Shown piece after piece: positions 1 through 64,000 of a stretch of 64,000 nucleotides of DNA. Below the pieces are notes generated by a model. That model made no database searches. It had not been told where the DNA came from and worked only from the letters and a program-made list of their open reading frames with translations. Origin of the DNA: Pseudanabaena sp. ABRG5-3. GTDB lineage: Bacteria > Cyanobacteriota > Cyanobacteriia > Pseudanabaenales > Pseudanabaenaceae. Every line of letters begins with the position of its first letter. Position 1 is the first letter of the stretch. The position numbers and the translations under genes were made by a program. Where the stretch lies: NCBI RefSeq assembly GCF_003967015.1, contig NZ_AP017560.1, positions 1,302,001 through 1,366,000 on the forward strand, read 5' to 3'.

Positions 1-1266
1 TTGACGTGCTTGGCTAATTTCACGACGGCGGGAATTACCTAAGAGATCTGCTAAATCAATATTCAGCATTTCTGTCACCACACTCAACACCATCTCGGCA
101 GAAACCTCTACAGGTTCCTTAGGAGGATTGAGAACTGGTGCGACATTTTCCACGGTCATCGGTAAGCCTGAAATAGAAATATAGGCAACGGTTCGCACTA
201 ATGCTCCCTCCAATTCGCGAATGTTGGAGGTATAACTCGCGGCAATGTAATGCAGCACATCGGCAGGAATTTTGAGATTGTCGTATTCGGCTTTTTTCTG
301 CAAAATCGCCATACGGGTCTCTAAATCAGGAACCTGAATATCGGCAATTAAGCCCATTGAGAAGCGCGAACATAGACGCTCTTGTAAACGGGGAATCTGA
401 GCAGGTGGGCGATCGCTTGCCAGTACAATTTGTTTACCCGCTTCATAGAGGGTATTAAAGGTATGGAAAAACTCCTCTTGGGTATATTCCTTGCCCTCAA
501 TGAATTGAATATCATCGACGATCAGCATATCGATCTCGCGATATAACTCCCGAAATCTCTGCATACTATCTTTACGAATCGCCGCAATCAGATCATTGGT
601 GAATTGCTCTGTGGACACATAGGCAATCCTTGCCCTCGGTTCGATTTCTAGATGGTAATGGGCGATCGCTTGCATGAGATGGGTTTTACCTAAGCCCACA
701 CCACCGCAGAGAAATAAGGGATTAAATTCGCGTCCGGGGGACTCAGATACTGCTAGAGCCGCAGCATGAGCCATACGATTGGTAGAACCAACCACAAAGC
801 GATTGAAATTGTACTTAGGATTGAGATTATTATGGCGCGGCGAATTATGGCTACTCTCAATCTGCGGATCGCTCTGTACCTTGGTAGTGGGAATTGATGC
901 TGCCATCGCCTGCACTGTTTCGGTAGCGATCGCCGTTTCCAAGAGGCTCTCTTGATTGCCTTCACCCTCGGTTACATCATCATCGGGCTGACCACTGGGG
1001 GGCGCACCACTGGGATCGGCGACGATATAGACTTCGACGGGATAGCCTAAAATTTCGGTGACAGCATCGGTAATGTTTTGAAAATAATATTTATGTAGCC
1101 AATTTTTGGCAAAAAGTGATGGCGTGCGAATCGTCAAGCGATCAGATGTCAGCTCATCAGCCACAACAGTCTTGATCCATCCTTCATATGTAGGGCGGCT
1201 AAGTTGGCTTTCAAGAAGTTCAAGGACTTGATTCCAGAGTGTTTCTAAGGAAATATCAACAGACAT
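1..1266 (-). CDS. dnaA: Chromosomal replication initiator DnaA (3' end cut by window edge)
   Basis: DnaA binds DnaA boxes at oriC, melts the origin and helps load the replicative helicase. The frame starts at ATG 1264-1266 and runs off the left edge after 422 codons; the family is usually about 450-460 residues, so only part of the C-terminal DNA-binding domain IV is missing. Visible in order: an N-terminal domain I, an acidic Ser/Thr-rich linker, then the AAA+ core beginning [12 protein letters not shown] with Walker [11 protein letters not shown] and Walker B IVDDIQFI. The gene is divergent from pdxA with 76 bp between the starts. I see no convincing cluster of DnaA boxes in that gap, so the origin is not obviously here. 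Confidence 0.97.
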
Positions 1267-1342
1267 TGTTGGTGGTGGTCAAGAGGGCTAACAGCGAATT
1301 ACGATCTTATCGTGTGTACTAAATTTTTGGAGAATTACTTAA

Positions 1343-2416
1343 ATGAACATTCTGCGGCATTCATCTTGGAAATCTAAACCCCGAATAGCTCTCACTATAG
1401 GTGATCCCGCAGGAATTGGAACGGAAATCATTCTAAAATCTCTTGCCGATCACAATTTACTTGCCCTAGATGCTGAGTTCACAGTGTTTGGCGATCGCCG
1501 ATATCTGTTGGAAACCTATAAATTATTAAAAAACTTAAAAGATGATCATATGGCGATCGCCGATCCCAATCATTTAGAGATTATGGATATTTACACCGAT
1601 GGTGAAATTTCTCTAGGTGTTGGCAATCGTGAAAGTGGGGCAGCAAGTTTTGCTTATCTTGAGGCTGCGATCGCCCAAACTTTGGCGGGGAATTTCGATG
1701 CGATCGTCACTGCCCCAATTGCCAAATCAGCTTGGAAACAGGCAGGACATGACTATGCAGGGCAAACTGAGCTATTGGCAGAACGTAGTCACATTGATGA
1801 TTTTGGGATGCTATTTGTTGGTAAATCACCCCATACGGACTGGGTATTGCGGGTGCTATTAGCAACGGTGCATATTCCTTTGGGTGAAGTGACCAAACAG
1901 CTTACACCTGAACTGATCGAGCAGAAATTAGAATTATTGCGCCGATCGCTATTACAGGACTTTGGGATCACCCATCCGCGCATTGCGATCGCGGGGATCA
2001 ATCCCCATAGCGGTGAGCAGGGGCAACTGGGGATCGAGGAACGTGACTGGTTGCAACCATTGATTGAGCGCTATCGCCAACAGCACCCCCATGTCCAAAT
2101 TACTAATCCAATTCCGCCTGACACCATGTGGGTTAATCCTGCCAAAGCATGGCGCGATCGAGATCGGGTTTCTCTTGGCTACGAGGCATATCTTGCTATG
2201 TATCACGACCAAGGTTTAATTCCTGTCAAACTTTTAGCCTTTGATCGGGCTGTGAATACCACGATTGGTTTACCCTTTGTGCGGACATCCCCTGATCATG
2301 GTACTGCCTTTGATATAGCAGGTAAGGGGATTGCCGATCCTGCAAGTACGATTGAAGCAATTACCTTAGCAATCGAACTAGTCCAAATAAGACAAAAAAA
2401 TAAACAAGGGGCTTAA
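1343..2416 (+). CDS. pdxA: 4-hydroxythreonine-4-phosphate dehydrogenase PdxA
   Basis: Oxidises 4-phosphohydroxy-L-threonine with NAD(P) in the DXP-dependent pyridoxal 5'-phosphate pathway; cytosolic homodimer. The 357 residues have the usual family length. Motifs seen: [10 protein letters not shown] near the N-terminus, TAPIAKSAW, and the metal-ligand histidines in [19 protein letters not shown] and [10 protein letters not shown]; the C-terminal [15 protein letters not shown] is diagnostic. ATG 1343 is preceded by a GGAG about 10 bases upstream. The stop codon lies inside a palindromic hairpin. The gene is convergent with rplI, and nothing else of the B6 pathway is nearby. Confidence 0.97.
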
Positions 2417-2455
2417 GCCCCTTGTCTTATTAAATAAGGCGGCGCAAAGCGCCGC
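2404..2455. terminator. Two hairpins between convergent pdxA and rplI
   Basis: The first is an unbroken palindrome at 2404-2425 (core AGGGGCTTAAGCCCCT) that includes the pdxA stop codon. The second, at 2439-2455, is GCGGCGC-AAA-GCGCCGC with a three-base loop. Both fit a bidirectional terminator for the convergent pair. The first palindrome recurs at 60818-60837. Confidence 0.6.
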
Positions 2456-2470
2456 ATCTTTGCAACTAAG

Positions 2471-2932
2471 TTATTCAGGAACGACTTGAATTTTGATTGT
2501 TGCGGTGACTTCAGCATGAAGCTTGATCGACACATCGTAAGTACCTGTTTGATTAATTTCAGGAATTGTAATGTCGCGGTGATCGATTTCTAACATCGAC
2601 TTAGCGGTGATCAATTGAGCAACTTCGCGATCGGTTACAGTACCGAAAATAGCATTACCTTCGCCAACTTTTTTCTTAATAATAAAGCCTCCAATGGTTG
2701 CGAGAGCGGTCTTACGGCTTTCAGCTTCCTGACGAATAGCGATTAAACGTTGACGCTCAACTTCTTTGCGTCTTTCAACTTCTTTAACAACACCTGCGGT
2801 TGCACGAATAGCTAAACCTTGAGGTATGAGGAAATTTTGAGCATAACCGGGCTTTACAGCTACTAAATCGCCAAGTTTACCTAATTTTGTAACATTTTTG
2901 GTCAGCATGACCTGCAAATTACTCTTTGCCAT
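2471..2932 (-). CDS. rplI: 50S ribosomal protein L9
   Basis: Primary 23S rRNA-binding protein of the large subunit, elongated, with two globular domains joined by a long helix. The 153 residues match the usual length. The N-terminal signature VTKLGKLGDLVAVKPGYAQN and NFLIPQGLA are clear, followed by the charged connecting helix (KEVERRKEVERQRLIAIRQE) and the C-terminal domain. The ATG at 2930-2932 gives MAKSNLQVMLT, like other cyanobacterial L9 starts. Transcribed alone; upstream is a 214-bp gap before the divergent FecR-domain gene with no other feature I can call. Confidence 0.97.
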   Translation of the reverse strand: MAKSNLQVMLTKNVTKLGKLGDLVAVKPGYAQNFLIPQGLAIRATAGVVKEVERRKEVERQRLIAIRQEAESRKTALATIGGFIIKKKVGEGNAIFGTVTDREVAQLITAKSMLEIDHRDITIPEINQTGTYDVSIKLHAEVTATIKIQVVPE

Positions 2933-3146
2933 GTGCTTTTGACTCTTACTCGTTTAAAGATAGATTTACATCTATAGGGGAATGCGCCTTAGCTACAATC
3001 CCTCATAGATAATAATGAGAATTGCGGCTAACTATGGTCAAACAACAATGTTAGACCTAATATAGATACATTAGGATTTACGGTTTTAACCAGACTTCCT
3101 AGTATAGCGAAAAAACTGGCTTTGTAGACTCTACAAAAAATTTACG

Positions 3147-4283
3147 ATGCAGCGATGGCAGTTACTTAAAATCTCTAGGCACTTTTGTAGACATTATGTG
3201 CCTCTTCTGGTCTTATTTCTAACAGCCACAACGCTGCCTAGTTGTACGATCAGTCAGCCCGCTAAGCCCTTTAGCTCTGAAGCTCTCCCGACCGAAGCGA
3301 TCGCCGAAATTAGCGAAATCCGCAGCTATCCAGTGAGAGTTAAGTATATTAACTCCACATCCGCAAGACCTGCAACCGTTGGTGTACCGCTCAAAGCCAA
3401 TGAAAGTGTCAGCACCGAAGACTCCTCAACCGCTCAAGTAACACTAAAAAGTGGAGCCATTATCCGTATTGGTGGGAGTGCTAATCTCACCCTCAAGCCG
3501 CAAAACCAAGTGGAGTTTGAGTCAGGGCGCTTGGTGGCATGGGCTGCCAAAGATAGCAAAGCTCCTGCCCAAATCAAAACCTCCTTTGGCGAAATTTCTA
3601 GCAATGACGGAACTCTATATCTAGAAATCCCCGCCAAGGCTGCGGAAGAGCGTCGTGTTATTGCCCTCGATGGCACTGTGACAGTCTTACTAAAAAGTAC
3701 ATCGGAAATTGTAACCATTGGCAAAGGAGAAGAAATTAGAATCAAAGCCGATGGTAAGGCAACTCCCCCCAAACGTATTGACAAGGAAGGTATTGATAAG
3801 CGGATTGCTAATAATGCTCTGATTTTTGGATTTAGCACTCAGCTCGCCAGTCTGCCCCAAATCACCTCCGAATTTGGCGTTACAGCTACGGTCAAAGAAG
3901 CAAGCACAATCCAATTTCGACGCTCTGACTTACCCAATAAGCCTAGTGAACCCAAGTCCAAGCCCGCGTACACTTCGGGTACAGCTAATAGCGATCGCCG
4001 AGAAGAGACTTATGATCGCAGACGTGAAGAATCTACAGCAGCTAAACCAGCAGAACCTGCAACCACTGCTAAACCCAATAACGACCCAACACCGACGGCA
4101 ACTACTGCACCTGCGTCACCGACTCCCAACAATCCCCAACCGACCCCAATCACAACTGATCCTTCACCCAAACCTGTAGAACCCGCGCCACAACCTGCAC
4201 CTTTAGAGCCACCACCACAGCCCGTGCAGCCTGAAATCCCTGCTCCTGAGCCACCACCTGTTGCTCCCAAACCTAAAAATTAG
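3147..4283 (+). CDS. FecR-domain lipoprotein with Pro-rich tail
   Basis: The N-terminus has a basic stretch, a hydrophobic segment (VPLLVLFLTA) and a lipobox LPSC near residue 33, so a membrane-anchored lipoprotein exported through Sec is likely. Residues about 80-200 look like a FecR/iron-dicitrate-type beta domain (KANESVSTEDSSTAQVTLKS, GSANLTLKPQN, SGRLVAWAAKD). From about residue 270 the protein is low complexity, rich in Pro, Thr, Ala and Glu, a likely cell-wall-spanning linker. There is no neighbouring TonB receptor or ECF sigma factor, so a siderophore-signalling role is not supported; cyanobacteria have many stand-alone FecR-like proteins of unknown role. Confidence 0.75.
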   Translation: MQRWQLLKISRHFCRHYVPLLVLFLTATTLPSCTISQPAKPFSSEALPTEAIAEISEIRSYPVRVKYINSTSARPATVGVPLKANESVSTEDSSTAQVTLKSGAIIRIGGSANLTLKPQNQVEFESGRLVAWAAKDSKAPAQIKTSFGEISSNDGTLYLEIPAKAAEERRVIALDGTVTVLLKSTSEIVTIGKGEEIRIKADGKATPPKRIDKEGIDKRIANNALIFGFSTQLASLPQITSEFGVTATVKEASTIQFRRSDLPNKPSEPKSKPAYTSGTANSDRREETYDRRREESTAAKPAEPATTAKPNNDPTPTATTAPASPTPNNPQPTPITTDPSPKPVEPAPQPAPLEPPPQPVQPEIPAPEPPPVAPKPKN

Positions 4284-4285
4284 AA

Positions 4286-4350
4286 AGAGGGCGCAACGCG
4301 CCCCTTTTAAATCATTTAAGAATTAGAAAGAGGGTGCAACGCACCCTTTT
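4286..4350 (+). terminator. Tandem duplicated terminators with compensatory change
   Basis: Two copies of the same short unit follow the FecR gene. Copy one has stem GGGCGC / GCGCCC (4289-4303), copy two GGGTGC / GCACCC (4332-4346). Both have the loop AAC and are followed by TTTT. The C-G pair of one is a T-A pair in the other, which supports the paired structure. Confidence 0.75.
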
Positions 4351-4475
4351 GAATTTTTGTGGCAACCAACATAAAATGATTATTTCTTACAATTTCTAGT
4401 AATTTTGATGTAGCGATCGCAATCTCTTGTGTTACCATCTGACGCTTAAAAGAGTTTAAACAGCGTCTAGAGATA

Positions 4476-5597
4476 ATGGTTAAGATGTTTGCAGCCCCAA
4501 AAACGCCCAAATTAAATGTCTCAAATGCGATCACCAAAATAGGCTTAGCCTTAGCAGTGAATATAGCTAGCTGGTTAGCCCTGAGTTGTGGCAATACTGA
4601 CAATGCCCAAGCCATAAATATCAAAAGTACTAACAATCAGCTAGTGAAGCAAGGAAATGTACTCTCACCATCTACAAGAGTAAATTCTCTGATTGCAAAT
4701 AGATCATCATCAAGTTTCGATGGTCGCATTAGTGCCACCTTAATTGATAGTCGCGATCGCTTTTGGGTGGGAACTTGGCAAGGTTTGCTTCAACTGGATC
4801 CGCGCACAGGTCGAGCGATCTTCTCTATATCTTTACCAAATTCCACCGTCACCGCCTTATTGGAGGATAACCGTGGCTATTTTTGGGTTGGCACAACTTC
4901 AGGCTTATACCAGATCAGCCCCAACTCAGGCAAAATTGAAAATATTGCAATTCAGCTATCCTCTAGTCGCATTTTAAGCTTAGCGATGGATCGCGCAGGC
5001 TTCATCTGGGTAGGAACCGATCAAGGCATTACCCGTATCAGCCCCTACAATGCCGAAACCTATGCGCGGATGCCCAATATTCCGGGTACTGCTGCTAACG
5101 TGATGCAGATCGATCATTCGGGCAATATTTGGGTTGGTACATTGGATGGACTGTTTAAACTCAACCCCGGAACCGCGAAAATTACAGCAAGGATTCCCTT
5201 TGTATCTGGACAAATTGTGCAAGCTCTGGCTGTTGATCCGTCAGGGAAAATATGGGCAGGTACACCCCGCAATGTGATCGAAATTAATCCCAAAACCAAT
5301 AAGGCGATCGCCCGAGTTAATCCCGTCACAGGTAGAGATATCGTCGCTCTAGCCAGTGATAAAACTGGCGAGTTGTGGATTGGCATGAGAGATGGGCTAG
5401 TCCTTGCCAATACTTACAATGGCGAAATTACCTCGTTTATCAATAATCTTCCCAATAGTTCTGTTCTCAATTTACTCATTAGCGATCGCGAAGTTTGGAT
5501 TGGTACTTCGGGTGGATTAGGCAAAATTAACGCCAAGCTCAAAACATCACAAATTCCCAACGCAACTGCAACAGTAGTTTATACAATACAGAAGTAG
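4476..5597 (+). CDS. Regulator beta-propeller lipoprotein
   Basis: 373 residues made of repeated units of the two-component regulator propeller type (RFWVGTWQGLLQLDP, YFWVGTTSGLYQISP, FIWVGTDQGITRISP, NIWVGTLDGLFKLNP and further copies), predicted to fold as a beta-propeller. Unlike the histidine kinases that usually carry this sensor, there is no transmembrane or kinase part afterwards. The N-terminus has a hydrophobic segment ending in LALSCG near residue 37, a possible lipobox, so a surface or periplasmic propeller is likely. The start at 4476 is the one that includes the signal peptide. Function unknown; a binding or scaffold role is an inference. Confidence 0.75.
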   Translation: MVKMFAAPKTPKLNVSNAITKIGLALAVNIASWLALSCGNTDNAQAINIKSTNNQLVKQGNVLSPSTRVNSLIANRSSSSFDGRISATLIDSRDRFWVGTWQGLLQLDPRTGRAIFSISLPNSTVTALLEDNRGYFWVGTTSGLYQISPNSGKIENIAIQLSSSRILSLAMDRAGFIWVGTDQGITRISPYNAETYARMPNIPGTAANVMQIDHSGNIWVGTLDGLFKLNPGTAKITARIPFVSGQIVQALAVDPSGKIWAGTPRNVIEINPKTNKAIARVNPVTGRDIVALASDKTGELWIGMRDGLVLANTYNGEITSFINNLPNSSVLNLLISDREVWIGTSGGLGKINAKLKTSQIPNATATVVYTIQK

Positions 5598-5658
5598 ATA
5601 ATAATCAAAAAAGCCTTACAAAAAACGGTAGTCCTAAAAAGGAAAGGATTTATTGTGG

Positions 5659-5693
5659 TAAGGATGGACGATGTTTCGCATCGCCCATCCTTA
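5659..5693. terminator. Hairpin downstream of the propeller gene
   Basis: A 14-bp stem (AAGGATGG with CGATG, one A/C mismatch) encloses TTTCG and is followed by a T-containing tail. It lies between the end of the propeller gene and the channel gene. Confidence 0.55.
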
Positions 5694-5743
5694 TCTATTT
5701 AGCACTACTGTTTTTTGATTGTGTTGTGGAGAGTTGAGCGGCA

Positions 5744-7228
5744 ATGGATGTTTTATTAGAAAAACTGCATGATGTCTTCACCGCCCAAGTTTTAGACATT
5801 GGAGGAACTAAGTTTTCGATCGCCTCGATCGCCATTTTGCTAGGACTGCTTGTCTTAGCATTTTTTGTATCAAAACTAATTAGTGAAACTCTCAGGCGAT
5901 CGCTACTTAGAAAACTGCGGATCAATCGGGGATTACAGGAAGCCATTACTGTATTTATCAAATACTTACTGATTACCCTTAGCTGCACAATTATTTTACA
6001 AACGGCTGGTGTTAACCTCAGTTCTTTAGCCGTAATTGCGGGAGTCATCGGGATCGGAATTGGCTTTGGGCTCCAAAATCTTTCCAGTAATTTTATCAGT
6101 GGCGTAGTATTACTATTTGAGCAAACTCTCAAGGTTGGCGATTATATTGAAATTGGCGAGCTGAAAGGTACTATCGAAAAAATATCGATTCGCTCCACAA
6201 TTCTCCGTACCGATGACGACTTATTCGTAATCGTTCCCAATCAACGGCTAATCGAACACAATACCGTTAACTGGAGCTATGCAGGACATACTTGTCGCAT
6301 CCATATTCCAATTACCGTAGCGATAGATACCGATCTACTAGTTTTAACAGAAGCATTACTCACCGCATCTCGCCACGAACCCCATGTATTACAGTCACCA
6401 CCGTCAGAAGTCCGATTTCTCAAGTTTAACCGTGATGCCCTCGAATTTGAACTATTAGTCTGGATCGATCATCCTGACAACCACGAAGCCATCCGTAGTT
6501 CGCTTAACTTTCGGATTGCCTACGAAATCCGCGAAAGAGGTATTCAGATTCCGTTACCAACTAGAGAAATCGTAATTCGCAACCCTGAATTAATTCACGA
6601 TACTATTTCTCCCAATCTTCCTAGTAACCCCAAATTAAGACTCATACCCAATCAATCAAAAATAGTAGCTAAGAACTCTATTGATTCATCTCCATCTACT
6701 GGGATCAATACAAGAAGTCTCCATGATTTATTGCGAAAAATATCTTACTTTGAACGCTGTACGGAAGTAGAACTATTTGCCTTAATCGCAAGGGGATATC
6801 GCAAACAATTTGATATTAGTGAAGTTATTTGCCAAGAAAATGACCCCAGCGAAGAGTTTTATATTATTTTGTCTGGAGCCGTAGAAGTTTTCTCAGAGCG
6901 GAATAATCAGGCGATCGCTACATTAGGCGAGGGAGAGTTTTTTGGTGAAATTGCCTTATTAACTGGTACACCTCGAACAGCCAGTGTTCGCGCCTTATCC
7001 TCGGATACAGTTCTGTTTGTAGTCGAACGTCAGCAATTACAAAAACTCCTCAGTGAACATAAGGAGTTAGGTGAACAAATCGCGTTGAAATTATCAGAGC
7101 GGCAACAGATTTTGATTAGTCTCGGCTTACTAAACGAAGAAGAATTGCAAAGATCGCAACATGCCGCACTGTCATGGGTACGCGATCGCCTCAATGCTAT
7201 CTTTGGAATTAATCTAGGCAAGAGCTAA
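5744..7228 (+). CDS. MscS-family mechanosensitive channel with C-terminal cyclic-nucleotide-binding domain
   Basis: 494 residues. N-terminal hydrophobic segments (FSIASIAILLGLLVLAFFV, FIKYLLITLSCTIILQTAGV), then the MscS pore helix and beta domain (GVIGIGIGFGLQNLSSNF, TLKVGDYIEIG, VPNQRLIEHNTVNWS). Residues about 335-455 form a cyclic-nucleotide-binding domain: FYIILSGAVEVF, GEGEFFGEIALLTGTPRTAS has the phosphate-binding-cassette pattern. This matches the bacterial cyclic-nucleotide-gated MscS-like group, which responds mainly to cyclic nucleotide and weakly to tension. A cyclase with CHASE2 is encoded at 21512-23506. The last 40 residues are a helical extension of unknown role. Confidence 0.9.
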   Translation: MDVLLEKLHDVFTAQVLDIGGTKFSIASIAILLGLLVLAFFVSKLISETLRRSLLRKLRINRGLQEAITVFIKYLLITLSCTIILQTAGVNLSSLAVIAGVIGIGIGFGLQNLSSNFISGVVLLFEQTLKVGDYIEIGELKGTIEKISIRSTILRTDDDLFVIVPNQRLIEHNTVNWSYAGHTCRIHIPITVAIDTDLLVLTEALLTASRHEPHVLQSPPSEVRFLKFNRDALEFELLVWIDHPDNHEAIRSSLNFRIAYEIRERGIQIPLPTREIVIRNPELIHDTISPNLPSNPKLRLIPNQSKIVAKNSIDSSPSTGINTRSLHDLLRKISYFERCTEVELFALIARGYRKQFDISEVICQENDPSEEFYIILSGAVEVFSERNNQAIATLGEGEFFGEIALLTGTPRTASVRALSSDTVLFVVERQQLQKLLSEHKELGEQIALKLSERQQILISLGLLNEEELQRSQHAALSWVRDRLNAIFGINLGKS

Positions 7229-7248
7229 ATCAACGTGATTTCGATAAG

Positions 7249-7325
7249 CTATTTGCGCCGTGCTTTGCACGGCGCAAATAGAGGAAAATGGGAAGAATCG
7301 CCAAGCGATTCTTCCCATTTTCCTC
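7249..7325. terminator. Two adjacent perfect triloop hairpins
   Basis: 7249-7281 is a perfect 15-bp stem with loop TTT (CTATTTGCGCCGTGC and its complement). 7281-7325 is a perfect 21-bp stem with loop CAA, starting GAGGAAAATGGGAAG. They separate the convergent channel gene and the GGDEF/EAL gene and can act on either strand. Confidence 0.7.
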
Positions 7326-7345
7326 TTCCGTCTAAGAGAGAGCGT

Positions 7346-9082
7346 TTACAAAATACTTTGAGCATGTATCAATGCCGTTGCCGCAGTTACATCCACTGGG
7401 CGAGAGTACAGAAATCCTTGCCCATAGTCACAGAAAAGATCTTTCAAGATTAGAGTATGTGATTCTGTTTGAATGCCTTCCGCTACTACTTTTAGTTTTA
7501 ACTGTTTTGCGAGATTGATAATCATTGAGGTAATCTCAAGATTATTTGAATTGACATCAATATCTTTTACAAAAGCACGATCAATTTTTAGGGTTGTGAT
7601 CGGGAGCGATTGGAGATAGGCAAGAGAGGAGTATCCTGTGCCAAAATCATCAATTGATAGCCCAATAGATCTTTGTCGTAGTTGAGAGAGTACATCAATG
7701 GCAGTTTCCTTATTTTCCATTAATACACTCTCCGTAATTTCTAAAGTTAAGTTTTCTCCCTGCAATTCAGCAAAACTTAAATTACGATCAATATCATCTA
7801 AGAGTATTGGGTCAACTAATTGCAAACTGGATAGATTGACACTAATGCTGGTAGGGTAAATCTCAGGAAACATCTTTTTCCACTTGCCCATTTGTGTACA
7901 TGCCTCCGATAGGATCAACCGCCCTAGAGGAATGATTAAACCTGTTTCTTCGGCAAGTGGAATAAATTCTAAGGGTGAGATTAGTTTTTGGGTTGGAGTG
8001 ATCCATCTTGCTAAAGCTTCAAAACTATTAATCTTTCCTGTAGCTAAGGAAATAATAGGCTGATAATATATCTGTATTTGGTGAGTCTCGATCGCCTCTT
8101 GCAAACTGACTTCGAGATTTACTCGATGTACCGCCTTTTGCTGCATACTAGACTTAAAGAATACTGTGCGATTTTTAGCATGTCTTGCATGGTCGATCGC
8201 TGTATCAGCAGCCCTTAAAAAATCTTCTGGCTGACTATATTCTAAGTCACTGGTTACTACGCCTATATGGATTTTCGATGAAACATTGATTTCTTCAAAT
8301 TGAATGGGAAGTTGGAAAAGATGATGCAGTTGTTGAATGTAATTATCAACACACGATAAATCAACCTTGCGGATCAATAGAGCAAACTCATTATTTTCCA
8401 GTCTGGCTACGACTTTAGAGGGAATCTCCAAGTTGTTTAACCGATGAGCAACTTTAACTAAAAGGAGATCGCTAAGAGCATGACCAAATCCAGATTTAAT
8501 AATGGAGTAACGCTCGACATCTAGCTTTAATATTACAAAAGAACTTCCTTTTACATGCTTATCTTCGATGCTGTGAGCAATCTCTTGCAGTAATCCATAG
8601 CGATTAATTAATCCTGTAAGTTGGTCGTAAAATACAAGGCTATGTAGGCGATCTAAAGTTGATTGCAATTGTTGCTTTTGTTCTCTTAATTCTTGAACAC
8701 AAGCTAGAGTTTTGCTAATTGTAATCTCTAGGTCTGCAAAATCAAACGGCTTATTCAAGAAATCAAAAGCGCCACGATTCATTGCCGCCCGAATATTTCT
8801 CATATCCCCAAAGGCTGAAATCACCACTGCTTTGAGAGGATAATCAAACTCTGCCAAGTTTGCTAATAAAGTTAATCCATCCATTTCTGGCATCTGGATG
8901 TCCGTCAAAACCATATCGATCTCATTGCTCTCTCGTAGAATCTGTAATGCTTCTACTCCATTTTGGGCAAACCGAAAATCAATGTTTCCATCGCGAATTT
9001 TTTTTCTAAAGATTTGTTTAAAAAGACGCTGGATCTCAAACTCATCATCAACTACTAAAACTATGGGTGTCTCTTCTTTCAT
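7346..9082 (-). CDS. Response regulator with degenerate GGDEF and EAL domains
   Basis: 578 residues: receiver domain at about 1-125 (VLVVDDEFE, MVLTDIQMPEMDGL with phospho-acceptor Asp, NKPFDF), GGDEF domain at about 145-300, and EAL domain at about 320-575. The GGDEF signature reads LENNEF, so diguanylate cyclase activity is unlikely; the domain may bind GTP or only regulate. The EAL domain keeps FEALARWI, the metal-site stretch DDFGTGYSSLAYL, LKIDRAFVKDI and VAEGIQTESH, so c-di-GMP phosphodiesterase activity is plausible. No cognate kinase is fused or directly adjacent; the hybrid kinase gene at 9301-14703 lies upstream on the same strand, 218 bp away, beyond its own terminator. Confidence 0.93.
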   Translation of the reverse strand: MKEETPIVLVVDDEFEIQRLFKQIFRKKIRDGNIDFRFAQNGVEALQILRESNEIDMVLTDIQMPEMDGLTLLANLAEFDYPLKAVVISAFGDMRNIRAAMNRGAFDFLNKPFDFADLEITISKTLACVQELREQKQQLQSTLDRLHSLVFYDQLTGLINRYGLLQEIAHSIEDKHVKGSSFVILKLDVERYSIIKSGFGHALSDLLLVKVAHRLNNLEIPSKVVARLENNEFALLIRKVDLSCVDNYIQQLHHLFQLPIQFEEINVSSKIHIGVVTSDLEYSQPEDFLRAADTAIDHARHAKNRTVFFKSSMQQKAVHRVNLEVSLQEAIETHQIQIYYQPIISLATGKINSFEALARWITPTQKLISPLEFIPLAEETGLIIPLGRLILSEACTQMGKWKKMFPEIYPTSISVNLSSLQLVDPILLDDIDRNLSFAELQGENLTLEITESVLMENKETAIDVLSQLRQRSIGLSIDDFGTGYSSLAYLQSLPITTLKIDRAFVKDIDVNSNNLEITSMIINLAKQLKLKVVAEGIQTESHTLILKDLFCDYGQGFLYSRPVDVTAATALIHAQSIL

Positions 9083-9249
9083 ACTTAATACTGTGGTGGA
9101 TACATTCCTAAAACGCTATGCAATCCCACTGTACAAATTATATTTATCGTTGGGTTAGCATCGTCAATTTGTTAAGTATATTGCCTAGTGCTTTAAGAAC
9201 AGAAAAAGCCCAAAAGTCTGAGTGCTATGTTGGTAGCTAATTTGCTGCT

Positions 9250-9302
9250 AAGTAGTAAAACCTGTGGTGCAAGCGCAGGGTGCGCTATAGGTTTTACTAC
9301 TT
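9250..9302 (-). terminator. Hairpin at the end of the hybrid kinase gene
   Basis: AAGTAGTAAAACCT at 9250-9263 pairs with AGGTTTTACTACTT at 9289-9302 around a 25-base loop. The right arm overlaps the stop codon of the kinase gene. Confidence 0.5.
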
Positions 9303-12300
9303 AGCTATGTCTATAAGGTATGGCAATAATTATTTCGGTAAATCGGTCAGAGTTCAATACATTCGTATTAATAGTCAAGTTTCCCTTATGTTGTTTGACA
9401 ATAATATCATGAGTGAGTGAAAGCCCTAATCCAGTACCCTCTCCTGCGGGTTTAGTCGTAAAAAATGGGTCTAAGACTTTCGATTGAAGCTCTGGGGCAA
9501 TGCCACAGCCATTATCTCTAATCCGAATTTCAACGCGATCGCCAAGATCGTTAGTTGAGAGATGAAGTGTAGGCTGATACTTTGCTACTTGATCGGGATC
9601 AGTCTTAAGCTGATTTTGGCAGAAGCGCATCGCATCACAAGCATTATCAATAATATTAATAAAGGCGCGGCTCATAGATACTGTCACCACATCAACTAAG
9701 TCTAGCCCAGTATCATAGGCAGTTTGAATCGTCATATTAAAGCCACTATCCTTAGTTTTTTTGCTGTGATATACCAGTTTTAATGACTTCTCAAGTAAGG
9801 CATTAATTTGGGTTGGCTGAAAGTTAACCTGTCCACCATCAGTACGAGTATGTTGCATCATGCTTTCGATGATATTCTCAGCTCTTTGACTATGGGCAAG
9901 AATTGTGATGTCATTTTCTTGGAGATCGGCGATCAATTCTTGGATCAGATCTGATGTATCTGCATCTAAGGCAGGAAGTAATGGCTGTATGATTTCTAGT
10001 AGTTCTTGATTAAGTTCGATGGAACTTCTTGCATAATTTAAGACAAAGTTGAGGGGGTTACGCAGTTCGTGAGCAATACCTGCGGTAAGTGTCCCAAGGG
10101 AAGCAAGCTTTTCTTGGGCGATAATTTGTTGCTGAGCCGCCTTGAGATCAGCAGTGCGTTGTTCAACTTTCTGCTCCAAGGTTTGAGAATAGTCCGCAAG
10201 TTTGCTATTAGCTGTTTCTAAGTATGCGTAAAGTTGAGCATTTTGGATCGAAATCGCTGCTTGTGAACAGAGGAAATTTAGTACCTCAAGGCGATCGCGC
10301 GTAAATGCTCCCACGGTCAGATTATTCTCCAGATATAAAATCCCCAGCAGTTTGCCTTGCTGCAAAATAGGACTGCAAAGGATACTTTTTGATTGATTTT
10401 GCTGGATATAGAGATCATTTGCCCATTGAGATTTTTGGGCATTGACTAAGACGGCTGGATACAAACTTCGTTTGACTTTATTCAGAACGCTCATTGCCAT
10501 ATCTTGACTTAGCTCTGGAGATATCGGTGGGCTAAAGACTTGAGGTTGTTGTCCTGATTCTATTCTTGCCGCAATCTGCAACTCCTTTTCTACTTGCAGC
10601 AACAAAATACATTTATCTGCTCCAGCATTAGCAATGATAATTGTGAGTAGGGTTTCCAAAAGCTTACTGAGTTCAATTTCTCCAGAGATCGCTTGCGAAG
10701 CTTTGAGAAGAGTTGCGAGATCGAGGGATTCGGAGCCACTAATAGAAAAATTGCTGGCAAGGGGCTTAGAAAAAGGAGACGTTTTTTTCTGGGGAATAGG
10801 AATTAAAAATTGTGAATAAAGCTTTTCTAAATCAGCGACCTTAGCAGTTGCGCCCCAACGACCATAGCAATAATAGGCTTCCATCATATAAACTTGTCCC
10901 ATTTTTTCATTTCCCCTTGCAAGGTAGAACCTAGCAGCAAGCTCGTTGGCAATAGCTTCATCCTGAATAAAACCGTTTGCCTTAGCTTCAGCGATCACCC
11001 GATCATAAAATTCAGATGCTTGGCTCGATTTTTTCAACACTCGTAGACGCTCAGCTTCCACTAGTAAAAGCTTGTGCTTAAAATTCATCGGAGCTGATTT
11101 TGCTAATATAGAAAGATGTTTGCAGTCCTTCTTTACTTTTGATAGACAGGCTTTTTTTTCTCTTGTAGTTAGATCGTTATATTGCGCCAATCGTATTAAC
11201 GCATCATAAAAATAGAAGACATACTGAGCAAACGTTCCATTAATTACATCCATTCCTGTCTCAATGATTGCAATCTGCTCCATAGCGAATGGATAACGAT
11301 GAAATAAGAAAGATAAGAATAATTTTGTAAAGCTGGTATAAATCTGTAGTGGTCGATCTTCCTCAGAAATTGTAGTTGCGTCAAAAAAACGACCTACTAA
11401 TTCACAAATGTCGCTGTTATTTGTGGTGGTCAGATTGTCTATACATTGGCAATTAAGATCATGGAGGTTTGCCATCAAACGATGTTGGAGTTTCTTAAAA
11501 ACTGGACGATTGGCGATCGCGGCTCGCTGCAAATCTACTAAATTTTTGCCAGCTAAGTAGGACTGAAAAAAGTAGACACATAGGTTATAAGCAGCATATT
11601 CAACATCCCCCACCTCCAGACTCATCTGATAGGCTTCTAATAATATTGGTAAATTATCGCTTAGGGATTCCTTACGATAGGCTATAAAACGACTCCAGAT
11701 AAATAGTGTAGAACCTATGGCGATCTTAGATGAGTTTTGGTGGCATAGGGCGATCGCCACTTTTCCCATAGCATATCCAGCATCGATCCGCCCTAGTTTC
11801 TCGCAAAGTAGATAAGCATAGATCGTATATGCCATCGAAGATTTCGGGATATTGCCATAACGCAAGTATAGAGAAATGCCAATAAATGTAATAAATGGAA
11901 GTATCTCTGGCATACTGGTTTGAGCTGCCGCACCGATGACATTAAAGAGGTTACAGATCACCAATTTGTGAGAATTGGTCATGGCAGGTAATGTCAGTAA
12001 ATCTTTATGAGTTCTGACTGACATCCGATAGACAGTAATCAAAAAGCCGACGATAGTTCTGAGACCAAATAGATTATTGGGAAGAGCAACACCAAATTTG
12101 AGCAAAACTTTACGGGCATATTTGACGGCATCTTGGTAGTGGTTTTGAGCAGTCAAAGCCAGAATTTGGGTTTCATAAAACTTGGCACAGTCCAAATGAT
12201 TTTGGACATTCTGTAACCCGATCTCAATGAGGTTTGACATTTGGGCATAATCACCACAGAGATAGTTGACCTCGGCTGCCAATTGATAGATTTCTAAGCT

Positions 12301-14703
12301 GAGGCTGTACTGCTCTTGCCAGCACTGAGACGACAGAAACTGTAAACCAAAATCGAGATAGTTTATGGCAACGGCATAGGCTGAAGATCTCTTTGCCTTT
12401 TCTGCCGCTAGCAAATTGAGATGAACCATCTGCTCTCTTTCCCTTGAATCATGAATGAGATTAGCTCCGCGATTAAGGTGATTGACTATAGTAAAGATAT
12501 GTAGCTCTCGCTCATCAATAGGTATGTGATCTAGTAGCAACCACCCAACCCGCAAGTGTACTGATTCTTTTTGGGAGTCGGGAATGAGTGAGTAGGCTGC
12601 TTGCTGTACACGATCATGGAGAAAGCTATAAGTACAGGATTGCGAATTTTGCTGCCATAACTCTAAATCTTGTTCGCTACTAAATCCTGACTCCGATTGA
12701 AAAAATTTGTAGTTTTGATCAAGGGGAAGGATCAACCCATCCTTTAAGGCACTCCATAATATTGTTGCTGTCTCTAGTGGCGATCGCTCAGACACGATCG
12801 CCAGTGTATTCAGGTCAAATTGGTTGCCAATACAAGCTCCTAATTTAATTAGTTCTTGAGTCTCGATCGGTAACTTTTGCAATTTCCGTACCATCAACTC
12901 CACCACATTATCGCTGTAGATAAAGGCGATTTGCACAAAATCCCATTGCCAATGGCGTGCTTCCCAGTCAAATGTAATTAGCCCATCCTCATATAGGGTC
13001 TTCAGAAACTGACTAGTAAAGAACGGATTTCCTTGTGTTCTTGGGTATATACATTCGGTCAAAAGTTGAGCTTGCACTAGATCACAGAGCATTGTGTCTG
13101 CTACTAACTGATTAATATCTTTCTCCCGCAAAGGATTGAGGGTGATCACATTCACAGTTGCTCCAGACTTCGCGATCTCCTCCACTGCTAAAACCATTGG
13201 ATGGGCAGCCGCGACTTCATTATCGCGATAGGCTCCCAAAACTAACAGATGCCCTTTGTCCTGCATCAATAGTTTTAACAATTTTAATGATGCTGCATCT
13301 GCCCACTGTAAATCATCTAGAAAAATCACGAGGGGATGATTAGCAATGGTAAATATTTCTACAAAGCTCTGAATTAATCGATTGAAACGATTTTGAGCAG
13401 CATTCCCAGATAGCTCTAAAACTGGAGGTTGAGTACCAATAATGTACTCTAGTTCGGGAATCACCTCGATCAAAACCTGTCCATTTTCACCAAGCACTCC
13501 CAGAATTTGCTTTTTCCAAGCTTGCATTTGCGCGTCGGACTCAGCAAGTAACTGCCCTATCAAATCGCGGAAAGCTTGTACAAATCCGAAAAAAGGAATA
13601 TCCCCCTGAAGCTGATCGTATTTACCCTTAATAAAATATCCGCGCTGTCTGATAATTGGTTTCTGTACTTCGTTGATTACTGCGGTTTTACCAATCCCAG
13701 AAAAGCCCGCAACCAGCATCATTTCGGTATTCCCATTACTCACACGCTCGAAAGCAGAGAGGATATTAGTAACTTCCATCTCTCTACCATATAATTTGTT
13801 AGGAATGAGAAAGCGATCAATATTGTCTTGCTGACCTAGTTCAAACAGTTTATTTGTTCCTTCTCTTAGACATTTTTCCAAATCATTCTTGATTCCTAGG
13901 GCATTTTGATAGCGCTCCTCAGCATTTTTTGCCATCAGCTTATCCACAATATTCGATATAATTTGGGGTACTTCTGGATTTCTCTGATATGCAGGAATTG
14001 GTGATTTTGCTAGATGACAATGCACCAGTTCCATCGGATCGTCAGAGACAAAGGGCAACTCTCCTGTCAATAGTTCGTAAAGTGTTACTCCAAGGGAATA
14101 AAAGTCACTACGGTAATCAATAAAGCGATTCATTCGCCCAGTTTGCTCGGGTGAGATGTAAGGCAATGTCTCCTCACGATTATGCGTACTCTGAATCTCT
14201 TGTTTTTCGTTGATGAGTAATGAGGCGCTACTAAAATCTATCAGTTTGACTTGTTTAGTATCAGGATTGATCAGAATGTTATCTGGCTTAATATTTTTAT
14301 GAATGATTTGATATTTATAGAGTCCATCTAATGCTTCGGTTATTTGTATAGCAGTCTTGAGAAAGCCATTCAACATTCGAGATGTGTTGACAAATGGACT
14401 CTCTCGTTTCAATAATTCTCGTAGGGAAATACCACCGAAGTCTTCCATGACGATCGCATAGACATTTTTATAGGGTTCTAGCGCCAACATTTTGACGATG
14501 TTGGGCAGATCGATATTTTGGGCGATCTTATACTGGTTGCGGAAGTTAACTAGTTCCTTGAATTGAGGTAAAGGATTTCGTAAGAGTTTAATTACAACTG
14601 GATAGTTGTCACTATCACGAACTCCCCGATATATCAAAGACCGTGAACCTACATAGATTTGCTCTAAGATTTCATAACCTAGTAGGTGAGGAATATTATT
14701 CAT
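9301..14703 (-). CDS. Giant hybrid: Ser/Thr kinase-like, AAA ATPase, GAF, histidine kinase
   Basis: 1800 residues. Order: protein-kinase-like domain (about 1-275), an ATPase module of the AAA_16/predictor type (Walker A GFSGIGKT near 330, LVIFLDDLQWADAASL), a long helical TPR-like region (about 700-1270), a GAF domain (about 1330-1480, LLEILYLENNL-type core), a coiled coil, and a histidine kinase (LGTLTAGIAHELRNP, GNGCGIAPE-like N/G1 box, GEGTGLGLSL). The family is common in filamentous cyanobacteria and fungi-like hybrid kinases. The catalytic loop of the kinase domain reads IIHKNIKPDN (HKN, N137) instead of HxD, so its phosphotransfer is doubtful. It likely senses a small molecule through GAF and signals through the histidine kinase to an unlinked regulator. 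Confidence 0.9.
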   Translation of the reverse strand: MNNIPHLLGYEILEQIYVGSRSLIYRGVRDSDNYPVVIKLLRNPLPQFKELVNFRNQYKIAQNIDLPNIVKMLALEPYKNVYAIVMEDFGGISLRELLKRESPFVNTSRMLNGFLKTAIQITEALDGLYKYQIIHKNIKPDNILINPDTKQVKLIDFSSASLLINEKQEIQSTHNREETLPYISPEQTGRMNRFIDYRSDFYSLGVTLYELLTGELPFVSDDPMELVHCHLAKSPIPAYQRNPEVPQIISNIVDKLMAKNAEERYQNALGIKNDLEKCLREGTNKLFELGQQDNIDRFLIPNKLYGREMEVTNILSAFERVSNGNTEMMLVAGFSGIGKTAVINEVQKPIIRQRGYFIKGKYDQLQGDIPFFGFVQAFRDLIGQLLAESDAQMQAWKKQILGVLGENGQVLIEVIPELEYIIGTQPPVLELSGNAAQNRFNRLIQSFVEIFTIANHPLVIFLDDLQWADAASLKLLKLLMQDKGHLLVLGAYRDNEVAAAHPMVLAVEEIAKSGATVNVITLNPLREKDINQLVADTMLCDLVQAQLLTECIYPRTQGNPFFTSQFLKTLYEDGLITFDWEARHWQWDFVQIAFIYSDNVVELMVRKLQKLPIETQELIKLGACIGNQFDLNTLAIVSERSPLETATILWSALKDGLILPLDQNYKFFQSESGFSSEQDLELWQQNSQSCTYSFLHDRVQQAAYSLIPDSQKESVHLRVGWLLLDHIPIDERELHIFTIVNHLNRGANLIHDSREREQMVHLNLLAAEKAKRSSAYAVAINYLDFGLQFLSSQCWQEQYSLSLEIYQLAAEVNYLCGDYAQMSNLIEIGLQNVQNHLDCAKFYETQILALTAQNHYQDAVKYARKVLLKFGVALPNNLFGLRTIVGFLITVYRMSVRTHKDLLTLPAMTNSHKLVICNLFNVIGAAAQTSMPEILPFITFIGISLYLRYGNIPKSSMAYTIYAYLLCEKLGRIDAGYAMGKVAIALCHQNSSKIAIGSTLFIWSRFIAYRKESLSDNLPILLEAYQMSLEVGDVEYAAYNLCVYFFQSYLAGKNLVDLQRAAIANRPVFKKLQHRLMANLHDLNCQCIDNLTTTNNSDICELVGRFFDATTISEEDRPLQIYTSFTKLFLSFLFHRYPFAMEQIAIIETGMDVINGTFAQYVFYFYDALIRLAQYNDLTTREKKACLSKVKKDCKHLSILAKSAPMNFKHKLLLVEAERLRVLKKSSQASEFYDRVIAEAKANGFIQDEAIANELAARFYLARGNEKMGQVYMMEAYYCYGRWGATAKVADLEKLYSQFLIPIPQKKTSPFSKPLASNFSISGSESLDLATLLKASQAISGEIELSKLLETLLTIIIANAGADKCILLLQVEKELQIAARIESGQQPQVFSPPISPELSQDMAMSVLNKVKRSLYPAVLVNAQKSQWANDLYIQQNQSKSILCSPILQQGKLLGILYLENNLTVGAFTRDRLEVLNFLCSQAAISIQNAQLYAYLETANSKLADYSQTLEQKVEQRTADLKAAQQQIIAQEKLASLGTLTAGIAHELRNPLNFVLNYARSSIELNQELLEIIQPLLPALDADTSDLIQELIADLQENDITILAHSQRAENIIESMMQHTRTDGGQVNFQPTQINALLEKSLKLVYHSKKTKDSGFNMTIQTAYDTGLDLVDVVTVSMSRAFINIIDNACDAMRFCQNQLKTDPDQVAKYQPTLHLSTNDLGDRVEIRIRDNGCGIAPELQSKVLDPFFTTKPAGEGTGLGLSLTHDIIVKQHKGNLTINTNVLNSDRFTEIIIAIPYRHS

Positions 14704-14759
14704 CTTGCTTCAAAAAATGGATTTTATCCCCCCTCTGTAGAGCTTTGCACTGATATGAA

Positions 14760-14816
14760 ATACAGAGAAGATTTTGAAAGTCTTGCAAAGTAAGGCTTTC
14801 AAAATCTTCTCTGTAT
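14760..14816 (-). terminator. Perfect 21-bp stem hairpin
   Basis: ATACAGAGAAGATTTTGAAAG at 14760-14780 starts a 21-bp arm that pairs exactly with 14796-14816 around a 15-base loop. It follows the stop of the 149-residue gene and precedes the kinase gene on the same strand. Confidence 0.6.
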
Positions 14817-14845
14817 CTCTCTAAAGCGATGATCGCCTGTAAAGC

Positions 14846-15295
14846 TTAAAACTGTTGCTGAAAAATTGTGGGAGCATTGATCCGAAATGGTTCTGCGCCT
14901 AAGGATGTGGGATCAATCCGCCAACGTTCTTCCTGAGTGCTATATTCTGCTAACTTCTGATCGCGTCGATTGTGGAGTAGCACATTAAAGTTCTGTTTTT
15001 GTGCCTCAGTACCTAACTTAAATAGGAAACTAAACCTTGTTAGATAATCCGATGTTGCCCATCTAGTTGTATTGATCTTCACGATCGCTTGTTTTGTTGC
15101 GGGATCAATCGTGATTTTTTCGACCCATCCTTCCTCAAGGCGTTGTGATTTCCACCACAGACTCGGCTCAACTAGCTGTTGCGGAATACTAATATCTTCC
15201 TCGGCGATCACCTCAGAATTAGTAAGCATAATCGGAGCGATCGCGCTAATTGTAATTCCTAAGAGGATATGATGAACAACTGGCTTGGCAACCAT
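14846..15295 (-). CDS. Secreted hypothetical protein
   Basis: 149 residues with an N-terminal hydrophobic segment (HHILLGITISAIAPIML), probably a signal peptide, and no other transmembrane segment. The remainder is a small domain with alternating charged and hydrophobic stretches (WVEKITIDPATKQAIVKINT, FSFLFKLGTEAQKQNF) that I do not recognise. It is separated by hairpins from both neighbours, so it is probably transcribed alone. Confidence 0.65.
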   Translation of the reverse strand: MVAKPVVHHILLGITISAIAPIMLTNSEVIAEEDISIPQQLVEPSLWWKSQRLEEGWVEKITIDPATKQAIVKINTTRWATSDYLTRFSFLFKLGTEAQKQNFNVLLHNRRDQKLAEYSTQEERWRIDPTSLGAEPFRINAPTIFQQQF

Positions 15296-15504
15296 CTTTT
15301 ACCTCAATAATACGTTTCTCAGAATTTACCCAATTATAGCGATTATTATAACTGTCTCCCAAAAGAGAATTGCAACACTTGGCGTTGTATTCTCTTCTAG
15401 GCATAATTCGCGATCGCTATCCAAAAAATTTAGACAAAAATTTTAGATGGGGTGCAACTGGATTTGACTCTACTCTGGGTTAATTAGTTCCCAATATATA
15501 AATT

Positions 15505-15588
15505 GCCGCCTACTATGTAGGCGGCACAGGCTCTGCTTGCTGAACCCTGAGGGATTCAAATAGCGGCGCATTGCGCCGCTATTTGAAT
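15505..15588 (-). terminator. Two hairpins downstream of the 198-residue gene
   Basis: 15505-15525 is GCCGCCTAC-TAT-GTAGGCGGC. 15554-15588 is a perfect 16-bp stem (ATTCAAATAGCGGCGC) with loop ATT whose right arm reaches the stop codon of the gene. Confidence 0.65.
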
Positions 15589-16184
15589 TAATTCAACCGT
15601 TCATTGCCGTGATCTAGAACTTCATAATAAAGGGGTAAATATCCTGACTTGATACCGCCATCTTCCTTGGCTTTGTCCAAATTACCGCTTAGGGTATGGC
15701 TATTGTGAACGCTATAAATTTCGTAGCGATCGCCAATAAATACATAGTCAGCAACATCGGTAAATTCTTCACCCTTGACTAGTTGCCAGCGATCATTGGC
15801 ATAGACAAAGTGATAATCTGCCAAGTCTGGACTAGAGGATGGGCGCTCTACAGCCGCAGAGATTTCGGCTGTGTAGTGGGGGTTTTTGTCGCTGGGTGGA
15901 ATGATTTTACTAGTGACATTGCGATAGAAGCAGCTCTCGTTATAGCAAAAGCGGAGTTTTGCCATTTTATTTTTGATAGATTCAAAGCGATCGATGATTT
16001 GGCTTGAGGAAAGTTCGTTAGCTGACGACACATTTGGCACAAAGGTATTGGCAAAGGTGATGCCAATACAAATTACACAAATCAAAAATATCTGGATAAG
16101 CGATCGCCAATATTTACTGGCTGTTGTGCTGTTTATAAATTGCATATTTATATAACTTAATAATATGCCTTTGATTCTAACCAT
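15588..16184 (-). CDS. Secreted hypothetical protein
   Basis: Up to 198 residues. A second ATG at 16143-16145 (MQFINSTTASKY) would put the hydrophobic segment LIQIFLICVICIGITFA nearer the N-terminus and is a good alternative start; neither start has a strong ribosome binding site. The mature part contains FVYANDRWQLVKGEEF and VADYVFIGDRYEIYSVHN, suggesting a small beta-rich extracytoplasmic domain. Function not recognised. Confidence 0.65.
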   Translation of the reverse strand: MVRIKGILLSYINMQFINSTTASKYWRSLIQIFLICVICIGITFANTFVPNVSSANELSSSQIIDRFESIKNKMAKLRFCYNESCFYRNVTSKIIPPSDKNPHYTAEISAAVERPSSSPDLADYHFVYANDRWQLVKGEEFTDVADYVFIGDRYEIYSVHNSHTLSGNLDKAKEDGGIKSGYLPLYYEVLDHGNERLN

Positions 16185-16223
16185 TTGGGAGATCTTTTAT
16201 CCAAAACATCTCCATAAAAATCT

Positions 16224-16262
16224 AAATAGGTAAGGCGACGCGAAGCGTCGCCTTACCTATTT
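16224..16262. terminator. Perfect 18-bp triloop hairpin
   Basis: AAATAGGTAAGGCGACGC at 16224-16241, loop GAA, then the exact complement at 16245-16262. It lies just beyond the stop of the metalloprotease gene. Confidence 0.7.
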
Positions 16263-16272
16263 AGAACAATAA

Positions 16273-19125
16273 TTATTGAGCTTGTAATTTTGCCTCGATC
16301 GCTTTGGTAATCCGATCACTTGCCTCTTCGAGATGGGCTTTGGTGTAAGTGTCGAGTTTGTCACTGCGATCGCGTAAAACATTGGCAAGGCGATCGCGCA
16401 GTTGGCGGAGTTGATACCATGCTAGGGTTCTAGCATCTTCGGGTGGATTGATCGTGCGGATACCAACGACCAGATCTAAAAAGTTATCGATCTTATCCAT
16501 GCTGAACCGATTGCGTAACGCCAGATTGACCAACAAATTCATATGTTGACGCTGAAGCGATCGGCGCAAACTAGAGATTTGGGTGAGATCATTCGTGGGG
16601 GCAAGAATTTCTGTCCAAATCCCTTGCTGTAAATTCTCAAATAGTTCAGGCAGGGTGAGGGCCTCACCAGCATTGGTTTTGAGTTCTGTATCACGCAATC
16701 TTTGCAAACGATCTGAAGAGAGTAAATCGCTTAAGACAAAAGTTTGTAAGGATAAAATGCGGCGGTGAATTGGATAATCGAGAGAAAACTCATCGGGAGA
16801 ATCGCCCCAATGATTCCAACGTGATGGAGCTAATTTATTGAGTAAATTTGGTGAAAAGGTCAGGGCCTCTGCTGCAAACAGATTTTTTTGAATAGCGGCC
16901 AGTGCTTCTCTCTGTTTAGTCACGGGCAGTGGTTCAAAGGGCAATCTCCCAATGGCATCACCAGAGCGATAACGATTAAAAGCTTGACCACCAACATAGG
17001 GAACTAGTGAATAGAGATTAGCGGCGTAATATCTAAAAACTTGATTGAACGCAGTTTTTGTATCATCAAAACTCGCACCTTGTCCGGGGTAGCGTTTTTC
17101 GATGCGATTCCACATCACCCGCGCATTATCAAACTGCCACTGAGCATAGGTAACTAGATCATTGCTCAAATCGTGGGCTTGGGTAAGGGGATCGAGTCCC
17201 GCAGATTCATCCTCATCAGTGGCATAGGCGAGTTCTGGCTTGGCAGCAAGACTGGCAATTTTGGCTAATTCTTTCAGTTCCCCCGAAGGCACGATCGCAT
17301 TGATGGGAGTATAGCCATAGGCGATCGCCCATTCATCATAGGCTCCGACTTTGCTCGTAAAGAATTCACCTTGCTTTGCTCCCTGTGGGGCTAGGTTTAC
17401 GCCATTGTAGTCCATGACCGAGGCTGACAAACCTCTTTTGCGGGTGATTTCAGGATTATTTAGTTCATCGGGAGAGAGCATCCCACTACCATGAAAATTA
17501 TGCCGTAAACCGAGGGTATGACCGACTTCATGGGCAGTTACTTCACGCACAAATTGGTTGATATATTCCTTCATGCGATCGCTACTGGGCAACACATTAT
17601 CAAAGAGGGATAGAGACATTGCTCCTAATTTAAACTGAGCCACTGCCTCCATGCCATAGCATAGGTCACTGGCACTAGACATAAATAGATTGTCATTGCG
17701 GACTGGAGAATCTGTAGATATGGCGATCGCCTGTTTTTTGAGAATGGCAAGCTTGTCATACTGCAACCGACGAGCATTCATGCCATAACTACATAAATGG
17801 GAATCTCCCGTTAAAAGCGAGAGAAAAGGCATATTTTGCCAATGATTTTGTTGAGCAATATTGCCATAATCCTGTTTGATTGCGCGAATCAAATTACTAT
17901 CGATGATAATATCGGCATCCAAAATTTGACCCGTGAGCGGATTTACCCGTGATGGACCCATCGCAAAGAAGGCATCTACAGAATTAAACCAGCGAATCGT
18001 GTTATAGCGGATATCGGCAGGGTTCCAATCAGCGCGATCGGGCATCTGTTTGACGACGATCGCATCTTTAAATCCAATTTTTTCAAAGGCCCTATTCCAC
18101 ATCAATGCGCCTTCTCTCACGGCCCTCCGATATTCTAGGGGAACTGTATTCTCAATCCAAAAGGTGATCGGCTGTTTTGGTGGAGAAATTGGCTCATTAG
18201 GATTTTGCTTTTCTAGATGCCAACGATTGATATAGCGCACAAAGGGCGTTTTCGCAGATTTCTTGGATAGATCTTGGTAGGCGGTGACAAAATAGCCAAC
18301 ACGCTCATCGGCAAGGCGAGGACGATAGGCATTTTGATAGGGGAGTTGCGAAAAGCTATAGCGAACTTTGAGGGTAAAGGCATTGCTATCAGGTACAGTA
18401 GTGAGGTCGGGAAGGCTGAAGTCTGATTTTGGTAATGTCGTTCCTGTAAAGCCAAATACAGATTCTATTTCAATGTTTTGAGGAAATGTCTGAGCATTGC
18501 TGAGATAGGATTTGCTAGGATCTGCCATAAAAGGCGCACCAAGTCGATTAGATAGCGTTTTATTTAAGTTGGTTAAAGTATCACTCAAGATTAGAGGATC
18601 GATATCAATTAATAGAGATTTGCTTTTAGGATGAATACTATGGATCGGTAGCGATATCAAAATGGAATCGCTAAAGGATTGGCTGAGCGATCGCTCCTGT
18701 GGATCGCCCATTTGTGTACGAAAGTTGGTATTAGGAATGACAAATTGTAAATTGTTCTTCAGTCGCCGAAAGTTGAACATCAAATCATTGAGAGGAATAC
18801 CACGATAAATACCGCGCTCGCCCAGTCCTGATTCAAGGGTCATTACTGCCAAAAAATTGCGATCAAGTTGATCGGGTCTAATTTCTGCTAAGACCTTACC
18901 TGTTTCTAGATGACGGTAAAGAGTGAATAGTCCTTGTAACTTTTCGTGGTCTTTGATAGCTTCATCAAAGGGTTGAAGTTCGGGCTGTCCTTGATTAGGT
19001 GCAGGCACATTCGTGATCTGAGGAACCTGTGCTGCAACGGGAGAAAGTCTTTCGAGTAATGGTTGAAAAATCAGAATAAGTAAAAAACTGAGGCAAATGA
19101 CTATCCAAAATCGAACTTTCTTCAT
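16273..19125 (-). CDS. Zinc-dependent metalloprotease (DUF5117/DUF4953-type)
   Basis: 950 residues. An N-terminal hydrophobic signal (FWIVICLSFLLILIFQPLL) directs export. The catalytic zinc motif is TAHEVGHTLGLRHNF (HExxHxxGxxH, metzincin-like), with SVMDYNGVN downstream as the likely Met-turn. The N-terminal region contains the GLFTLYRHLETGKVLAEIRP and FLAVMTLESGLGERGIYRG stretches typical of the DUF5117/DUF5118 proteins. The C-terminal 250 residues are helical. The physiological substrate is unknown; a periplasmic or extracellular protease is expected. A three-fold 10-bp repeat lies just upstream. Confidence 0.9.
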   Translation of the reverse strand: MKKVRFWIVICLSFLLILIFQPLLERLSPVAAQVPQITNVPAPNQGQPELQPFDEAIKDHEKLQGLFTLYRHLETGKVLAEIRPDQLDRNFLAVMTLESGLGERGIYRGIPLNDLMFNFRRLKNNLQFVIPNTNFRTQMGDPQERSLSQSFSDSILISLPIHSIHPKSKSLLIDIDPLILSDTLTNLNKTLSNRLGAPFMADPSKSYLSNAQTFPQNIEIESVFGFTGTTLPKSDFSLPDLTTVPDSNAFTLKVRYSFSQLPYQNAYRPRLADERVGYFVTAYQDLSKKSAKTPFVRYINRWHLEKQNPNEPISPPKQPITFWIENTVPLEYRRAVREGALMWNRAFEKIGFKDAIVVKQMPDRADWNPADIRYNTIRWFNSVDAFFAMGPSRVNPLTGQILDADIIIDSNLIRAIKQDYGNIAQQNHWQNMPFLSLLTGDSHLCSYGMNARRLQYDKLAILKKQAIAISTDSPVRNDNLFMSSASDLCYGMEAVAQFKLGAMSLSLFDNVLPSSDRMKEYINQFVREVTAHEVGHTLGLRHNFHGSGMLSPDELNNPEITRKRGLSASVMDYNGVNLAPQGAKQGEFFTSKVGAYDEWAIAYGYTPINAIVPSGELKELAKIASLAAKPELAYATDEDESAGLDPLTQAHDLSNDLVTYAQWQFDNARVMWNRIEKRYPGQGASFDDTKTAFNQVFRYYAANLYSLVPYVGGQAFNRYRSGDAIGRLPFEPLPVTKQREALAAIQKNLFAAEALTFSPNLLNKLAPSRWNHWGDSPDEFSLDYPIHRRILSLQTFVLSDLLSSDRLQRLRDTELKTNAGEALTLPELFENLQQGIWTEILAPTNDLTQISSLRRSLQRQHMNLLVNLALRNRFSMDKIDNFLDLVVGIRTINPPEDARTLAWYQLRQLRDRLANVLRDRSDKLDTYTKAHLEEASDRITKAIEAKLQAQ

Positions 19126-19167
19126 TGCAGCGCCTTTAACATGATTTAGTTAAAACAGACTACCCAT

Positions 19168-19197
19168 ATTAATGGCAATTAATGGCAATTAATGGCA
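19168..19197. repeat. Three tandem copies of a 10-bp unit
   Basis: The unit ATTAATGGCA is repeated exactly three times, 43-72 bp upstream of the metalloprotease start. One-turn spacing would suit a regulator site, but this is only an inference. Confidence 0.6.
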
Positions 19198-19254
19198 GTT
19201 AGTTTAAATATATTTATAGATTATTCATTGATGCTACATGGAAGGCTGTAAAGC

Positions 19255-19354
19255 CATCACCCCTAGTCCCTCTCCTGTGGGAGAGGGGAACTAGAAAATA
19301 ATATGGGTTTTGCTCCTCTTCTCCTGCGGGAGAAGGGGGTGGGGGATGAGGGTT
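19255..19354. repeat. Dispersed 100-bp repeat of two G/C-rich hairpins (copy 1)
   Basis: Begins TCACCCCTAGTCCCTCTCC and ends GGGGGATGAGGGTT; contains two inverted pairs (CCCTCTCC with GGAGAGGG-type arms, and CTTCTCC with GGAGAAG). A second copy lies at 62960-63061 inside the kdp operon. The ends are imperfect inverted repeats of each other, as in a small non-autonomous element. Confidence 0.7.
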
Positions 19355-19372
19355 CCACACAACATCAGTTAT

Positions 19373-21286
19373 TTATGAATTTTTCATCTTGTGGCATAGA
19401 TTTTGCCAATGAGTCCAGATGATGACCATTGCCATCGTATCTAGTCGGCAATATTGATACAGCAATTCCTTCCATTGCGATCGCACGGATGGATCATCGA
19501 GATCCCGCAGTTCCCCATACATTAAGTCCTGATAGGCGAGCATTGCCCCTGCACCTTCATTAACAACTTGGATGCGATCGCCAATTTGCAATTGTGGTAA
19601 CACATCATAGGGGCTAAAAATTTCGCCATCAACTTCGCGATAATATTCTTGGAAATAAGGAATTTCGTGGAGATAGGGATTAGTTTTCCAAACCGCAGGT
19701 AATACACATTTTAAGGAGGTGCGTCCTTTCATTAAGGGATGGAAGTAATGTTTGAGAGTGAGGGCATTCATATCCACTAAATGGGATTTACCCTTATTGC
19801 CAAGCTTGGCAGTATTCGCCAGCCATGTTTGCAGTTGAGGATTATGGTAGTCATAGGTTTGCATCTGATAATAAATATCCCGCAGGACGCTGTTTTCGTG
19901 GGTTGCCCATGTCAAAATTGTGCCGCGATCGCCTAGACATTCCATCAGTGATTCGGCGAATTGAAAATTCGGGAAAATATTGTTGAGATCGAGCCATTCC
20001 GTTTGAATTGGCTCCGCATCTGGTGCAGGAATTGTGTGACAACTCCATTGAAAGGCAACTTGCTCATAGGGACGCATACCCGCCCGATAGGGAATTGCCA
20101 TGCGGGAGGTCTCAAAGTCAATAAAATGAATCGGGTATTCAATCTGTTTAACGATCTGGGGCAGATGCTCGGAGATCCATTCTTTATTTTTTTGCGTATA
20201 TTCAATTTGAATTAGTTGTCGATAGCTGTAGGTGTAGTCATTCAGTTCTTCTAAGGGAACATCAAACATGCTCACCTTCTTTTGCTGAATCATTTCATTG
20301 ACTAGGGGTGTTTCATGACCACCAATCCTGCCCATTTGATAGAGTTCTAACACATGGTTTTCGACATCCGCTAGATCGCCCCAACATTCTCTAAATCCAT
20401 CACGGGGATCGCGATCACTAGCTCGATATTCACAGCCTTTGCAGCTTTTGCTGATCGGTGCAAAGAGTTCGGGGGATTGCTCGATCAGATAATCAATATA
20501 TTTGTGGGCAGATGCGATCGTTGGGGAGATTAATTCAGATACTTCCGTTTCGATGTTAACCTTGGTAAGCAACTGATCATTATAGATTTCTTGAAGATTT
20601 CCCGTGAAATTGACCGCGATGCCATTAAATTTGGAAAAGGAATTGCGATGGGTCGATAAACGCTGGATTTGGAAATAGGAAGCGAGGTGATCAATTTGTG
20701 TCGTCTTGGCTCTGTCAGGAGCCAGCAAATAGGGATAAATCTGCATATCTACGCTGGGCAAATGTTCTGCCAGCATTTCCTGCAAAATGCCTACTTGATA
20801 GGCGATATCTTCAATGATATATCTCCATTCACCACCGACTTTGCCAGTACGTTTGTTGCGAAAGAGTGAGAGATTGCGATATTTAATCAGATCTTCATGG
20901 GCTGCACTATCAAAACCCTTGGCTCTAATTTCAATAATCTCGATGCGATCGCCCTGTTTGACCAGAATATCGGCACGGGCGAGTTTATGTGCTGCATAGA
21001 GAACAGGCTCAAAGAGAACAACATGTTCCTGTTGTAAATAGGTGATCGTTTCTTGGACCGCATTGGCTATGCTTTCATCGGAGTTGAGATTTGCAGAAAT
21101 ATAAATGCCTTCAGGATAGAGAAGGTGGGCAATCTTACTGATGATGAAATTCCCATCCGCTAATATTCTGGTATATGGATCTACACGATCAACTGTTGGA
21201 TAGCCCAACTTCTTGTAATAGAGTTTAGTTGAGCAACTGCGAGCAGTCTTGAGATCAGATTTCGTCAGATAAATAGGATGGGGCAT
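19373..21286 (-). CDS. DUF2779 protein with Cas4/RecB-like nuclease half
   Basis: 637 residues. The N-terminal half resembles the Cas4/AddB type of PD-(D/E)XK nuclease: YLTKSDLKTARSCSTKLYY supplies one Cys, ARADILVKQGDRIEIIEIRA aligns with the catalytic strand pair, and KSCKGCEYRAS plus FRECWGD supply three more Cys, enough for an iron-sulfur cluster. The C-terminal half begins HFIDFETSRMAIPYRAGMRP, the DUF2779 signature, which looks like a DEDD/RNase H-type exonuclease (DFE; later Asp near YCRLDTMAM). If aligned correctly the E-x-K motif is E-I-R, a Lys to Arg change. No cas genes are nearby. A DNA-processing role is inferred. Confidence 0.85.
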   Translation of the reverse strand: MPHPIYLTKSDLKTARSCSTKLYYKKLGYPTVDRVDPYTRILADGNFIISKIAHLLYPEGIYISANLNSDESIANAVQETITYLQQEHVVLFEPVLYAAHKLARADILVKQGDRIEIIEIRAKGFDSAAHEDLIKYRNLSLFRNKRTGKVGGEWRYIIEDIAYQVGILQEMLAEHLPSVDMQIYPYLLAPDRAKTTQIDHLASYFQIQRLSTHRNSFSKFNGIAVNFTGNLQEIYNDQLLTKVNIETEVSELISPTIASAHKYIDYLIEQSPELFAPISKSCKGCEYRASDRDPRDGFRECWGDLADVENHVLELYQMGRIGGHETPLVNEMIQQKKVSMFDVPLEELNDYTYSYRQLIQIEYTQKNKEWISEHLPQIVKQIEYPIHFIDFETSRMAIPYRAGMRPYEQVAFQWSCHTIPAPDAEPIQTEWLDLNNIFPNFQFAESLMECLGDRGTILTWATHENSVLRDIYYQMQTYDYHNPQLQTWLANTAKLGNKGKSHLVDMNALTLKHYFHPLMKGRTSLKCVLPAVWKTNPYLHEIPYFQEYYREVDGEIFSPYDVLPQLQIGDRIQVVNEGAGAMLAYQDLMYGELRDLDDPSVRSQWKELLYQYCRLDTMAMVIIWTHWQNLCHKMKNS

Positions 21287-21310
21287 ATTGCCTAATATTT
21301 TAAAATATGA

Positions 21311-21361
21311 GTTTTTAGTTAGGATGGGCGGCGCATTGCGCCGCCCATCCTAACTAAAAAC
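21311..21361 (-). terminator. Perfect 24-bp triloop hairpin
   Basis: GTTTTTAGTTAGGATGGGCG begins a 24-bp left arm (21311-21334), loop ATT, exact complement at 21338-21361. It is upstream of the DUF2779 gene start and upstream of the cyclase gene, so its role there may differ from simple termination. Confidence 0.6.
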
Positions 21362-21511
21362 CTGTGAACTAATACAAATCTAGCTTTAAAATTTGCAAGT
21401 TAGGATTGTAAATTACAAATGTAGATTAAATAAGCCCTAAATTTGTTTGGTGCATGAAATCTACCGCATCAAATTTGAGTTTTCCAAGACGCTCGTTATA
21501 TTACTAAATTT

Positions 21512-23506
21512 TTGGGAGAGATGATCATGCTAGCCAACTTCAAGAGGCGATTAAAAGCTTTATTAAGTCCCAAGTTTATTGGCTATGGGTTGGTGATGAC
21601 GATCGCCAGTTTAAGTGCGATCGCGACAGGTTTGGGACTCAATGAAGTAAAAAGCCTTGAACGGCAAACTCAATCCACCTTTTTTAATTGGCGTGGTGCG
21701 ATCGCTCCTCCTAAAGACATTGTGATTTTAGCGATCGATGATCTGTCTTTGCGCCAAGGTGAATTTTATGACCCCAAAACTCGTCCCTTTTTAGAACCAT
21801 TCCGTACTACGACTTGGAAGCGCGTGGTCTATGCTCAAGTATTAGAGAAATTAGTCAAAGCAGGAGCCAAGGTAGTTGCCTTTGATATTTTATTTGTGAC
21901 TCCGGGGGATCATGGAATTGCCGATGATGATAAGTTTCAAAAGGCAATTACAACCTATGGTGAAAAGGCCGTATTTGCCGCTAGTTATGAATTCACTCAA
22001 ATTGGCGAAGCAAATATTTTACAACTTGCTTCTCCTGAATCAATTTTCCAGATTAAACCCAATACACTCGGTCTGATTAATTTTCGCCCAGAAGTGACAG
22101 GTAACATTCATCGTTTAGGTGTGCAAGCACCACCTGATAGTGGTTTGCCGATAGTACCTACCTTTGCCGCCGCTATTCTGGATGTCGCCAAAGTTAGTTA
22201 TCCTAAACCCAAAGGAGATGGAATTTATTTTATGGGAGGAGCTGATACATGGGTGAATGCTCAGCAGCAGATTCCCTTTTATTATGTTGTCGATCCTTAT
22301 AATTGGAATAGTGAACAGCTTCAGGGAGGTAAGTTCTTTAAAGATAAGATTGTCCTGATTGGAGCTACGGCCGCATCAAAACAGGATATCCAAAACTCGG
22401 CAATGGGGAGAATGGCGGGAGTCGAAATCCATGCTAATGCGATCGCAACGCTCATGCAGGGTAAAAGTATGGCGGAATTGTTGCCCACACCTCTCCACCA
22501 ATCCATATTTATCTTTTTGTTAGTGGGAGTTTCAGGGGGTATCCTCTGCTGGCTCAAACGTCCAGCTATCCAGATCTTAATAGCTTTGGGCATTGCGATC
22601 GCTTGGATTGGAATTGGCTATGTCAGCTTTATTTATACCAGTACAATCTTACCCGTGGCATTGCCTGCGATCGCGATCGGTTTAAATGGAGTTGTCCTGC
22701 TTGCTACAGGTTCCATCGCCGACCAGATTGATAAACTTTTGCTGCGGCGCACCCTAGAGCGTTATGTCGCTGCCCCCATTGTCGAAGAGATTGTCCATCA
22801 GCCTGAAGGTTTTCGAGATCTCTTAGAAGGTCGCACGATTAAAGCGGCAGTTCTCTTTTCTGATATTCGCGGATTTACGACCCTTTCTAGCCGTCTACCT
22901 GCTAAATCTCTAATTCATCAACTAAATACTTATCTTGGTGGCATGGTGGATGCGATTTTGGAGTATCAAGGCACAATTGATAAGTTTATCGGTGATGCGA
23001 TTATGGCGGAGTTTGGTTCGCCAGTGTCGAGAGGGGAGAAGGCTGATGCGATGAATGCGATCCATGCGGCTCTAAATATGCGATTAGCTCTGATGGAACT
23101 TCGCAAAGTTTGGCAATCGGAGAATAAAATTCCTTTTTCTAATGGTATTGGTATTAATTATGGCGAAGTTACCGTTGGCAATATCGGTTCTACACGCCGC
23201 CTTGAATATGCTGTAATTGGGGATACGGTGAATGTGGCAAGTCGAGTGGAAGGGATGACTAAGGAACTTGGTACAGATATTGTAATTACGGGTGCTCTAT
23301 ATGAGATTGTCAAGGATGAGATCGATGTAGTTGACTTTGGGGAACATGCGCTCAAAGGTCGGGTGGGTAATGTCCGCCTGTATGGTGTGATTGGCATAAA
23401 AGGTAGCGATCGCACTATTTACGAGCAAGTCCAAAATGATCTCAAGCGGCATACGGCGGTGATTGATATCCTCAAAAAAGGACAGATTCCGAAACTGCGT
23501 GAATAA
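21512..23506 (+). CDS. CHASE2-domain adenylate/guanylate cyclase
   Basis: 664 residues: N-terminal membrane anchor, extracytoplasmic CHASE2 sensor (about 45-330, DIVILAIDDLSLRQGEF, VVAFDILFVTPGD), three transmembrane helices (about 330-410), and a class III cyclase domain (about 445-620). Cyclase motifs: VLFSDIRGFTTLSSRLP with metal Asp, FIGDAIMAEFGSP with the second Asp, GINYGEVTVGNIGSTRRLEY, and GDTVNVASRVEGMTKE with the transition-state Arg. Most likely makes cAMP in response to an external signal. A start at 21512 gives MGEMIMLANF; an ATG six codons in is also possible. The channel at 5744-7228 is a possible cAMP target. Confidence 0.93.
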   Translation: MGEMIMLANFKRRLKALLSPKFIGYGLVMTIASLSAIATGLGLNEVKSLERQTQSTFFNWRGAIAPPKDIVILAIDDLSLRQGEFYDPKTRPFLEPFRTTTWKRVVYAQVLEKLVKAGAKVVAFDILFVTPGDHGIADDDKFQKAITTYGEKAVFAASYEFTQIGEANILQLASPESIFQIKPNTLGLINFRPEVTGNIHRLGVQAPPDSGLPIVPTFAAAILDVAKVSYPKPKGDGIYFMGGADTWVNAQQQIPFYYVVDPYNWNSEQLQGGKFFKDKIVLIGATAASKQDIQNSAMGRMAGVEIHANAIATLMQGKSMAELLPTPLHQSIFIFLLVGVSGGILCWLKRPAIQILIALGIAIAWIGIGYVSFIYTSTILPVALPAIAIGLNGVVLLATGSIADQIDKLLLRRTLERYVAAPIVEEIVHQPEGFRDLLEGRTIKAAVLFSDIRGFTTLSSRLPAKSLIHQLNTYLGGMVDAILEYQGTIDKFIGDAIMAEFGSPVSRGEKADAMNAIHAALNMRLALMELRKVWQSENKIPFSNGIGINYGEVTVGNIGSTRRLEYAVIGDTVNVASRVEGMTKELGTDIVITGALYEIVKDEIDVVDFGEHALKGRVGNVRLYGVIGIKGSDRTIYEQVQNDLKRHTAVIDILKKGQIPKLRE

Positions 23507-23556
23507 TATAAATTCCATTACTGTACGGCGCACAACGACGTACATATTTTTCATAT

Positions 23557-23659
23557 AGGTCTAAATTTTACTTTGAGTCCATCTTTAGGAATGCTGTGCG
23601 ACGCAAAGCATCGCACAGCATTTTATATAGGTTTAAACTTCACTTTGAGTCCATCTTTG
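23557..23659. repeat. Direct duplication of P450 3' end around a hairpin
   Basis: Two about 33-bp diverged copies (23557-23588 and 23626-23659), on the minus strand both encoding DGLKVKF(K/R)PI and a stop, flank a 15-bp hairpin with loop AAA (23590-23622, stem AATGCTGTGCGACGC with one mismatch). The inner copy is the real end of the P450 gene. Confidence 0.75.
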
Positions 23660-24966
23660 GGGCGGAGTGTGGGAATGGGGAATGGTTCGAGGTTTTGATT
23701 AGGCAAGATTTCCCAGTGATAGCGGCGCAGGAGATGGGAAGCAATAATCTTCATTTCTAGCTTGGCAAAGGCAATACCGATGCAAATGCGTGCGCCGCCA
23801 CCAAAGCCAATCAAGCTAAAGGTTTTTTGTTTATGTTCTTGGCGATCGGGACTAAAGCGATCGGGATCGAACTGATCGGGATTGGGATAGATATCTGGTT
23901 GTTTGTGGGTAATGATAATCGAATAGAGTGCTAGCCAACCTTTGGGAACGTGATAGCCATTAAACTCAAAGGGTTTGACGACACCACGAAAACCACCACC
24001 AACGGGAGGATGCAGGCGCTCTATTTCTTGGAAAATCTGATCTAGATAGGTCATTTTTCCAATTTGCTCTAGATTTAGTTCTCCTGTTTGGGCTAAGGCA
24101 ATTTGTTCTTGGCGAGCCTGTTCTAATACTTGAGGATGACGACCTAATTCGAGGCAAAACCAAGTGAGCATTGAGGTGGTGGTTTCATGCCCTGCAAAGA
24201 GCATCAGCATGGCTTGGGCTTTTAATTCTTCTAGACTAAAGCGGCTACCATCTTCGTCTTGGGCTTGGATCAGCATACTCAATACGTCATGGGTGGGATG
24301 TTGTTGGCGTTCTTTGACAACTTTCGTAAGGTGTTGCAAAAGGCGATCGCGAGCCTTGATAGCTTTACCTAAGGTGGTAAATGGCAGCTTTAGAGGCAAA
24401 ATCACGAATAAACCATTGGTTAAGGTGGTAAATAGTTGGCTGAGTCTTTCTACTTCTGTATCATCTCCAGCTTTGGAACCAATTAAAAGCTGACTGGCAA
24501 TCTCAAAGGTGAGTTTTTTGAATTCATTAAACCAAGTAAATTCTCCCTTTTCTATCCATTTGTCTAGATAGCGCTGGGTGATCTCGTCCATAGTTGAGAT
24601 GTACCCATTCAGGGCTTGTCCATGAAATGCGGGCATCATGAGCCGACGGTTGCGCCGATGTTCTTCGCCATCTTGCAAAAATAGGGATTCTCCGAGCAGC
24701 ATTTTGAAATTGTCGGGCCATCCTTCTTTCCAAGAGAAACATTCCATCTGACTAGATAGGACACATTCGGCAGCCTCAGAACCAATCATCATGACCGTTG
24801 GTCTACCGAGCAGGTTTGTTTTGGATATTGCGCCATATTTGGCATATTGCTTGGCGGGAAAGTTGCGATCGAAAAGAAATTGCAGAGTCTGTCCCAAAAT
24901 CGGTAAGCCCATGTCTCCGGGGGGTAAGGGTTTCTCAATCGGTTGTTCTGCTGGATATCTAGTCAT
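23623..24966 (-). CDS. Cytochrome P450 (CYP120-like)
   Basis: 447 residues, the normal length for a soluble P450. Heme-ligand loop FGGGARICIGIAFAKLE, I-helix MLFAGHETTTSML, and the ExxR motif in EIERLHPPVGG. The N-terminal LPPGDMGLPILGQTLQFLFD and overall pattern match the cyanobacterial CYP120 group, for which retinoic acid hydroxylation is known in one member. The actual substrate here is unknown. No transmembrane anchor, and no ferredoxin partner is next door. The 3' end is partly duplicated downstream. Confidence 0.93.
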   Translation of the reverse strand: MTRYPAEQPIEKPLPPGDMGLPILGQTLQFLFDRNFPAKQYAKYGAISKTNLLGRPTVMMIGSEAAECVLSSQMECFSWKEGWPDNFKMLLGESLFLQDGEEHRRNRRLMMPAFHGQALNGYISTMDEITQRYLDKWIEKGEFTWFNEFKKLTFEIASQLLIGSKAGDDTEVERLSQLFTTLTNGLFVILPLKLPFTTLGKAIKARDRLLQHLTKVVKERQQHPTHDVLSMLIQAQDEDGSRFSLEELKAQAMLMLFAGHETTTSMLTWFCLELGRHPQVLEQARQEQIALAQTGELNLEQIGKMTYLDQIFQEIERLHPPVGGGFRGVVKPFEFNGYHVPKGWLALYSIIITHKQPDIYPNPDQFDPDRFSPDRQEHKQKTFSLIGFGGGARICIGIAFAKLEMKIIASHLLRRYHWEILPNQNLEPFPIPTLRPKDGLKVKFKPI

Positions 24967-25096
24967 GACAAAGTTGGTATTACAAAAGTCCTGATCAATT
25001 AGTGTAATTGATAGTGCTTTGCCTCAACGGGTGGAGAAGTTATTAGCCGCATCTGAGCAAACCTTGGTATGAGTTATTCATCTTGCAAAAGTTAGT

Positions 25097-25131
25097 TTTA
25101 GAGCAAGTAGTCAGAGAGTACTTGCTCTAAA
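25097..25131 (-). terminator. Hairpin after the 83-residue gene
   Basis: TTTAGAGCAAGTA (25097-25109) pairs exactly with 25119-25131 around a nine-base loop, 12 bp beyond the stop of the small gene. Confidence 0.55.
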
Positions 25132-25142
25132 GTTCTTCGCTT

Positions 25143-25394
25143 TTACTTTTTGTCTGAGGATGGGCGATCAATGATGACTCTTACCAATACGGCAAGGGCA
25201 AGAATTGCGCCAACGGTTGGACTATTGATCATTGCGGGAATGACATTGGATGCGTCAACGGGTGTTGTGGAGGGGATAGATTCGATCGCTGTAGTTTGTT
25301 TGTTGTTTACAGATGCGCTATCAACTTGGGCGACTTGGGCGATCGCTTGAGTTGTGACTTGCTTTTGAACTTGTACTTGATTTGGGGATGGCAT
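25143..25394 (-). CDS. Small Gln/Val/Thr-rich protein with one membrane segment
   Basis: 83 residues. The first 55 are rich in Gln, Val, Ala, Thr and Ser (VQVQKQVTTQAIAQVAQV), followed by one hydrophobic segment (SPTVGAILALAVLVRVIID) and a short charged tail. It resembles small cyanobacterial single-pass proteins of unknown role. A plus-strand frame of 66 codons overlaps it, but the minus frame has a following hairpin and a plausible protein, so I prefer it. Function unknown. Confidence 0.5.
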   Translation of the reverse strand: MPSPNQVQVQKQVTTQAIAQVAQVDSASVNNKQTTAIESIPSTTPVDASNVIPAMINSPTVGAILALAVLVRVIIDRPSSDKK

Positions 25395-25504
25395 AATTAA
25401 AAAACTCTATGATTTGAATAAAACTATCGTCACCCGAAATTCTTCAAAACAAGTCAGAGTAAGGTGTTAGACTCATGTTAGCTTCATGTTAGGGATGCAA
25501 TTGC

Positions 25505-27988
25505 ATGGCAAAGCCAACATATACCGCTTCGACTGTGGGTAAAGAAAAAGCAAATGCAGCTTTTAAACGCTCAGGAAAAACACAAGAATTTATTGCTGGT
25601 AATTCTGGGACAACTCGGCAATTAGTTAGCAATTTTTTAAAGGGGCTTAGTGTTGAGCAGCCAAAATTCATTGCTATCTGTGAAGCTCTGGAACTGAGAT
25701 GGCAGGAAATTGCTGAATTAGATGAAGTCGAGGTTACAAATAATAGCAGCCTAAAAGAGCTAGAAATTTTAGTCCAAGAGGTAAAGCAAAAAATCGCGGC
25801 GGATGTGACCGATCGCTGTGGGACGATGCGGGTGTTGGATATGACGCAACCTGTCGATTTGGATCGGATTTATACCGATGTGAATATCATCAAGGAGGTG
25901 ACTGGGCGGCGGCGGATTGGTTATGACGAGGTGATGGAGGTATGTACCCGTGAGCATTTTGATCGCTTTTTAGTGGGGACGATTAAAGAACGGGTAAAGG
26001 GATCTGAGGCGGTTGAAGAATTTCAAAAGCTGGTGGTATTGGGTAAACCGGGGGCAGGAAAAACCACATTTATGAAATATTTGGCGATGGCCTGTCTCGG
26101 TGGTCGCTTTCATGGGGAACTTGTGCCGATCTTTGTGACACTAAAGGCTTATGCGGAGGAGAGGGGACAGCCATCGCTAGAGAATTACATTTTGATGGAA
26201 TTTGCCAAGCGTAAGGTATCGCAGGATGTGGCGAAACAGTTGCTAGATAACGGTAAAGCGTTAATCCTGTTGGATGGATTAGATGAGGTAAAGAAAGAGG
26301 ATGATCGCCGTGTTAAGCGGGACATTGATAAGTTTTCGCGGGATTGGCTAAAAAATCGGTTTGCGATCACCTGTCGGATTGCGGCAAGGGAATATCAGTT
26401 TGAGAAGTTTACGGAAGTTGAGGTGGCGGATTTTGATGATGGGCAGATTAAAACCTTTGTGAATAATTGGTTTTGGGAGAGGGATGAGGCAAAGGCAGCG
26501 CGGCTGTTAGAGAAGTTAGAAGATAACGAACCTGTCAAAGAATTAGCCACAAATCCTTTGTTACTGACGCTGTTGTGTTTGGTATTTGGTGAGCGTAACG
26601 ACTTCCCGCCGAAGCGATCGGAACTGTATAAGGAAGGTTTGGAAGTATTGATGAAAAAATGGGATGCGAAGCGCAATATTGAACGGGAGATAATTTATAA
26701 GCATCTGTCGCCGCAAAATAAGGAGGATATGCTGGGGCAGATTGCATTTAATACGTTTTTGAATGGTGAGTATTTCTTTCGACAAGAAGATTTGCAACGT
26801 CAGATTAAGGACTATATATGCAATCTCCCTGAAGCTTCCGCCGATCCTGATGCTTTACGACTGGATAGTGAGGTGGTGCTAAAGGCGATCGAGCATCATC
26901 ATGGGTTGTTAGTGGAGAGGGCAAGAAATATTTATTCTTTTTCTCACTTAACTTTTCAGGAATATTTTGCGGCGCGAGAAATTGAACGAGAAAGACATTT
27001 TGAAAAATTGATAGAGAATATTTCTAATCCAAGATGGAAGGAGATTTTTTATCTGACTGCGGAAATGTTGAGGCGATCTGATGTCTTTTGTCGATTGATG
27101 AAAAAACGTATTGATGGAATTTTGACAAATGATGAAAATTTGCAAGCATTTCTAGAATGGGCAAACCAAAAAACAAATTCCATGCAATTTGGCTACAAAA
27201 CTGTTGTAGCTGCTAGGGCTTTTTATGCTTATGTTGAAGCTTATACCCTCGACCTTAACCGTTCAATCATCAGTGATCTCACCAACGACCTTGCCCTCGC
27301 TCGCACCAGCACCAGCGATCTCGACAGCGATATCGCTCGCGATCTCAATATCGCCCGCATCCGCCACCTCAATATCGACCTCGCCCTTGCAATCGCTCGC
27401 TCCAGCGCCATCGACCGTGACCTCAACATCGACATTGCCCTCGACATTGCCCTCGCCCTTGACCTCGACCTCGCCCTCGTACGCGATATCGCCCACGCCA
27501 TCGTACGTGATATCGACATCGTTAGTGACAGTTCCCTCGTAAACGATGTAGCCCGCGATAACGCCCTTGTACGCGATATCAACAGCGACAGTGACATCGC
27601 CCGCTTACGTGATATGGCTCGCTTACTCGATATCACTCGCGGCAGCGCCCGCGTCCGCGATATCACCCTCGCCCTCGCCCGCGATCTAGGTGATGATGTA
27701 TTGCAACAAAAACTGCAAGCGCTTAATTCTAAGCTACCTGCTAACCGAGAGGAGGTTGATCGATGGTGGGAAAATCATGGAGAGGAGTGGACAAATGAAT
27801 TGCGACAGGTATGTATCGATCACCGCAATATCGGTCACGATTGGCAATTTACTAAAGAGCAAGCAGAACTTCTCAATCAATATTACTCAGCCAATCTCCT
27901 CCTTGTCGAGTGCATGAACCGCAGCTACGTCAGCAAAGAAGTCCGCGAAGAAATCGAAGCAACGATGCTGTTGCCAAGTAAAAAGTAG
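25505..27988 (+). CDS. NACHT NTPase with N-terminal HTH and Asp/Arg/Ala/Leu repeat region
   Basis: 827 residues. N-terminal helix-turn-helix-like region (about 8-75, FIAGNSGTTRQLVSNFLKG). NACHT core with Walker A GKPGAGKTT (180-188), Walker B LILLDGLDEV (253-262), and the downstream SFSHLTFQEYFAAREIE typical of STAND NTPases. Residues about 582-728 are low complexity (ALDLDLALVRDIAHAIVRDI and similar). The C-terminus (YYSANLLLVECMNRSYVSKE, then REEIEATMLLP) matches the tail of many cyanobacterial NACHT proteins. Bacterial NACHT proteins include anti-phage sensors, so immune function is a family-based inference. A VapBC-like module follows on the opposite strand 26 bp away. Confidence 0.88.
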   Translation: MAKPTYTASTVGKEKANAAFKRSGKTQEFIAGNSGTTRQLVSNFLKGLSVEQPKFIAICEALELRWQEIAELDEVEVTNNSSLKELEILVQEVKQKIAADVTDRCGTMRVLDMTQPVDLDRIYTDVNIIKEVTGRRRIGYDEVMEVCTREHFDRFLVGTIKERVKGSEAVEEFQKLVVLGKPGAGKTTFMKYLAMACLGGRFHGELVPIFVTLKAYAEERGQPSLENYILMEFAKRKVSQDVAKQLLDNGKALILLDGLDEVKKEDDRRVKRDIDKFSRDWLKNRFAITCRIAAREYQFEKFTEVEVADFDDGQIKTFVNNWFWERDEAKAARLLEKLEDNEPVKELATNPLLLTLLCLVFGERNDFPPKRSELYKEGLEVLMKKWDAKRNIEREIIYKHLSPQNKEDMLGQIAFNTFLNGEYFFRQEDLQRQIKDYICNLPEASADPDALRLDSEVVLKAIEHHHGLLVERARNIYSFSHLTFQEYFAAREIERERHFEKLIENISNPRWKEIFYLTAEMLRRSDVFCRLMKKRIDGILTNDENLQAFLEWANQKTNSMQFGYKTVVAARAFYAYVEAYTLDLNRSIISDLTNDLALARTSTSDLDSDIARDLNIARIRHLNIDLALAIARSSAIDRDLNIDIALDIALALDLDLALVRDIAHAIVRDIDIVSDSSLVNDVARDNALVRDINSDSDIARLRDMARLLDITRGSARVRDITLALARDLGDDVLQQKLQALNSKLPANREEVDRWWENHGEEWTNELRQVCIDHRNIGHDWQFTKEQAELLNQYYSANLLLVECMNRSYVSKEVREEIEATMLLPSKK
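27242..27690 (+). repeat. Low-complexity coding repeats inside the NACHT gene
   Basis: About 147 codons built mainly from GAC/GAT, CTC/ATC, GCC and CGC/CGT, encoding Asp-Leu/Ile-Ala/Arg mixtures with almost no Gly, Pro or aromatic residues. Codon use (C-ending Leu and Ile codons) differs from the AT-richer rest of the gene. Several reading frames on both strands stay open through it, as expected for such simple sequence. Confidence 0.85.
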
Positions 27989-28013
27989 AAAGGCAAAAGG
28001 AAAAAAGTTAATT

Positions 28014-28427
28014 TTATAGTAGGAGGTTTTCAAAGGGATTTTGATTGTTCCAGCGATAGATATTGAAATCACGGAGATCGGTTGACAGAATACGCCCATG
28101 TCCCAAATGTTCAGCTAAAACGATAAGTGAAGCATCAGCCAAATCCATCGGTAAATCACGATACTTTTGCATCAACTCTTCTATCCGTCTGTAGTGATAG
28201 ATATCAAGATCGAACACATCAAACGCCCCTGCTGCAACATTTGCCACAAAATTACATTGCGCGTAATTTCCCAACCGATCCAACAAAAGATAGCAAGTTT
28301 CAGTGATCACAGGATGAGTCGTGATCAATCTCTCGCTCAGATTATCGAGATATAAATTTGCAACATCATGATATTTATCACTACGATTGCCCAAAGCTAA
28401 CCAAAAACCAGTATCAACGATGATCAT
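28014..28427 (-). CDS. PIN-domain toxin, VapC-like
   Basis: 137 residues, the usual VapC length. PIN fold acidic residues are visible: MIIVDTGFWLAL (first Asp), HPVITETCYLLLDRL (Glu), and DLADASLIVLAEHLG followed by ILSTDLRDFNIYRW (further Asp residues). Such toxins are Mg-dependent RNases that cleave tRNA or rRNA. The start overlaps the upstream antitoxin gene by 14 bp, indicating translational coupling. The module is convergent with the NACHT gene. Confidence 0.9.
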   Translation of the reverse strand: MIIVDTGFWLALGNRSDKYHDVANLYLDNLSERLITTHPVITETCYLLLDRLGNYAQCNFVANVAAGAFDVFDLDIYHYRRIEELMQKYRDLPMDLADASLIVLAEHLGHGRILSTDLRDFNIYRWNNQNPFENLLL

Positions 28428-28680
28428 GCTTTTTGTCTAAAATCGTTTTCAAAGTTGCCTTATAGTTAGTGGACAAATTTGGATCGCCATCACCACAGCC
28501 GATAAAACCACTTCGCTTCAATAGAAAAGCAGGATCGCGCTTCTGCTCTTGAAGATATTGATAATAAAAAGCGATCGCGTGTTTAATAGTCTCTATCTCA
28601 CTTTCCTGAGTTTGTTGCTGGATATAGGCTAACTTAGCAGTATGTTCATCATCAAGAACAGCATTAATTTGAGCAGCCAT
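28414..28680 (-). CDS. Antitoxin of the PIN-domain module
   Basis: 88 residues. The N-terminal half (INAVLDDEHTAKLAYIQQQT, SEIETIKHAIAFYYQYLQ) fits a ribbon-helix-helix antitoxin: a short strand followed by two helices. The C-terminal half (DPAFLLKRSGFIGCGDGDPN) is the probable toxin-binding arm; the GFIGCGDGDPNLS pattern is common in cyanobacterial VapB-type antitoxins. It overlaps the toxin start by 14 bp and likely autoregulates the pair. Confidence 0.8.
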   Translation of the reverse strand: MAAQINAVLDDEHTAKLAYIQQQTQESEIETIKHAIAFYYQYLQEQKRDPAFLLKRSGFIGCGDGDPNLSTNYKATLKTILDKKHDHR

Positions 28681-28808
28681 AATTTAATTACATAATTCTC
28701 TACAGCGATTAAACAACATTATAATCAACTTACAGTAAAGACTTAGGTATATGAAAAAATTTACTTTGCCCGTAATCGTGAAAAAATATTGAGTGGTGAA
28801 GAATAAAA

Positions 28809-29282
28809 ATGTCTAATGTAATTGAAATCAAATATCAGGATAGCCAAGGCACATCAACCATTGAACTGATAGACCTATTAAACCTGATTGCACAGGACAA
28901 ACAGCAACTTGTCTGGTCAATCTTAGATCTCGAAGCGATCGGCGACATCAGCACGATTTGGGAAAGAGGTATCCTAGATTTAGAAGAGAACATCAAAGAT
29001 TTGCCACAAGGATTAATCTTGAGTTGGCAGATGCTAGTTCTATTAGTCAGAAAATTCGATCAAGTAATTAATACAGTCATCGTTGGTTGTCAAGAAGTAT
29101 CCAAAATCCCCTCTCTCAATCCAGACATAGATCTTGATACACCTTGTGAAATCGTTTTAGAACTGATTGATAGTTCTGTTTGGCGTATCTATTCCAAAGA
29201 CGAAAGATTATTGCAACACTTACAGCATGAGTTTAGCAATGTTCGGTATGATAGGTGCGTTAGCATTGCTAACGCACCCTAA
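28809..29282 (+). CDS. Hypothetical protein whose 3' end is a hairpin
   Basis: 157 residues, acidic, without signal or membrane segments (IEIKYQDSQGTSTIELIDLL, SIWDLEEN-like helical stretches). I do not recognise the family. The last eight codons (CVSIANAP) and the stop are encoded by or next to the triloop hairpin at 29254-29278, so the C-terminus may have been replaced by repeat sequence. It stands between the toxin-antitoxin module (divergent) and the aminopeptidase gene (convergent). Confidence 0.6.
   Translation: MSNVIEIKYQDSQGTSTIELIDLLNLIAQDKQQLVWSILDLEAIGDISTIWERGILDLEENIKDLPQGLILSWQMLVLLVRKFDQVINTVIVGCQEVSKIPSLNPDIDLDTPCEIVLELIDSSVWRIYSKDERLLQHLQHEFSNVRYDRCVSIANAP
29254..29278 (+). 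terminator. Triloop hairpin overlapping a coding end
   Basis: GGTGCGTTAGC-ATT-GCTAACGCACC, a perfect 11-bp stem, located in frame at the 3' end of the preceding gene. Confidence 0.6.
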
Positions 29283-29316
29283 CTATATCGCCTTGAACAT
29301 CCTAAAAGAGCAATAT

Positions 29317-31215
29317 CTAAAAACTACAGGCTTGCTCTAACCAAGCATTTTCTGCCTCAGTGAGCAAAGGTGATAACTTCTCGATTACCGCCGCATAGTA
29401 ACTCTCTAGCCATGCAATCTGCTGAGGATTGAGTTTGTCACGATCAATTAACTTCTTGTCAAAGGGAATGTAGGTCAAAGACTCGAACTCATACCAAGGA
29501 GTTTTATGAGAATTATCGCCTTCGGACTTGGGGGATTCCTGCTTGACTTCCTTCACAAAATAGAGATTCTCCAAACGGATACCACCCCATTTCGGCTGAT
29601 AGTACCCCGGCTCAATGCTATTGATTGTGCCAAGATCGAGGGATTGATTGACGCGCTTACTGATGCCATTAGGCCCTTCATGGACATTGAGGAATACACC
29701 CACACCATGCCCAGTGCCATGTCCATAGTCCAGCCCACTCTGCCAGAGAGAAGAACGGGCAATACCATCAATTTGACTGCCCGTTGTACCTTTGGGGAAT
29801 CTCTGCATCGCGCAATTAATATGGGATTTGAGAACCTCCGTATAGCGATCGCGTTGTTCGGCTGTCGGTTCACCAATGCTCATAGCGCGAGTATCATCGG
29901 TCGTACCGCCATAAAACTGTGAACCCGAATCTAGCAAAAGCAAATCGCCATTGATCAACTTACAAGCTGGGTTTGGGTTACTGTAATGCACAATCGAGCC
30001 ATTCGCACCCGTCCCTGCGATCGTTGGGAAACTAAGGTCAATAAAGCCTTCCTGTTGCTTATATAAACCTTCGATTTTGTGAGCAACATCCCTTTCGCTA
30101 ATGACATTACCTGCGGCAACCTGTTCTTCAATCCATTTAATCGTCAAGGTCTTTGCCCAGCTAGCCTTGAGATTAGCTTTTTGCATTTGGGCGATCTCGA
30201 CAGCATTTTTATGGGATTTGAAAGTCTCAATGGGATTGTCACCATCAGTGATTTTCGCCTTGACTGACTTCAGTTGCAGATATGTGCCGTAAGTAGTTTG
30301 CGGTGCGGCTACTAGTACAGGTTGATGATCAGCAACTAGCGATCGCAATGTTGGCAGATATTGCTCATAATCAAGGATTTGCACTTGCCCCGCAAGGGAT
30401 TGACGTACTGCTTCATCAATGCGCGAAGTATTGGTAAAGAGATAAGCATCGGTCACAGTGACGATCGCATAGCTAATAAATACAGGATTGCACTCAACAT
30501 CACGACCGCGCAAATTGTAGAGCCACGCAATCTGATCCAGCTTAGTGACAGGCAAAATCGCCGCCTTCTTTTTCCCTAATGCCTCACGCACCCGTTCTAA
30601 TTTCTTGGCTAAGCTCTCACCTGTAATCTCTTCAGGCAAAGCAATCACAGGTTGATCGCCAAAGGTAGGAATAGGTTCACTCTCCGCCCAAGGACTTTGC
30701 GATCGCACTGTATCCACCAAATTTTCGAGGATTGGCACAATCTCGACACCACTGGCGTTTAAGCGATCGAAAAAGCGACGATATTGGGAAATGGTAATCG
30801 TAAAGGGATCGATACCAAGACGAAAGGTTTTCTCTTGCTTAGCAGCATTACTTCCCAATTCCTCAAGAACTTCTTCTACGGTTTGATGATCTTCCAATCC
30901 CACTTTGCAGACCTTTTGCAACTTTGCCTCCACCTGCATATCCGCCTGCTCGTAATAACGCGGATCAACAAATACCCAAGCTTGGTTAGTACCGATTAAA
31001 AAATCTCCAGCCGAACCCGTAAAACCACTAATCCATTGACGACGCTGTTTCGCTTCGGGCAAGTACTCATTGAGATGCTCATCCGCCGAAGGGACAAAGT
31101 AAGCATCAATTTTATGCTTTGCTAATTGCGATCGCAAAGCCGTAAATTTTTGAGCAACTCCCGTTGATTCAGAGGATTGTGGTGATGTGGTGGTTAAGGG
31201 CTGCAATAAAACCAT
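29317..31215 (-). CDS. Xaa-Pro aminopeptidase, M24B family (long form)
   Basis: 632 residues, the length of the three-domain aminopeptidase P form: two creatinase-like N-terminal domains followed by the pita-bread catalytic domain. Metal ligands are visible in LLLDSGSQFYGGTTDDTRAM (two Asp), HGTGHGVGVFLNVHEGP (His) and NSIEPGYYQPKWGGIRLEN (two Glu). It removes N-terminal residues ahead of proline, in the cytosol. Start ATG at 31213-31215. Monocistronic, convergent with the hypothetical gene. Confidence 0.95.
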   Translation of the reverse strand: MVLLQPLTTTSPQSSESTGVAQKFTALRSQLAKHKIDAYFVPSADEHLNEYLPEAKQRRQWISGFTGSAGDFLIGTNQAWVFVDPRYYEQADMQVEAKLQKVCKVGLEDHQTVEEVLEELGSNAAKQEKTFRLGIDPFTITISQYRRFFDRLNASGVEIVPILENLVDTVRSQSPWAESEPIPTFGDQPVIALPEEITGESLAKKLERVREALGKKKAAILPVTKLDQIAWLYNLRGRDVECNPVFISYAIVTVTDAYLFTNTSRIDEAVRQSLAGQVQILDYEQYLPTLRSLVADHQPVLVAAPQTTYGTYLQLKSVKAKITDGDNPIETFKSHKNAVEIAQMQKANLKASWAKTLTIKWIEEQVAAGNVISERDVAHKIEGLYKQQEGFIDLSFPTIAGTGANGSIVHYSNPNPACKLINGDLLLLDSGSQFYGGTTDDTRAMSIGEPTAEQRDRYTEVLKSHINCAMQRFPKGTTGSQIDGIARSSLWQSGLDYGHGTGHGVGVFLNVHEGPNGISKRVNQSLDLGTINSIEPGYYQPKWGGIRLENLYFVKEVKQESPKSEGDNSHKTPWYEFESLTYIPFDKKLIDRDKLNPQQIAWLESYYAAVIEKLSPLLTEAENAWLEQACSF

Positions 31216-31553
31216 GAAGTTTATCTGTGGGTAGAGATTGATCTATCCAAATTTTAACCGATTTCATTTTGAAGTCATAAAACCAGATTCTATGCCACTC
31301 GCTGACATATAGCTATCGCCAAGTGTACTAGGACATAAAACCCAAGAATTGATTGGCGGCGCTCCGCGCCGCCAATCAATTCTTGGGTTTTGATTTGTCC
31401 TAAGACAAGTGACTGTAGCTATAGAATCTGGTTTTATGTGGCGTAAGCTTCTAGGTCTTTAGCTGGATAAAGGATGAATAGTTCATTTGCTATAATCTCT
31501 TTGCCTATAGCCACTTTGGGATAAAAGTCCCCTTTAACCCAATAATTACTGCA
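31216..31553. other. 338-bp intergenic region with nested inverted repeats
   Basis: Divergent promoter region of the aminopeptidase and hydrolase genes. It holds the MITE at 31308-31423 and, outside it, an inverted repeat CATAAAACCAGATTC (31276-31290, extended by TAT) matching 31424-31438. No gene-sized frame is credible here. Confidence 0.7.
31308..31423 (+). mobile_element. 116-bp MITE, copy 1
   Basis: Both ends read inward as TATAGCTA and the whole element is an imperfect palindrome around GGCGGCGC-TCC-GCGCCGCC. A nearly identical inverted copy lies at 51811-51926; differences are confined to the loop. The TA at each end fits a TA target duplication, as made by IS630/Tc1-type transposases. 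No coding capacity. Confidence 0.85.
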
Positions 31554-32450
31554 ATGTTAACTACCGAAAATATCGAAACTCGCGATCGCCTCCACAGCTC
31601 ATTGTCCACATGGACATGGCAAGGACATCAAATCCAATATTCCGTCACGGGTTCAGGGACACCTCTAGTGCTGATTCACGGCTTTGGTGCGTCCATCGGT
31701 CACTGGAAAAAGAATATTCCCGCATGGGCTGAAGCTGGCTATCAAGTATTTGCCCTCGACCTCTTAGGCTTTGGCGCTTCCGCAAAGCCAGCCCTCGACT
31801 ATTCCCTCGAACTTTGGGAAGAACTCCTGCGCGACTTCCATCAAGAACTAGTCCAACGCCCCGCCATCTTCATCGGTAATTCCATTGGTGCATTGCTAGC
31901 CCTGATGCTGACAGCAAATTCTCCCGAAATTGCGATCGGGGCAGTTTTGCTCAATGCCGCAGGTGGTCTAAATCATCGTCCTGAAGAATTGAATTTGCCC
32001 CTGCGCTTAGTGATGGGAGCCTTTGCCAAGCTAGTTAGCTCCGAAGTCACAGGCAAGTTTGTCTTTAACCAAGTGCGCCAAAAGCGGAATATCCGAAATT
32101 CCCTGCGTCAGGTCTATCGCAATCATCAAGCGATCGATGATGACTTAGTGGATATGCTCTATCAACCATCCTGTGATGAAGGCGCACAAAAGGTATTTGC
32201 TTCGATTCTTACGGCTCCTGCTGGTCCCCGCACCTCCGATCTTTTAGCAAAAGTAGCAAAGCCCTTGCTAGTGCTGTGGGGTGATGCCGATCCTTGGACT
32301 CCGATCAATGGCGCAAAGGTCTATCAAGAGGCAAGTAAAACCAAAGATATTCAACTCATTCCCATTCCCAATACAGGACATTGCCCCCACGACGATCGCC
32401 CCGAAATTGTCAATGCTCTGGTAATTCACTGGTTGCAAAAGTTAACATAA
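31554..32450 (+). CDS. Alpha/beta hydrolase, pheophytinase/chlorophyll-dephytylase-like
   Basis: 298 residues with the alpha/beta hydrolase core: oxyanion HGFGASIGHWKK, nucleophile elbow IGNSIGALLA (Ser), acid in LWGDADPWTPI and His in PNTGHCPHDDRPE. This arrangement and the DPWTP and GHCPHD motifs are those of the cyanobacterial and plastid hydrolases that include pheophytinase and chlorophyll dephytylase. A chlorophyll-ester substrate is therefore possible but not shown. The preceding 338-bp region contains a MITE; the stop codon lies in a hairpin. Confidence 0.85.
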   Translation: MLTTENIETRDRLHSSLSTWTWQGHQIQYSVTGSGTPLVLIHGFGASIGHWKKNIPAWAEAGYQVFALDLLGFGASAKPALDYSLELWEELLRDFHQELVQRPAIFIGNSIGALLALMLTANSPEIAIGAVLLNAAGGLNHRPEELNLPLRLVMGAFAKLVSSEVTGKFVFNQVRQKRNIRNSLRQVYRNHQAIDDDLVDMLYQPSCDEGAQKVFASILTAPAGPRTSDLLAKVAKPLLVLWGDADPWTPINGAKVYQEASKTKDIQLIPIPNTGHCPHDDRPEIVNALVIHWLQKLT

Positions 32451-32483
32451 GGATATAGAGAGCTTAGCTCTCTATATCCTTAT
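32447..32483 (+). terminator. Perfect 17-bp triloop hairpin
   Basis: ATAAGGATATAGAGAGC, loop TTA, exact complement. It includes the stop codon of the hydrolase. Confidence 0.65.
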
Positions 32484-32524
32484 CTGACTCACCACAATCA
32501 AATAGCGATCGCTAAATATTTAAT

Positions 32525-33124
32525 ATGGAAAATCCTGCAATTACCAATCACGAAATTCATCCCTTAATCGCTCAACGTTGGAGTCCTCGGGCCTTTGATA
32601 GCAAACTTGTGGAACCTGAAAAACTTGCCCAGTTATTTGAAGCGGCACGCTGGGCTTCCTCTTGCTTTAACGATCAACCTTGGGTATTTATCGTAGCGAC
32701 CAAAGACGATACGGTGAACTATCAGAAAATGCTAGATTGCCTTGTGCCTTTTAATGCATCGTGGGCGCAAGTAGCTCCAGTATTAGGATTAGTGATTGCT
32801 CAGAAAAATTTTAAGCACAATGGCAAGCCCAATGCTTGGGGTGAATATGATGCAGGTCAAGCGGCAGCAACCTTAGTTTTACAAGCTACAGCCTTAGATC
32901 TAGTCGCGCACCAAATGGGTGGTTTTGACGCTGATAAGGCGATCTCAACTTTCAATATTCCTGAAACGGCGAGACCAATTGCGGCGATCGCGATCGGTTA
33001 TGCAGGAGAACCTAGTAATTTGTCCGCAGAACTACAAGAGCGAGAAACTGCTCCTCGTGCGCGTAATCCCCTATCAAGCATTGTCTTTACAGGCGAATGG
33101 GGAAATTCGGCTACATTTGTCTAG
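32525..33124 (+). CDS. Nitroreductase-family protein
   Basis: 199 residues. FMN-binding features of the nitroreductase fold: RWSPRAFDSKLVEPEKL near the start, LFEAARWASSCFNDQPWVFI, and the C-terminal RPIAAIAIGYAGEPSNL. These enzymes reduce nitro-compounds, quinones or flavins with NAD(P)H as cytosolic dimers; the true substrate is unknown. Follows the hydrolase on the same strand after a terminator-like hairpin, so probably its own unit. Confidence 0.92.
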   Translation: MENPAITNHEIHPLIAQRWSPRAFDSKLVEPEKLAQLFEAARWASSCFNDQPWVFIVATKDDTVNYQKMLDCLVPFNASWAQVAPVLGLVIAQKNFKHNGKPNAWGEYDAGQAAATLVLQATALDLVAHQMGGFDADKAISTFNIPETARPIAAIAIGYAGEPSNLSAELQERETAPRARNPLSSIVFTGEWGNSATFV

Positions 33125-33129
33125 CACTA

Positions 33130-33164
33130 AAAAAAGAGAGTTCGCATAGCGAACTCTCTTTTTT
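33130..33164. terminator. Bidirectional terminator between nitroreductase and psaK
   Basis: AAAAAAGAGAGTTCGC-ATA-GCGAACTCTCTTTTTT: a perfect 16-bp stem with A and T tracts on either side, a classic intrinsic terminator read from both strands. Confidence 0.85.
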
Positions 33165-33167
33165 AGC

Positions 33168-33440
33168 TTATAGCAAACCTGCTTGAGACAAGCCCAAAAT
33201 CCAACCTGCACCGAGGATATGTCCTAGGCAAGTTACACCAAGCAATTCAGGAACACCAAAGCCTTCAAACAAACCAGGCAGTTCTACGGGCAAGTTGGGA
33301 CCAACACCTTTGACTTTAATGCCGTAGCGAGCAACAACTAATGCAAACAAGTTAGCGGTTACCATGATCAAACCAACACCAGCAGACCATGTTGGGGTAG
33401 CGGGAACTGCGGCAAGTAAGTTAAGAGTTAGATGTGTCAT
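33168..33440 (-). CDS. psaK: Photosystem I reaction centre subunit PsaK
   Basis: 90 residues with two transmembrane helices (GVGLIMVTANLFALVVA and LLGVTCLGHILGAGWILGL) joined by a loop containing GPNLPVELPGLFEGFG, the conserved PsaK pattern. PsaK sits at the edge of the photosystem I monomer in the thylakoid membrane, helps antenna chlorophyll coupling and state transitions. An AGGA lies about 10 bases before the ATG. Monocistronic, ended by a strong terminator. Confidence 0.96.
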   Translation of the reverse strand: MTHLTLNLLAAVPATPTWSAGVGLIMVTANLFALVVARYGIKVKGVGPNLPVELPGLFEGFGVPELLGVTCLGHILGAGWILGLSQAGLL

Positions 33441-33567
33441 AAATTTGATTTCCTGAGTTTAATTACCTATTAAAAATTTTTTAACTGCCATAATCCTAGA
33501 GTTAAGTACAGACATCAGGAAATTGTTCTTAAGTTAAATTCATTAAACTTAGTAATCGTTTACAGTC

Positions 33568-33600
33568 AATCAAGAAATTCACGAAGTGAATTTCTTGATT
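33568..33600 (-). terminator. Perfect 15-bp triloop hairpin
   Basis: AATCAAGAAATTCAC, loop GAA, exact complement, ending five bases before the stop of the transglutaminase gene's strand partner region. Confidence 0.65.
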
Positions 33601-33604
33601 CTAT

Positions 33605-35233
33605 TTAGATTTCTTCTAATACTTTAAAGCGAACATGATTGAGAGCGAGTTCTCCAATGGAATAGGGCTGGGGTTGAATCGTTTCAAAAAAGATACCTTT
33701 CCCAATTTCCACATGATACCAAGGAAGTCCCATAAACCAGCGTGTAGGATAGGGGCGATCGCCTGTATCATCAGGATTTGATTCCATTGGAAACCAACCG
33801 ATACTAGGAATATAGAACTCAATCCAGACGTGGTTATAGTATTGGTGTAAGGGAACGTTCAACATCAAGTCGCCGTCATGGGGGCATTTATAGCGTCCGA
33901 CTGTGCGACAGGCAATTCCATTCAATCTTGCAAGAGCGAGTAATAGCCCGACATATTCCCCACAGGAACCTGTACCTCTAAGTAAAACTTCTTCTGGAGC
34001 TGCAATATATGGTGTAACGCGATAAGACAGTTTATCATACACATAATCGCGAATTAGCAGCATTTTTCGCAATATATTAGTCTCATCACCGACAGCTTCT
34101 TTGGCGGCGGCTTGAATGATCGGATTGTCCATGCTCAAGCCATCATCATCAATGAGATAGAGCTTCTGCATTTCGGGAGATAGATCTGGTACAAATTCCA
34201 CTTCACTATCCTTGAGTTCGTATTTAATACCATGCAGTTCCAGAGTTGCTTTCCAACCAAACATACGCGCTTCTTCGGGTTTGAGATTGCCAAGCTTAAA
34301 GGCAGCAACTTTCTGTCCATCGACAATTTCTTCCTCAAAGGGAATGCCGATTGGCTCGATCGCTAATAGTTTTTGGCGATAGGTATCAGTAGGATAGGCA
34401 ACTCGCCATGTGAGGTTATAAACAGAAGTTGGTTCCTCAGAAGATAGTTCTTCAAGATAAATCATTTCCACTTTGTAACCAGAGGTGAGCGTGTAATTTA
34501 ACTTCCCATCTTGGTATTGATCAAACCTCAGCCGATGAATAAAGGTTTTTTCACGGGCTGCCACGGAAAATGGCTCATCTAAATCGTTAGGACTTTCGCG
34601 AATGTAATTCTCATCGCCTGAGTAAACCACATATAAATTATCCCCTAGAAATCCTAATCCCATCGGATTGGGAAAAGGTGTCAAGCCACGCTGCAAAATT
34701 TCGCCAGACTTTGCCTTGAGGCGATAAACAGTTTCTTCTGTGCGATCGCTTACCCACAATTCTTCACCCACCAACGTTAATGCTTCAAAACCTGCGCCGG
34801 GGGCATCCATAATTCGCAGTAAGGTGCGGGTAGCACGCCCAAATACAAAAATCTTGCCAACCTCTCTAGAACTTACATACACGCCACCCTCGGATACGGC
34901 AATACCATCAACCCGATTCGGCAGTTCCATAAATGGCTGCAAATCAAAGTCAACCATATTGCAGTAATAAATCCCATTGTCCTTAGTAATCCAAAGTGTC
35001 TCTCCTGCGATCGCTAAGCCCGTTGCGTCTCGAAACTGCGCTGCCGTGTAATTATTCAGTACCGTTGCGCCTTCGGAAAATGGATCGATTTTGAGGAGAT
35101 GCCCTTGATAGGCATCAACACAAAGCGCATAGGGTTTGCCCTGAGTCGCATCATTATTTGCGTCGGTTTGCCACACTAAACCGTGAAGGTTATAAGCGCC
35201 AATGGGATAAATCGTGCTTGGTAAGCTAGGCAT
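33605..35233 (-). CDS. Propeller-transglutaminase-like fusion protein
   Basis: 542 residues. Residues about 1-230 look like an SMP-30/NHL-type beta-propeller (NRVDGIAVSEGGVYVSSREV, LTLVGEELWVSDRTEETVYR). Residues about 370-500 form a transglutaminase-like domain with catalytic triad candidates in LLRGTGSCGEYVGLLLALAR (Cys near 417), YNHVWIEFY (His near 467) and ESNPDD (Asp). No signal peptide is visible, so it probably acts in the cytosol. Similar bacterial proteins are uncharacterised; peptidase or amidase activity is as likely as cross-linking. Confidence 0.85.
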   Translation of the reverse strand: MPSLPSTIYPIGAYNLHGLVWQTDANNDATQGKPYALCVDAYQGHLLKIDPFSEGATVLNNYTAAQFRDATGLAIAGETLWITKDNGIYYCNMVDFDLQPFMELPNRVDGIAVSEGGVYVSSREVGKIFVFGRATRTLLRIMDAPGAGFEALTLVGEELWVSDRTEETVYRLKAKSGEILQRGLTPFPNPMGLGFLGDNLYVVYSGDENYIRESPNDLDEPFSVAAREKTFIHRLRFDQYQDGKLNYTLTSGYKVEMIYLEELSSEEPTSVYNLTWRVAYPTDTYRQKLLAIEPIGIPFEEEIVDGQKVAAFKLGNLKPEEARMFGWKATLELHGIKYELKDSEVEFVPDLSPEMQKLYLIDDDGLSMDNPIIQAAAKEAVGDETNILRKMLLIRDYVYDKLSYRVTPYIAAPEEVLLRGTGSCGEYVGLLLALARLNGIACRTVGRYKCPHDGDLMLNVPLHQYYNHVWIEFYIPSIGWFPMESNPDDTGDRPYPTRWFMGLPWYHVEIGKGIFFETIQPQPYSIGELALNHVRFKVLEEI

Positions 35234-35412
35234 AGGGTATTAGGCGGGTGATTTGACTTGTAATTTAGACAGATTTTCGATTTTCTGCAAATCTTGATCT
35301 GACTTTAAAAGCAACATTACTTCCGTAGCGAAGGTAACAGTAGTTAGAATTGCACGCTAAGTGAGTAATTTCCAAAAGTACAAGAATTTTTTAAAAGTGT
35401 TGTCTGAATTCA

Positions 35413-35453
35413 TAGAAAAAGGATTTGACACAAAGTGTCAAATCCTTTTTCTA
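35413..35453 (-). terminator. Perfect 19-bp triloop hairpin
   Basis: TAGAAAAAGGATTTGACAC, loop AAA, exact complement. It overlaps the stop codon of the desaturase gene and carries A/T tracts on both flanks. Confidence 0.75.
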
Positions 35454-36560
35454 CAGATTAGTAGTAGCTATACCTATCTTAGGACAAGGAACGATTTTTG
35501 TACCTGACCAATCGGTAAATGTCGTTTCATCAAGATAATGACGCGGTGTTTGTAGAAGTAATTTCCATGCTTGATCTGCATCTATGAGATTAAATCTTTC
35601 TGGATAATGAGTTAATAATAACTTCTGCACCATCGGATAATAATCTGGATTCATGCCTGGGAAAATATGATGTTCAGTGTGATAGGAAAAATTGACATGG
35701 AGGATATCCAAAATTTTGGGTACACGAATAGAAACAGTATTGACCAAAACATCATTGATACTGGTCATACGACACACCAAATGATGAGTCAAAATGTAGA
35801 AAATAGCGATCGCATATCCTATCCAAATTGGCAAGAAGTAACCAAATAGGATCTTCAGGGGAGAAAAATGTAAGCTAGCTAAAACCGCTATATGGATACC
35901 AAAGATTACTAAAGTTTCACCAGCGATCGCAATTCTATCTTTTTCACTAACACTAAATGTTGCTACAGGATATGTAGCGGCTCGATTATTAAAAAATAAG
36001 ATTGAAGTCAGATGACGAAACACGTACATTCCCCAAATATGCCCTAATCCAATTACTAATAGAATTGGATTAACTTCTGATGATGGAAGAAACACATTTT
36101 GCAGCCATTTACCCCAAGTATTTGGTTGTGAATATAAATAGTTGCGATCGGGATCTTGTTCAGAGTTAGTCTTATTATGATGTTCGCGATTATGCACAGC
36201 TTTCCATAAAGTTGGAGACATCCATAGCATCGCAAATCCTAAGAGACTAAGCGTTTGACGCAGCCAAGGCGCAGTAATTACAGAACTATGTAGCAATCCG
36301 TGGGAACTAAATCCCAAAGTCGCAATGCTATTCCCCATAACGATCGCAATTGGTAAATATAGCCAGAGATATTGCCATGACCAACGATCTAGATAAGATG
36401 CGATCGCCCACCCTGCGATCAAGAGCGTCAAATTAATTAATAAAATCCAAACTTTGTTGGAATCTGGCAGAAAAGCCTCTGCGGGAAGAAATGGACGCAA
36501 TTTTTTGGCATAGTCAGCCTGTGTGATCAAAACTGGTTGATCGACAAGATTATTATTCAT
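35451..36560 (-). CDS. Membrane fatty acid desaturase family protein
   Basis: 369 residues with several hydrophobic segments and the three histidine boxes of di-iron desaturases/hydroxylases: SSHGLLHSS, VHNREHHNKT and SYHTEHHIFPG. The hydrophobic stretches (LLINLTLLIAGWAIASYL, WLYLPIAIVMGNSIATLGF) precede box one. It inserts double bonds or hydroxyl groups into acyl chains or carotenoid-like lipids in the membrane; regiospecificity cannot be read from sequence. Monocistronic with its own terminator. Confidence 0.9.
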   Translation of the reverse strand: MNNNLVDQPVLITQADYAKKLRPFLPAEAFLPDSNKVWILLINLTLLIAGWAIASYLDRWSWQYLWLYLPIAIVMGNSIATLGFSSHGLLHSSVITAPWLRQTLSLLGFAMLWMSPTLWKAVHNREHHNKTNSEQDPDRNYLYSQPNTWGKWLQNVFLPSSEVNPILLVIGLGHIWGMYVFRHLTSILFFNNRAATYPVATFSVSEKDRIAIAGETLVIFGIHIAVLASLHFSPLKILFGYFLPIWIGYAIAIFYILTHHLVCRMTSINDVLVNTVSIRVPKILDILHVNFSYHTEHHIFPGMNPDYYPMVQKLLLTHYPERFNLIDADQAWKLLLQTPRHYLDETTFTDWSGTKIVPCPKIGIATTNL

Positions 36561-36717
36561 TATTCACTGTGTAAAGGTCGCACAGCTTACTATGTTGAAA
36601 AGTTTTTCAATATAGCGAGCTATAGGGTCTCAAAAATTCCCATTACATAGACTTACCATATGAACTAAAGTTATATTTCACGATATATTCCAGATTTCGC
36701 TTAAATATCTGTAATTT

Positions 36718-38274
36718 CTAGCTAAATTTACTGAGAAGTTTTAAAAGAGTTTGAGTACGTGGTGTAAGTAAAGTTTTTCGATAAGTATCGGCGGCTTTTT
36801 TAATTGCATCAGCTTGGGTGGGGTAGGAATGGAGCACACTGGAGAGGGTATTTAATCCCTGTTTAGAGGCGATCGCTAAAGTAATTTCGCTAATCATTTC
36901 CCCTGCATGACGCGCCACAATCGTTGCCCCAAGAATGCGATCGGAGCCGCGTTGATGCAAAATTTTGACAAAGCCTTCAGTCTCGCCATCATAAATTGCG
37001 CGATCGACAGAACTAAAAAGAATCTTAATTTCATCGGTTTCTAATCCTTGCGCTTTGGCTTCCTTGACATATAGACCCACATGGGCAATTTCAGGATCGG
37101 TATATGTCACCCAAGGCATGACTAAATCGCTGAGCTTACTTTTGCCTAAACCAAAGGGAGAAAAGAGCGTGTTTTTAATCACGATTCTAGCCGCAGCATC
37201 CGCAGCATGGGTAAACTTCCAATTCATGCAAATATCGCCTGCGGCAAAGATTCTGGGATTTGTTGTTTGGAGATAATCATTTACAATCACGCCACGTTGC
37301 TTGTCATATTTCACGTCTACAACTTCTAAATTCAAGCCTTCAACATTTGGTGATCGCCCTGCACCGACGAGAATTTCATCGACTTCTATTTGATGGTTAA
37401 TTCCATTTTGTTGATAATGGATGATTTTGCCAGTGCTAGTTTTGGTGACTTGAGCGATCACACTTTCTAAAATCAAATTCACACCTTCGCGCAGAAATAC
37501 CTGTTGCACAATTTCGGCAGCATCGGCATCTTCGCGATCGAGTAAATGCGAGTTTTTATGCAGTAATGTCACTTCGCAACCTAAGCGCTGAAAAGCCTGT
37601 GCTAATTCACAACCAATAGCACCGCCACCAATGACGGCTAATCTTTTGGGTTGCTCAGTGAGAGAAAATACGGTTTCATTGGTTAAATATCCTGCTTCGG
37701 CAAGTCCTACTATTTGTGGATCTGAGGCCCTTGCGCCTGTGGCAATTACCGCTTTTTTAAAATTTAATTTGAGGTTATTAACAGCGATCGCATTTTGATC
37801 AATAAAGCTTGCCGAACCAAGAAACACATCGACACCAAGATTCCGAAATCGCTCCGCCGAGTCATGGTGACTAATGCCAGCACGGATTTTTCGCATCCGT
37901 TCCATTACAGCCGCAAAATCGATATCAATATTCTGGGATGGATTAATACCAAATCTTGCAGCATCAAGGATATCAGCAACCACTCGCGATGAACGAATCA
38001 CACATTTAGAGGGAACACAACCAACATTGAGACAATCACCTCCCATGAGATTCTTCTCAATTAGTGCCACTTTCAAGCCTAAACCTAACCCCGCCGCACC
38101 TGCCGCTACCACCAATCCCGCCGTTCCTGCCCCAATTACAACTAAATCATAAAGCGCCGCAGGTTGAGGATTTACCCAGTCGAGAGGATGTACATTCGCA
38201 ATCAAAGCGCGATTGTATTCATCTACAGGTTGAATAAATTCTGCGTAGCTGGAATGCGTTGAAGATTGATTCAT
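36718..38274 (-). CDS. Mercuric-reductase-like pyridine nucleotide-disulfide oxidoreductase
   Basis: 518 residues. FAD-binding VVIGAGTAGLVVAAGAAGL, redox-active disulfide GGDCLNVGCVPSK, NAD-binding AVIGGGAIGCELAQAF, second FAD motif FAAGDIC and a C-terminal dimer interface with LHSYPTQADAIKKAAD. It lacks the N-terminal heavy-metal-associated domain and the C-terminal vicinal Cys pair of true mercuric reductase, and there are no other mer genes, so Hg(II) reduction is not assured. Cyanobacteria usually have this chromosomal paralogue; it may be a general thiol or quinone reductase. Confidence 0.9.
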   Translation of the reverse strand: MNQSSTHSSYAEFIQPVDEYNRALIANVHPLDWVNPQPAALYDLVVIGAGTAGLVVAAGAAGLGLGLKVALIEKNLMGGDCLNVGCVPSKCVIRSSRVVADILDAARFGINPSQNIDIDFAAVMERMRKIRAGISHHDSAERFRNLGVDVFLGSASFIDQNAIAVNNLKLNFKKAVIATGARASDPQIVGLAEAGYLTNETVFSLTEQPKRLAVIGGGAIGCELAQAFQRLGCEVTLLHKNSHLLDREDADAAEIVQQVFLREGVNLILESVIAQVTKTSTGKIIHYQQNGINHQIEVDEILVGAGRSPNVEGLNLEVVDVKYDKQRGVIVNDYLQTTNPRIFAAGDICMNWKFTHAADAAARIVIKNTLFSPFGLGKSKLSDLVMPWVTYTDPEIAHVGLYVKEAKAQGLETDEIKILFSSVDRAIYDGETEGFVKILHQRGSDRILGATIVARHAGEMISEITLAIASKQGLNTLSSVLHSYPTQADAIKKAADTYRKTLLTPRTQTLLKLLSKFS

Positions 38275-38408
38275 GATTAATTGTAGGAAAGCTTAACTTG
38301 TAGGATGTGTTAGTGCAACGTAACGCATCGATATCGCCCAAAATGATGGGTTACGCGATCGCTAACCCATCCTACATTTAATTCCTTAGGCAACGCAAAG
38401 CGCCAAAT

Positions 38409-39293
38409 TTAAAATAGGGTTAACTGCTGGGGTGGCGGAGTGAGAGCGTCCCAAGGTAAAGCTGGAACTGGAACATTGGCTTTTTCTAACATTTCCTGAA
38501 AGTATCTTGCATTATGGGGCGATCGCTCCTCGATTGGGCAGTGCATAAAGAAGTAGATCTGGGTTCCCTGTGCGAGCCATTCGCGTACATAAGTTTCCCA
38601 TTCTTGCCAAAAGCGAATATTCAGATCGCGATCGGGGTGACTGATAAACCGCACAATACTAAAAGGGGCTGTCACCACAGGTTGCAAAGGCAAATTGGGT
38701 TTGCGGCGTTCCTGCTGGACGGGGATCGATAAAGCTGGATCAATATCATCACCAAAGGGCAAATCATATATGGGGCGCGAATCTAGCAATACTCGCCCAA
38801 TCCCTAAACTCCGTAATAACTGATTGAGGTGATCGCTATGATTTTGTTTAAACCAATCGACATGACGCACTTCTAAGGCGATTTGATAATCCTGAGTTGG
38901 TAATGCTTTCAGGAAATTTTCGAGATCAGTAAAATTCGTAGGACTATAGCTGGGTGGTAATTGAATAAAAGCAACACCTAAGCGATCGCCAAAACCCGAC
39001 ATCAAATCTAAAAACTGGAAAGCCTGCTCGATGTAGGGCATCAGCAAACCATTATGGGTGAAATGTTTCGGGAACTTTGGGCAAAAGCGAAATTCTGTGG
39101 GTGTATCCTTTGCCCAGCGCTCGATGGTTTGGCGATCAGGGATCACATAGAAAGTTGAGTTTACTTCTACAGTTGCCATGCGATCGCTATAAAGCGGCAA
39201 AAATTCCGTTGAACGACTTCCCTTTGGATAAAAATCACCAATCCAACCCTTAAAAGCCCAAACCGCACAACCTAGATAAAATATATTAGACAT
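38409..39293 (-). CDS. DUF72 family protein
   Basis: 294 residues. TIM-barrel-like DUF72 signatures: YLGCAVWAFKGWIGDFYPKG, TVEVNSTFYVIPDRQTIERW, FRFCPKFPKHFTH, IALEVRHVDWF and YFFMHCPIEERSPHNARYF. These proteins are widespread and their activity is unsettled. Cytosolic; no operon partner. The region between it and the oxidoreductase gene holds a HIP1-containing inverted repeat. Confidence 0.92.
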   Translation of the reverse strand: MSNIFYLGCAVWAFKGWIGDFYPKGSRSTEFLPLYSDRMATVEVNSTFYVIPDRQTIERWAKDTPTEFRFCPKFPKHFTHNGLLMPYIEQAFQFLDLMSGFGDRLGVAFIQLPPSYSPTNFTDLENFLKALPTQDYQIALEVRHVDWFKQNHSDHLNQLLRSLGIGRVLLDSRPIYDLPFGDDIDPALSIPVQQERRKPNLPLQPVVTAPFSIVRFISHPDRDLNIRFWQEWETYVREWLAQGTQIYFFMHCPIEERSPHNARYFQEMLEKANVPVPALPWDALTPPPQQLTLF

Positions 39294-39379
39294 TATAAAA
39301 ACTAATGTAGTTATGATTGTGTTATAAACACAGCCTATGTTAATTTGAGTCCATGCTTTTTAGTGGATGAAATTTAGAG

Positions 39380-39886
39380 ATGCAACAGTTAAATAAACTC
39401 ATTGATGCTCCTATTGATGAACAAATCAATCCCAATCAAGACAAAAATACTTTACGTTATCGGATTGTCCACACTTTAGAGCTAGTCCAAGATGCGATCG
39501 CTATTTCGCTATGTATTGGTCTATTCTGCGTCATGGTGTTGCAACTTAAGGAGATTTTCTTATCATTAATTACAACCTTGCGATTTCATGAAATTACCGC
39601 CGATATTTTATTTATTCTCATCTTAGTAGAATTATTTCGGCTACTAATTATTTATCTCCAAGAACAACGAGTATCGATAGGTGTTTCTGTAGAAGTGACA
39701 ATCGTATCGGTATTGCGGGAAGTAATTGTTAAAGGTTTGCTAGAAGTTGAATGGAAACAGGTATTAGCAACCTGCGCCTTCTTAGTTGCCCTAGCATTAC
39801 TATTGATCGTCCGAGTTTGGCTTCCCCCCACATTTGAAGGTATCGATCCCGAACAAAAAGCATCACAACGTCTCAAAAGTAGATAA
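39380..39886 (+). CDS. PsiE-like phosphate-starvation-inducible family membrane protein
   Basis: 168 residues with four hydrophobic segments (DAIAISLCIGLFCVMVLQL, ADILFILILVELFRLLIIYL, VSVEVTIVSVLREVIV, VLATCAFLVALALLLIVRVWL), matching the small PsiE family. The FHEITADILFILILVELFRL region is characteristic. Function is not known beyond Pho-linked expression of the E. coli namesake. Divergent from the DUF72 gene; ends in a hairpin. Confidence 0.8.
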   Translation: MQQLNKLIDAPIDEQINPNQDKNTLRYRIVHTLELVQDAIAISLCIGLFCVMVLQLKEIFLSLITTLRFHEITADILFILILVELFRLLIIYLQEQRVSIGVSVEVTIVSVLREVIVKGLLEVEWKQVLATCAFLVALALLLIVRVWLPPTFEGIDPEQKASQRLKSR

Positions 39887-39950
39887 GGGGTGCATAGCAC
39901 CCCTTATCTATAAAAAATAAAGGAGTGTATATAGCACTCCTTTATTTTTT
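39880..39950. terminator. Two hairpins between convergent genes
   Basis: 39880-39910 has a perfect 14-bp stem TAGATAAGGGGTGC with loop ATA. 39912-39950 has stem AAAAAATAAAGGAGTG with a seven-base loop and A/T tracts on both sides, a good bidirectional terminator. Confidence 0.8.
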
Positions 39951-40321
39951 TATTTGACCTGACTAAGTAACTGCTTAATGGTTTTGATTAATTCAGGTGG
40001 ATGATAAGGCTTAGTTAAGTAAGCATCTGCCCCCTGTTTCATGCCCCAGTACTTATCAAATTCCTCACTTTTGGTTGTACACATAATTACGGGTACATCC
40101 TTCGTAGAGGCATTATTTTTGATCCAACGGCATAACTCATAACCATTCATTTGAGGCATGACCACATCGGTAACAACGAGATCGGGAGTAAAAGCTTTAA
40201 GCCTTTCTACTGCCTCAGCACCGTTATTAGCTTCCGTAACTTCCATACCATGTTGTTTTAAATGTGCCGAGACCATCTCCAACACCATCGGACTGTCGTC
40301 CACTACGAGGACTTTTACCAT
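39950..40321 (-). CDS. Stand-alone receiver protein, PilH/CheY-like
   Basis: 123 residues, a single receiver domain: VLVVDDSPMVLEMV with the acidic pocket, LVVTDVVMPQMNGYEL with the phospho-acceptor Asp near 52, IMCTTKSEEFD with Thr switch and AYLTKPYHP with the conserved Lys. There is no output domain. Similar cyanobacterial proteins act in type IV pilus phototaxis clusters, but no pil genes are here, so the partner is unlinked. Confidence 0.9.
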   Translation of the reverse strand: MVKVLVVDDSPMVLEMVSAHLKQHGMEVTEANNGAEAVERLKAFTPDLVVTDVVMPQMNGYELCRWIKNNASTKDVPVIMCTTKSEEFDKYWGMKQGADAYLTKPYHPPELIKTIKQLLSQVK

Positions 40322-40595
40322 GACTGCTTTCCTTCTTTTCCAGTTGTGCGTTAGCGTAAATCGTCATCAAAGCCCAACGCCCTTAAGAATTGAGGCAACT
40401 AAGAACGATTAATTGCTAAAGCAATCGTAAATTTTCTAAAACCCTAAAAATAAGATAAGGTTAAGAATATTGCCTAATCAACATTAGGTGTTTTTTGATT
40501 GTGTCTTTACAGAATTGCTGATCCAACTCTAAATCATCAATGAAAAACATCGATATTGTTGACAGTATATCAGAATGCATCTTGGTTAAAGTGCT

Positions 40596-41582
40596 ATGGC
40601 GGCGGTTACAGTTGAAGGTTTGAGCAAAATTTACAATATAGCGGTCAAAGATACAGGGCTAGTTGGCACACTCAAGCATTTTTGGCATCGTCAATATCGG
40701 CAAATTGCGGCTGTTAAAGATATTTCCTTTGCGATCGCCTCTGGTGAAATGGTGGGATTTTTAGGGCCAAATGGCGCAGGCAAAACCACGACGCTAAAAA
40801 TGCTGACGGGCTTAATTCATCCGTCATCGGGTCATGTGCAAGTTGCGGGGCATATCCCCTTTCGTCGTGATACAGGCTTTCTCCAAAAAATCACCTTGGT
40901 GATGGGGCAGAAACAGCAATTAATTTGGGACTTGCCAGCCCTAGACTCATTACGCATGAATGCGGCGGTGTATGACATTCCTGACAATGTCTTTAAGCAT
41001 CGTGTTGGTGAGTTGACCGAGATGCTATCTCTCGAAGGAAAACTGTCGCAACCAATGCGGAAACTCTCCCTCGGTGAGCGGATGAAGGCAGAGTTGCTAG
41101 CGGCGCTATTGCATCAACCTCAGGTTTTATTTTTGGATGAGCCGACCTTGGGGCTAGATGTCAATGCTCAGGCAAGTGTACGCGAATTTTTACGGGAATA
41201 TAATCAGCGCTATCAAGCCACAATTTTGTTAACTAGTCACTATATGGCAGACATTACGGCTTTGTGTAAGCGAGTTCTGCTGATTCATCAAGGCGGACTG
41301 ATCTATGATGGCAGTCTGGATGGCTTGCATGATAACTTTGCGCCCTATCGGGAAGTGCGGGTGGAGTTAGCTCAACCAATAGGCGATCGCGATGATTTGC
41401 AGAAATATGGTCAAATCCTGAATATCGATGGTCAAGCGGTTTGCTTTTTAGTGCCGCGAGAAAATTTGACAAAGGCGGTTTCTCAGATTCTTGCTGAGTT
41501 AGAAATCTTGGATTTATCGGTAAATGAACCTGCGATCGAGGAAGTCATTGGCAGCGTTTTTCGTGCTGGCACGGTCAATTAG
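40596..41582 (+). CDS. ABC transporter ATP-binding protein (ABC-2 type)
   Basis: 328 residues. Walker A GFLGPNGAGKTTTLKML, signature KLSLGERMKAELLAALL, Walker B QVLFLDEPTLGLD and the H-loop TSHYMADI. The extra N-terminal stretch (VKDTGLVGTLKHFWHRQYR) and C-terminal extension are typical of ATPases paired with ABC-2 export permeases of the NatA/DUF990 type. No permease gene follows; downstream is a terminator-like hairpin, so the membrane partner must be elsewhere. Substrate unknown. Confidence 0.92.
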   Translation: MAAVTVEGLSKIYNIAVKDTGLVGTLKHFWHRQYRQIAAVKDISFAIASGEMVGFLGPNGAGKTTTLKMLTGLIHPSSGHVQVAGHIPFRRDTGFLQKITLVMGQKQQLIWDLPALDSLRMNAAVYDIPDNVFKHRVGELTEMLSLEGKLSQPMRKLSLGERMKAELLAALLHQPQVLFLDEPTLGLDVNAQASVREFLREYNQRYQATILLTSHYMADITALCKRVLLIHQGGLIYDGSLDGLHDNFAPYREVRVELAQPIGDRDDLQKYGQILNIDGQAVCFLVPRENLTKAVSQILAELEILDLSVNEPAIEEVIGSVFRAGTVN

Positions 41583-41903
41583 CAGTAGATTACTCAACTG
41601 TAATAGAGTCTCGGCGCAACTCTATTACAGTAACAGCATCTAGGTTTAAAGATGAGTGGCGGCGCAAAGCGCCGCCACTCATCTTTAAATTGCTATAGAT
41701 TTTTGTGAGGGTATCACGATGTTTTGGAGATTGTAACTTTTGTGTAACCAATAAGTAACTTTCAGGTCTATCCAAAACTTGTTAGCAGCATTAGTGTCTT
41801 ACTCAGTAGTTAGATTGGCTGATTGATAATTGCATGAAAAAATTAGCTCTAACGAGTAAAGATACCAAATGAGTTCTATCTTTAGTATTACTTCCAGAAA
41901 GCC
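41583..41903. other. 321-bp intergenic region with two hairpins
   Basis: 41598-41630 pairs CTGTAATAGAGT with its complement across a nine-base loop; 41645-41689 is a perfect 21-bp triloop hairpin (TTTAAAGATGAGTGGCGGCG..., loop AAA) that should terminate the ABC gene. The rest, 41690-41903, contains nothing I can call; a 61-codon minus frame here crosses the hairpins and is rejected. Confidence 0.7.
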
Positions 41904-42134
41904 ATGTTAAATGCTCCTCAAATATTTCCACGATCTCGCACCTATGGGGAATCTCAGACTGAAAACTTGATGTTTCATGAAATGTTGAAAGAATTTTCTC
42001 TGCGGGTTAGCATTATTTATAATCTGCAAACTAGTGGTGACATCTCACAAAGTGAAGCTTTCCTACAACTTGCAGAGCTATGGCAACAGCTAGAAAAATC
42101 CGCAAACTCTTCAATAGCCAAACTCCACGACTAA
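41904..42134 (+). CDS. Small hypothetical protein
   Basis: 76 residues, soluble, largely helical (MFHEMLKEFSLRVSIIYNLQ, AFLQLAELWQQLEKSAN). No motif recognised. It ends four bases into the convergent gene's stop region, so the two 3' ends overlap without a terminator between them. The protein-like composition supports a real gene, but no family is known to me. Confidence 0.5.
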   Translation: MLNAPQIFPRSRTYGESQTENLMFHEMLKEFSLRVSIIYNLQTSGDISQSEAFLQLAELWQQLEKSANSSIAKLHD

Positions 42135-43510
42135 TTAAGGTATTTAGCGATTTCTGCAACTGTAATTGGTTCATTGAATGTACTGGGGATATCCACAACA
42201 ATCAGAAATCCTTCAACTTTACCTTTGCCGACGGTATTTAAAGCATCAAGAATCTTGGGCATATCTGCCTTGAGCAAGCTTCCTCGTTGATCGTAAAGTT
42301 CTAATGCCGAAAGACAACCTAAAGTCGCATTCCAATCAAAATATTTGGCATTAACCACTTTATCTTTATTACGGAAGAAGTCGATCGCTGCACCACTGCC
42401 ATGAATGCGAAATAGCGATCGCCCGACATTACCTGCCCAATAGCTTTGGAGAATAGGTTGATAATTACGCCATGTGGGTGGAAGGAGTGCCTGATAGGAT
42501 TGGAGATTACCCGTGAATTTTCCTTTTTGATTGGGTAAAAAAGCCTGAACGCCATCTTCAAAAGGCATAAATAGATTCACCAATGAAAATTGTCCATAGG
42601 CGTGAAACAATTCATCATCGGGTTGCAAGGAGACTCCTTCCATTCGATAAATTCCCTGTGGTGTGCGTCCATTGGTAAAGTACCAATCGAGATTTCGCAA
42701 GGATTGTAGTAATAGCGGAACTGACCAAAGTTGTTTACCTCGTTTTAGGAATTTCCCATTGCCATCCTTAACGACTGCCAAACATAAAACCTCGCGATTG
42801 GGACGACAGAGAACATACATCTGGGACTGTTGTGGTGCAATTTGCCACTTCAACAAATCCGCAAGATTGGGAATAGTGGAACCTTGAGCAGCGTTGTCAT
42901 TGTGGGCTGTTTGGATGGTTGCTCGTAAATGTAAGTCCTGCTGCCAACTGGGAAAACGTTGCTGAATTTTAAGAATGAGCTTGTCAAGTTGGGCTTTGCT
43001 AAGACTTTGAGCAGGATCGGTGGATTTAGCTAAAGCTGACAGCGATAGTGCTATCCATTGCGAATCGCTACTTTCATTGACTGTGCGGACAAAGTAGGGT
43101 TTGAGCTTGCCATATACCGCAGGTTTGAGCGTATATAGCTGCATCCCTACCTGCATTGCCATATCGATGATGCCCTTTTGCGGATCAGTGAGATTCGGAG
43201 CCGTGGTCATCTGTAAAACATTGGCTAAGGCTTGTACAGCATAGGTTTCTTCAGGAGCTAATACCCCGATCGCCCATAGAGAATCCTGCCAATGCGCGGC
43301 ATTACTATCAGTAATAGGATATTTTTTGAGATCAAATCTACTAGGATGCGCCTTTTGCTGTTGGTCTTGAATTTGAGCATTTCTCGCTGTCTCAGTGGCT
43401 TTGGGCTGATAGGAACGAATCGGCGGAGTCTGTGCCTTCGCCATTTGAGGTGAGGTAGAGGCGACAAAAAAGGCGATCGCTGCCAAAGCACTAGACATGA
43501 ATTGATACAT
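42131..43510 (-). CDS. Secreted protein with divergent L,D-transpeptidase-like C-terminus
   Basis: 459 residues. A signal peptide is clear (SSALAAIAFFVASTSPQMAKAQ). Residues about 60-220 are a helical region; the C-terminal half contains GRTPQGIYRMEG, then SLFRIHGSGAA and later DWNATLGCLSALELYD. The order TPxGxYR, HG, (S/T)xGC resembles the YkuD L,D-transpeptidase active site, with a longer spacing and LGCLS in place of the usual SxGCIR. It may crosslink or edit peptidoglycan in the periplasm; the assignment rests on these three motifs only. Its end overlaps that of the 76-residue gene. Confidence 0.6.
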   Translation of the reverse strand: MYQFMSSALAAIAFFVASTSPQMAKAQTPPIRSYQPKATETARNAQIQDQQQKAHPSRFDLKKYPITDSNAAHWQDSLWAIGVLAPEETYAVQALANVLQMTTAPNLTDPQKGIIDMAMQVGMQLYTLKPAVYGKLKPYFVRTVNESSDSQWIALSLSALAKSTDPAQSLSKAQLDKLILKIQQRFPSWQQDLHLRATIQTAHNDNAAQGSTIPNLADLLKWQIAPQQSQMYVLCRPNREVLCLAVVKDGNGKFLKRGKQLWSVPLLLQSLRNLDWYFTNGRTPQGIYRMEGVSLQPDDELFHAYGQFSLVNLFMPFEDGVQAFLPNQKGKFTGNLQSYQALLPPTWRNYQPILQSYWAGNVGRSLFRIHGSGAAIDFFRNKDKVVNAKYFDWNATLGCLSALELYDQRGSLLKADMPKILDALNTVGKGKVEGFLIVVDIPSTFNEPITVAEIAKYLN

Positions 43511-43568
43511 AGTTTCTCGAACCGAGCAATGTTCGTGTAATGTATCACAAATTGATTGTGGAGATTTA

Positions 43569-43641
43569 TGGAGCTAAGGGAACTCGAATCCCTGACCCCC
43601 TCAATGCCATTGAGGTGCGCTACCAACTGCGCTATAGCCCC
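43569..43641 (-). tRNA. tRNA-Ala(GGC)
   Basis: 73-nt cloverleaf without encoded CCA. Acceptor arms GGGGCTA and TAGCTCC pair with one G-T; D-arm GCGCAGTTGGTAGCGC; anticodon stem CCTCA/TGAGG with loop ATGGCAT gives anticodon GGC; T-arm contains GGTTCGA-type sequence read as GATTCGAGTTC. Discriminator base A. Confidence 0.95.
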
Positions 43642-43811
43642 GAAATTTGATTTATGTGCTAATCAATTTATTAGCTTGTCTATAATCGCTTAAATTGGAT
43701 TTTATGTCAAATGCGATCGCTAAAAAACAAAAAAAATTTAATAAGTAGGTCAAACTAAACTTAGATTGCGTTAGCCCACGACCCAACAATATTTTATATC
43801 TCTAAGTAAGT

Positions 43812-45716
43812 ATGTCAGATTCTATAAGCAAACCCCTCACCACCTACGAGCGCTACCTTATTTTTGTAGAGAGGATAATTCTCAACATTAATAATGGCAA
43901 ATTGCTATCTAAGGAGCATGTCTATCGCATCCTCAGTGATAGTCTCGAATCTGGTACGGGGGAAATTTTTGAGCGATCGCTTGCTGAACATAGCAATCTG
44001 TTGCAAGCAAATTTTGATGCTCAGACTGATACGGTCAAGCAAGCTAAGGCAACCCAAAGCCTGCGTGCCATGAAAATCCTCAAAGATGCGTGGGAGCAGT
44101 GGCAAACCAACTATCAAGTTCAGGATACCTGCGCTAGAGGTTTACAGAAGATATTGGAAGCTGAGGTACAAGAGCGCTTATTGACTTTAATCCAAGTCCT
44201 CGACCCTAATCACACACCTGTCTTTGAGCGTCAGCATATGCAAATCCTTACGGAATTGTTGCAAAAAACTGCGGAGACATTAGCCGATGATTCGGAAGCT
44301 TTTCAATTGCGTCAATTTGCGATCGGGCTAACTCGAGGCTTAGCATCCTTTGATCTATTGGAAGGATTTCTCGTCAGTTGGCTCTATGAGTCACAGCGAC
44401 AGGTGGGCTTTGAACGGACAAAGGTAGCAGGTCCTTGGCAGATATGGTCGCAACAGATTACTAGTCCTTTACCCAAGGAGCTATTTGCTGGACAGGCTCT
44501 CAATCAATCGGCAGCCGCGATCGCGCAATCGCAACGGAGCATCGATATTAGTGCTTGGGTGGAACTATCAATTCTCTTGCGATATTTACAGAATGGTCTA
44601 GTGCGCTGGTTTGATCAGCAACCCTATGATGCAAAAGCGGGATTACACATGACGGGCATTACCTTTGTTGCCTTTGCGATGATTTGGGGTGAACTCAGCA
44701 GTGGCTTCCAAAATGCCCAGAATTTATCAGAACGCGATCGCCAATATTTTGCCAAAATCTGCTTCCGTCTGAGTCTCCAAACTTTGCGAACCTTTGCCCA
44801 GCGCGAAAACTTTCCCCTCTATGGTGGTGTATTTGCGTCATTCTCAGGGGAAAGCTTCCGCGAAACGATTAACTATCTCGATCAACCTCTTAAGGAAGCA
44901 GAAAATACTCAAGAGAAAGCTAGAATTCTCACGGTGTTAGGTTATTCCCAAGCTTGGATGGGACAGCACAATCAAGCGATCACACTGCATCAAGAAGCGT
45001 TAACCCTTGCCCGTGAAGTTGGCGATCAACGTTGCGAAATTGCTAATCTCAATCATTTGAGTCGGATTAGCCTCATGCAAAAGGATTTCAGCAATAGTGA
45101 ATCTCAAGCTCAGAGAGCGGTGATTTTAGCGCGGCAAAATGGCGATCGCCAAGGAGAGGCTAACGCTTTGGCAAATTTGGGCTATAGCGAGGTGATGCTG
45201 GCACGGCAACAGGAATATGTGACTCCTGAAGAGATGGAAACACCGATCAATCATTTGGAACGCGGACAAAAGCTATCTGAGAAATTGAATGATTTGCAAA
45301 ATCAAGCGCTTTGTTGGGTAGGTCTGGGAACTGCCTATGTGGCGATCGAGCAACCGCAGCAAGCGCAAATCCATTTAGAGCAAGGTTTAACCATTACTCA
45401 ACAAATCGGCGATCGCGATTTACAAGCTCTCAGTTACGCCTATCTCGGTGAGGCTTTCTATCAACTTAATCAACTGGAATCTGCCACTTATCACGCCTGT
45501 TTAGGAATGTATCTACTAGAGCAAAGGCATAGCAAAGTATGGCAACAGTCCGCAGCTTTGGTGGTGATTTTGCAAGGGAAATTAGGCGCTGATTCATTCT
45601 CTAATATTCTGCAACAAATGCGATCGCAGTTTATTTCTCTCATTGGTATCGATGGCTTTGATCATTTACCAAATTTAATTGAACGTTATCGTCAAGGAGA
45701 TATAAAACCATCTTGA
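43812..45716 (+). CDS. Large TPR-repeat protein
   Basis: 634 residues. The first 340 are mostly helical without a recognised domain (FERSLAEHSNLLQANFDAQ, LLEGFLVSWLYESQRQVGF). From about 365 there are tetratricopeptide repeats (ARILTVLGYSQAWMGQHNQA, ANALANLGYSEVMLA, LSYAYLGEAFYQLNQLESA). It is probably a protein-interaction scaffold in the cytosol. The C-terminal FDHLPNLIERYRQG is echoed by a decayed remnant at 51727-51815, so a paralogue once stood further right. It begins the second accessory block. Confidence 0.8.
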   Translation: MSDSISKPLTTYERYLIFVERIILNINNGKLLSKEHVYRILSDSLESGTGEIFERSLAEHSNLLQANFDAQTDTVKQAKATQSLRAMKILKDAWEQWQTNYQVQDTCARGLQKILEAEVQERLLTLIQVLDPNHTPVFERQHMQILTELLQKTAETLADDSEAFQLRQFAIGLTRGLASFDLLEGFLVSWLYESQRQVGFERTKVAGPWQIWSQQITSPLPKELFAGQALNQSAAAIAQSQRSIDISAWVELSILLRYLQNGLVRWFDQQPYDAKAGLHMTGITFVAFAMIWGELSSGFQNAQNLSERDRQYFAKICFRLSLQTLRTFAQRENFPLYGGVFASFSGESFRETINYLDQPLKEAENTQEKARILTVLGYSQAWMGQHNQAITLHQEALTLAREVGDQRCEIANLNHLSRISLMQKDFSNSESQAQRAVILARQNGDRQGEANALANLGYSEVMLARQQEYVTPEEMETPINHLERGQKLSEKLNDLQNQALCWVGLGTAYVAIEQPQQAQIHLEQGLTITQQIGDRDLQALSYAYLGEAFYQLNQLESATYHACLGMYLLEQRHSKVWQQSAALVVILQGKLGADSFSNILQQMRSQFISLIGIDGFDHLPNLIERYRQGDIKPS

Positions 45717-45783
45717 AATCTAGAGATGGCATGGCGAGTTTTACGTAAGATTGCAGAAATAGAAGTTTGATTTTTGGATGTTA

Positions 45784-46089
45784 TTAAGCAGGTTGCTTTT
45801 CCTGAACGGTTACCGAGAGTTTTAGCCCTAATTGGTTTAGTAATTTAGCAATTGTCACTAACTCACTGGGCTGTTGTTTTGGAAGTAGCTGAGGGTTGAT
45901 ATCTAAATTCAGATTATTGTTTTTTGAATTGTTAGTAATATCTTGTTGAGCTTCTGCAACATTTTTCAAAGCTAATAAAATATGCTCGAAGTCTCCATCT
46001 TCTAAGACTGCATCTAAGTAAGCAGCAGCTTCTAAGGGATCTTTTAAGGATTCAATTAGATAGGAATGATAGCTTTTATAGGTTGGCAT
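45784..46089 (-). CDS. Antitoxin-like protein with degenerate HTH
   Basis: 101 residues. The N-terminal SYLIESLKDPLEAAAYLDAV and LALKNVAEAQ, and the C-terminal LVTIAKLLNQLGLKLSVTV, match the addiction-module antidote family that pairs with RelE-like toxins. The part that should carry the helix-turn-helix is replaced by a Asn/Gln-rich stretch (DITNNSKNNNLNLDINPQ), so operator binding may be lost while toxin neutralisation is kept. It starts 14 bp inside the toxin gene end. Confidence 0.75.
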   Translation of the reverse strand: MPTYKSYHSYLIESLKDPLEAAAYLDAVLEDGDFEHILLALKNVAEAQQDITNNSKNNNLNLDINPQLLPKQQPSELVTIAKLLNQLGLKLSVTVQEKQPA

Positions 46090-46420
46090 TTTCTCTCCTC
46101 TGAAAGTCTACCCAGTAATGCTTTGCTCTGATGATATCTTGATTTTGGGTGCTTTTGTCACCGCCACATAGCAAAAGAACTATGGTTTCTCCTGCTTGAG
46201 CAAAATATATGCGATAACCTTGTCCATAGTCAATTCTGAGTTCCATGACTCCTGAGCCAACGGGTTTGCAGTCTCCAAAGTTTCCATTTTCAACTCGATC
46301 AAGCCGTGCTTTAATTCTAGCTCTTGCTTGACGATCGCGTAGTGACTCTAACCAAAGTTCAAAGGGACGCTCGTCGTCTTCGGTTGTGTAAAAGATCACT
46401 TCTTGGGGACGTGCTTCCAT
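46076..46420 (-). CDS. RelE/HigB-like toxin (Gp49 family)
   Basis: 114 residues. Matches the phage-derived Gp49-like/HigB group: FELWLESLRDRQARARIKAR, LDRVENGNFGDCKPVGSGVM, ELRIDYGQGYRIYFAQAGE and VLLLCGGDKSTQNQDI. Such toxins cleave translated mRNA at the ribosome. It is promoter-proximal with the antitoxin second, the order used by HigBA-type modules, overlapping by 14 bp. Divergent from the NACHT-LRR gene. Confidence 0.88.
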   Translation of the reverse strand: MEARPQEVIFYTTEDDERPFELWLESLRDRQARARIKARLDRVENGNFGDCKPVGSGVMELRIDYGQGYRIYFAQAGETIVLLLCGGDKSTQNQDIIRAKHYWVDFQRRENANL

Positions 46421-46631
46421 GAACCTGTATTGCTTGTAAAATAAAACTTTTTAATTTTGTCATGGAACTGGAGACTTTTTATCTTTTGTTAGGCGATCGC
46501 TCCTGTTGCTCTAGCCGCGATCGCTAAGCGTTAGCACCATGCTTCTGGTATTTGTAATGTAATGGAATTGGCAAAAATTAGGTGATATTATGATGATATT
46601 GACTCAATCATACTTGCTTCAGTATTAGCCC

Positions 46632-49436
46632 ATGTCTTTATCTTTGTCTTTAGCTTTCAAGATTTTTGCTCCTGCGATCGCTAAAACTCTCTTGGAGTCG
46701 TTTCATATTGAAACTAAACTGCTGAATGCGGTATTGGAAGAGGTGATAGACAATACGAGTGAAGGAGTTTTGAGTTCTGTAGAAGCGAAGAAAGCTTTAT
46801 CGAAAAATATCGATCAAATTGCGAAACGGCTTGCCAATGATATCAAGCCTTTATTTGAGCGAGAGGCTAAGAGTTTACAGGGAGAGACTAAGAACGCCAT
46901 TGTGATTTCGGTGGCAGAGACTTTGATTAAGGCGAGATTGTCTGCGGATACTTTGGCGGAGATGAATTTTGATGAGGAGCAGCTTAAGGAATATCTATTG
47001 GCGGTTTATCCAGAGGTATTAATTGGATTTTCTGATAGTGAAAAGTCTTTGTATCGGCAGGTAGTTGATTTAGCCAGTAAGAGATTAATTGCTTCGTCGG
47101 CACAGATGGAAGGTTTTGCTTTGAGTGCGGCTACAATTACGTTACAGCGACTTGATGAAGTGTTGAGGCAGTTGGCGATCGCTCGCGAGTTGGCGAATCA
47201 GGCGGCGGATCAGTTTGCAAAAAATTATCGGCGCAAGGTTCAAGAAAAGCTGGATAAGTTAGAAGTATTTGGATTGAAGGATATTGATAGTTTGTCGAAG
47301 AAGCAAAGTCTGAGCATGGCTTACATCAATCTATCGGCGAATTGTCCTCATGATAGGGATGAGGATCGAAAATCGGCTTTGATGTTGAGGGGAGATGATT
47401 GTCTTGAGCATGAGTTAGGTAAGTATGAGTTTGGCAATCAGTCGAGAAAGGTTGATGAGGCGATTTATAATTGTCGGCGGTTGGTGATTCGGGGGAGTGC
47501 GGGGGCTGGGAAAAGTACACTGTTGCAGTGGATTGCGGTACGGGCGGCAACTGGAACTTTTACGGATAAGTTACAAGATTGGAATTGCAAGATTCCTTTC
47601 TTTATTCGCTTGCGGGATGTGGCAGATCAGAGCTTTCCTGCACCAGAGGAGTTTACTAAATTTATTGCTAAGAACTTTACGGATCAGATGCCTGAAGGTT
47701 GGGTGCATCAATACCTCAATCGTGGACAGGCGTTAGTTTTGATTGATGGTGTAGATGAGTTGCCAAAGAAACAAAGACAAGATTTTTTTGAGTCTCTCAA
47801 GGATTTGGTCAGTGACTTTCATGAGGCGACTTTTATTGTGACTTCTCGTCCTTCAGGATTGAAGGATCAGCAAGGTGAAGAATGGCAAGAGTGGGAAGAG
47901 TGGGTTAGAGAAAGTAATTTTGCGACTTGGACGCTGGAGCCGATGAGCATCGCAAATATTGAGGAGTTTGTGAAGCGTTGGCATAGTGCTTTGCCACTTT
48001 CTGATGATGAAGATCTGGCACAATTGGCGACAAATTTAAACAATCAATTGCGTCAACGTCCCGAGTTACGGAGATTGGCAGCGACTCCTTTACTTTGTGC
48101 GATGATCTGCGCTTTGCATCACGATCGCAAAGAAAATTTGCCGAGTGAAAGGATCGAACTTTACGACAAATGTATTGATATGCTGCTAGATCAACGAGAT
48201 AAGGGACGCAAAATCAAACTCGAACTTGATGAAACCTATCCAAGTGGATTGAGCAAATCGCAAAAGCTTGCATTAATTCAAGGATTGGCTTTGAAGTTCA
48301 TGCGGGGCAATCTTTCAGTTTTAGAAGCAGATCGTGTTGATAAGTATTTTCAAGATGAGTTGGGTAAGACTAGTTTGCCCAAAGTGATTACAGGTAAGCA
48401 GATCCGCGATCTTTTTGTTGATCGCACTGGTCTATTACGGGAGCCATCGGTTAAGCAAATTGACTTTGCTCATCGCACTTTTCAGGAATATCTAGCTGCA
48501 ACAGCGGCGCTAGCAAATGATGGTTTGGAGGAGTTACTAGATCATGCTATGGATGATCAATGGCGCGAGTCAATTATCGTGGCGGCAGGGTTAGCAAGTT
48601 TTAACCAGCGAACTACCTTGTTAAATACTCTTATTGATTCTGTTAATAAGCGAAATTTCTTAGATTTTTTTCTTAAACGCGATCATCTAGAAGCTGCTCA
48701 AAAGCAATATTTACATTTATTAGCTGTCGCCTGTCTAGAAACAGCTACAACTGTTGATCCAGCAGTACGCGAGAGGGTTTTGAACTGTGCAAAAGCGTTA
48801 CTGCCTCCTAAAGATGATGACGAAGTACCAATGTTTGCGGCGGTGGGTAATGAGATCATCCCACTACTCAAATATGAACCTCACTATTCGGTTGAGGAAG
48901 CTTGTCGATGTATTAATGTGTTGGTGCAGCTTGGCAATAGCGCAGCAATGTTGATGCTGGTGGACTATGCCAAAGCGCGATTTCAAAATAAATCTGATAA
49001 TTATCAGATAGTGAAAGCAATCGGCAAGGGATGGGATGTATTTGAACAAAAATCCTATATTTCTCAAGTTCTGACTCAGCTAAATAGTTTGGATTTGAAA
49101 AGCACGCAAGTAATAGATTTAGCTCCCTTAAGTGGTCTTACTCAGTTAGATAGTTTAGATTTGAGAGTCACGCAAGTAATGGATTTATCTCCATTGAGTT
49201 TTCTCACTCAGCTAAAAAATTTGTATTTGAGAAGCACACAAGTAACGAACTTATCTCCTTTAAGTGTTCTCACTCAGCTAAATATTTTGTATTTGGGTAA
49301 TACGCAAGTGACGGACTTATCTCCTTTGACTGCTCTCATTGAGCTAAAAGGATTAGATTTGAGCGACACGCAAGTAACGGACATATCTCCCTTGAGTTTT
49401 CTCACTCAGCTAAATATTTTGTATTTAAGAACTTAG
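46632..49436 (+). pseudogene. NACHT-leucine-rich-repeat NTPase, 5' part of IS-split gene
   Basis: 934 codons remain before a stop supplied by the IS (LYLRT then TAG). Residues about 1-250 are helical (SEKSLYRQVVDLASKRLIAS), resembling N-terminal helical domains of bacterial NACHT proteins. NACHT core: Walker A GSAGAGKS (288-295), Walker B ALVLIDGVDELPKK (367 onward), FAHRTFQEYLAA. From about residue 814 come 22-residue leucine-rich repeats (LTQLNSLDLKSTQVIDLAPL). The IS lies in the sixth repeat. Deleting the IS and one 9-bp repeat rejoins the frame with 50582-51030, giving 1082 residues. The truncated product keeps NACHT and five complete repeats and might still be made. Confidence 0.9.
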
Positions 49437-50572
49437 TACAGGACAAAAAGTTGCAAAAGTAGAGAGGAAGGGGTTTTATAAAAGATAACCACATCACAAA
49501 TAAAACCCCTGTGAAAGAGATTAACCTATTTCGCGAAAAGTTGCATGAGCATCTGCAATGGAATGGAGCAAGACTAGCATTTGTATCGATGTTCTTGATT
49601 GCACTAATGCGAGTAAAGACAGTAAACCTAACCGAAATCGCTACAGGATTTAGTGGTAAAGCCAAAGTCGAATCGCACTATAAGCGGTTACAGAGATTTT
49701 TTCGAGAGTTTGAAGTGGACTATGAAAGCATCGCTTTAATGGTCGTCAAAGTGATGAAAATACCCGAACCATGGGTAATTTCCATCGACCGCACCGATTG
49801 GAAATTCGGCAAGATGGTGTTTAATGTGCTGACCTTGGGAGTAGTGCATCACGGTATCGCCTTCCCGTTGGTATGGATGATGCTGGACAAAAAAGGTAAC
49901 TCGAACACCCGTGAACGATGTGAATTGTGTAATCGATTTCTGGAAATATTTGGAGACGGCAAAATCGACTTTTTGACCGCAGACCGTGAATTTGTGGGGG
50001 AAGAATGGTTTGATTACTTGCTTTGTGACCCATCTACCCGTTTTCGTATCCGTATTCGCAAAAACACCTTGCTTGATGATGGGCAGAAACAACTACGGGC
50101 TGATGTTTGTTTCCAAGATCTCCAAGTTGGTCAATCAAAAGTATTGTCCAAGCCCAGACTAGTTTGGCAACATTGGCTTTATATTGCGGCTATGCGTCTT
50201 GATGATGGTGATTTGTTAATTGTTGCCACTGCTCATGACCATAATAGGGCTATTGCTGACTATGCTAAGCGTTGGGCGATTGAGACTTTATTTGGGTGTT
50301 TTAAATCTCGTGGCTTTTGTTTGGAGGCTACTCACATTCAACACCCTGAACGCCTTTCTAAACTTATTGCTTTACTAACTCTGGCTTTATGTTGGGCTTT
50401 TTCTTCTGGGCTTTGGCTTGCTCAAATCAATCCCCTCAAACCTAAAAAACATGGTCGCTTACCTAAAAGTATTTTTCGTCTTGGTTTTGATTTCCTGCGT
50501 CACTTCATCTTTGACTTACATCTCAATTCCCAAGCCTTCTTTAACTCCATTAAATTTTTGTCCTGTACTTAG
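49432..50572 (+). mobile_element. Complete IS4-like insertion sequence, 1141 bp
   Basis: Terminal inverted repeats CTTAGTACAGGACAAAAA (left) and CTAAGTACAGGACAAAAA (right, read inward), one mismatch in 18. A 9-bp target duplication ATTTAAGAA flanks it at 49423-49431 and 50573-50581. It carries one transposase gene whose stop codon lies in the right terminal repeat. The intact ends and perfect target duplication indicate a recent insertion. Confidence 0.95.
49511..50572 (+). CDS. DDE transposase, IS4-like
   Basis: 353 residues from a GTG start. DDE pattern: WVISIDRTDWKFG (first Asp), FLTADREFVGEEWFDYL (second Asp), and KRWAIETLFGCFKSRGFCLE with the catalytic Glu in the Y-(2)-R-(3)-E-(6)-K-type context of IS4. 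It cuts and pastes the surrounding element. The reading frame is intact, so the element may be active. Confidence 0.93.
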   Translation: MKEINLFREKLHEHLQWNGARLAFVSMFLIALMRVKTVNLTEIATGFSGKAKVESHYKRLQRFFREFEVDYESIALMVVKVMKIPEPWVISIDRTDWKFGKMVFNVLTLGVVHHGIAFPLVWMMLDKKGNSNTRERCELCNRFLEIFGDGKIDFLTADREFVGEEWFDYLLCDPSTRFRIRIRKNTLLDDGQKQLRADVCFQDLQVGQSKVLSKPRLVWQHWLYIAAMRLDDGDLLIVATAHDHNRAIADYAKRWAIETLFGCFKSRGFCLEATHIQHPERLSKLIALLTLALCWAFSSGLWLAQINPLKPKKHGRLPKSIFRLGFDFLRHFIFDLHLNSQAFFNSIKFLSCT

Positions 50573-50581
50573 ATTTAAGAA

Positions 50582-51030
50582 ACACGCAAGTAACGGACAT
50601 ATCTCCCTTGAGTTTTCTCACGCAGCTAAATAGTTTGTATTTGAGCAACACGCAAGTAACGGACATATCTCCCTTGAATGTTCTCACGCAGCTAAATAGT
50701 TTGGATTTGAGAAACACGCAAGTAACGGACATATCTCCCTTGAGTTTTCTCACGCAGCTAAATATTTTGTATTTGAGCAACACGCAAGTAACGGACATAT
50801 CTCCCTTGAGTTTTCTCACGCAGCTAAATATTTTGTATTTGAGCAACACGCAAGTAACGGACTTATCTCCCTTGAGTTTTCTCACGCAGCTAAATAGTTT
50901 GGATTTGAGAAACACGCAAGTAACTGACTTATCAATGCTAAAACATCTGGATAAACTTACAATCATCACAGATAGCAAAGATAAATTAGAATTATGGCGT
51001 TCTCAAGGAATGAAAGTTGAAACTTTCTAG
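50582..51030 (+). pseudogene. 3' part of the NACHT-LRR gene (LRR array and C-terminal cap)
   Basis: Frame continues from the split sixth repeat (NTQVTDISPLSF) through five more 22-residue repeats, nearly identical at DNA level in 66-bp units, and a cap (KLTIITDSKDKLELWRSQGM). An ATG at 50608 could start a 140-residue stand-alone product but lacks an obvious ribosome binding site. The array would form the concave ligand-binding surface of the intact sensor. Confidence 0.9.
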
Positions 51031-51035
51031 AATCT

Positions 51036-51077
51036 TCTGTTAGCGATCGCGCTTGATGATGACAAAAGGCGATTGCA
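51036..51077. repeat. 42-bp direct repeat left of YefM-YoeB
   Basis: Starts TCTGTTAGCGATCGCGCTTG; matches 51693-51734 at 40 of 42 positions. It begins five bases after the NACHT-LRR stop codon. Confidence 0.8.
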
Positions 51078-51146
51078 GCCAAAACTTTAAAAGTCTTATA
51101 TTATGGTAAGTATCATATAAATCTACGCTATCAGGCGTTAACTAAA

Positions 51147-51371
51147 ATGCAAATCAGTTATCGATTGAACGCTAACGAACTTGACAACAATTTCCTAGAA
51201 AGCTTAAAAGCCGCTTTCCAAAACAAAGAAATTGAAATAGTTGTATATGAAAGTGATGAAACCGCTTTTCTATTACAAAATCCTGCTAATAGAAAGAGAT
51301 TACTAACTGCGGTGGAAAACATCCAAAACCGTAATAACCTCGTAGAACTTAATTGGGATACCATCTCATGA
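51147..51371 (+). CDS. YefM/Phd-like antitoxin
   Basis: 74 residues. The C-terminal DETAFLLQNPANRKRLLTAV is the toxin-binding arm pattern of YefM-type antitoxins (SPANxxRLL). The N-terminal ISYRLNANELDNNFLESLKA differs from classical Phd but is usual in cyanobacterial partners of YoeB. The stop overlaps the toxin ATG (ATGA at 51368-51371), a coupling signal. Its toxin partner is frameshifted, so the antitoxin may now be free. Confidence 0.8.
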   Translation: MQISYRLNANELDNNFLESLKAAFQNKEIEIVVYESDETAFLLQNPANRKRLLTAVENIQNRNNLVELNWDTIS

Positions 51372-51630
51372 GAAGGCGCATCCTATTTGAAGCGGAAGCC
51401 TTTGAGGACTATAACGCATGGGCAAAGATGGATCGAAAATTTATAACAAAATAGTAGAACTTATCAAAGATATTGAGCGATCGCCTTTTTCAGGTATCGG
51501 TAAACCCGAACCTCTAAAATATGGACTGAGCGGATTTTGGTCAAGACGGATTAGTGATGAACATCGTCTCGTTTACCAAGTCACTGACACAGAGATTCTA
51601 ATTGCTGCTTGTAAAAGTCATTATGAATAA
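51368..51630 (+). pseudogene. YoeB-like toxin with single-base frameshift
   Basis: YoeB toxins are ribosome-dependent mRNA interferases. The first 25 codons (RRRILFEAEAFEDYNAWAKM) are in one frame and the rest (YNKIVELIKDIERSPF, GLSGFWSRRISDEHRLVYQV, AACKSHYE) in another. At 51436-51439 a run of four A would have to be five to join them (D-R-K-I-Y-N-K). Catalytic-type residues Glu, Arg, Arg, His and Tyr are otherwise kept. A fragment starting at ATG 51418 would lack the N-terminal strand. Sequencing error or ribosomal slippage cannot be excluded. Confidence 0.88.
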
Positions 51631-51692
51631 CAGAACTATTGTGATTAGTCCTATTTGCAAACTGTTGAGGTGATTATTTTTATCTACAAGGC

Positions 51693-51734
51693 TCTGTTAG
51701 CGATCGCGCTTGATGATGTCAAAAGGCGATCGCA
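51693..51734. repeat. 42-bp direct repeat right of YefM-YoeB
   Basis: Second copy of the repeat at 51036-51077, two mismatches. The two copies frame the toxin-antitoxin genes exactly, with 615 bp between them. Confidence 0.8.
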
Positions 51735-51815
51735 ATTTATTGCTCTAATATCTTTGACCATTTACCGAATTTAATTGAACATTATTACCAAGAAGAAAGA
51801 TTTTCTAAACTATAG
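51727..51815 (+). pseudogene. Remnant of the 3' end of a TPR-protein gene
   Basis: Encodes QFIALI, then after a small deletion FDHLPNLIEHYYQE, matching the last 24 residues (QFISLIGIDGFDHLPNLIER) of the TPR gene ending at 45716. The stop TAG at 51813-51815 comes from the adjoining MITE. Nothing else of the paralogue is visible. Confidence 0.8.
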
Positions 51816-51926
51816 CTACAGTCACTTGTCTTAGGACAAATCAAAACCCAAGAATTGATTGGCGGCGCTTCGCGCCGCCAATCAATTCTTGGGTTTTATG
51901 TCCTAGTACACTTGGCGATAGCTATA
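51811..51926 (-). mobile_element. 116-bp MITE, copy 2 (inverted relative to copy 1)
   Basis: Ends TATAGCTA on both sides, palindromic core GGCGGCGC-TTC-GCGCCGCC. Near-identical to the copy at 31308-31423, read on the opposite strand. Its ends provide TAG stops to the TPR remnant on the left and to the HAD gene on the right. Confidence 0.85.
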
Positions 51927-52461
51927 TCTCCAACTTAATATTTAGAGTCTCTAAGATTAAGCCAATATTCCAATTTTGAATACCTAATAGCGAAGGATCT
52001 TCAGGATGGATTGTATTAATCAAAGTGACTCTAGGATCTAGTTTTGCCCAAGTCATAGCAGATTGAGAAAAGCCATCTTCAATCCAAACAATTTTTGGAA
52101 TGTTACCAGAATGATAGAGAACACAAATAGTCTTGCTATCATCGATTTCATCAAGATTAAGCTGTTTGCCGTAGCGTCCCATCACATATCTCGCCTTTCC
52201 AAAATCAATGGGATAGCCCACAGTCCAAGGCGCAATGCCAGTCCAGCGATTCCAAATATTGGCATGTTCTCGCCAACCTGATGACATCCAAAATGGTCTG
52301 ATATGTTCTGCTCGATCTACAGCATGGAGAAAAGGCTGCACATAGGGAGATGGGGAACCCCGCAAGTCTATACCTTGATATGTGCCAAGGAACTGCGATT
52401 CAGCATTAACACTTGTATTCACTACGCCATCAATATCTAGAAAGAGAAAGACAGTTTCCAT
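51922..52461 (-). CDS. HAD-family protein of the Swiss Army Knife RNA-repair type
   Basis: 179 residues. HAD motif I is VFLFLDIDGVVNTS, and the C-terminal acidic motif is IVWIEDGFSQSAMTWAK; MSSGWREHANIWNRW and FGKARYVMGRYGKQ lie between. This pattern belongs to the HAD phosphatases found alone or fused in predicted Swiss-Army-Knife RNA repair proteins, thought to trim RNA end phosphates. The stop codon lies in a MITE end, so a few C-terminal residues may be altered. It sits beside toxin-antitoxin genes whose targets are RNAs. Confidence 0.75.
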   Translation of the reverse strand: METVFLFLDIDGVVNTSVNAESQFLGTYQGIDLRGSPSPYVQPFLHAVDRAEHIRPFWMSSGWREHANIWNRWTGIAPWTVGYPIDFGKARYVMGRYGKQLNLDEIDDSKTICVLYHSGNIPKIVWIEDGFSQSAMTWAKLDPRVTLINTIHPEDPSLLGIQNWNIGLILETLNIKLEI

Positions 52462-52481
52462 AGGTTCATGTCCATTGTTAA

Positions 52482-52759
52482 TTAATGCGAGATTGCTTTA
52501 GCAATAGAGAAATCTGCTGCCGCCGCAATCCCCCAAATTAACACAGTCTGAATGGCACTGCGGATCGGCGTTGTACCTGTAAATCTGCCCTTCACATAAC
52601 CAAAGGCAGTCAGAGCAAACTACAATTGAGGTCGAGGCAACTGAGCTAGATAGTCCTGCGGCAAGGGTACACAGTTAAGCCATCTGACATGCCAATGACG
52701 ATATCACGGACAAATTCACTCGACGTGAAGTGGTACTCGTAATGGGGTTTGTTTGGCAT
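52482..52759 (-). pseudogene. VIT1/CCC1-type Fe/Mn transporter remnant
   Basis: The 5' end reads PNKPHYEYHFTSSEFVRDIV then GMSDGLTV; after a frameshift LAAGLSSSVASTSIVV follows; after a large internal deletion the frame AFGYVKGRFTGTTPIRSAIQ continues to IAAAADFSIAKAISH and stop. Both ends match the VIT/CCC1 family of membrane iron/manganese transporters, but the central helices are missing. It lies directly downstream of proA on the same strand. Confidence 0.82.
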
Positions 52760-52761
52760 AT

Positions 52762-54102
52762 TTATAAATCCCTATGCGTGAATACTTTGGCATTTGCCCC
52801 TGCATAGTCAGAGACGATATGCCCATTCCCCACAAGGCGATATTTGTAAGTGACCAAACCTTCCAATCCCACAGGTCCCCTTGGAGGCATCTTATTGGTG
52901 CTAATGCCCACCTCTGCACCGAAGCCATAACGGAACCCATCGGCAAATCGGGTAGAGCAGTTGTGATACACACCCGCCGCATCAACATCACTGGTAAAGA
53001 TATCGGCACTTGCTTGATCTTCAGTAACGATCGCCTCAGTATGTTTAGAGCCGTAGGTAGTAATGTGAGCGATCGCTGCTTCTAAAGAATCGACAATTTT
53101 AATCGAGAGAATCAAATCCGAATATTCCGTTGACCAGTCGGACTCCGTGGCAGGTTGCACATCAATAATTTGCTGAGTGCGATCGCATCCGAGTAATTTC
53201 ACACCGCGTTCTTGTAAAGCCTCTAGAGCCAAAGGCAAATATTGAGAAGCGATCACGCTATGTACCAATAAAGTCTCGATCGCATTACAAGCCGCAGGAT
53301 ATTGAGTTTTGCTATCTACAGCGATCGCTACAGCCTTGTTCACATCTGCTGCCACATCAACATACAAATGACAAATCCCATCAGCATGACCGAGAACGGG
53401 AATATTTGTATTGTCTTGGATATAACGTACAAACTGATTAGAACCCCTAGGAATAATCAGATCGATTAATTTATCCATTTTCAGAATCGCCAGAGTTTCC
53501 GCACGGGTGGTTAATAGCTGCACTACATTAGGCGATACTCCTTGAGTTTCTATGTAGAGTTTCTCTAGTGCCTCACGCATCACCGCCGCGATCGCTTCAC
53601 AGGAATTTACAGCTTCACTGCCACCTTTGAGAATGACTCCATTGCCAGATTTAATCCCCAGAGCCGCAATTTGGGTCACGGCATCGGGACGTGCTTCAAA
53701 AATGACCCCAATTACACCCAAGGGGCATGATAGACGTTCCAAAACTAATCCAGTATCTAACTCGCGATGAATCTGGCGATCGCCAATGGGATCAGCAAGG
53801 CGAATGACATCGCGTACACCCGCAACCATACTTTTGAGCTTATTGGTATCAAGCTTGAGACGAGCGATCAAGGCGCTAGGTAACTGGGCAGCATTTGCGG
53901 CAATGACATCCTTTTGATTGGCTGCCAAAATTGTTTCCGCATTTTGCTCTAGGGCGATCGCGATCGCTTCTAGGGCAGCATTTTTGGAGGCAGTTGGCAA
54001 TTTTGCTAGGGCGATCGCGGCGGTGCGAGTACGTTGGATCGATGCAGCTAGGTTTTCTGCCAAATTTGTAGATACGTTCCCAGACACTTGATTCTCTATC
54101 AC
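52762..54102 (-). CDS. proA: Gamma-glutamyl phosphate reductase
   Basis: 446 residues, slightly longer than typical because of an N-terminal extension. Second step of proline synthesis: NADPH-dependent reduction of gamma-glutamyl phosphate to the semialdehyde. Family motifs: [48 protein letters not shown] and the catalytic Cys in [14 protein letters not shown]; the C-terminal [19 protein letters not shown] is diagnostic. Start ATG at 54100-54102. proB is not in the window. Confidence 0.97.
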
Positions 54103-54174
54103 TTTTCGTAGATTGCTATTTTGGGGTCAAGACATCAGCCAATGAAGCTAGCTAATTTCTAACATTTTTCTATG

Positions 54175-54470
54175 TTATAGCGTTTTGCAAAATAATCGAT
54201 ATGTACTATTGAGCTGCTCATAGTCTATGTCCATCATTACTCTTCTCATCGTTGAGTAGGATGGTACTGTTTTTTGTTTGAGAGCCAGTCTTTGGATTAG
54301 GTCACGTCGATGTCTCTCCGCAAATCTTCCCCAGCCTTGAATACTCTGATGCCCACTCATGATTGCCATGATTACACTATCAGCAGGATTTGCCATAATT
54401 CATCTCGCCTTCCTTTTGCCTTGCGGGGATCTGGTATCTCTTGGAGGTAATCAACTAGACTGTTACTCAT
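54175..54470 (-). pseudogene. ISAs1-type transposase N-terminal remnant
   Basis: From ATG 54468-54470 the frame reads NSLVDYLQEIPDPRKAKGRR then DELWQILLIV and stops. The adjacent frame goes on IMAIMSGHQSIQGWGRFAER to DYEQLNSTY before truncation. This is the DDE-associated N-terminal domain of ISAs1 family transposases, frameshifted and missing its catalytic domain. Confidence 0.75.
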
Positions 54471-54961
54471 TTTCTGGCTTGTTTGACTTTATTGCATTAA
54501 ATTATTAATTGCATTAAATTATTACAAAAATACCTCTAAGTCTGTATCTAGCCTTTTTCTGTTTCCTCTTAACCTTTCTTGAAATATCCCTGCCCTTTCA
54601 AGGGAGAGAATTCAAGCTCCCCACTTTCAAAGGGGGGATTAAGGAGGGGAAAGTAGAAAATGGTAATCTGACCTGAGTTTAATATAGCTATTTGCATCCA
54701 AGTAGGGTTCAGGCGATCGCTCGCTGATTATTTTTTAAGACATACGCTAATGGGTAGATTTAGTGTGAGTAAAGCCCGCAATAAATCTACCCAAAACCCA
54801 GTAAATGCGTTGGACTTGTGTAAGTCCTATTTCTTTTAGTAGCTTTAAGATTTCCATCGGGCATCTAATGCTAAGTTAAAAATCAAGATATTTTAAAGAT
54901 CAAGCCAGAGTTAATTCAGCTTTCATCATCTAGCGAGTTTTAACTTGAGGAGTAAACGAGC
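54471..54961. other. 491-bp intergenic region upstream of the P-type ATPase
   Basis: Holds a short inverted G/C-rich repeat family member (54593-54655, CCCTTTCAAGGGAG and AAGGGGGGATTAAGG) and an 11-bp inverted repeat GGGTAGATTTA (54752-54762) with TAAATCTACCC (54782-54792) around a 19-base loop. The hairpin is about 170 bp before the ATPase start and could be in its leader. No gene-like frame seen. Confidence 0.6.
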
Positions 54962-57883
54962 GTGGCATCACTTCACCAGCCAATCTGGGTATTGTCCTTT
55001 GAAGAAGTCTATGAATCTCTCAAAACTAGTGCCAATGGATTATCACAGGACGAAGCTAGAAAAAGATTAGAGCAATTTGGTGCAAATGAATTACCTGAAC
55101 CTGTACAGCGTCCATTGTGGCTCAGATTTCTAGATCAATTGACCCACTTTATGGCTCTGTTGCTGTGGGTTGCGGGGATTTTAGCTTTTATTTCACGGAC
55201 TCCCGAACTAGGTTGGGCAATTTGGGCAGTCATTTGGATTAATGGAATTTTTAGTTTTTGGCAAGAGTTCCAGGCCGAGAAAGCCTTGTCTGCCCTAAAG
55301 AAAGTATTGCCGATGCAGGTCAAGGTTTATCGCGATGGCGAACTCAAGCAGATTCCTGCGCGAGAACTGGTGCGGGGCGATGTCATGCAATTAGAAGAAG
55401 GCGATCGCATTTCCGCAGATGCCCGTTTAATTTCCGCCGAAAGTCTATATCTCGATGTGTCGGTGATGACAGGGGAATCTCTGCCTGTGGCTCGGAATGC
55501 TTACCCTGTGAGATTACGGGAAGCCGTTTCAGTGCGTGGTGGTAAGACGATGCTACGCCAAGGGGAACAGCCCCTACAGGAAAGGGTCAATCCCTCGGAA
55601 ATTGCCAACCTTGTTTTAGCAGGTTCCACTGTGGCGGCTGGTCGAGCCGTAGCCGTAGTTTATTCGACGGGCGCAGAAACTGAGTTTGGACAGGTGGCGC
55701 ATTTGACCACAGTGGTGAAGCGCGATCCCAGTACCTTAGAAGTGCAAGTGGCGCGGATCGTGCGAATCATTACCGCGATCGCAGTCAGTATGGGCGTACT
55801 GATCTTTTTGTTGGCATACTTTCTCGTTGGCATAGAAGTAAAAGAAAGCTTTATTTTTGCGATCGGCATTATTGTGGCTCTAGTGCCAGAGGGACTATTA
55901 CCAACTGTCACCTTGTCTTTAGCGATCGGGGTACGCCGCATGGCAAGAAAGAATGCTCTGGTGCGAAGACTTTCGGCAGTGGAGTCTCTGAGTGCGACTA
56001 CGGTCATTTGCACCGATAAAACAGGCACATTAACCAAAAATGAAATGACGGTGCGTTACCTCTGGCTACCAACGCAACCCGATCGCGAGGCTAATCATGC
56101 TGATAGTTCTGCAAATCAAAACCAATTAATTGAAGTCACAGGCGCAGGTTACGATCCCACCAGTGGTCAAGTCCATCTCCCCGCAGATTCCGAAATTGCA
56201 TGGAAAGCCAAAATTCTACTCATTGGTTCTGCACTTTGTTCTAATGCCCGTTTAGTCCATCTCAATGCCCCCAGTCGCTGGCAAGAAATTGGTGATCCCA
56301 CGGAAGCGGCTCTCTTGGTAGCAGCAGCAAAAGCAGAATTAAATTTAGAAGAATTACAAAAGCAGTTTCCGCGATTACGGGAAATTCCCTTTGACTCACG
56401 CCGCCTCATGATGACCGTCATTTTAAATTGGCAATCATCAGCATTATGGAAGGATGAACTTCCCAATCTTGCTTTTACTAAAGGCGCACCCTTAGAAGTT
56501 CTTAAACATTGTCATTGGATTTTGCGTGATGGTGAGCAGCAGGAATTGACCCATGACTATTGGCAGGAAGTGGTCACGGCAAATGATGATTTGGCGAAGC
56601 AAGGTTTTCGGGTATTAGGGCTGGCGGCGCGACGGGGTGGACAGGAACTAATCGATCTTAAGGCTCAAGATTTAGAGCAAAATCTGATCTTCATTGGTCT
56701 AATTGCCATGTTCGATCCACCTCGCGATGAAGTCCCCAAGGCGATCGCCCAATGTCATCAAGCAGGTATCAAAGTCACGATGGTAACGGGAGATTACGGA
56801 CTCACTGCCGAGGCGATCGCCCATCAAATTGGACTAGTTGGCGATCGCGTGCGGGTCGTCACAGGCGAGGGCATGGGTCATCTTTCCGACGCGCAACTAC
56901 GCCAAGTTGTGAAATATCGGCATGGACTGGTATTCGCGCGAATGTCCCCTGAGCATAAATTGCGCTTAGTACAAGCCTATAAGAGTATTGGCGAAGTTGT
57001 TGCAGTCACAGGTGATGGGGTAAATGATGCACCTGCATTACGTGCGGCGAATATTGGCGTGGCAATGGGACAGAATGGTACGGATGTAGCGCGAGAGGCT
57101 GCGGATATTGTGCTGACCGATGATAACTTTGCGACGATTGTGGTAGCGATCGAGCAGGGGCGATCGGTATATCAAAATATTCGCAAGTTTATGACCTACA
57201 TTTTGGCATCCAATGTCGCGGAACTAGTGCCATTTCTGGCGATGGTGATCTTCAAAATCCCCCCTGCATTGATCATTATGCAAATTCTGATCGTTGATTT
57301 AGGAACGGATATTTTACCTGCTCTCGCCTTAGGAACCGAACGCGCCGAATTAGGAACGATGCAGTTGCCACCCCGCGCCAAGTCGAAACCATTGCTCGAT
57401 CGCTCTTTGTTATTACGGGCTTACTGTTTCTTAGGTCTCATTGAGGCAGCATTAGGGATGTTCGGCTTCTTCTGGGTGTGGCACAGCTATGGATATGACT
57501 TCAACTCCCTGCAAGCGATCGCACCTGCGATTCTTTCCCATACTACTAACCCAGAAATCACTTTCATTTATGCTCAAGCAACCACGATGACTTTAGCGAT
57601 CATCGTGGCATGTCAAGATGGTAATGTTTTTGCCTGTCGTTCCGAGCAAACTTCGATCTTCCGAATCGGTTTCTTCTCCAATCCTTTCATCTGGTTAGGA
57701 ATCGCGACAGAATGGATCTTGATTATCTCAATTATTGAATTTTCACCCCTACGCCAAATCTTTGCGACTGCGCCCCTAACTACTTGGCAATGGTTACTCT
57801 TGCTAATCTGTCCTCCAATTTTGCTAGGCGCAGAGGAACTTCGCAAATCATTCCTTCGCAATCGTAAAAGACAGAGCCGATAA
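54962..57883 (+). CDS. Cation-transporting P-type ATPase, Na/K-ATPase-like (P2)
   Basis: 973 residues from a GTG start, with a GAGG ahead of it. Motifs: VSVMTGESLPV (actuator), VICTDKTGTLTKNEMTV (phosphorylated Asp), GDPTEAALLVAA (nucleotide domain), MVTGDYGLTAEAIA and VTGDGVNDAPALRAANIGVA. M4 reads VPEGLLPTVTLSLAIG and M6 VDLGTDILPALALGTERAE, close to the Na/K-ATPase type rather than to SERCA (which has PEGLPAV). It probably exports Na+ or exchanges cations at the plasma membrane. Tail-to-tail with the kdp genes. Confidence 0.92.
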   Translation: MASLHQPIWVLSFEEVYESLKTSANGLSQDEARKRLEQFGANELPEPVQRPLWLRFLDQLTHFMALLLWVAGILAFISRTPELGWAIWAVIWINGIFSFWQEFQAEKALSALKKVLPMQVKVYRDGELKQIPARELVRGDVMQLEEGDRISADARLISAESLYLDVSVMTGESLPVARNAYPVRLREAVSVRGGKTMLRQGEQPLQERVNPSEIANLVLAGSTVAAGRAVAVVYSTGAETEFGQVAHLTTVVKRDPSTLEVQVARIVRIITAIAVSMGVLIFLLAYFLVGIEVKESFIFAIGIIVALVPEGLLPTVTLSLAIGVRRMARKNALVRRLSAVESLSATTVICTDKTGTLTKNEMTVRYLWLPTQPDREANHADSSANQNQLIEVTGAGYDPTSGQVHLPADSEIAWKAKILLIGSALCSNARLVHLNAPSRWQEIGDPTEAALLVAAAKAELNLEELQKQFPRLREIPFDSRRLMMTVILNWQSSALWKDELPNLAFTKGAPLEVLKHCHWILRDGEQQELTHDYWQEVVTANDDLAKQGFRVLGLAARRGGQELIDLKAQDLEQNLIFIGLIAMFDPPRDEVPKAIAQCHQAGIKVTMVTGDYGLTAEAIAHQIGLVGDRVRVVTGEGMGHLSDAQLRQVVKYRHGLVFARMSPEHKLRLVQAYKSIGEVVAVTGDGVNDAPALRAANIGVAMGQNGTDVAREAADIVLTDDNFATIVVAIEQGRSVYQNIRKFMTYILASNVAELVPFLAMVIFKIPPALIIMQILIVDLGTDILPALALGTERAELGTMQLPPRAKSKPLLDRSLLLRAYCFLGLIEAALGMFGFFWVWHSYGYDFNSLQAIAPAILSHTTNPEITFIYAQATTMTLAIIVACQDGNVFACRSEQTSIFRIGFFSNPFIWLGIATEWILIISIIEFSPLRQIFATAPLTTWQWLLLLICPPILLGAEELRKSFLRNRKRQSR

Positions 57884-57885
57884 TC

Positions 57886-57926
57886 ATCTGTAGATAGAAT
57901 GCACAAAGTGTATTCTATCTACAGAT
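57886..57926. terminator. Bidirectional 19-bp triloop hairpin
   Basis: ATCTGTAGATAGAATGCAC, loop AAA, then its complement with one G-T pair. It separates the ATPase and kdpD stops and overlaps the latter. Confidence 0.75.
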
Positions 57927-59025
57927 CTGAGGTCTTACTTGTAGAAATAATGTGAATATCGACATTTTTGAGAAGCCTTAAAATCCTTTGGGTGAGAGAA
58001 CCCTTAAATAAAATTTGCCAACGTGATTTCTGGCTTTCACCCATGACGATTTGCGTGACTCGATAGCTTTTTGCCGTATCGACGATCGCTTTTAAGGCGT
58101 TACCATCACGCACACGGATAAAAGTCCCTTCAAACTCCTTACATAGACGCTCACAGGTTTCAATATGCAAGCTTTCCGCCTTAGTCAAAAAGCGATCGGG
58201 ATCATCAACAAATAAAACATATAGCTGAGCGTGCATATAGTTCGCAATCCTTGCCCCTCTTCTCAGTAATTGCAGCGAATTAGGATAGGTGGAAACGCAG
58301 ACTAAAACTCGCTCGTGAATATTACAAACAGGATTTGTGGAAGGCACTGACTGATCATGAGCTTCCAGATCGTCTTCGATATTATCAGCAATCTCCCGCA
58401 GTGCTAACTCTCGTAAAGCTATCAAATGACGACGCTGAAAGAAATTATTCAGAGATTGATCGATTTTTTCAGGAGCATAGATTTTGCCATCGCGTAGACG
58501 TTCTTGGAGAGTCTCAGGGGTAACGTCAACAACGACGACTTCATCGGCATCTTCTAAAATGCGATCGGGAATACGCTCCCGCACAATTATGCCTGTAATC
58601 TTTGCTACAGTGTCATTTAAGCTCTCGATATGTTGAATATTTACAGTGGAATAAACATCAATCCCTGCTTCTAAAAGTATTGCCACATCTTGATAACGCT
58701 TTTCTCGTTCGGAATTTGGCACATTCGTATGGGCTAATTCATCTACCAATACTAGCTGTGGCTGCCGTTTAAGAATTGCCTCAGTATCCATTTCCGTAAG
58801 AGTCACAGAATTACAAGTAATCTGTTGTCGGGGAACTAGTTCTAAACCTCTTGCCTTTTCTGCGGTTTCAACACGGTTATGGGTTTCCAATAGTCCAATG
58901 ACCACATCAATCCCCTCAGCACGTAGCCGATGCCCTTCCTCTAGCATCCGATAGGTTTTACCGACTCCTGGACTCATGCCGATAAATATTTTATGTTTGC
59001 CACGTCGATGAGCTTTAATCATCAT
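57919..59025 (-). CDS. kdpD: Short KdpD (N-terminal KdpD and universal-stress domains only)
   Basis: About 368 residues from ATG 59023-59025, which gives MIKAHRRGKHKIFIGMSPGV; the longer upstream frame to 59115 adds a non-conserved 30 residues and overlaps the next gene. KdpD domain: GMSPGVGKTYRMLEEGHRLR (Walker A-like), VVIGLLETHNRVET, LVLVDELAHTNVP. C-terminal USP-like domain: VLVCVSTYPNSLQLLRRGAR, VMGESQKSRWQ. Transmembrane, GAF and histidine kinase parts of E. coli KdpD are absent, as known for cyanobacterial KdpD. It probably modulates a separate kinase or the transporter in response to K+ or c-di-AMP-type signals. Confidence 0.93.
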   Translation of the reverse strand: MMIKAHRRGKHKIFIGMSPGVGKTYRMLEEGHRLRAEGIDVVIGLLETHNRVETAEKARGLELVPRQQITCNSVTLTEMDTEAILKRQPQLVLVDELAHTNVPNSEREKRYQDVAILLEAGIDVYSTVNIQHIESLNDTVAKITGIIVRERIPDRILEDADEVVVVDVTPETLQERLRDGKIYAPEKIDQSLNNFFQRRHLIALRELALREIADNIEDDLEAHDQSVPSTNPVCNIHERVLVCVSTYPNSLQLLRRGARIANYMHAQLYVLFVDDPDRFLTKAESLHIETCERLCKEFEGTFIRVRDGNALKAIVDTAKSYRVTQIVMGESQKSRWQILFKGSLTQRILRLLKNVDIHIISTSKTSDL

Positions 59026-59088
59026 ATTTGCCCACTTTGTTTGAATATTGTATGCTAGGTTTGGAACGGGTCTAGTTCTATATATGTA

Positions 59089-59286
59089 ATGGGTAGAAAG
59101 TTTGATCATAAACAAGTTGATGCGATCGCTAATAAATACAAGATGTCATTCGAGCAAAGAAAAGCCTTTGGTAAATTTATTGAGCAAGAAAAGAAACATG
59201 GCTATGGTGGTACTTTAAATTATAGAAAAGATTTTACTTGGGAAGAACTTGCCCAGAAAGCTCAAGAATTTTTAGAGGAGATTTAA
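59089..59286 (+). CDS. Small protein resembling a polymorphic-toxin C-terminal tip
   Basis: 65 residues (FDHKQVDAIANKYKMSFEQR, KAFGKFIEQEKKHGYGGTLN, FTWEELAQKAQEFLEEI). From memory this pattern occurs at the extreme C-terminus of some Rhs/polymorphic toxins, but I cannot verify it. The frame stays open for ten codons upstream of the ATG, so it may be the surviving end of a longer gene. No strong ribosome binding site precedes the ATG. It overlaps only the rejected upstream extension of kdpD. Confidence 0.55.
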   Translation: MGRKFDHKQVDAIANKYKMSFEQRKAFGKFIEQEKKHGYGGTLNYRKDFTWEELAQKAQEFLEEI

Positions 59287-59288
59287 GC

Positions 59289-59831
59289 ATGGCAACTCAA
59301 ATTTCTATTCCTGATTCTCAGGCTACTTTAAAAGGAATTATGGAAGGACTTATTGGTGAAACTTGTCACCAAGTTGACTTTAGTTATGGTGATGAATTGC
59401 AATTGGATTTTGGCGAAATGACAGCTTATGCTCATCCTAAGTTAGCACATTTATCTAAGGGAAGTTGGCAATTAAGTACAAGAGCAACTGAATGGACTTT
59501 AAGGCAAAACAATAAAGTCTTAATATCTGAGATTGATAACTATAACAAAGCAGAAATAGATCCTATCCTTTGGGATTTAAATAATCCCGAAATTGCAGTT
59601 TTACATAAGGTTCAACAATTGCAAGGGAAAAAGATGAATGATTTTATCATTGATGTGAATTCGATGGGATTGATCTTATTTTTTGAAGATAATTATCAGC
59701 TTGTTTTAAAGACAGATTTACAAGATGATTCTGGACTTTCTTATTGGGAGTTGATGCTGCCAAATGAGCAGATTTTAATAGTCGGTCCTGGATTATCTTG
59801 GCAATGTAAATCAATTCATGATCTAGTTTAA
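59289..59831 (+). CDS. Hypothetical protein, possible immunity partner
   Basis: 180 residues from ATG 59289 (MATQISIPDSQATLKGIMEG), two bases after the preceding stop and preceded by GAGGAG, so co-translated with the 65-residue gene. A longer frame from 59238 is rejected because it overlaps that gene. Soluble, mixed alpha/beta (VDFSYGDELQLDFGEMTAYA, GLSYWELMLPNEQILIVGPG). Not recognised. Pair order and spacing resemble toxin-immunity cassettes; this is inference only. Confidence 0.6.
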   Translation: MATQISIPDSQATLKGIMEGLIGETCHQVDFSYGDELQLDFGEMTAYAHPKLAHLSKGSWQLSTRATEWTLRQNNKVLISEIDNYNKAEIDPILWDLNNPEIAVLHKVQQLQGKKMNDFIIDVNSMGLILFFEDNYQLVLKTDLQDDSGLSYWELMLPNEQILIVGPGLSWQCKSIHDLV

Positions 59832-59882
59832 GTTCAACTCACTTAAACCGTAATTGCCAAAAATCAGGATCAAAGAGGGCTA

Positions 59883-60515
59883 TTAATTAGGTAAATTGTC
59901 TAAAGCTAAGTTTAACTTCAATACATTCACGCCATCTTCACCAAAAATGCTAAGGAAACGGTGTTCAGTATTTTGTTGAATTAATGTTTCCAGCTTACTA
60001 GGTTCAACTTTGCGAGCTAGAGCTACTTTTTGAATTTGAGCTTTCGCAGCTTCAGGCGTGATGTGCGGGTCTAGACTAGAACCAGAAGTATAAATCAAAT
60101 CTGCGGTGGGTTTAATACCTGCTGTTTGCAGTCTTGGGATATCTCCTGCGATCGCCTTACTAGGATCGGGATCGGATTTACCTTTAATGCGGTCTAAAAG
60201 TGTGGGATTGCTAGGTGCGAGATTACTTGCGCCCGAAACCCCTGTTTTGAGAATATTAGCGCTGTCATTTTTAGGGTCGGCGGTGCTGTAGTTGGTAGTG
60301 CTAGGGCGACTGTTGAAATATTTGTCACTGGTAAATGGTTGTCCGATCAGTGCAGAACCAACTATTTGACCTTGAGCATTACGGATGAGGCTGCCATTGG
60401 CTTGATTTGAGAGAAATGGTAATTGTGCGATCGCTAATATTCCAAACGGATAAATCACAGCGACAAGTATCCAGAGAACAAGAGTGGCACGAATAGCTTT
60501 AATAATTTCGTTCAT
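59883..60515 (-). CDS. kdpC: K+-transporting ATPase subunit KdpC
   Basis: 210 residues: one N-terminal transmembrane helix (ATLVLWILVAVIYPFGILAI) and an exported soluble domain with IVGSALIGQPFTSDKYFNSR, the KdpC GQ-FT-YF signature, and SGSSLDPHITPEAAKAQ near the end. KdpC stabilises the KdpAB complex and is needed for ATP-driven K+ uptake. It is the last gene of the minus-strand kdpA-B-G-C run before the inserted pair and kdpD. Confidence 0.96.
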   Translation of the reverse strand: MNEIIKAIRATLVLWILVAVIYPFGILAIAQLPFLSNQANGSLIRNAQGQIVGSALIGQPFTSDKYFNSRPSTTNYSTADPKNDSANILKTGVSGASNLAPSNPTLLDRIKGKSDPDPSKAIAGDIPRLQTAGIKPTADLIYTSGSSLDPHITPEAAKAQIQKVALARKVEPSKLETLIQQNTEHRFLSIFGEDGVNVLKLNLALDNLPN

Positions 60516-60519
60516 AATT

Positions 60520-60783
60520 TTAAAACTTCTCAGGTTGAAACATCACAACAAATAGATAGATGGAGAATGCAAAGGTAGCAATGCCTAAAAGTCCTAGAGC
60601 GTAGGCTTGGAATTTGGTGAAGCTTTCGGCATTGGCGGCATAGACCGCAGGCGCAACGATGAGGTTTAGACAGAGAGCAAAGAAGAGATATTTGGGATAT
60701 TTCTTTTGAGTTGCGAGTTGCCAAATTTCAGTGAAATCTGAGATCGGGAAATTACTAGTAAAAGGTAATGGCGATTTTTTCAT
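60520..60783 (-). CDS. kdpG: Small membrane protein KdpG-like
   Basis: 87 residues with two transmembrane segments (YLFFALCLNLIVAPAVYAA and YALGLLGIATFAFSIYLFVV) ending MFQPEKF, the tail also seen in KdpF-type peptides. Position between kdpB and kdpC matches KdpG of Anabaena kdp operons; the C-terminal helix resembles KdpF, which stabilises the pump. Four bases separate it from kdpC, so the two are co-transcribed. Confidence 0.8.
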   Translation of the reverse strand: MKKSPLPFTSNFPISDFTEIWQLATQKKYPKYLFFALCLNLIVAPAVYAANAESFTKFQAYALGLLGIATFAFSIYLFVVMFQPEKF

Positions 60784-60817
60784 AATGGTTATGGAGTTTG
60801 GATTTAGTTCGCTAAGG

Positions 60818-60837
60818 CAAGGGGCTTAAGCCCCTTG
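60818..60837. repeat. Palindrome between kdpB and kdpG
   Basis: CAAGGGGCTTAAGCCCCTTG, the same palindrome as after pdxA (2404-2425). Inside the operon it could stabilise or attenuate the transcript rather than end it. Confidence 0.65.
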
Positions 60838-62922
60838 TTAAGTAATTGGGAGAAGAATATCAATGAACTTGATGGCAATAAATGGAGCAATTACGCCGCC
60901 TAGTCCGTAGAGGAGAATATTGCGTTGGAGGAGTTGATCGGCGGTGAGAGGTCGAAATTTAACACCTTTGAGCGCCAAGGGAATTAGGGCAGGAATGATC
61001 AAAGCGTTGTAGATTAATGCTGAGAGAATGGCGGATTGAGGACTCTTGAGACCCATGATATTTAATGTGCCAATCCCTGCAGCAGCAAAGATCGTGGGGA
61101 TAATTGCGAAATATTTGGCGATGTCATTGGCGATCGAAAAAGTGGTCAATGCACCGCGAGTAATCAACAACTGTTTACCGATCGCCACAAGATCGATTAA
61201 CTTAGTCGGATCGCTATCCAAATCCACCATATTTGCGGCTTCTTTAGCGGCTTGTGTGCCTGAGTTCATGGCTACGCCCACATTTGCCTGAGCCAAGGCA
61301 GGAGCGTCATTTGTACCATCACCTGTCATTGCTACTAGCTTGCCCTGAGCCTGTTCGCTACGAATGACTTCAATTTTATCTTCGGGAGTTGCCTCAGCGA
61401 TGAAGTCATCGACACCTGCCTCTTGAGCAATTACGGAAGCAGTAATCTGGTTATCGCCTGTGAGCATGATCGTGCGGACACCCATGCGTCGCAGTTGATC
61501 GAAACGTTCGCGTAATCCGGGTTTGACAATATCCTTGAGATAGATGACTCCGTATAGGTCGCCGCCCTGACATAAGCCCAAGGGAGTGCCGCCTAATTTT
61601 GAGACTTTCTCATAGGCAGATTCAAATTCCTCTGGAACATGTCCAGCACGCGATCGCACAAAGCCTCGAATTGCATCTACGGCTCCCTTGCGAACTTCGA
61701 TATTTTCGGGTAAATCCGTGCCACTCATGCGGGTACGTGCCGAGAAGTCAATGCCTTTAGCTTGGTTGCGATCGAATTTAACCACAGCTCCCGATTGTTC
61801 GGCTAATTGCACGATGGAGCGCCCTTCAGGGGTTTCATCAAAGATGCTTGCAGCAAGGGCAACCGTAGCAACTTCAGCGAGGCTGTGACCATTCACAGGG
61901 ATAAACTCATCGGCGAGGCGATTACCGAGAGTAATTGTGCCAGTCTTATCGAGAACAAGGGTATTGATATCACCGCAAGCTTCGACAGCACGACCAGAGG
62001 TGGCAATCACGTTAAATTGGGCGACTCGATCCATACCCGCAATCCCGATCGCACTGAGTAATCCGCCAATCGTCGTCGGAATCAGCGCCACTAAGAGGGA
62101 CACCAAAATCGCGATCGTGGTGGGCGTATTTACATAATTGGCGAGGGGAGTCATCGTTGCCACGACGATCAGAAATACCTGTGTTAGCACAGTTAGCAGT
62201 ACCGTCAAGGCAATTTCGTTAGGAGTTTTTGTGCGCTCGGCTCCTTCGACTAGGGCAATCATGCGATCGATAAATCCCTGTCCGGGGTCGGCAGTAATCC
62301 GAATCGTCAATTCATCGGAAACTACGCGAGTACCACCCGTAACAGAACTAGCAATATCTGTCCCTGGTTGTTTGAGAACGGGAGCCGATTCACCTGTGAT
62401 GGCGGATTCATCAACAGAAGCTAAACCTGCAATCACCTCACCATCGGCAGGAATCATCTCACCGATCGCTACTTTCACCAAGTCACCACGCCGCAATTCT
62501 GTAGAGCTAGTGGGCTGCACCGTGCCATCGGGCAGAACTTTACGAGCGATCGTATCCGATCGCGTAGTTCGTAAGGAATCGGCTTGGGCTTTACCGCGTC
62601 CCTCGGCGATCGCTTCTGCGAAGTTGGCAAATACCACTGTAAAAAATAGAATGATTGTAATTGAGCCATTGAGAAGCCGTTGTTGGTTGAGATCGGCTTG
62701 GACATTACCGAATAGATTCGGATCGATGGTGACAAGTAAAGTCACCAATGTCCCAACCCAAACCATAAACATGACAGGATTTCGTACTGCAATTTTAGGA
62801 TTCAGTTTACGGAAGGCATCGCGAACAGCACGTTGGTAGAGTCCTGCCATTGAGGCTTTGGGCGTATGTTTACGCGAGTCGCGAGTGCCGCTAGGCATGG
62901 GTTTTAGTGAATTATTATTCAT
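60838..62922 (-). CDS. kdpB: K+-transporting P-type ATPase subunit KdpB
   Basis: 694 residues. P-type motifs: [30 protein letters not shown] (phosphorylated Asp), [40 protein letters not shown]. The N-terminal [20 protein letters not shown] is typical KdpB. It hydrolyses ATP to drive K+ uptake through KdpA. Start ATG at 62920-62922. It is separated from kdpA by a 137-bp gap holding a dispersed repeat. Confidence 0.97.
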
Positions 62923-62959
62923 AGAATTTAGGAATAGAAGTTATATGGAAGTTTTTAAG

Positions 62960-63061
62960 ACCCTCACCCCTAGCCCCTCTCCCAAAGGGGGAGAGGGGAA
63001 TAAGAAATATCTCTTTCTCCCCTTCTCCCTTTCTGGGAGAAGGGGTTGGGGGATGAGGGCT
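62960..63061. repeat. Dispersed 100-bp repeat of two G/C-rich hairpins (copy 2)
   Basis: Starts ACCCTCACCCCTAGCCCC and ends GGGGGATGAGGGCT, matching copy 1 at 19255-19354. It fills nearly all of the kdpA-kdpB gap and touches the kdpA stop codon. Confidence 0.75.
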
Positions 63062-64000
63062 ATCCTCCCCTAGCAATCAAGAATGCTTCGGCAATAGAAC
63101 CAAGAGCCAGTACAGGAAAGAAAGTTAAAGCTCCCATAATCAAAATCACACCTGCGGTGACTGTGGTAAATAGAACAGTATCGGTGCGAAGTGTCCCTGT
63201 AGTCATTGCCACAGGCTGTTTACGCGAGATGCCATCCGCTAGAAGCAACAAGGCGATCGCAGGAATATAACGCCCACCTAACAAACTTACGGAAGTGCTG
63301 AGATTCCACCATAGAGCAGAGCTTGCGGGTTGAGTATCCGCTAAGCCTTCAAAACCAGAACCATTATTGGCGGCTGCCGAGGCATATTCATAGACAACTT
63401 GCGAGAGTCCGTGAAATCCAGAATTGCTAATGCCAGCCAACTGATCGGGAAATGCTAAGGCGATCGCACTAGGGATCAGGATAAAAATTGGATGGATTAG
63501 CAAAATCAAGAAACTTGTTAAAACCACTTCATTTTTCTCAATCTTTCGTCCAAAAAATTCTGGTGTTCTACCCACCATCAGCCCTGTCACAAATACCGCC
63601 AAAATCAAGTAGGCAAATAAATAGGCTGTTCCCGTTCCCTGTCCGCCCCAAATGATTTGCAGGAAGAGATTCGACAGGGTAATAAACCCACCACTAGGCA
63701 TGAGTGAATCGTGCATGGAATTCACTGCACCCGTCATCGTTCCTGTGGTGGTCACAGCAAATAGAGCCGATTGCGCCCAACCGAAGCGAACTTCTTTTCC
63801 TTCAAAGTTAGGGCTTTGCGAACCAAGTAACGTATTCACCAAAGGATTGCCTTGGTATTCACCAATTCCTACCACGACAATAAAACTTACATAGAGAATG
63901 AATACCATTCCAAAAATGAGCCAAGCTTGCTTCCGATTATTGGCAATTTCGCCATAGGCAAAAATTAGGGCTGTAGGAATGGAAATCATCGTCAAAATCT
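63060..64000 (-). CDS. kdpA: K+-transporting ATPase subunit KdpA (5' end cut by window edge)
   Basis: The C-terminal 313 residues are visible; the family is about 560. KdpA is the SKT-superfamily channel-like subunit that binds and translocates K+. Visible are selectivity-loop-type segments [20 protein letters not shown] and [20 protein letters not shown], the transmembrane stretches between them, and the conserved C-terminus ([14 protein letters not shown]). Gene order from the right edge leftward is kdpA, kdpB, kdpG, kdpC. Confidence 0.96.

What the first reader, a model, noticed from the sequence alone, without database searches (positions are those of the whole stretch)
14287..14304. Hybrid kinase lacks the catalytic Asp of its Ser/Thr kinase domain
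The catalytic loop reads HKNIKPDN; residue 137 is Asn (codon AAT on the minus strand at 14293-14295) where active kinases have Asp. Other core elements (VVIKLL lysine, LIDFSS) remain. The domain may now be a pseudokinase that gates the ATPase, GAF and histidine kinase parts.
Basis: partly seen in the sequence, partly recalled or inferred. Interest (0 to 1): 0.5.

Follow-up and report, generated by a model that had tools for sequence, protein, structure and literature searches.

The report
Cyanobacterial sensor with likely dead kinase
A large cyanobacterial sensor protein has lost the key catalytic residue of its built-in Ser/Thr kinase while its other signalling parts look intact; relatives have lost the same residue many times over, so it is probably a pseudokinase of a kind already described, not a new type of system.

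Summary
Confirmed: in the 1800-aa minus-strand ORF 9301-14703, residue 137 of the N-terminal Ser/Thr-kinase domain is Asn (HKNIKPDN, codon AAT) where the catalytic Asp belongs. The protein is an HstK-type "dual kinase" (kinase, AAA_16, GAF, histidine kinase) of a cyanobacterium, probably Pseudanabaena. Its same-genus ortholog shares the histidine kinase (70%) and the downstream REC-GGDEF-EAL gene but keeps Asp (GAT). In 355 family domains (deliberately enriched for Asn by motif searches) 329 keep Asp and 26 do not (24 Asn), about 19 changes of state on a tree. Asp-less domains more often carry further active-site lesions (13 of 26 against 13 of 329), though a relatedness-aware test is not significant. 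Here the alphaC Glu is Gln and DFG is DFS (both usual in its clade), and Gly178 is Glu (rare). Beta3 Lys, catalytic-loop Asn and DFG Asp remain: the HER3/JAK2-JH2 pattern. Most likely the domain binds nucleotide, phosphorylates weakly or not at all, and regulates a sensor that signals to a c-di-GMP phosphodiesterase. Gating itself is untested. The family (cbSTKIII; apparently CP1) is in print with pseudokinase members: a new member of a known kind.

The parts
9301..14703 (-). HstK-type dual kinase gene, 1800 aa
13906..14676 (-). Ser/Thr protein kinase domain (Pfam Pkinase, residues 10-266); predicted kinase fold, pLDDT 87.8, pTM 0.87, best PDB match PknB
14293..14295 (-). Asn137 (AAT) in place of the catalytic-loop Asp
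14533..14535 (-). Gln57 in place of the alphaC Glu (usual in this clade)
14587..14589 (-). Lys39, beta3 lysine, kept
14278..14280 (-). Asn142, metal-binding Asn of the catalytic loop, kept
14230..14238 (-). DFS (residues 156-158): metal-binding Asp kept, Gly is Ser (usual in this clade)
14170..14172 (-). Glu178 in place of the activation-segment Gly before Thr179; in the 355-domain set Glu here occurs only in this protein and L261, both Asn137
13240..13797 (-). AAA_16 ATPase domain (303-488), Walker A SGIGKT and Walker B FLDDLQW present
10246..10671 (-). GAF domain (1345-1486)
9988..10098 (-). HisKA dimerisation/phosphoacceptor stretch (1536-1572), H box AHELRNPL (Pfam match below the curated cut-off, 22.6 against 26.9 bits)
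9313..9675 (-). HATPase_c domain (1677-1797), N, G1, F and G2 boxes present
7346..9082 (-). Downstream gene: receiver, GGDEF (motif reads ENNEF), EAL; candidate output partner, also downstream of the ortholog

Best explanation
The kinase domain is a pseudokinase or near-pseudokinase: it probably still binds ATP through Lys39, Asn142 and Asp156 but has lost useful phosphotransfer. It serves as a non-catalytic N-terminal regulatory or docking module of an HstK-type sensor whose AAA, GAF and histidine-kinase parts remain functional. The histidine kinase most likely phosphorylates the receiver domain encoded just downstream, controlling a c-di-GMP phosphodiesterase (EAL). Shown: residue states, motifs present in the other domains, gene pairing kept in the one ortholog found, repeated loss in the family. 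Inferred: ATP binding, lack of catalysis, regulatory role, partner and output.
For: Asn137 and Glu178 at sites otherwise nearly invariant. Kinase-domain identity to the ortholog (67%) is as high as that of AAA (65%) and HK (70%), far above the middle region (36%), and third-position changes dominate (0.55 against 0.24 and 0.16), so the domain has been under constraint. Predicted fold intact. Family-wide, loss of Asp takes about 19 changes of state on a FastTree tree, and three Asn pairs are 88-92% identical across genomes, so some Asp-less lines last. The 26 Asp-less domains have more lesions at Lys39 or Asp156 (4 of 26 against 3 of 329, p=0.0007), Gly178 (4 of 26 against 1 of 329) and Thr179 (9 of 26 against 10 of 329, p=8e-7), but none at P185, E186, D200, G205 or R264 (0 of 26 each). 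HER3 lacks the same two residues (alphaC Glu, catalytic Asp), binds ATP at about 1 uM and activates partners allosterically (PMC4718504 section 11). The ortholog shares HK (70%) and downstream REC 75%, GGDEF 70%, EAL 76%.
Against: The change cannot be dated: conservation since the split could have accrued while Asp was present. The ortholog keeps Asp, so the gene pair does not need the loss. Relative-rate counts give this lineage about twice the ortholog's private changes in the kinase (more for all 12 outgroups, p<0.05 for 10; the outgroups are not independent); AAA also has more for all 12 (p<0.05 for 5), GAF is mixed; on conserved columns the kinase contrast is 16:7, p=0.09. Fisher tests ignore relatedness: the independent-pair sign test has median p=0.125. 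Sites 178 and 179 were picked after seeing them. Missing alphaC Glu does not go with missing Asp: 10 of 26 Asp-less against 198 of 329 Asp-bearing domains lack it, though the Asp-bearing set leans to the window's own clade. AlphaFold does not report catalytic competence.
Confidence: 0.55

Rival explanations
1. Vestigial domain: catalysis was dispensable, Asp was lost recently and neutrally, and the domain is drifting with no regulatory role left.
For: In the first set of 297 domains (two of its seven Asp-less rows found by motif) the seven losses were seven separate changes; this lineage's kinase domain is somewhat accelerated; Asp-less domains gather further active-site lesions.
Against: The five fold residues named are unchanged in all 26 Asp-less domains, and identity to the ortholog matches AAA and HK; three Asn pairs persist at 88-92% identity.
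Confidence: 0.25
2. Weakly active kinase: Asn137 slows but does not abolish phosphotransfer, as reported for HER3 and JAK2 JH2, and the weak activity is used in cis on the long protein.
For: Lys39, Asn142, Asp156 and Thr179 are all kept; reviews report weak activity for HER3 and JAK2 JH2 with Asn.
Against: Gln57 and Glu178 are further departures; relatives without Asp have lesions at Lys39, Asp156 or Thr179 more often than Asp-bearing ones.
Confidence: 0.15
3. Assembly or sequencing error of one base (GAT read as AAT).
For: One transition separates it from the ortholog's GAT; reads are not available here.
Against: The genome is rated 99.81% complete in 8 contigs; the same domain carries G178E and L176R at near-invariant sites; Asn here recurs in 23 other distinct family domains.
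Confidence: 0.05

Closest known systems
cyanobacterial STK family III (cbSTKIII, 'dual protein kinases', HstK/Alr2258 type), PMC2176072
   Same: N-terminal Ser/Thr kinase, GAF, C-terminal histidine kinase; Gln for the alphaC Glu (27 sequences) and Ser for the DFG Gly (30 proteins) already reported in 2007
   Different: that survey calls all cbSTKIII members 'KD' kinases, so Asp present; this member has Asn
CP1 bacterial pseudokinase family (COG3899-linked), PMC12599244
   Same: kinase-like domain fused to a predicted ATPase, GAF/PAS partners, mainly cyanobacteria and proteobacteria, about 40% classed as pseudokinases; a listed Leptospira member reads VLIK / Hkslcpgn / DFS
   Different: membership by that paper's own sequence profile was not tested; no cyanobacterial example with HKN is named in the passages seen
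HER3 and JAK JH2 pseudokinases, PMC4718504
   Same: Asn for the catalytic Asp, alphaC Glu missing, beta3 Lys, catalytic-loop Asn and DFG Asp kept (HER3 section read; JH2 passages)
   Different: eukaryotic tyrosine-kinase group; likeness of residue pattern, not membership
Fungal Chk1/Mak2/Mak3 hybrid histidine kinases, PMC9069115, PMC5383687 (passages)
   Same: Chk1: Ser/Thr kinase, AAA-16, GAF, histidine kinase in that order; removal of kinase plus AAA from Candida Chk1 resembled the full deletion in one mucosal model
   Different: fungal, with a C-terminal receiver; state of its catalytic Asp not checked here
Mycobacterium PknB
   Same: best structural and sequence match for the kinase domain (1mru_B: Z 30.7, rmsd 2.1, 262 aligned, 32% identity)
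   Different: an active PASTA kinase (recalled) with HRD, alphaC Glu and DFG (alignment)

Membership tests
cbSTKIII / HstK-type dual kinase | N-terminal STK, at least one GAF, C-terminal histidine-kinase domains in one protein | tested here: met
   the HisKA match is below Pfam's cut-off (22.6 against 26.9 bits), HATPase_c well above
cbSTKIII / HstK-type dual kinase | KD motif (Lys-Asp in the catalytic loop) | tested here: not met
   HKN here. Of 355 relatives 329 have the Asp and 26 lack it. PMC2176072 defines family III by domain structure (passages) and reports KD as shared by its members, so I treat KD as usual, not defining
CP1 pseudokinase | physical link to a COG3899 predicted ATPase | tested here: inconclusive
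   AAA_16 follows the kinase; COG3899 itself was not searched
[quoted passage not shown]
   HKN, DFS; PMC12599244 section 10
CP1 pseudokinase | CP1-specific residue constraints | not tested
   profile not available here
CP1 pseudokinase | no transmembrane region | not tested
   no prediction run
Pseudokinase (functional sense) | no or negligible phosphotransfer in vitro | not testable with these tools
   needs an assay
Active Hanks-type Ser/Thr kinase | catalytic-loop Asp | tested here: not met
Active Hanks-type Ser/Thr kinase | alphaC Glu pairing with beta3 Lys | tested here: not met
   Gln57
Active Hanks-type Ser/Thr kinase | beta3 Lys, catalytic-loop Asn, DFG Asp | tested here: met

The most novel reading that the evidence does not exclude
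Glu178, in the activation segment next to the Thr that in PKA contacts the catalytic Asp (recalled), supplies a carboxylate near the lost one, so the kinase keeps activity with a relocated acidic residue, somewhat as WNK kinases relocated their lysine (recalled). Glu at 178 is seen in two of the 24 Asn137 domains (this one and L261) and in none of the 329 Asp-bearing ones.
Probability: 0.05. Interest if true: 0.65.

Novelty: new member of a known kind. Interest (0 to 1): 0.33.

Why it matters
The cyanobacterial dual kinases are numerous and their Ser/Thr-kinase part is named as a kinase. Loss of the Asp many times over (about 19 changes of state on the tree), with further active-site lesions and the named fold residues unchanged, suggests that in part of the family the kinase fold is used without catalysis. 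The ortholog pair (Asp in one species, Asn in the other, same histidine kinase, same downstream gene) is a natural experiment for asking whether catalysis matters to the sensor.

Tried and rejected
Compensatory carboxylate (Glu178): first looked striking (2 of 5 Asn domains against 0 of 292 others), but among 24 Asn domains the residue is Gly 20, Glu 2, Ser 1, Ala 1, which fits relaxation better; in L261 the Glu may be a swap of neighbouring E and G. Kept only as the novel case.

Domain-specific decay of this kinase: the protein departs from near-invariant columns in several domains (kinase 7 of 83, AAA 8 of 110, middle 3 of 57, GAF 1 of 20, HK 9 of 40), so excess decay of the kinase alone is not shown. 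Clustering of its changes in the active site is not significant (p=0.39 at the 95% cut, 0.47 at the 90% cut).

Link between Asp loss and position 158 inside the Gln57 clade (3 of 4 against 6 of 168) rests on four Asp-less rows and was not pursued.

Gating by the kinase domain: no computation here tests it.

Frequency: I did not sum the per-genome Asp counts; I give genomes only (206 of 388 with the Asp pattern; 7 of 388 with the Asn pattern, one of them, L366, not a kinase). Of 59 places, 30 were made loci and the other 29 were not looked at; three of the 30 are family members, one being the window itself. Of 24 places, 21 are family members. In one search two hits were dropped as short or interrupted and 29 as duplicates. 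The per-domain tests used 91 full-length relatives plus the window protein, those with a complete ORF of at least 1300 aa. In one search Lys39 alone is not significant (1 of 26 against 0 of 328, p=0.07), and Phe157 is weakly so (3 of 26 against 8 of 329, p=0.04).

Literature: HstK's own paper is not held. No assay of an Asn-bearing member was seen in the listings of searches; that is absence from those listings only. (fungal group X kinases) and one search gave nothing of use; led to the pseudokinase reviews, to the fungal papers.

Full report
What is there. The minus-strand ORF 9301-14703 encodes 1800 aa with Pkinase 10-266, AAA_16 303-488, GAF 1345-1486, a HisKA stretch 1536-1572 (below Pfam's cut-off) and HATPase_c 1677-1797. 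Residue 137 is AAT, Asn, in HKNIKPDN. Aligned to PknB, it sits at the Asp of HRD; Gln57 sits at the alphaC Glu and Glu178 at the Gly of the GT motif. The genome is a cyanobacterium: its same-genus genome G004 has a contig (C285, 26191 bases) that matches NZ_LIRE01000708.1 of Pseudanabaena sp. 'Roaring Creek' (L071, 26191 bases) in length, and L031 and L071 give the same kinase scores and motifs, so the genus is inferred to be Pseudanabaena.

The ortholog. The closest kinase domain (65%, L028, in L342 of a genome of the same genus) belongs to a protein whose histidine kinase is 70% identical, while the other rows printed reach 34% at most; the gene downstream is the same receiver-GGDEF-EAL protein (75, 70 and 76% for the three domains). 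That ortholog reads HKDIKP with GAT and keeps Gly178. So, taking Asp as the older state, the loss happened in this lineage after the split. The own genome holds three further members of this family, all HKD.

How common is the loss. In a first set, drawn by similarity plus two found by motif, Asp is kept in 290 of 297 distinct domains (five Asn, one Ala, one Gly); the two found by motif (L136, L159) are among the five Asn. Searching for the Asn motif directly gave 7 of 388 class genomes and 24 of 291 genomes of the order of G208; the matching Asp motif was in 206 of 388 class genomes (those matches were not all checked for kinship). Of the 27 loci are family members with Asn, the window's own among them. 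In the combined set of 355 distinct domains, enriched for Asn by design, 329 have Asp and 26 do not (24 Asn), with about 19 changes of state on a FastTree tree. The program warns of long branches that meet, so the number is approximate, and such counts cannot tell gain from loss.

What goes with the loss. Of the 26, 13 have a lesion at Lys39, Asp156, Gly178 or Thr179, against 13 of 329 with Asp, and 1 of 39 in Asp-bearing controls taken from the listing (40 regions fetched kept). For Lys39 and Asp156, the sites that matter a priori, it is 4 of 26 against 3 of 329 (p=0.0007). Thr179 is changed in 9 of 26 against 10 of 329. In PKA the matching Thr contacts the catalytic Asp (recalled), so its loss after the Asp is expected if catalysis no longer matters. 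Of the 15 sites looked at, P185, E186, D200, G205 and R264, among others, are changed in none of the 26. The tests treat rows as independent; on 12 independent pairs the lesion goes the same way as the loss in 4.2 and the other way in 0.1 on average, but the sign test has median p=0.125 because few pairs differ. Against a simple story of joint decay, absence of the alphaC Glu does not go with absence of the Asp (10 of 26 against 198 of 329), though the Asp-bearing set leans to the Gln57 clade. Three Asn pairs are 88-92% identical between genomes, so the state can last.

This protein. It keeps Lys39, Asn142, Asp156 and Thr179. Gln57 with Ser158 is the commonest combination (163 of 297 domains). 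Its rare changes at near-invariant sites include L176R and G178E. Glu178 recurs only in L261, also Asn137. Identity to the ortholog is 67% in the kinase, 65% in AAA, 70% in HK, 36% in the middle region and 46% in GAF, with codon positions 1, 2 and 3 changed in 0.24, 0.16 and 0.55 of kinase codons: constraint since the split, though perhaps mostly before the Asp was lost. Relative-rate counts give this lineage more private changes than the ortholog in the kinase for all 12 outgroups (p<0.05 for 10) and in AAA for all 12 (p<0.05 for 5); on conserved columns 16 to 7 (p=0.09) and 21 to 14 (p=0.31). The kinase model is confident (pLDDT 87.8, pTM 0.87) and matches PknB best (Z 30.7, rmsd 2.1 over 262 residues), with low confidence at 168-175 and 190-193 in the activation segment.

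How it probably works. Beta3 Lys, catalytic-loop Asn and DFG Asp kept, with alphaC Glu and catalytic Asp missing, is the pattern of HER3 and of the JAK JH2 domains, for which one-cation nucleotide binding is described; HER3 activates its partners allosterically (PMC4718504, section 11 read, JH2 passages). [quoted passage not shown] I infer that the domain binds ATP and acts as a non-catalytic regulatory or docking part of the sensor. Walker motifs and the H, N, G1, F and G2 boxes (labels recalled) are present. The downstream gene, kept with the ortholog, has Response_reg, GGDEF and EAL domains; by eye its receiver and EAL signatures look intact and its GGDEF signature reads ENNEF. I infer phosphotransfer to it and control of c-di-GMP breakdown.

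What is known. PMC2176072 (section 6 and passages) describes cbSTKIII dual kinases, Gln for Glu in 27 sequences and Ser for Gly in 30 proteins, calls all of them KD kinases, and notes five cyanobacterial STKs without the Asp, of which SpkE showed no activity. PMC12599244 (section 10 and passages) describes the COG3899-linked CP1 family, about 40% pseudokinases. So pseudokinases of this make-up are known; a new instance, the ortholog contrast and the count of losses are the addition. I made no search on whether such a count is in print.

Noticed in passing
7346-9082 (-): Receiver-GGDEF-EAL gene with ENNEF in place of the GGDEF signature and EAL signature present by eye, 218 bases downstream of the dual kinase, kept in the ortholog's locus L342.
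   Followed up: partly
L363, L375; L364, L379; L381, L382: Three pairs of Asn-bearing family members, 88-92% identical between genomes: lasting Asp-less lineages in other cyanobacteria.
   Followed up: partly
L369; L367, L370, L376: More degraded relatives: L369 has Glu for the beta3 Lys as well as Asn137; L367, L370 and L376 have lost the DFG Asp.
   Followed up: partly
L342: The ortholog is longer (2293 aa): extra sequence lies before the histidine kinase (domains not searched), so the sensor part differs while kinase, AAA and HK are kept.
   Followed up: no
5744-7228 (+): MscS-type channel with a cyclic-nucleotide-binding domain, convergent with the receiver-GGDEF-EAL gene.
   Followed up: no
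16273-19125 (-): Met-zincin (DUF4953/DUF5117) protein of 950 aa upstream of the dual kinase, with two small ORFs without Pfam match between them.
   Followed up: no
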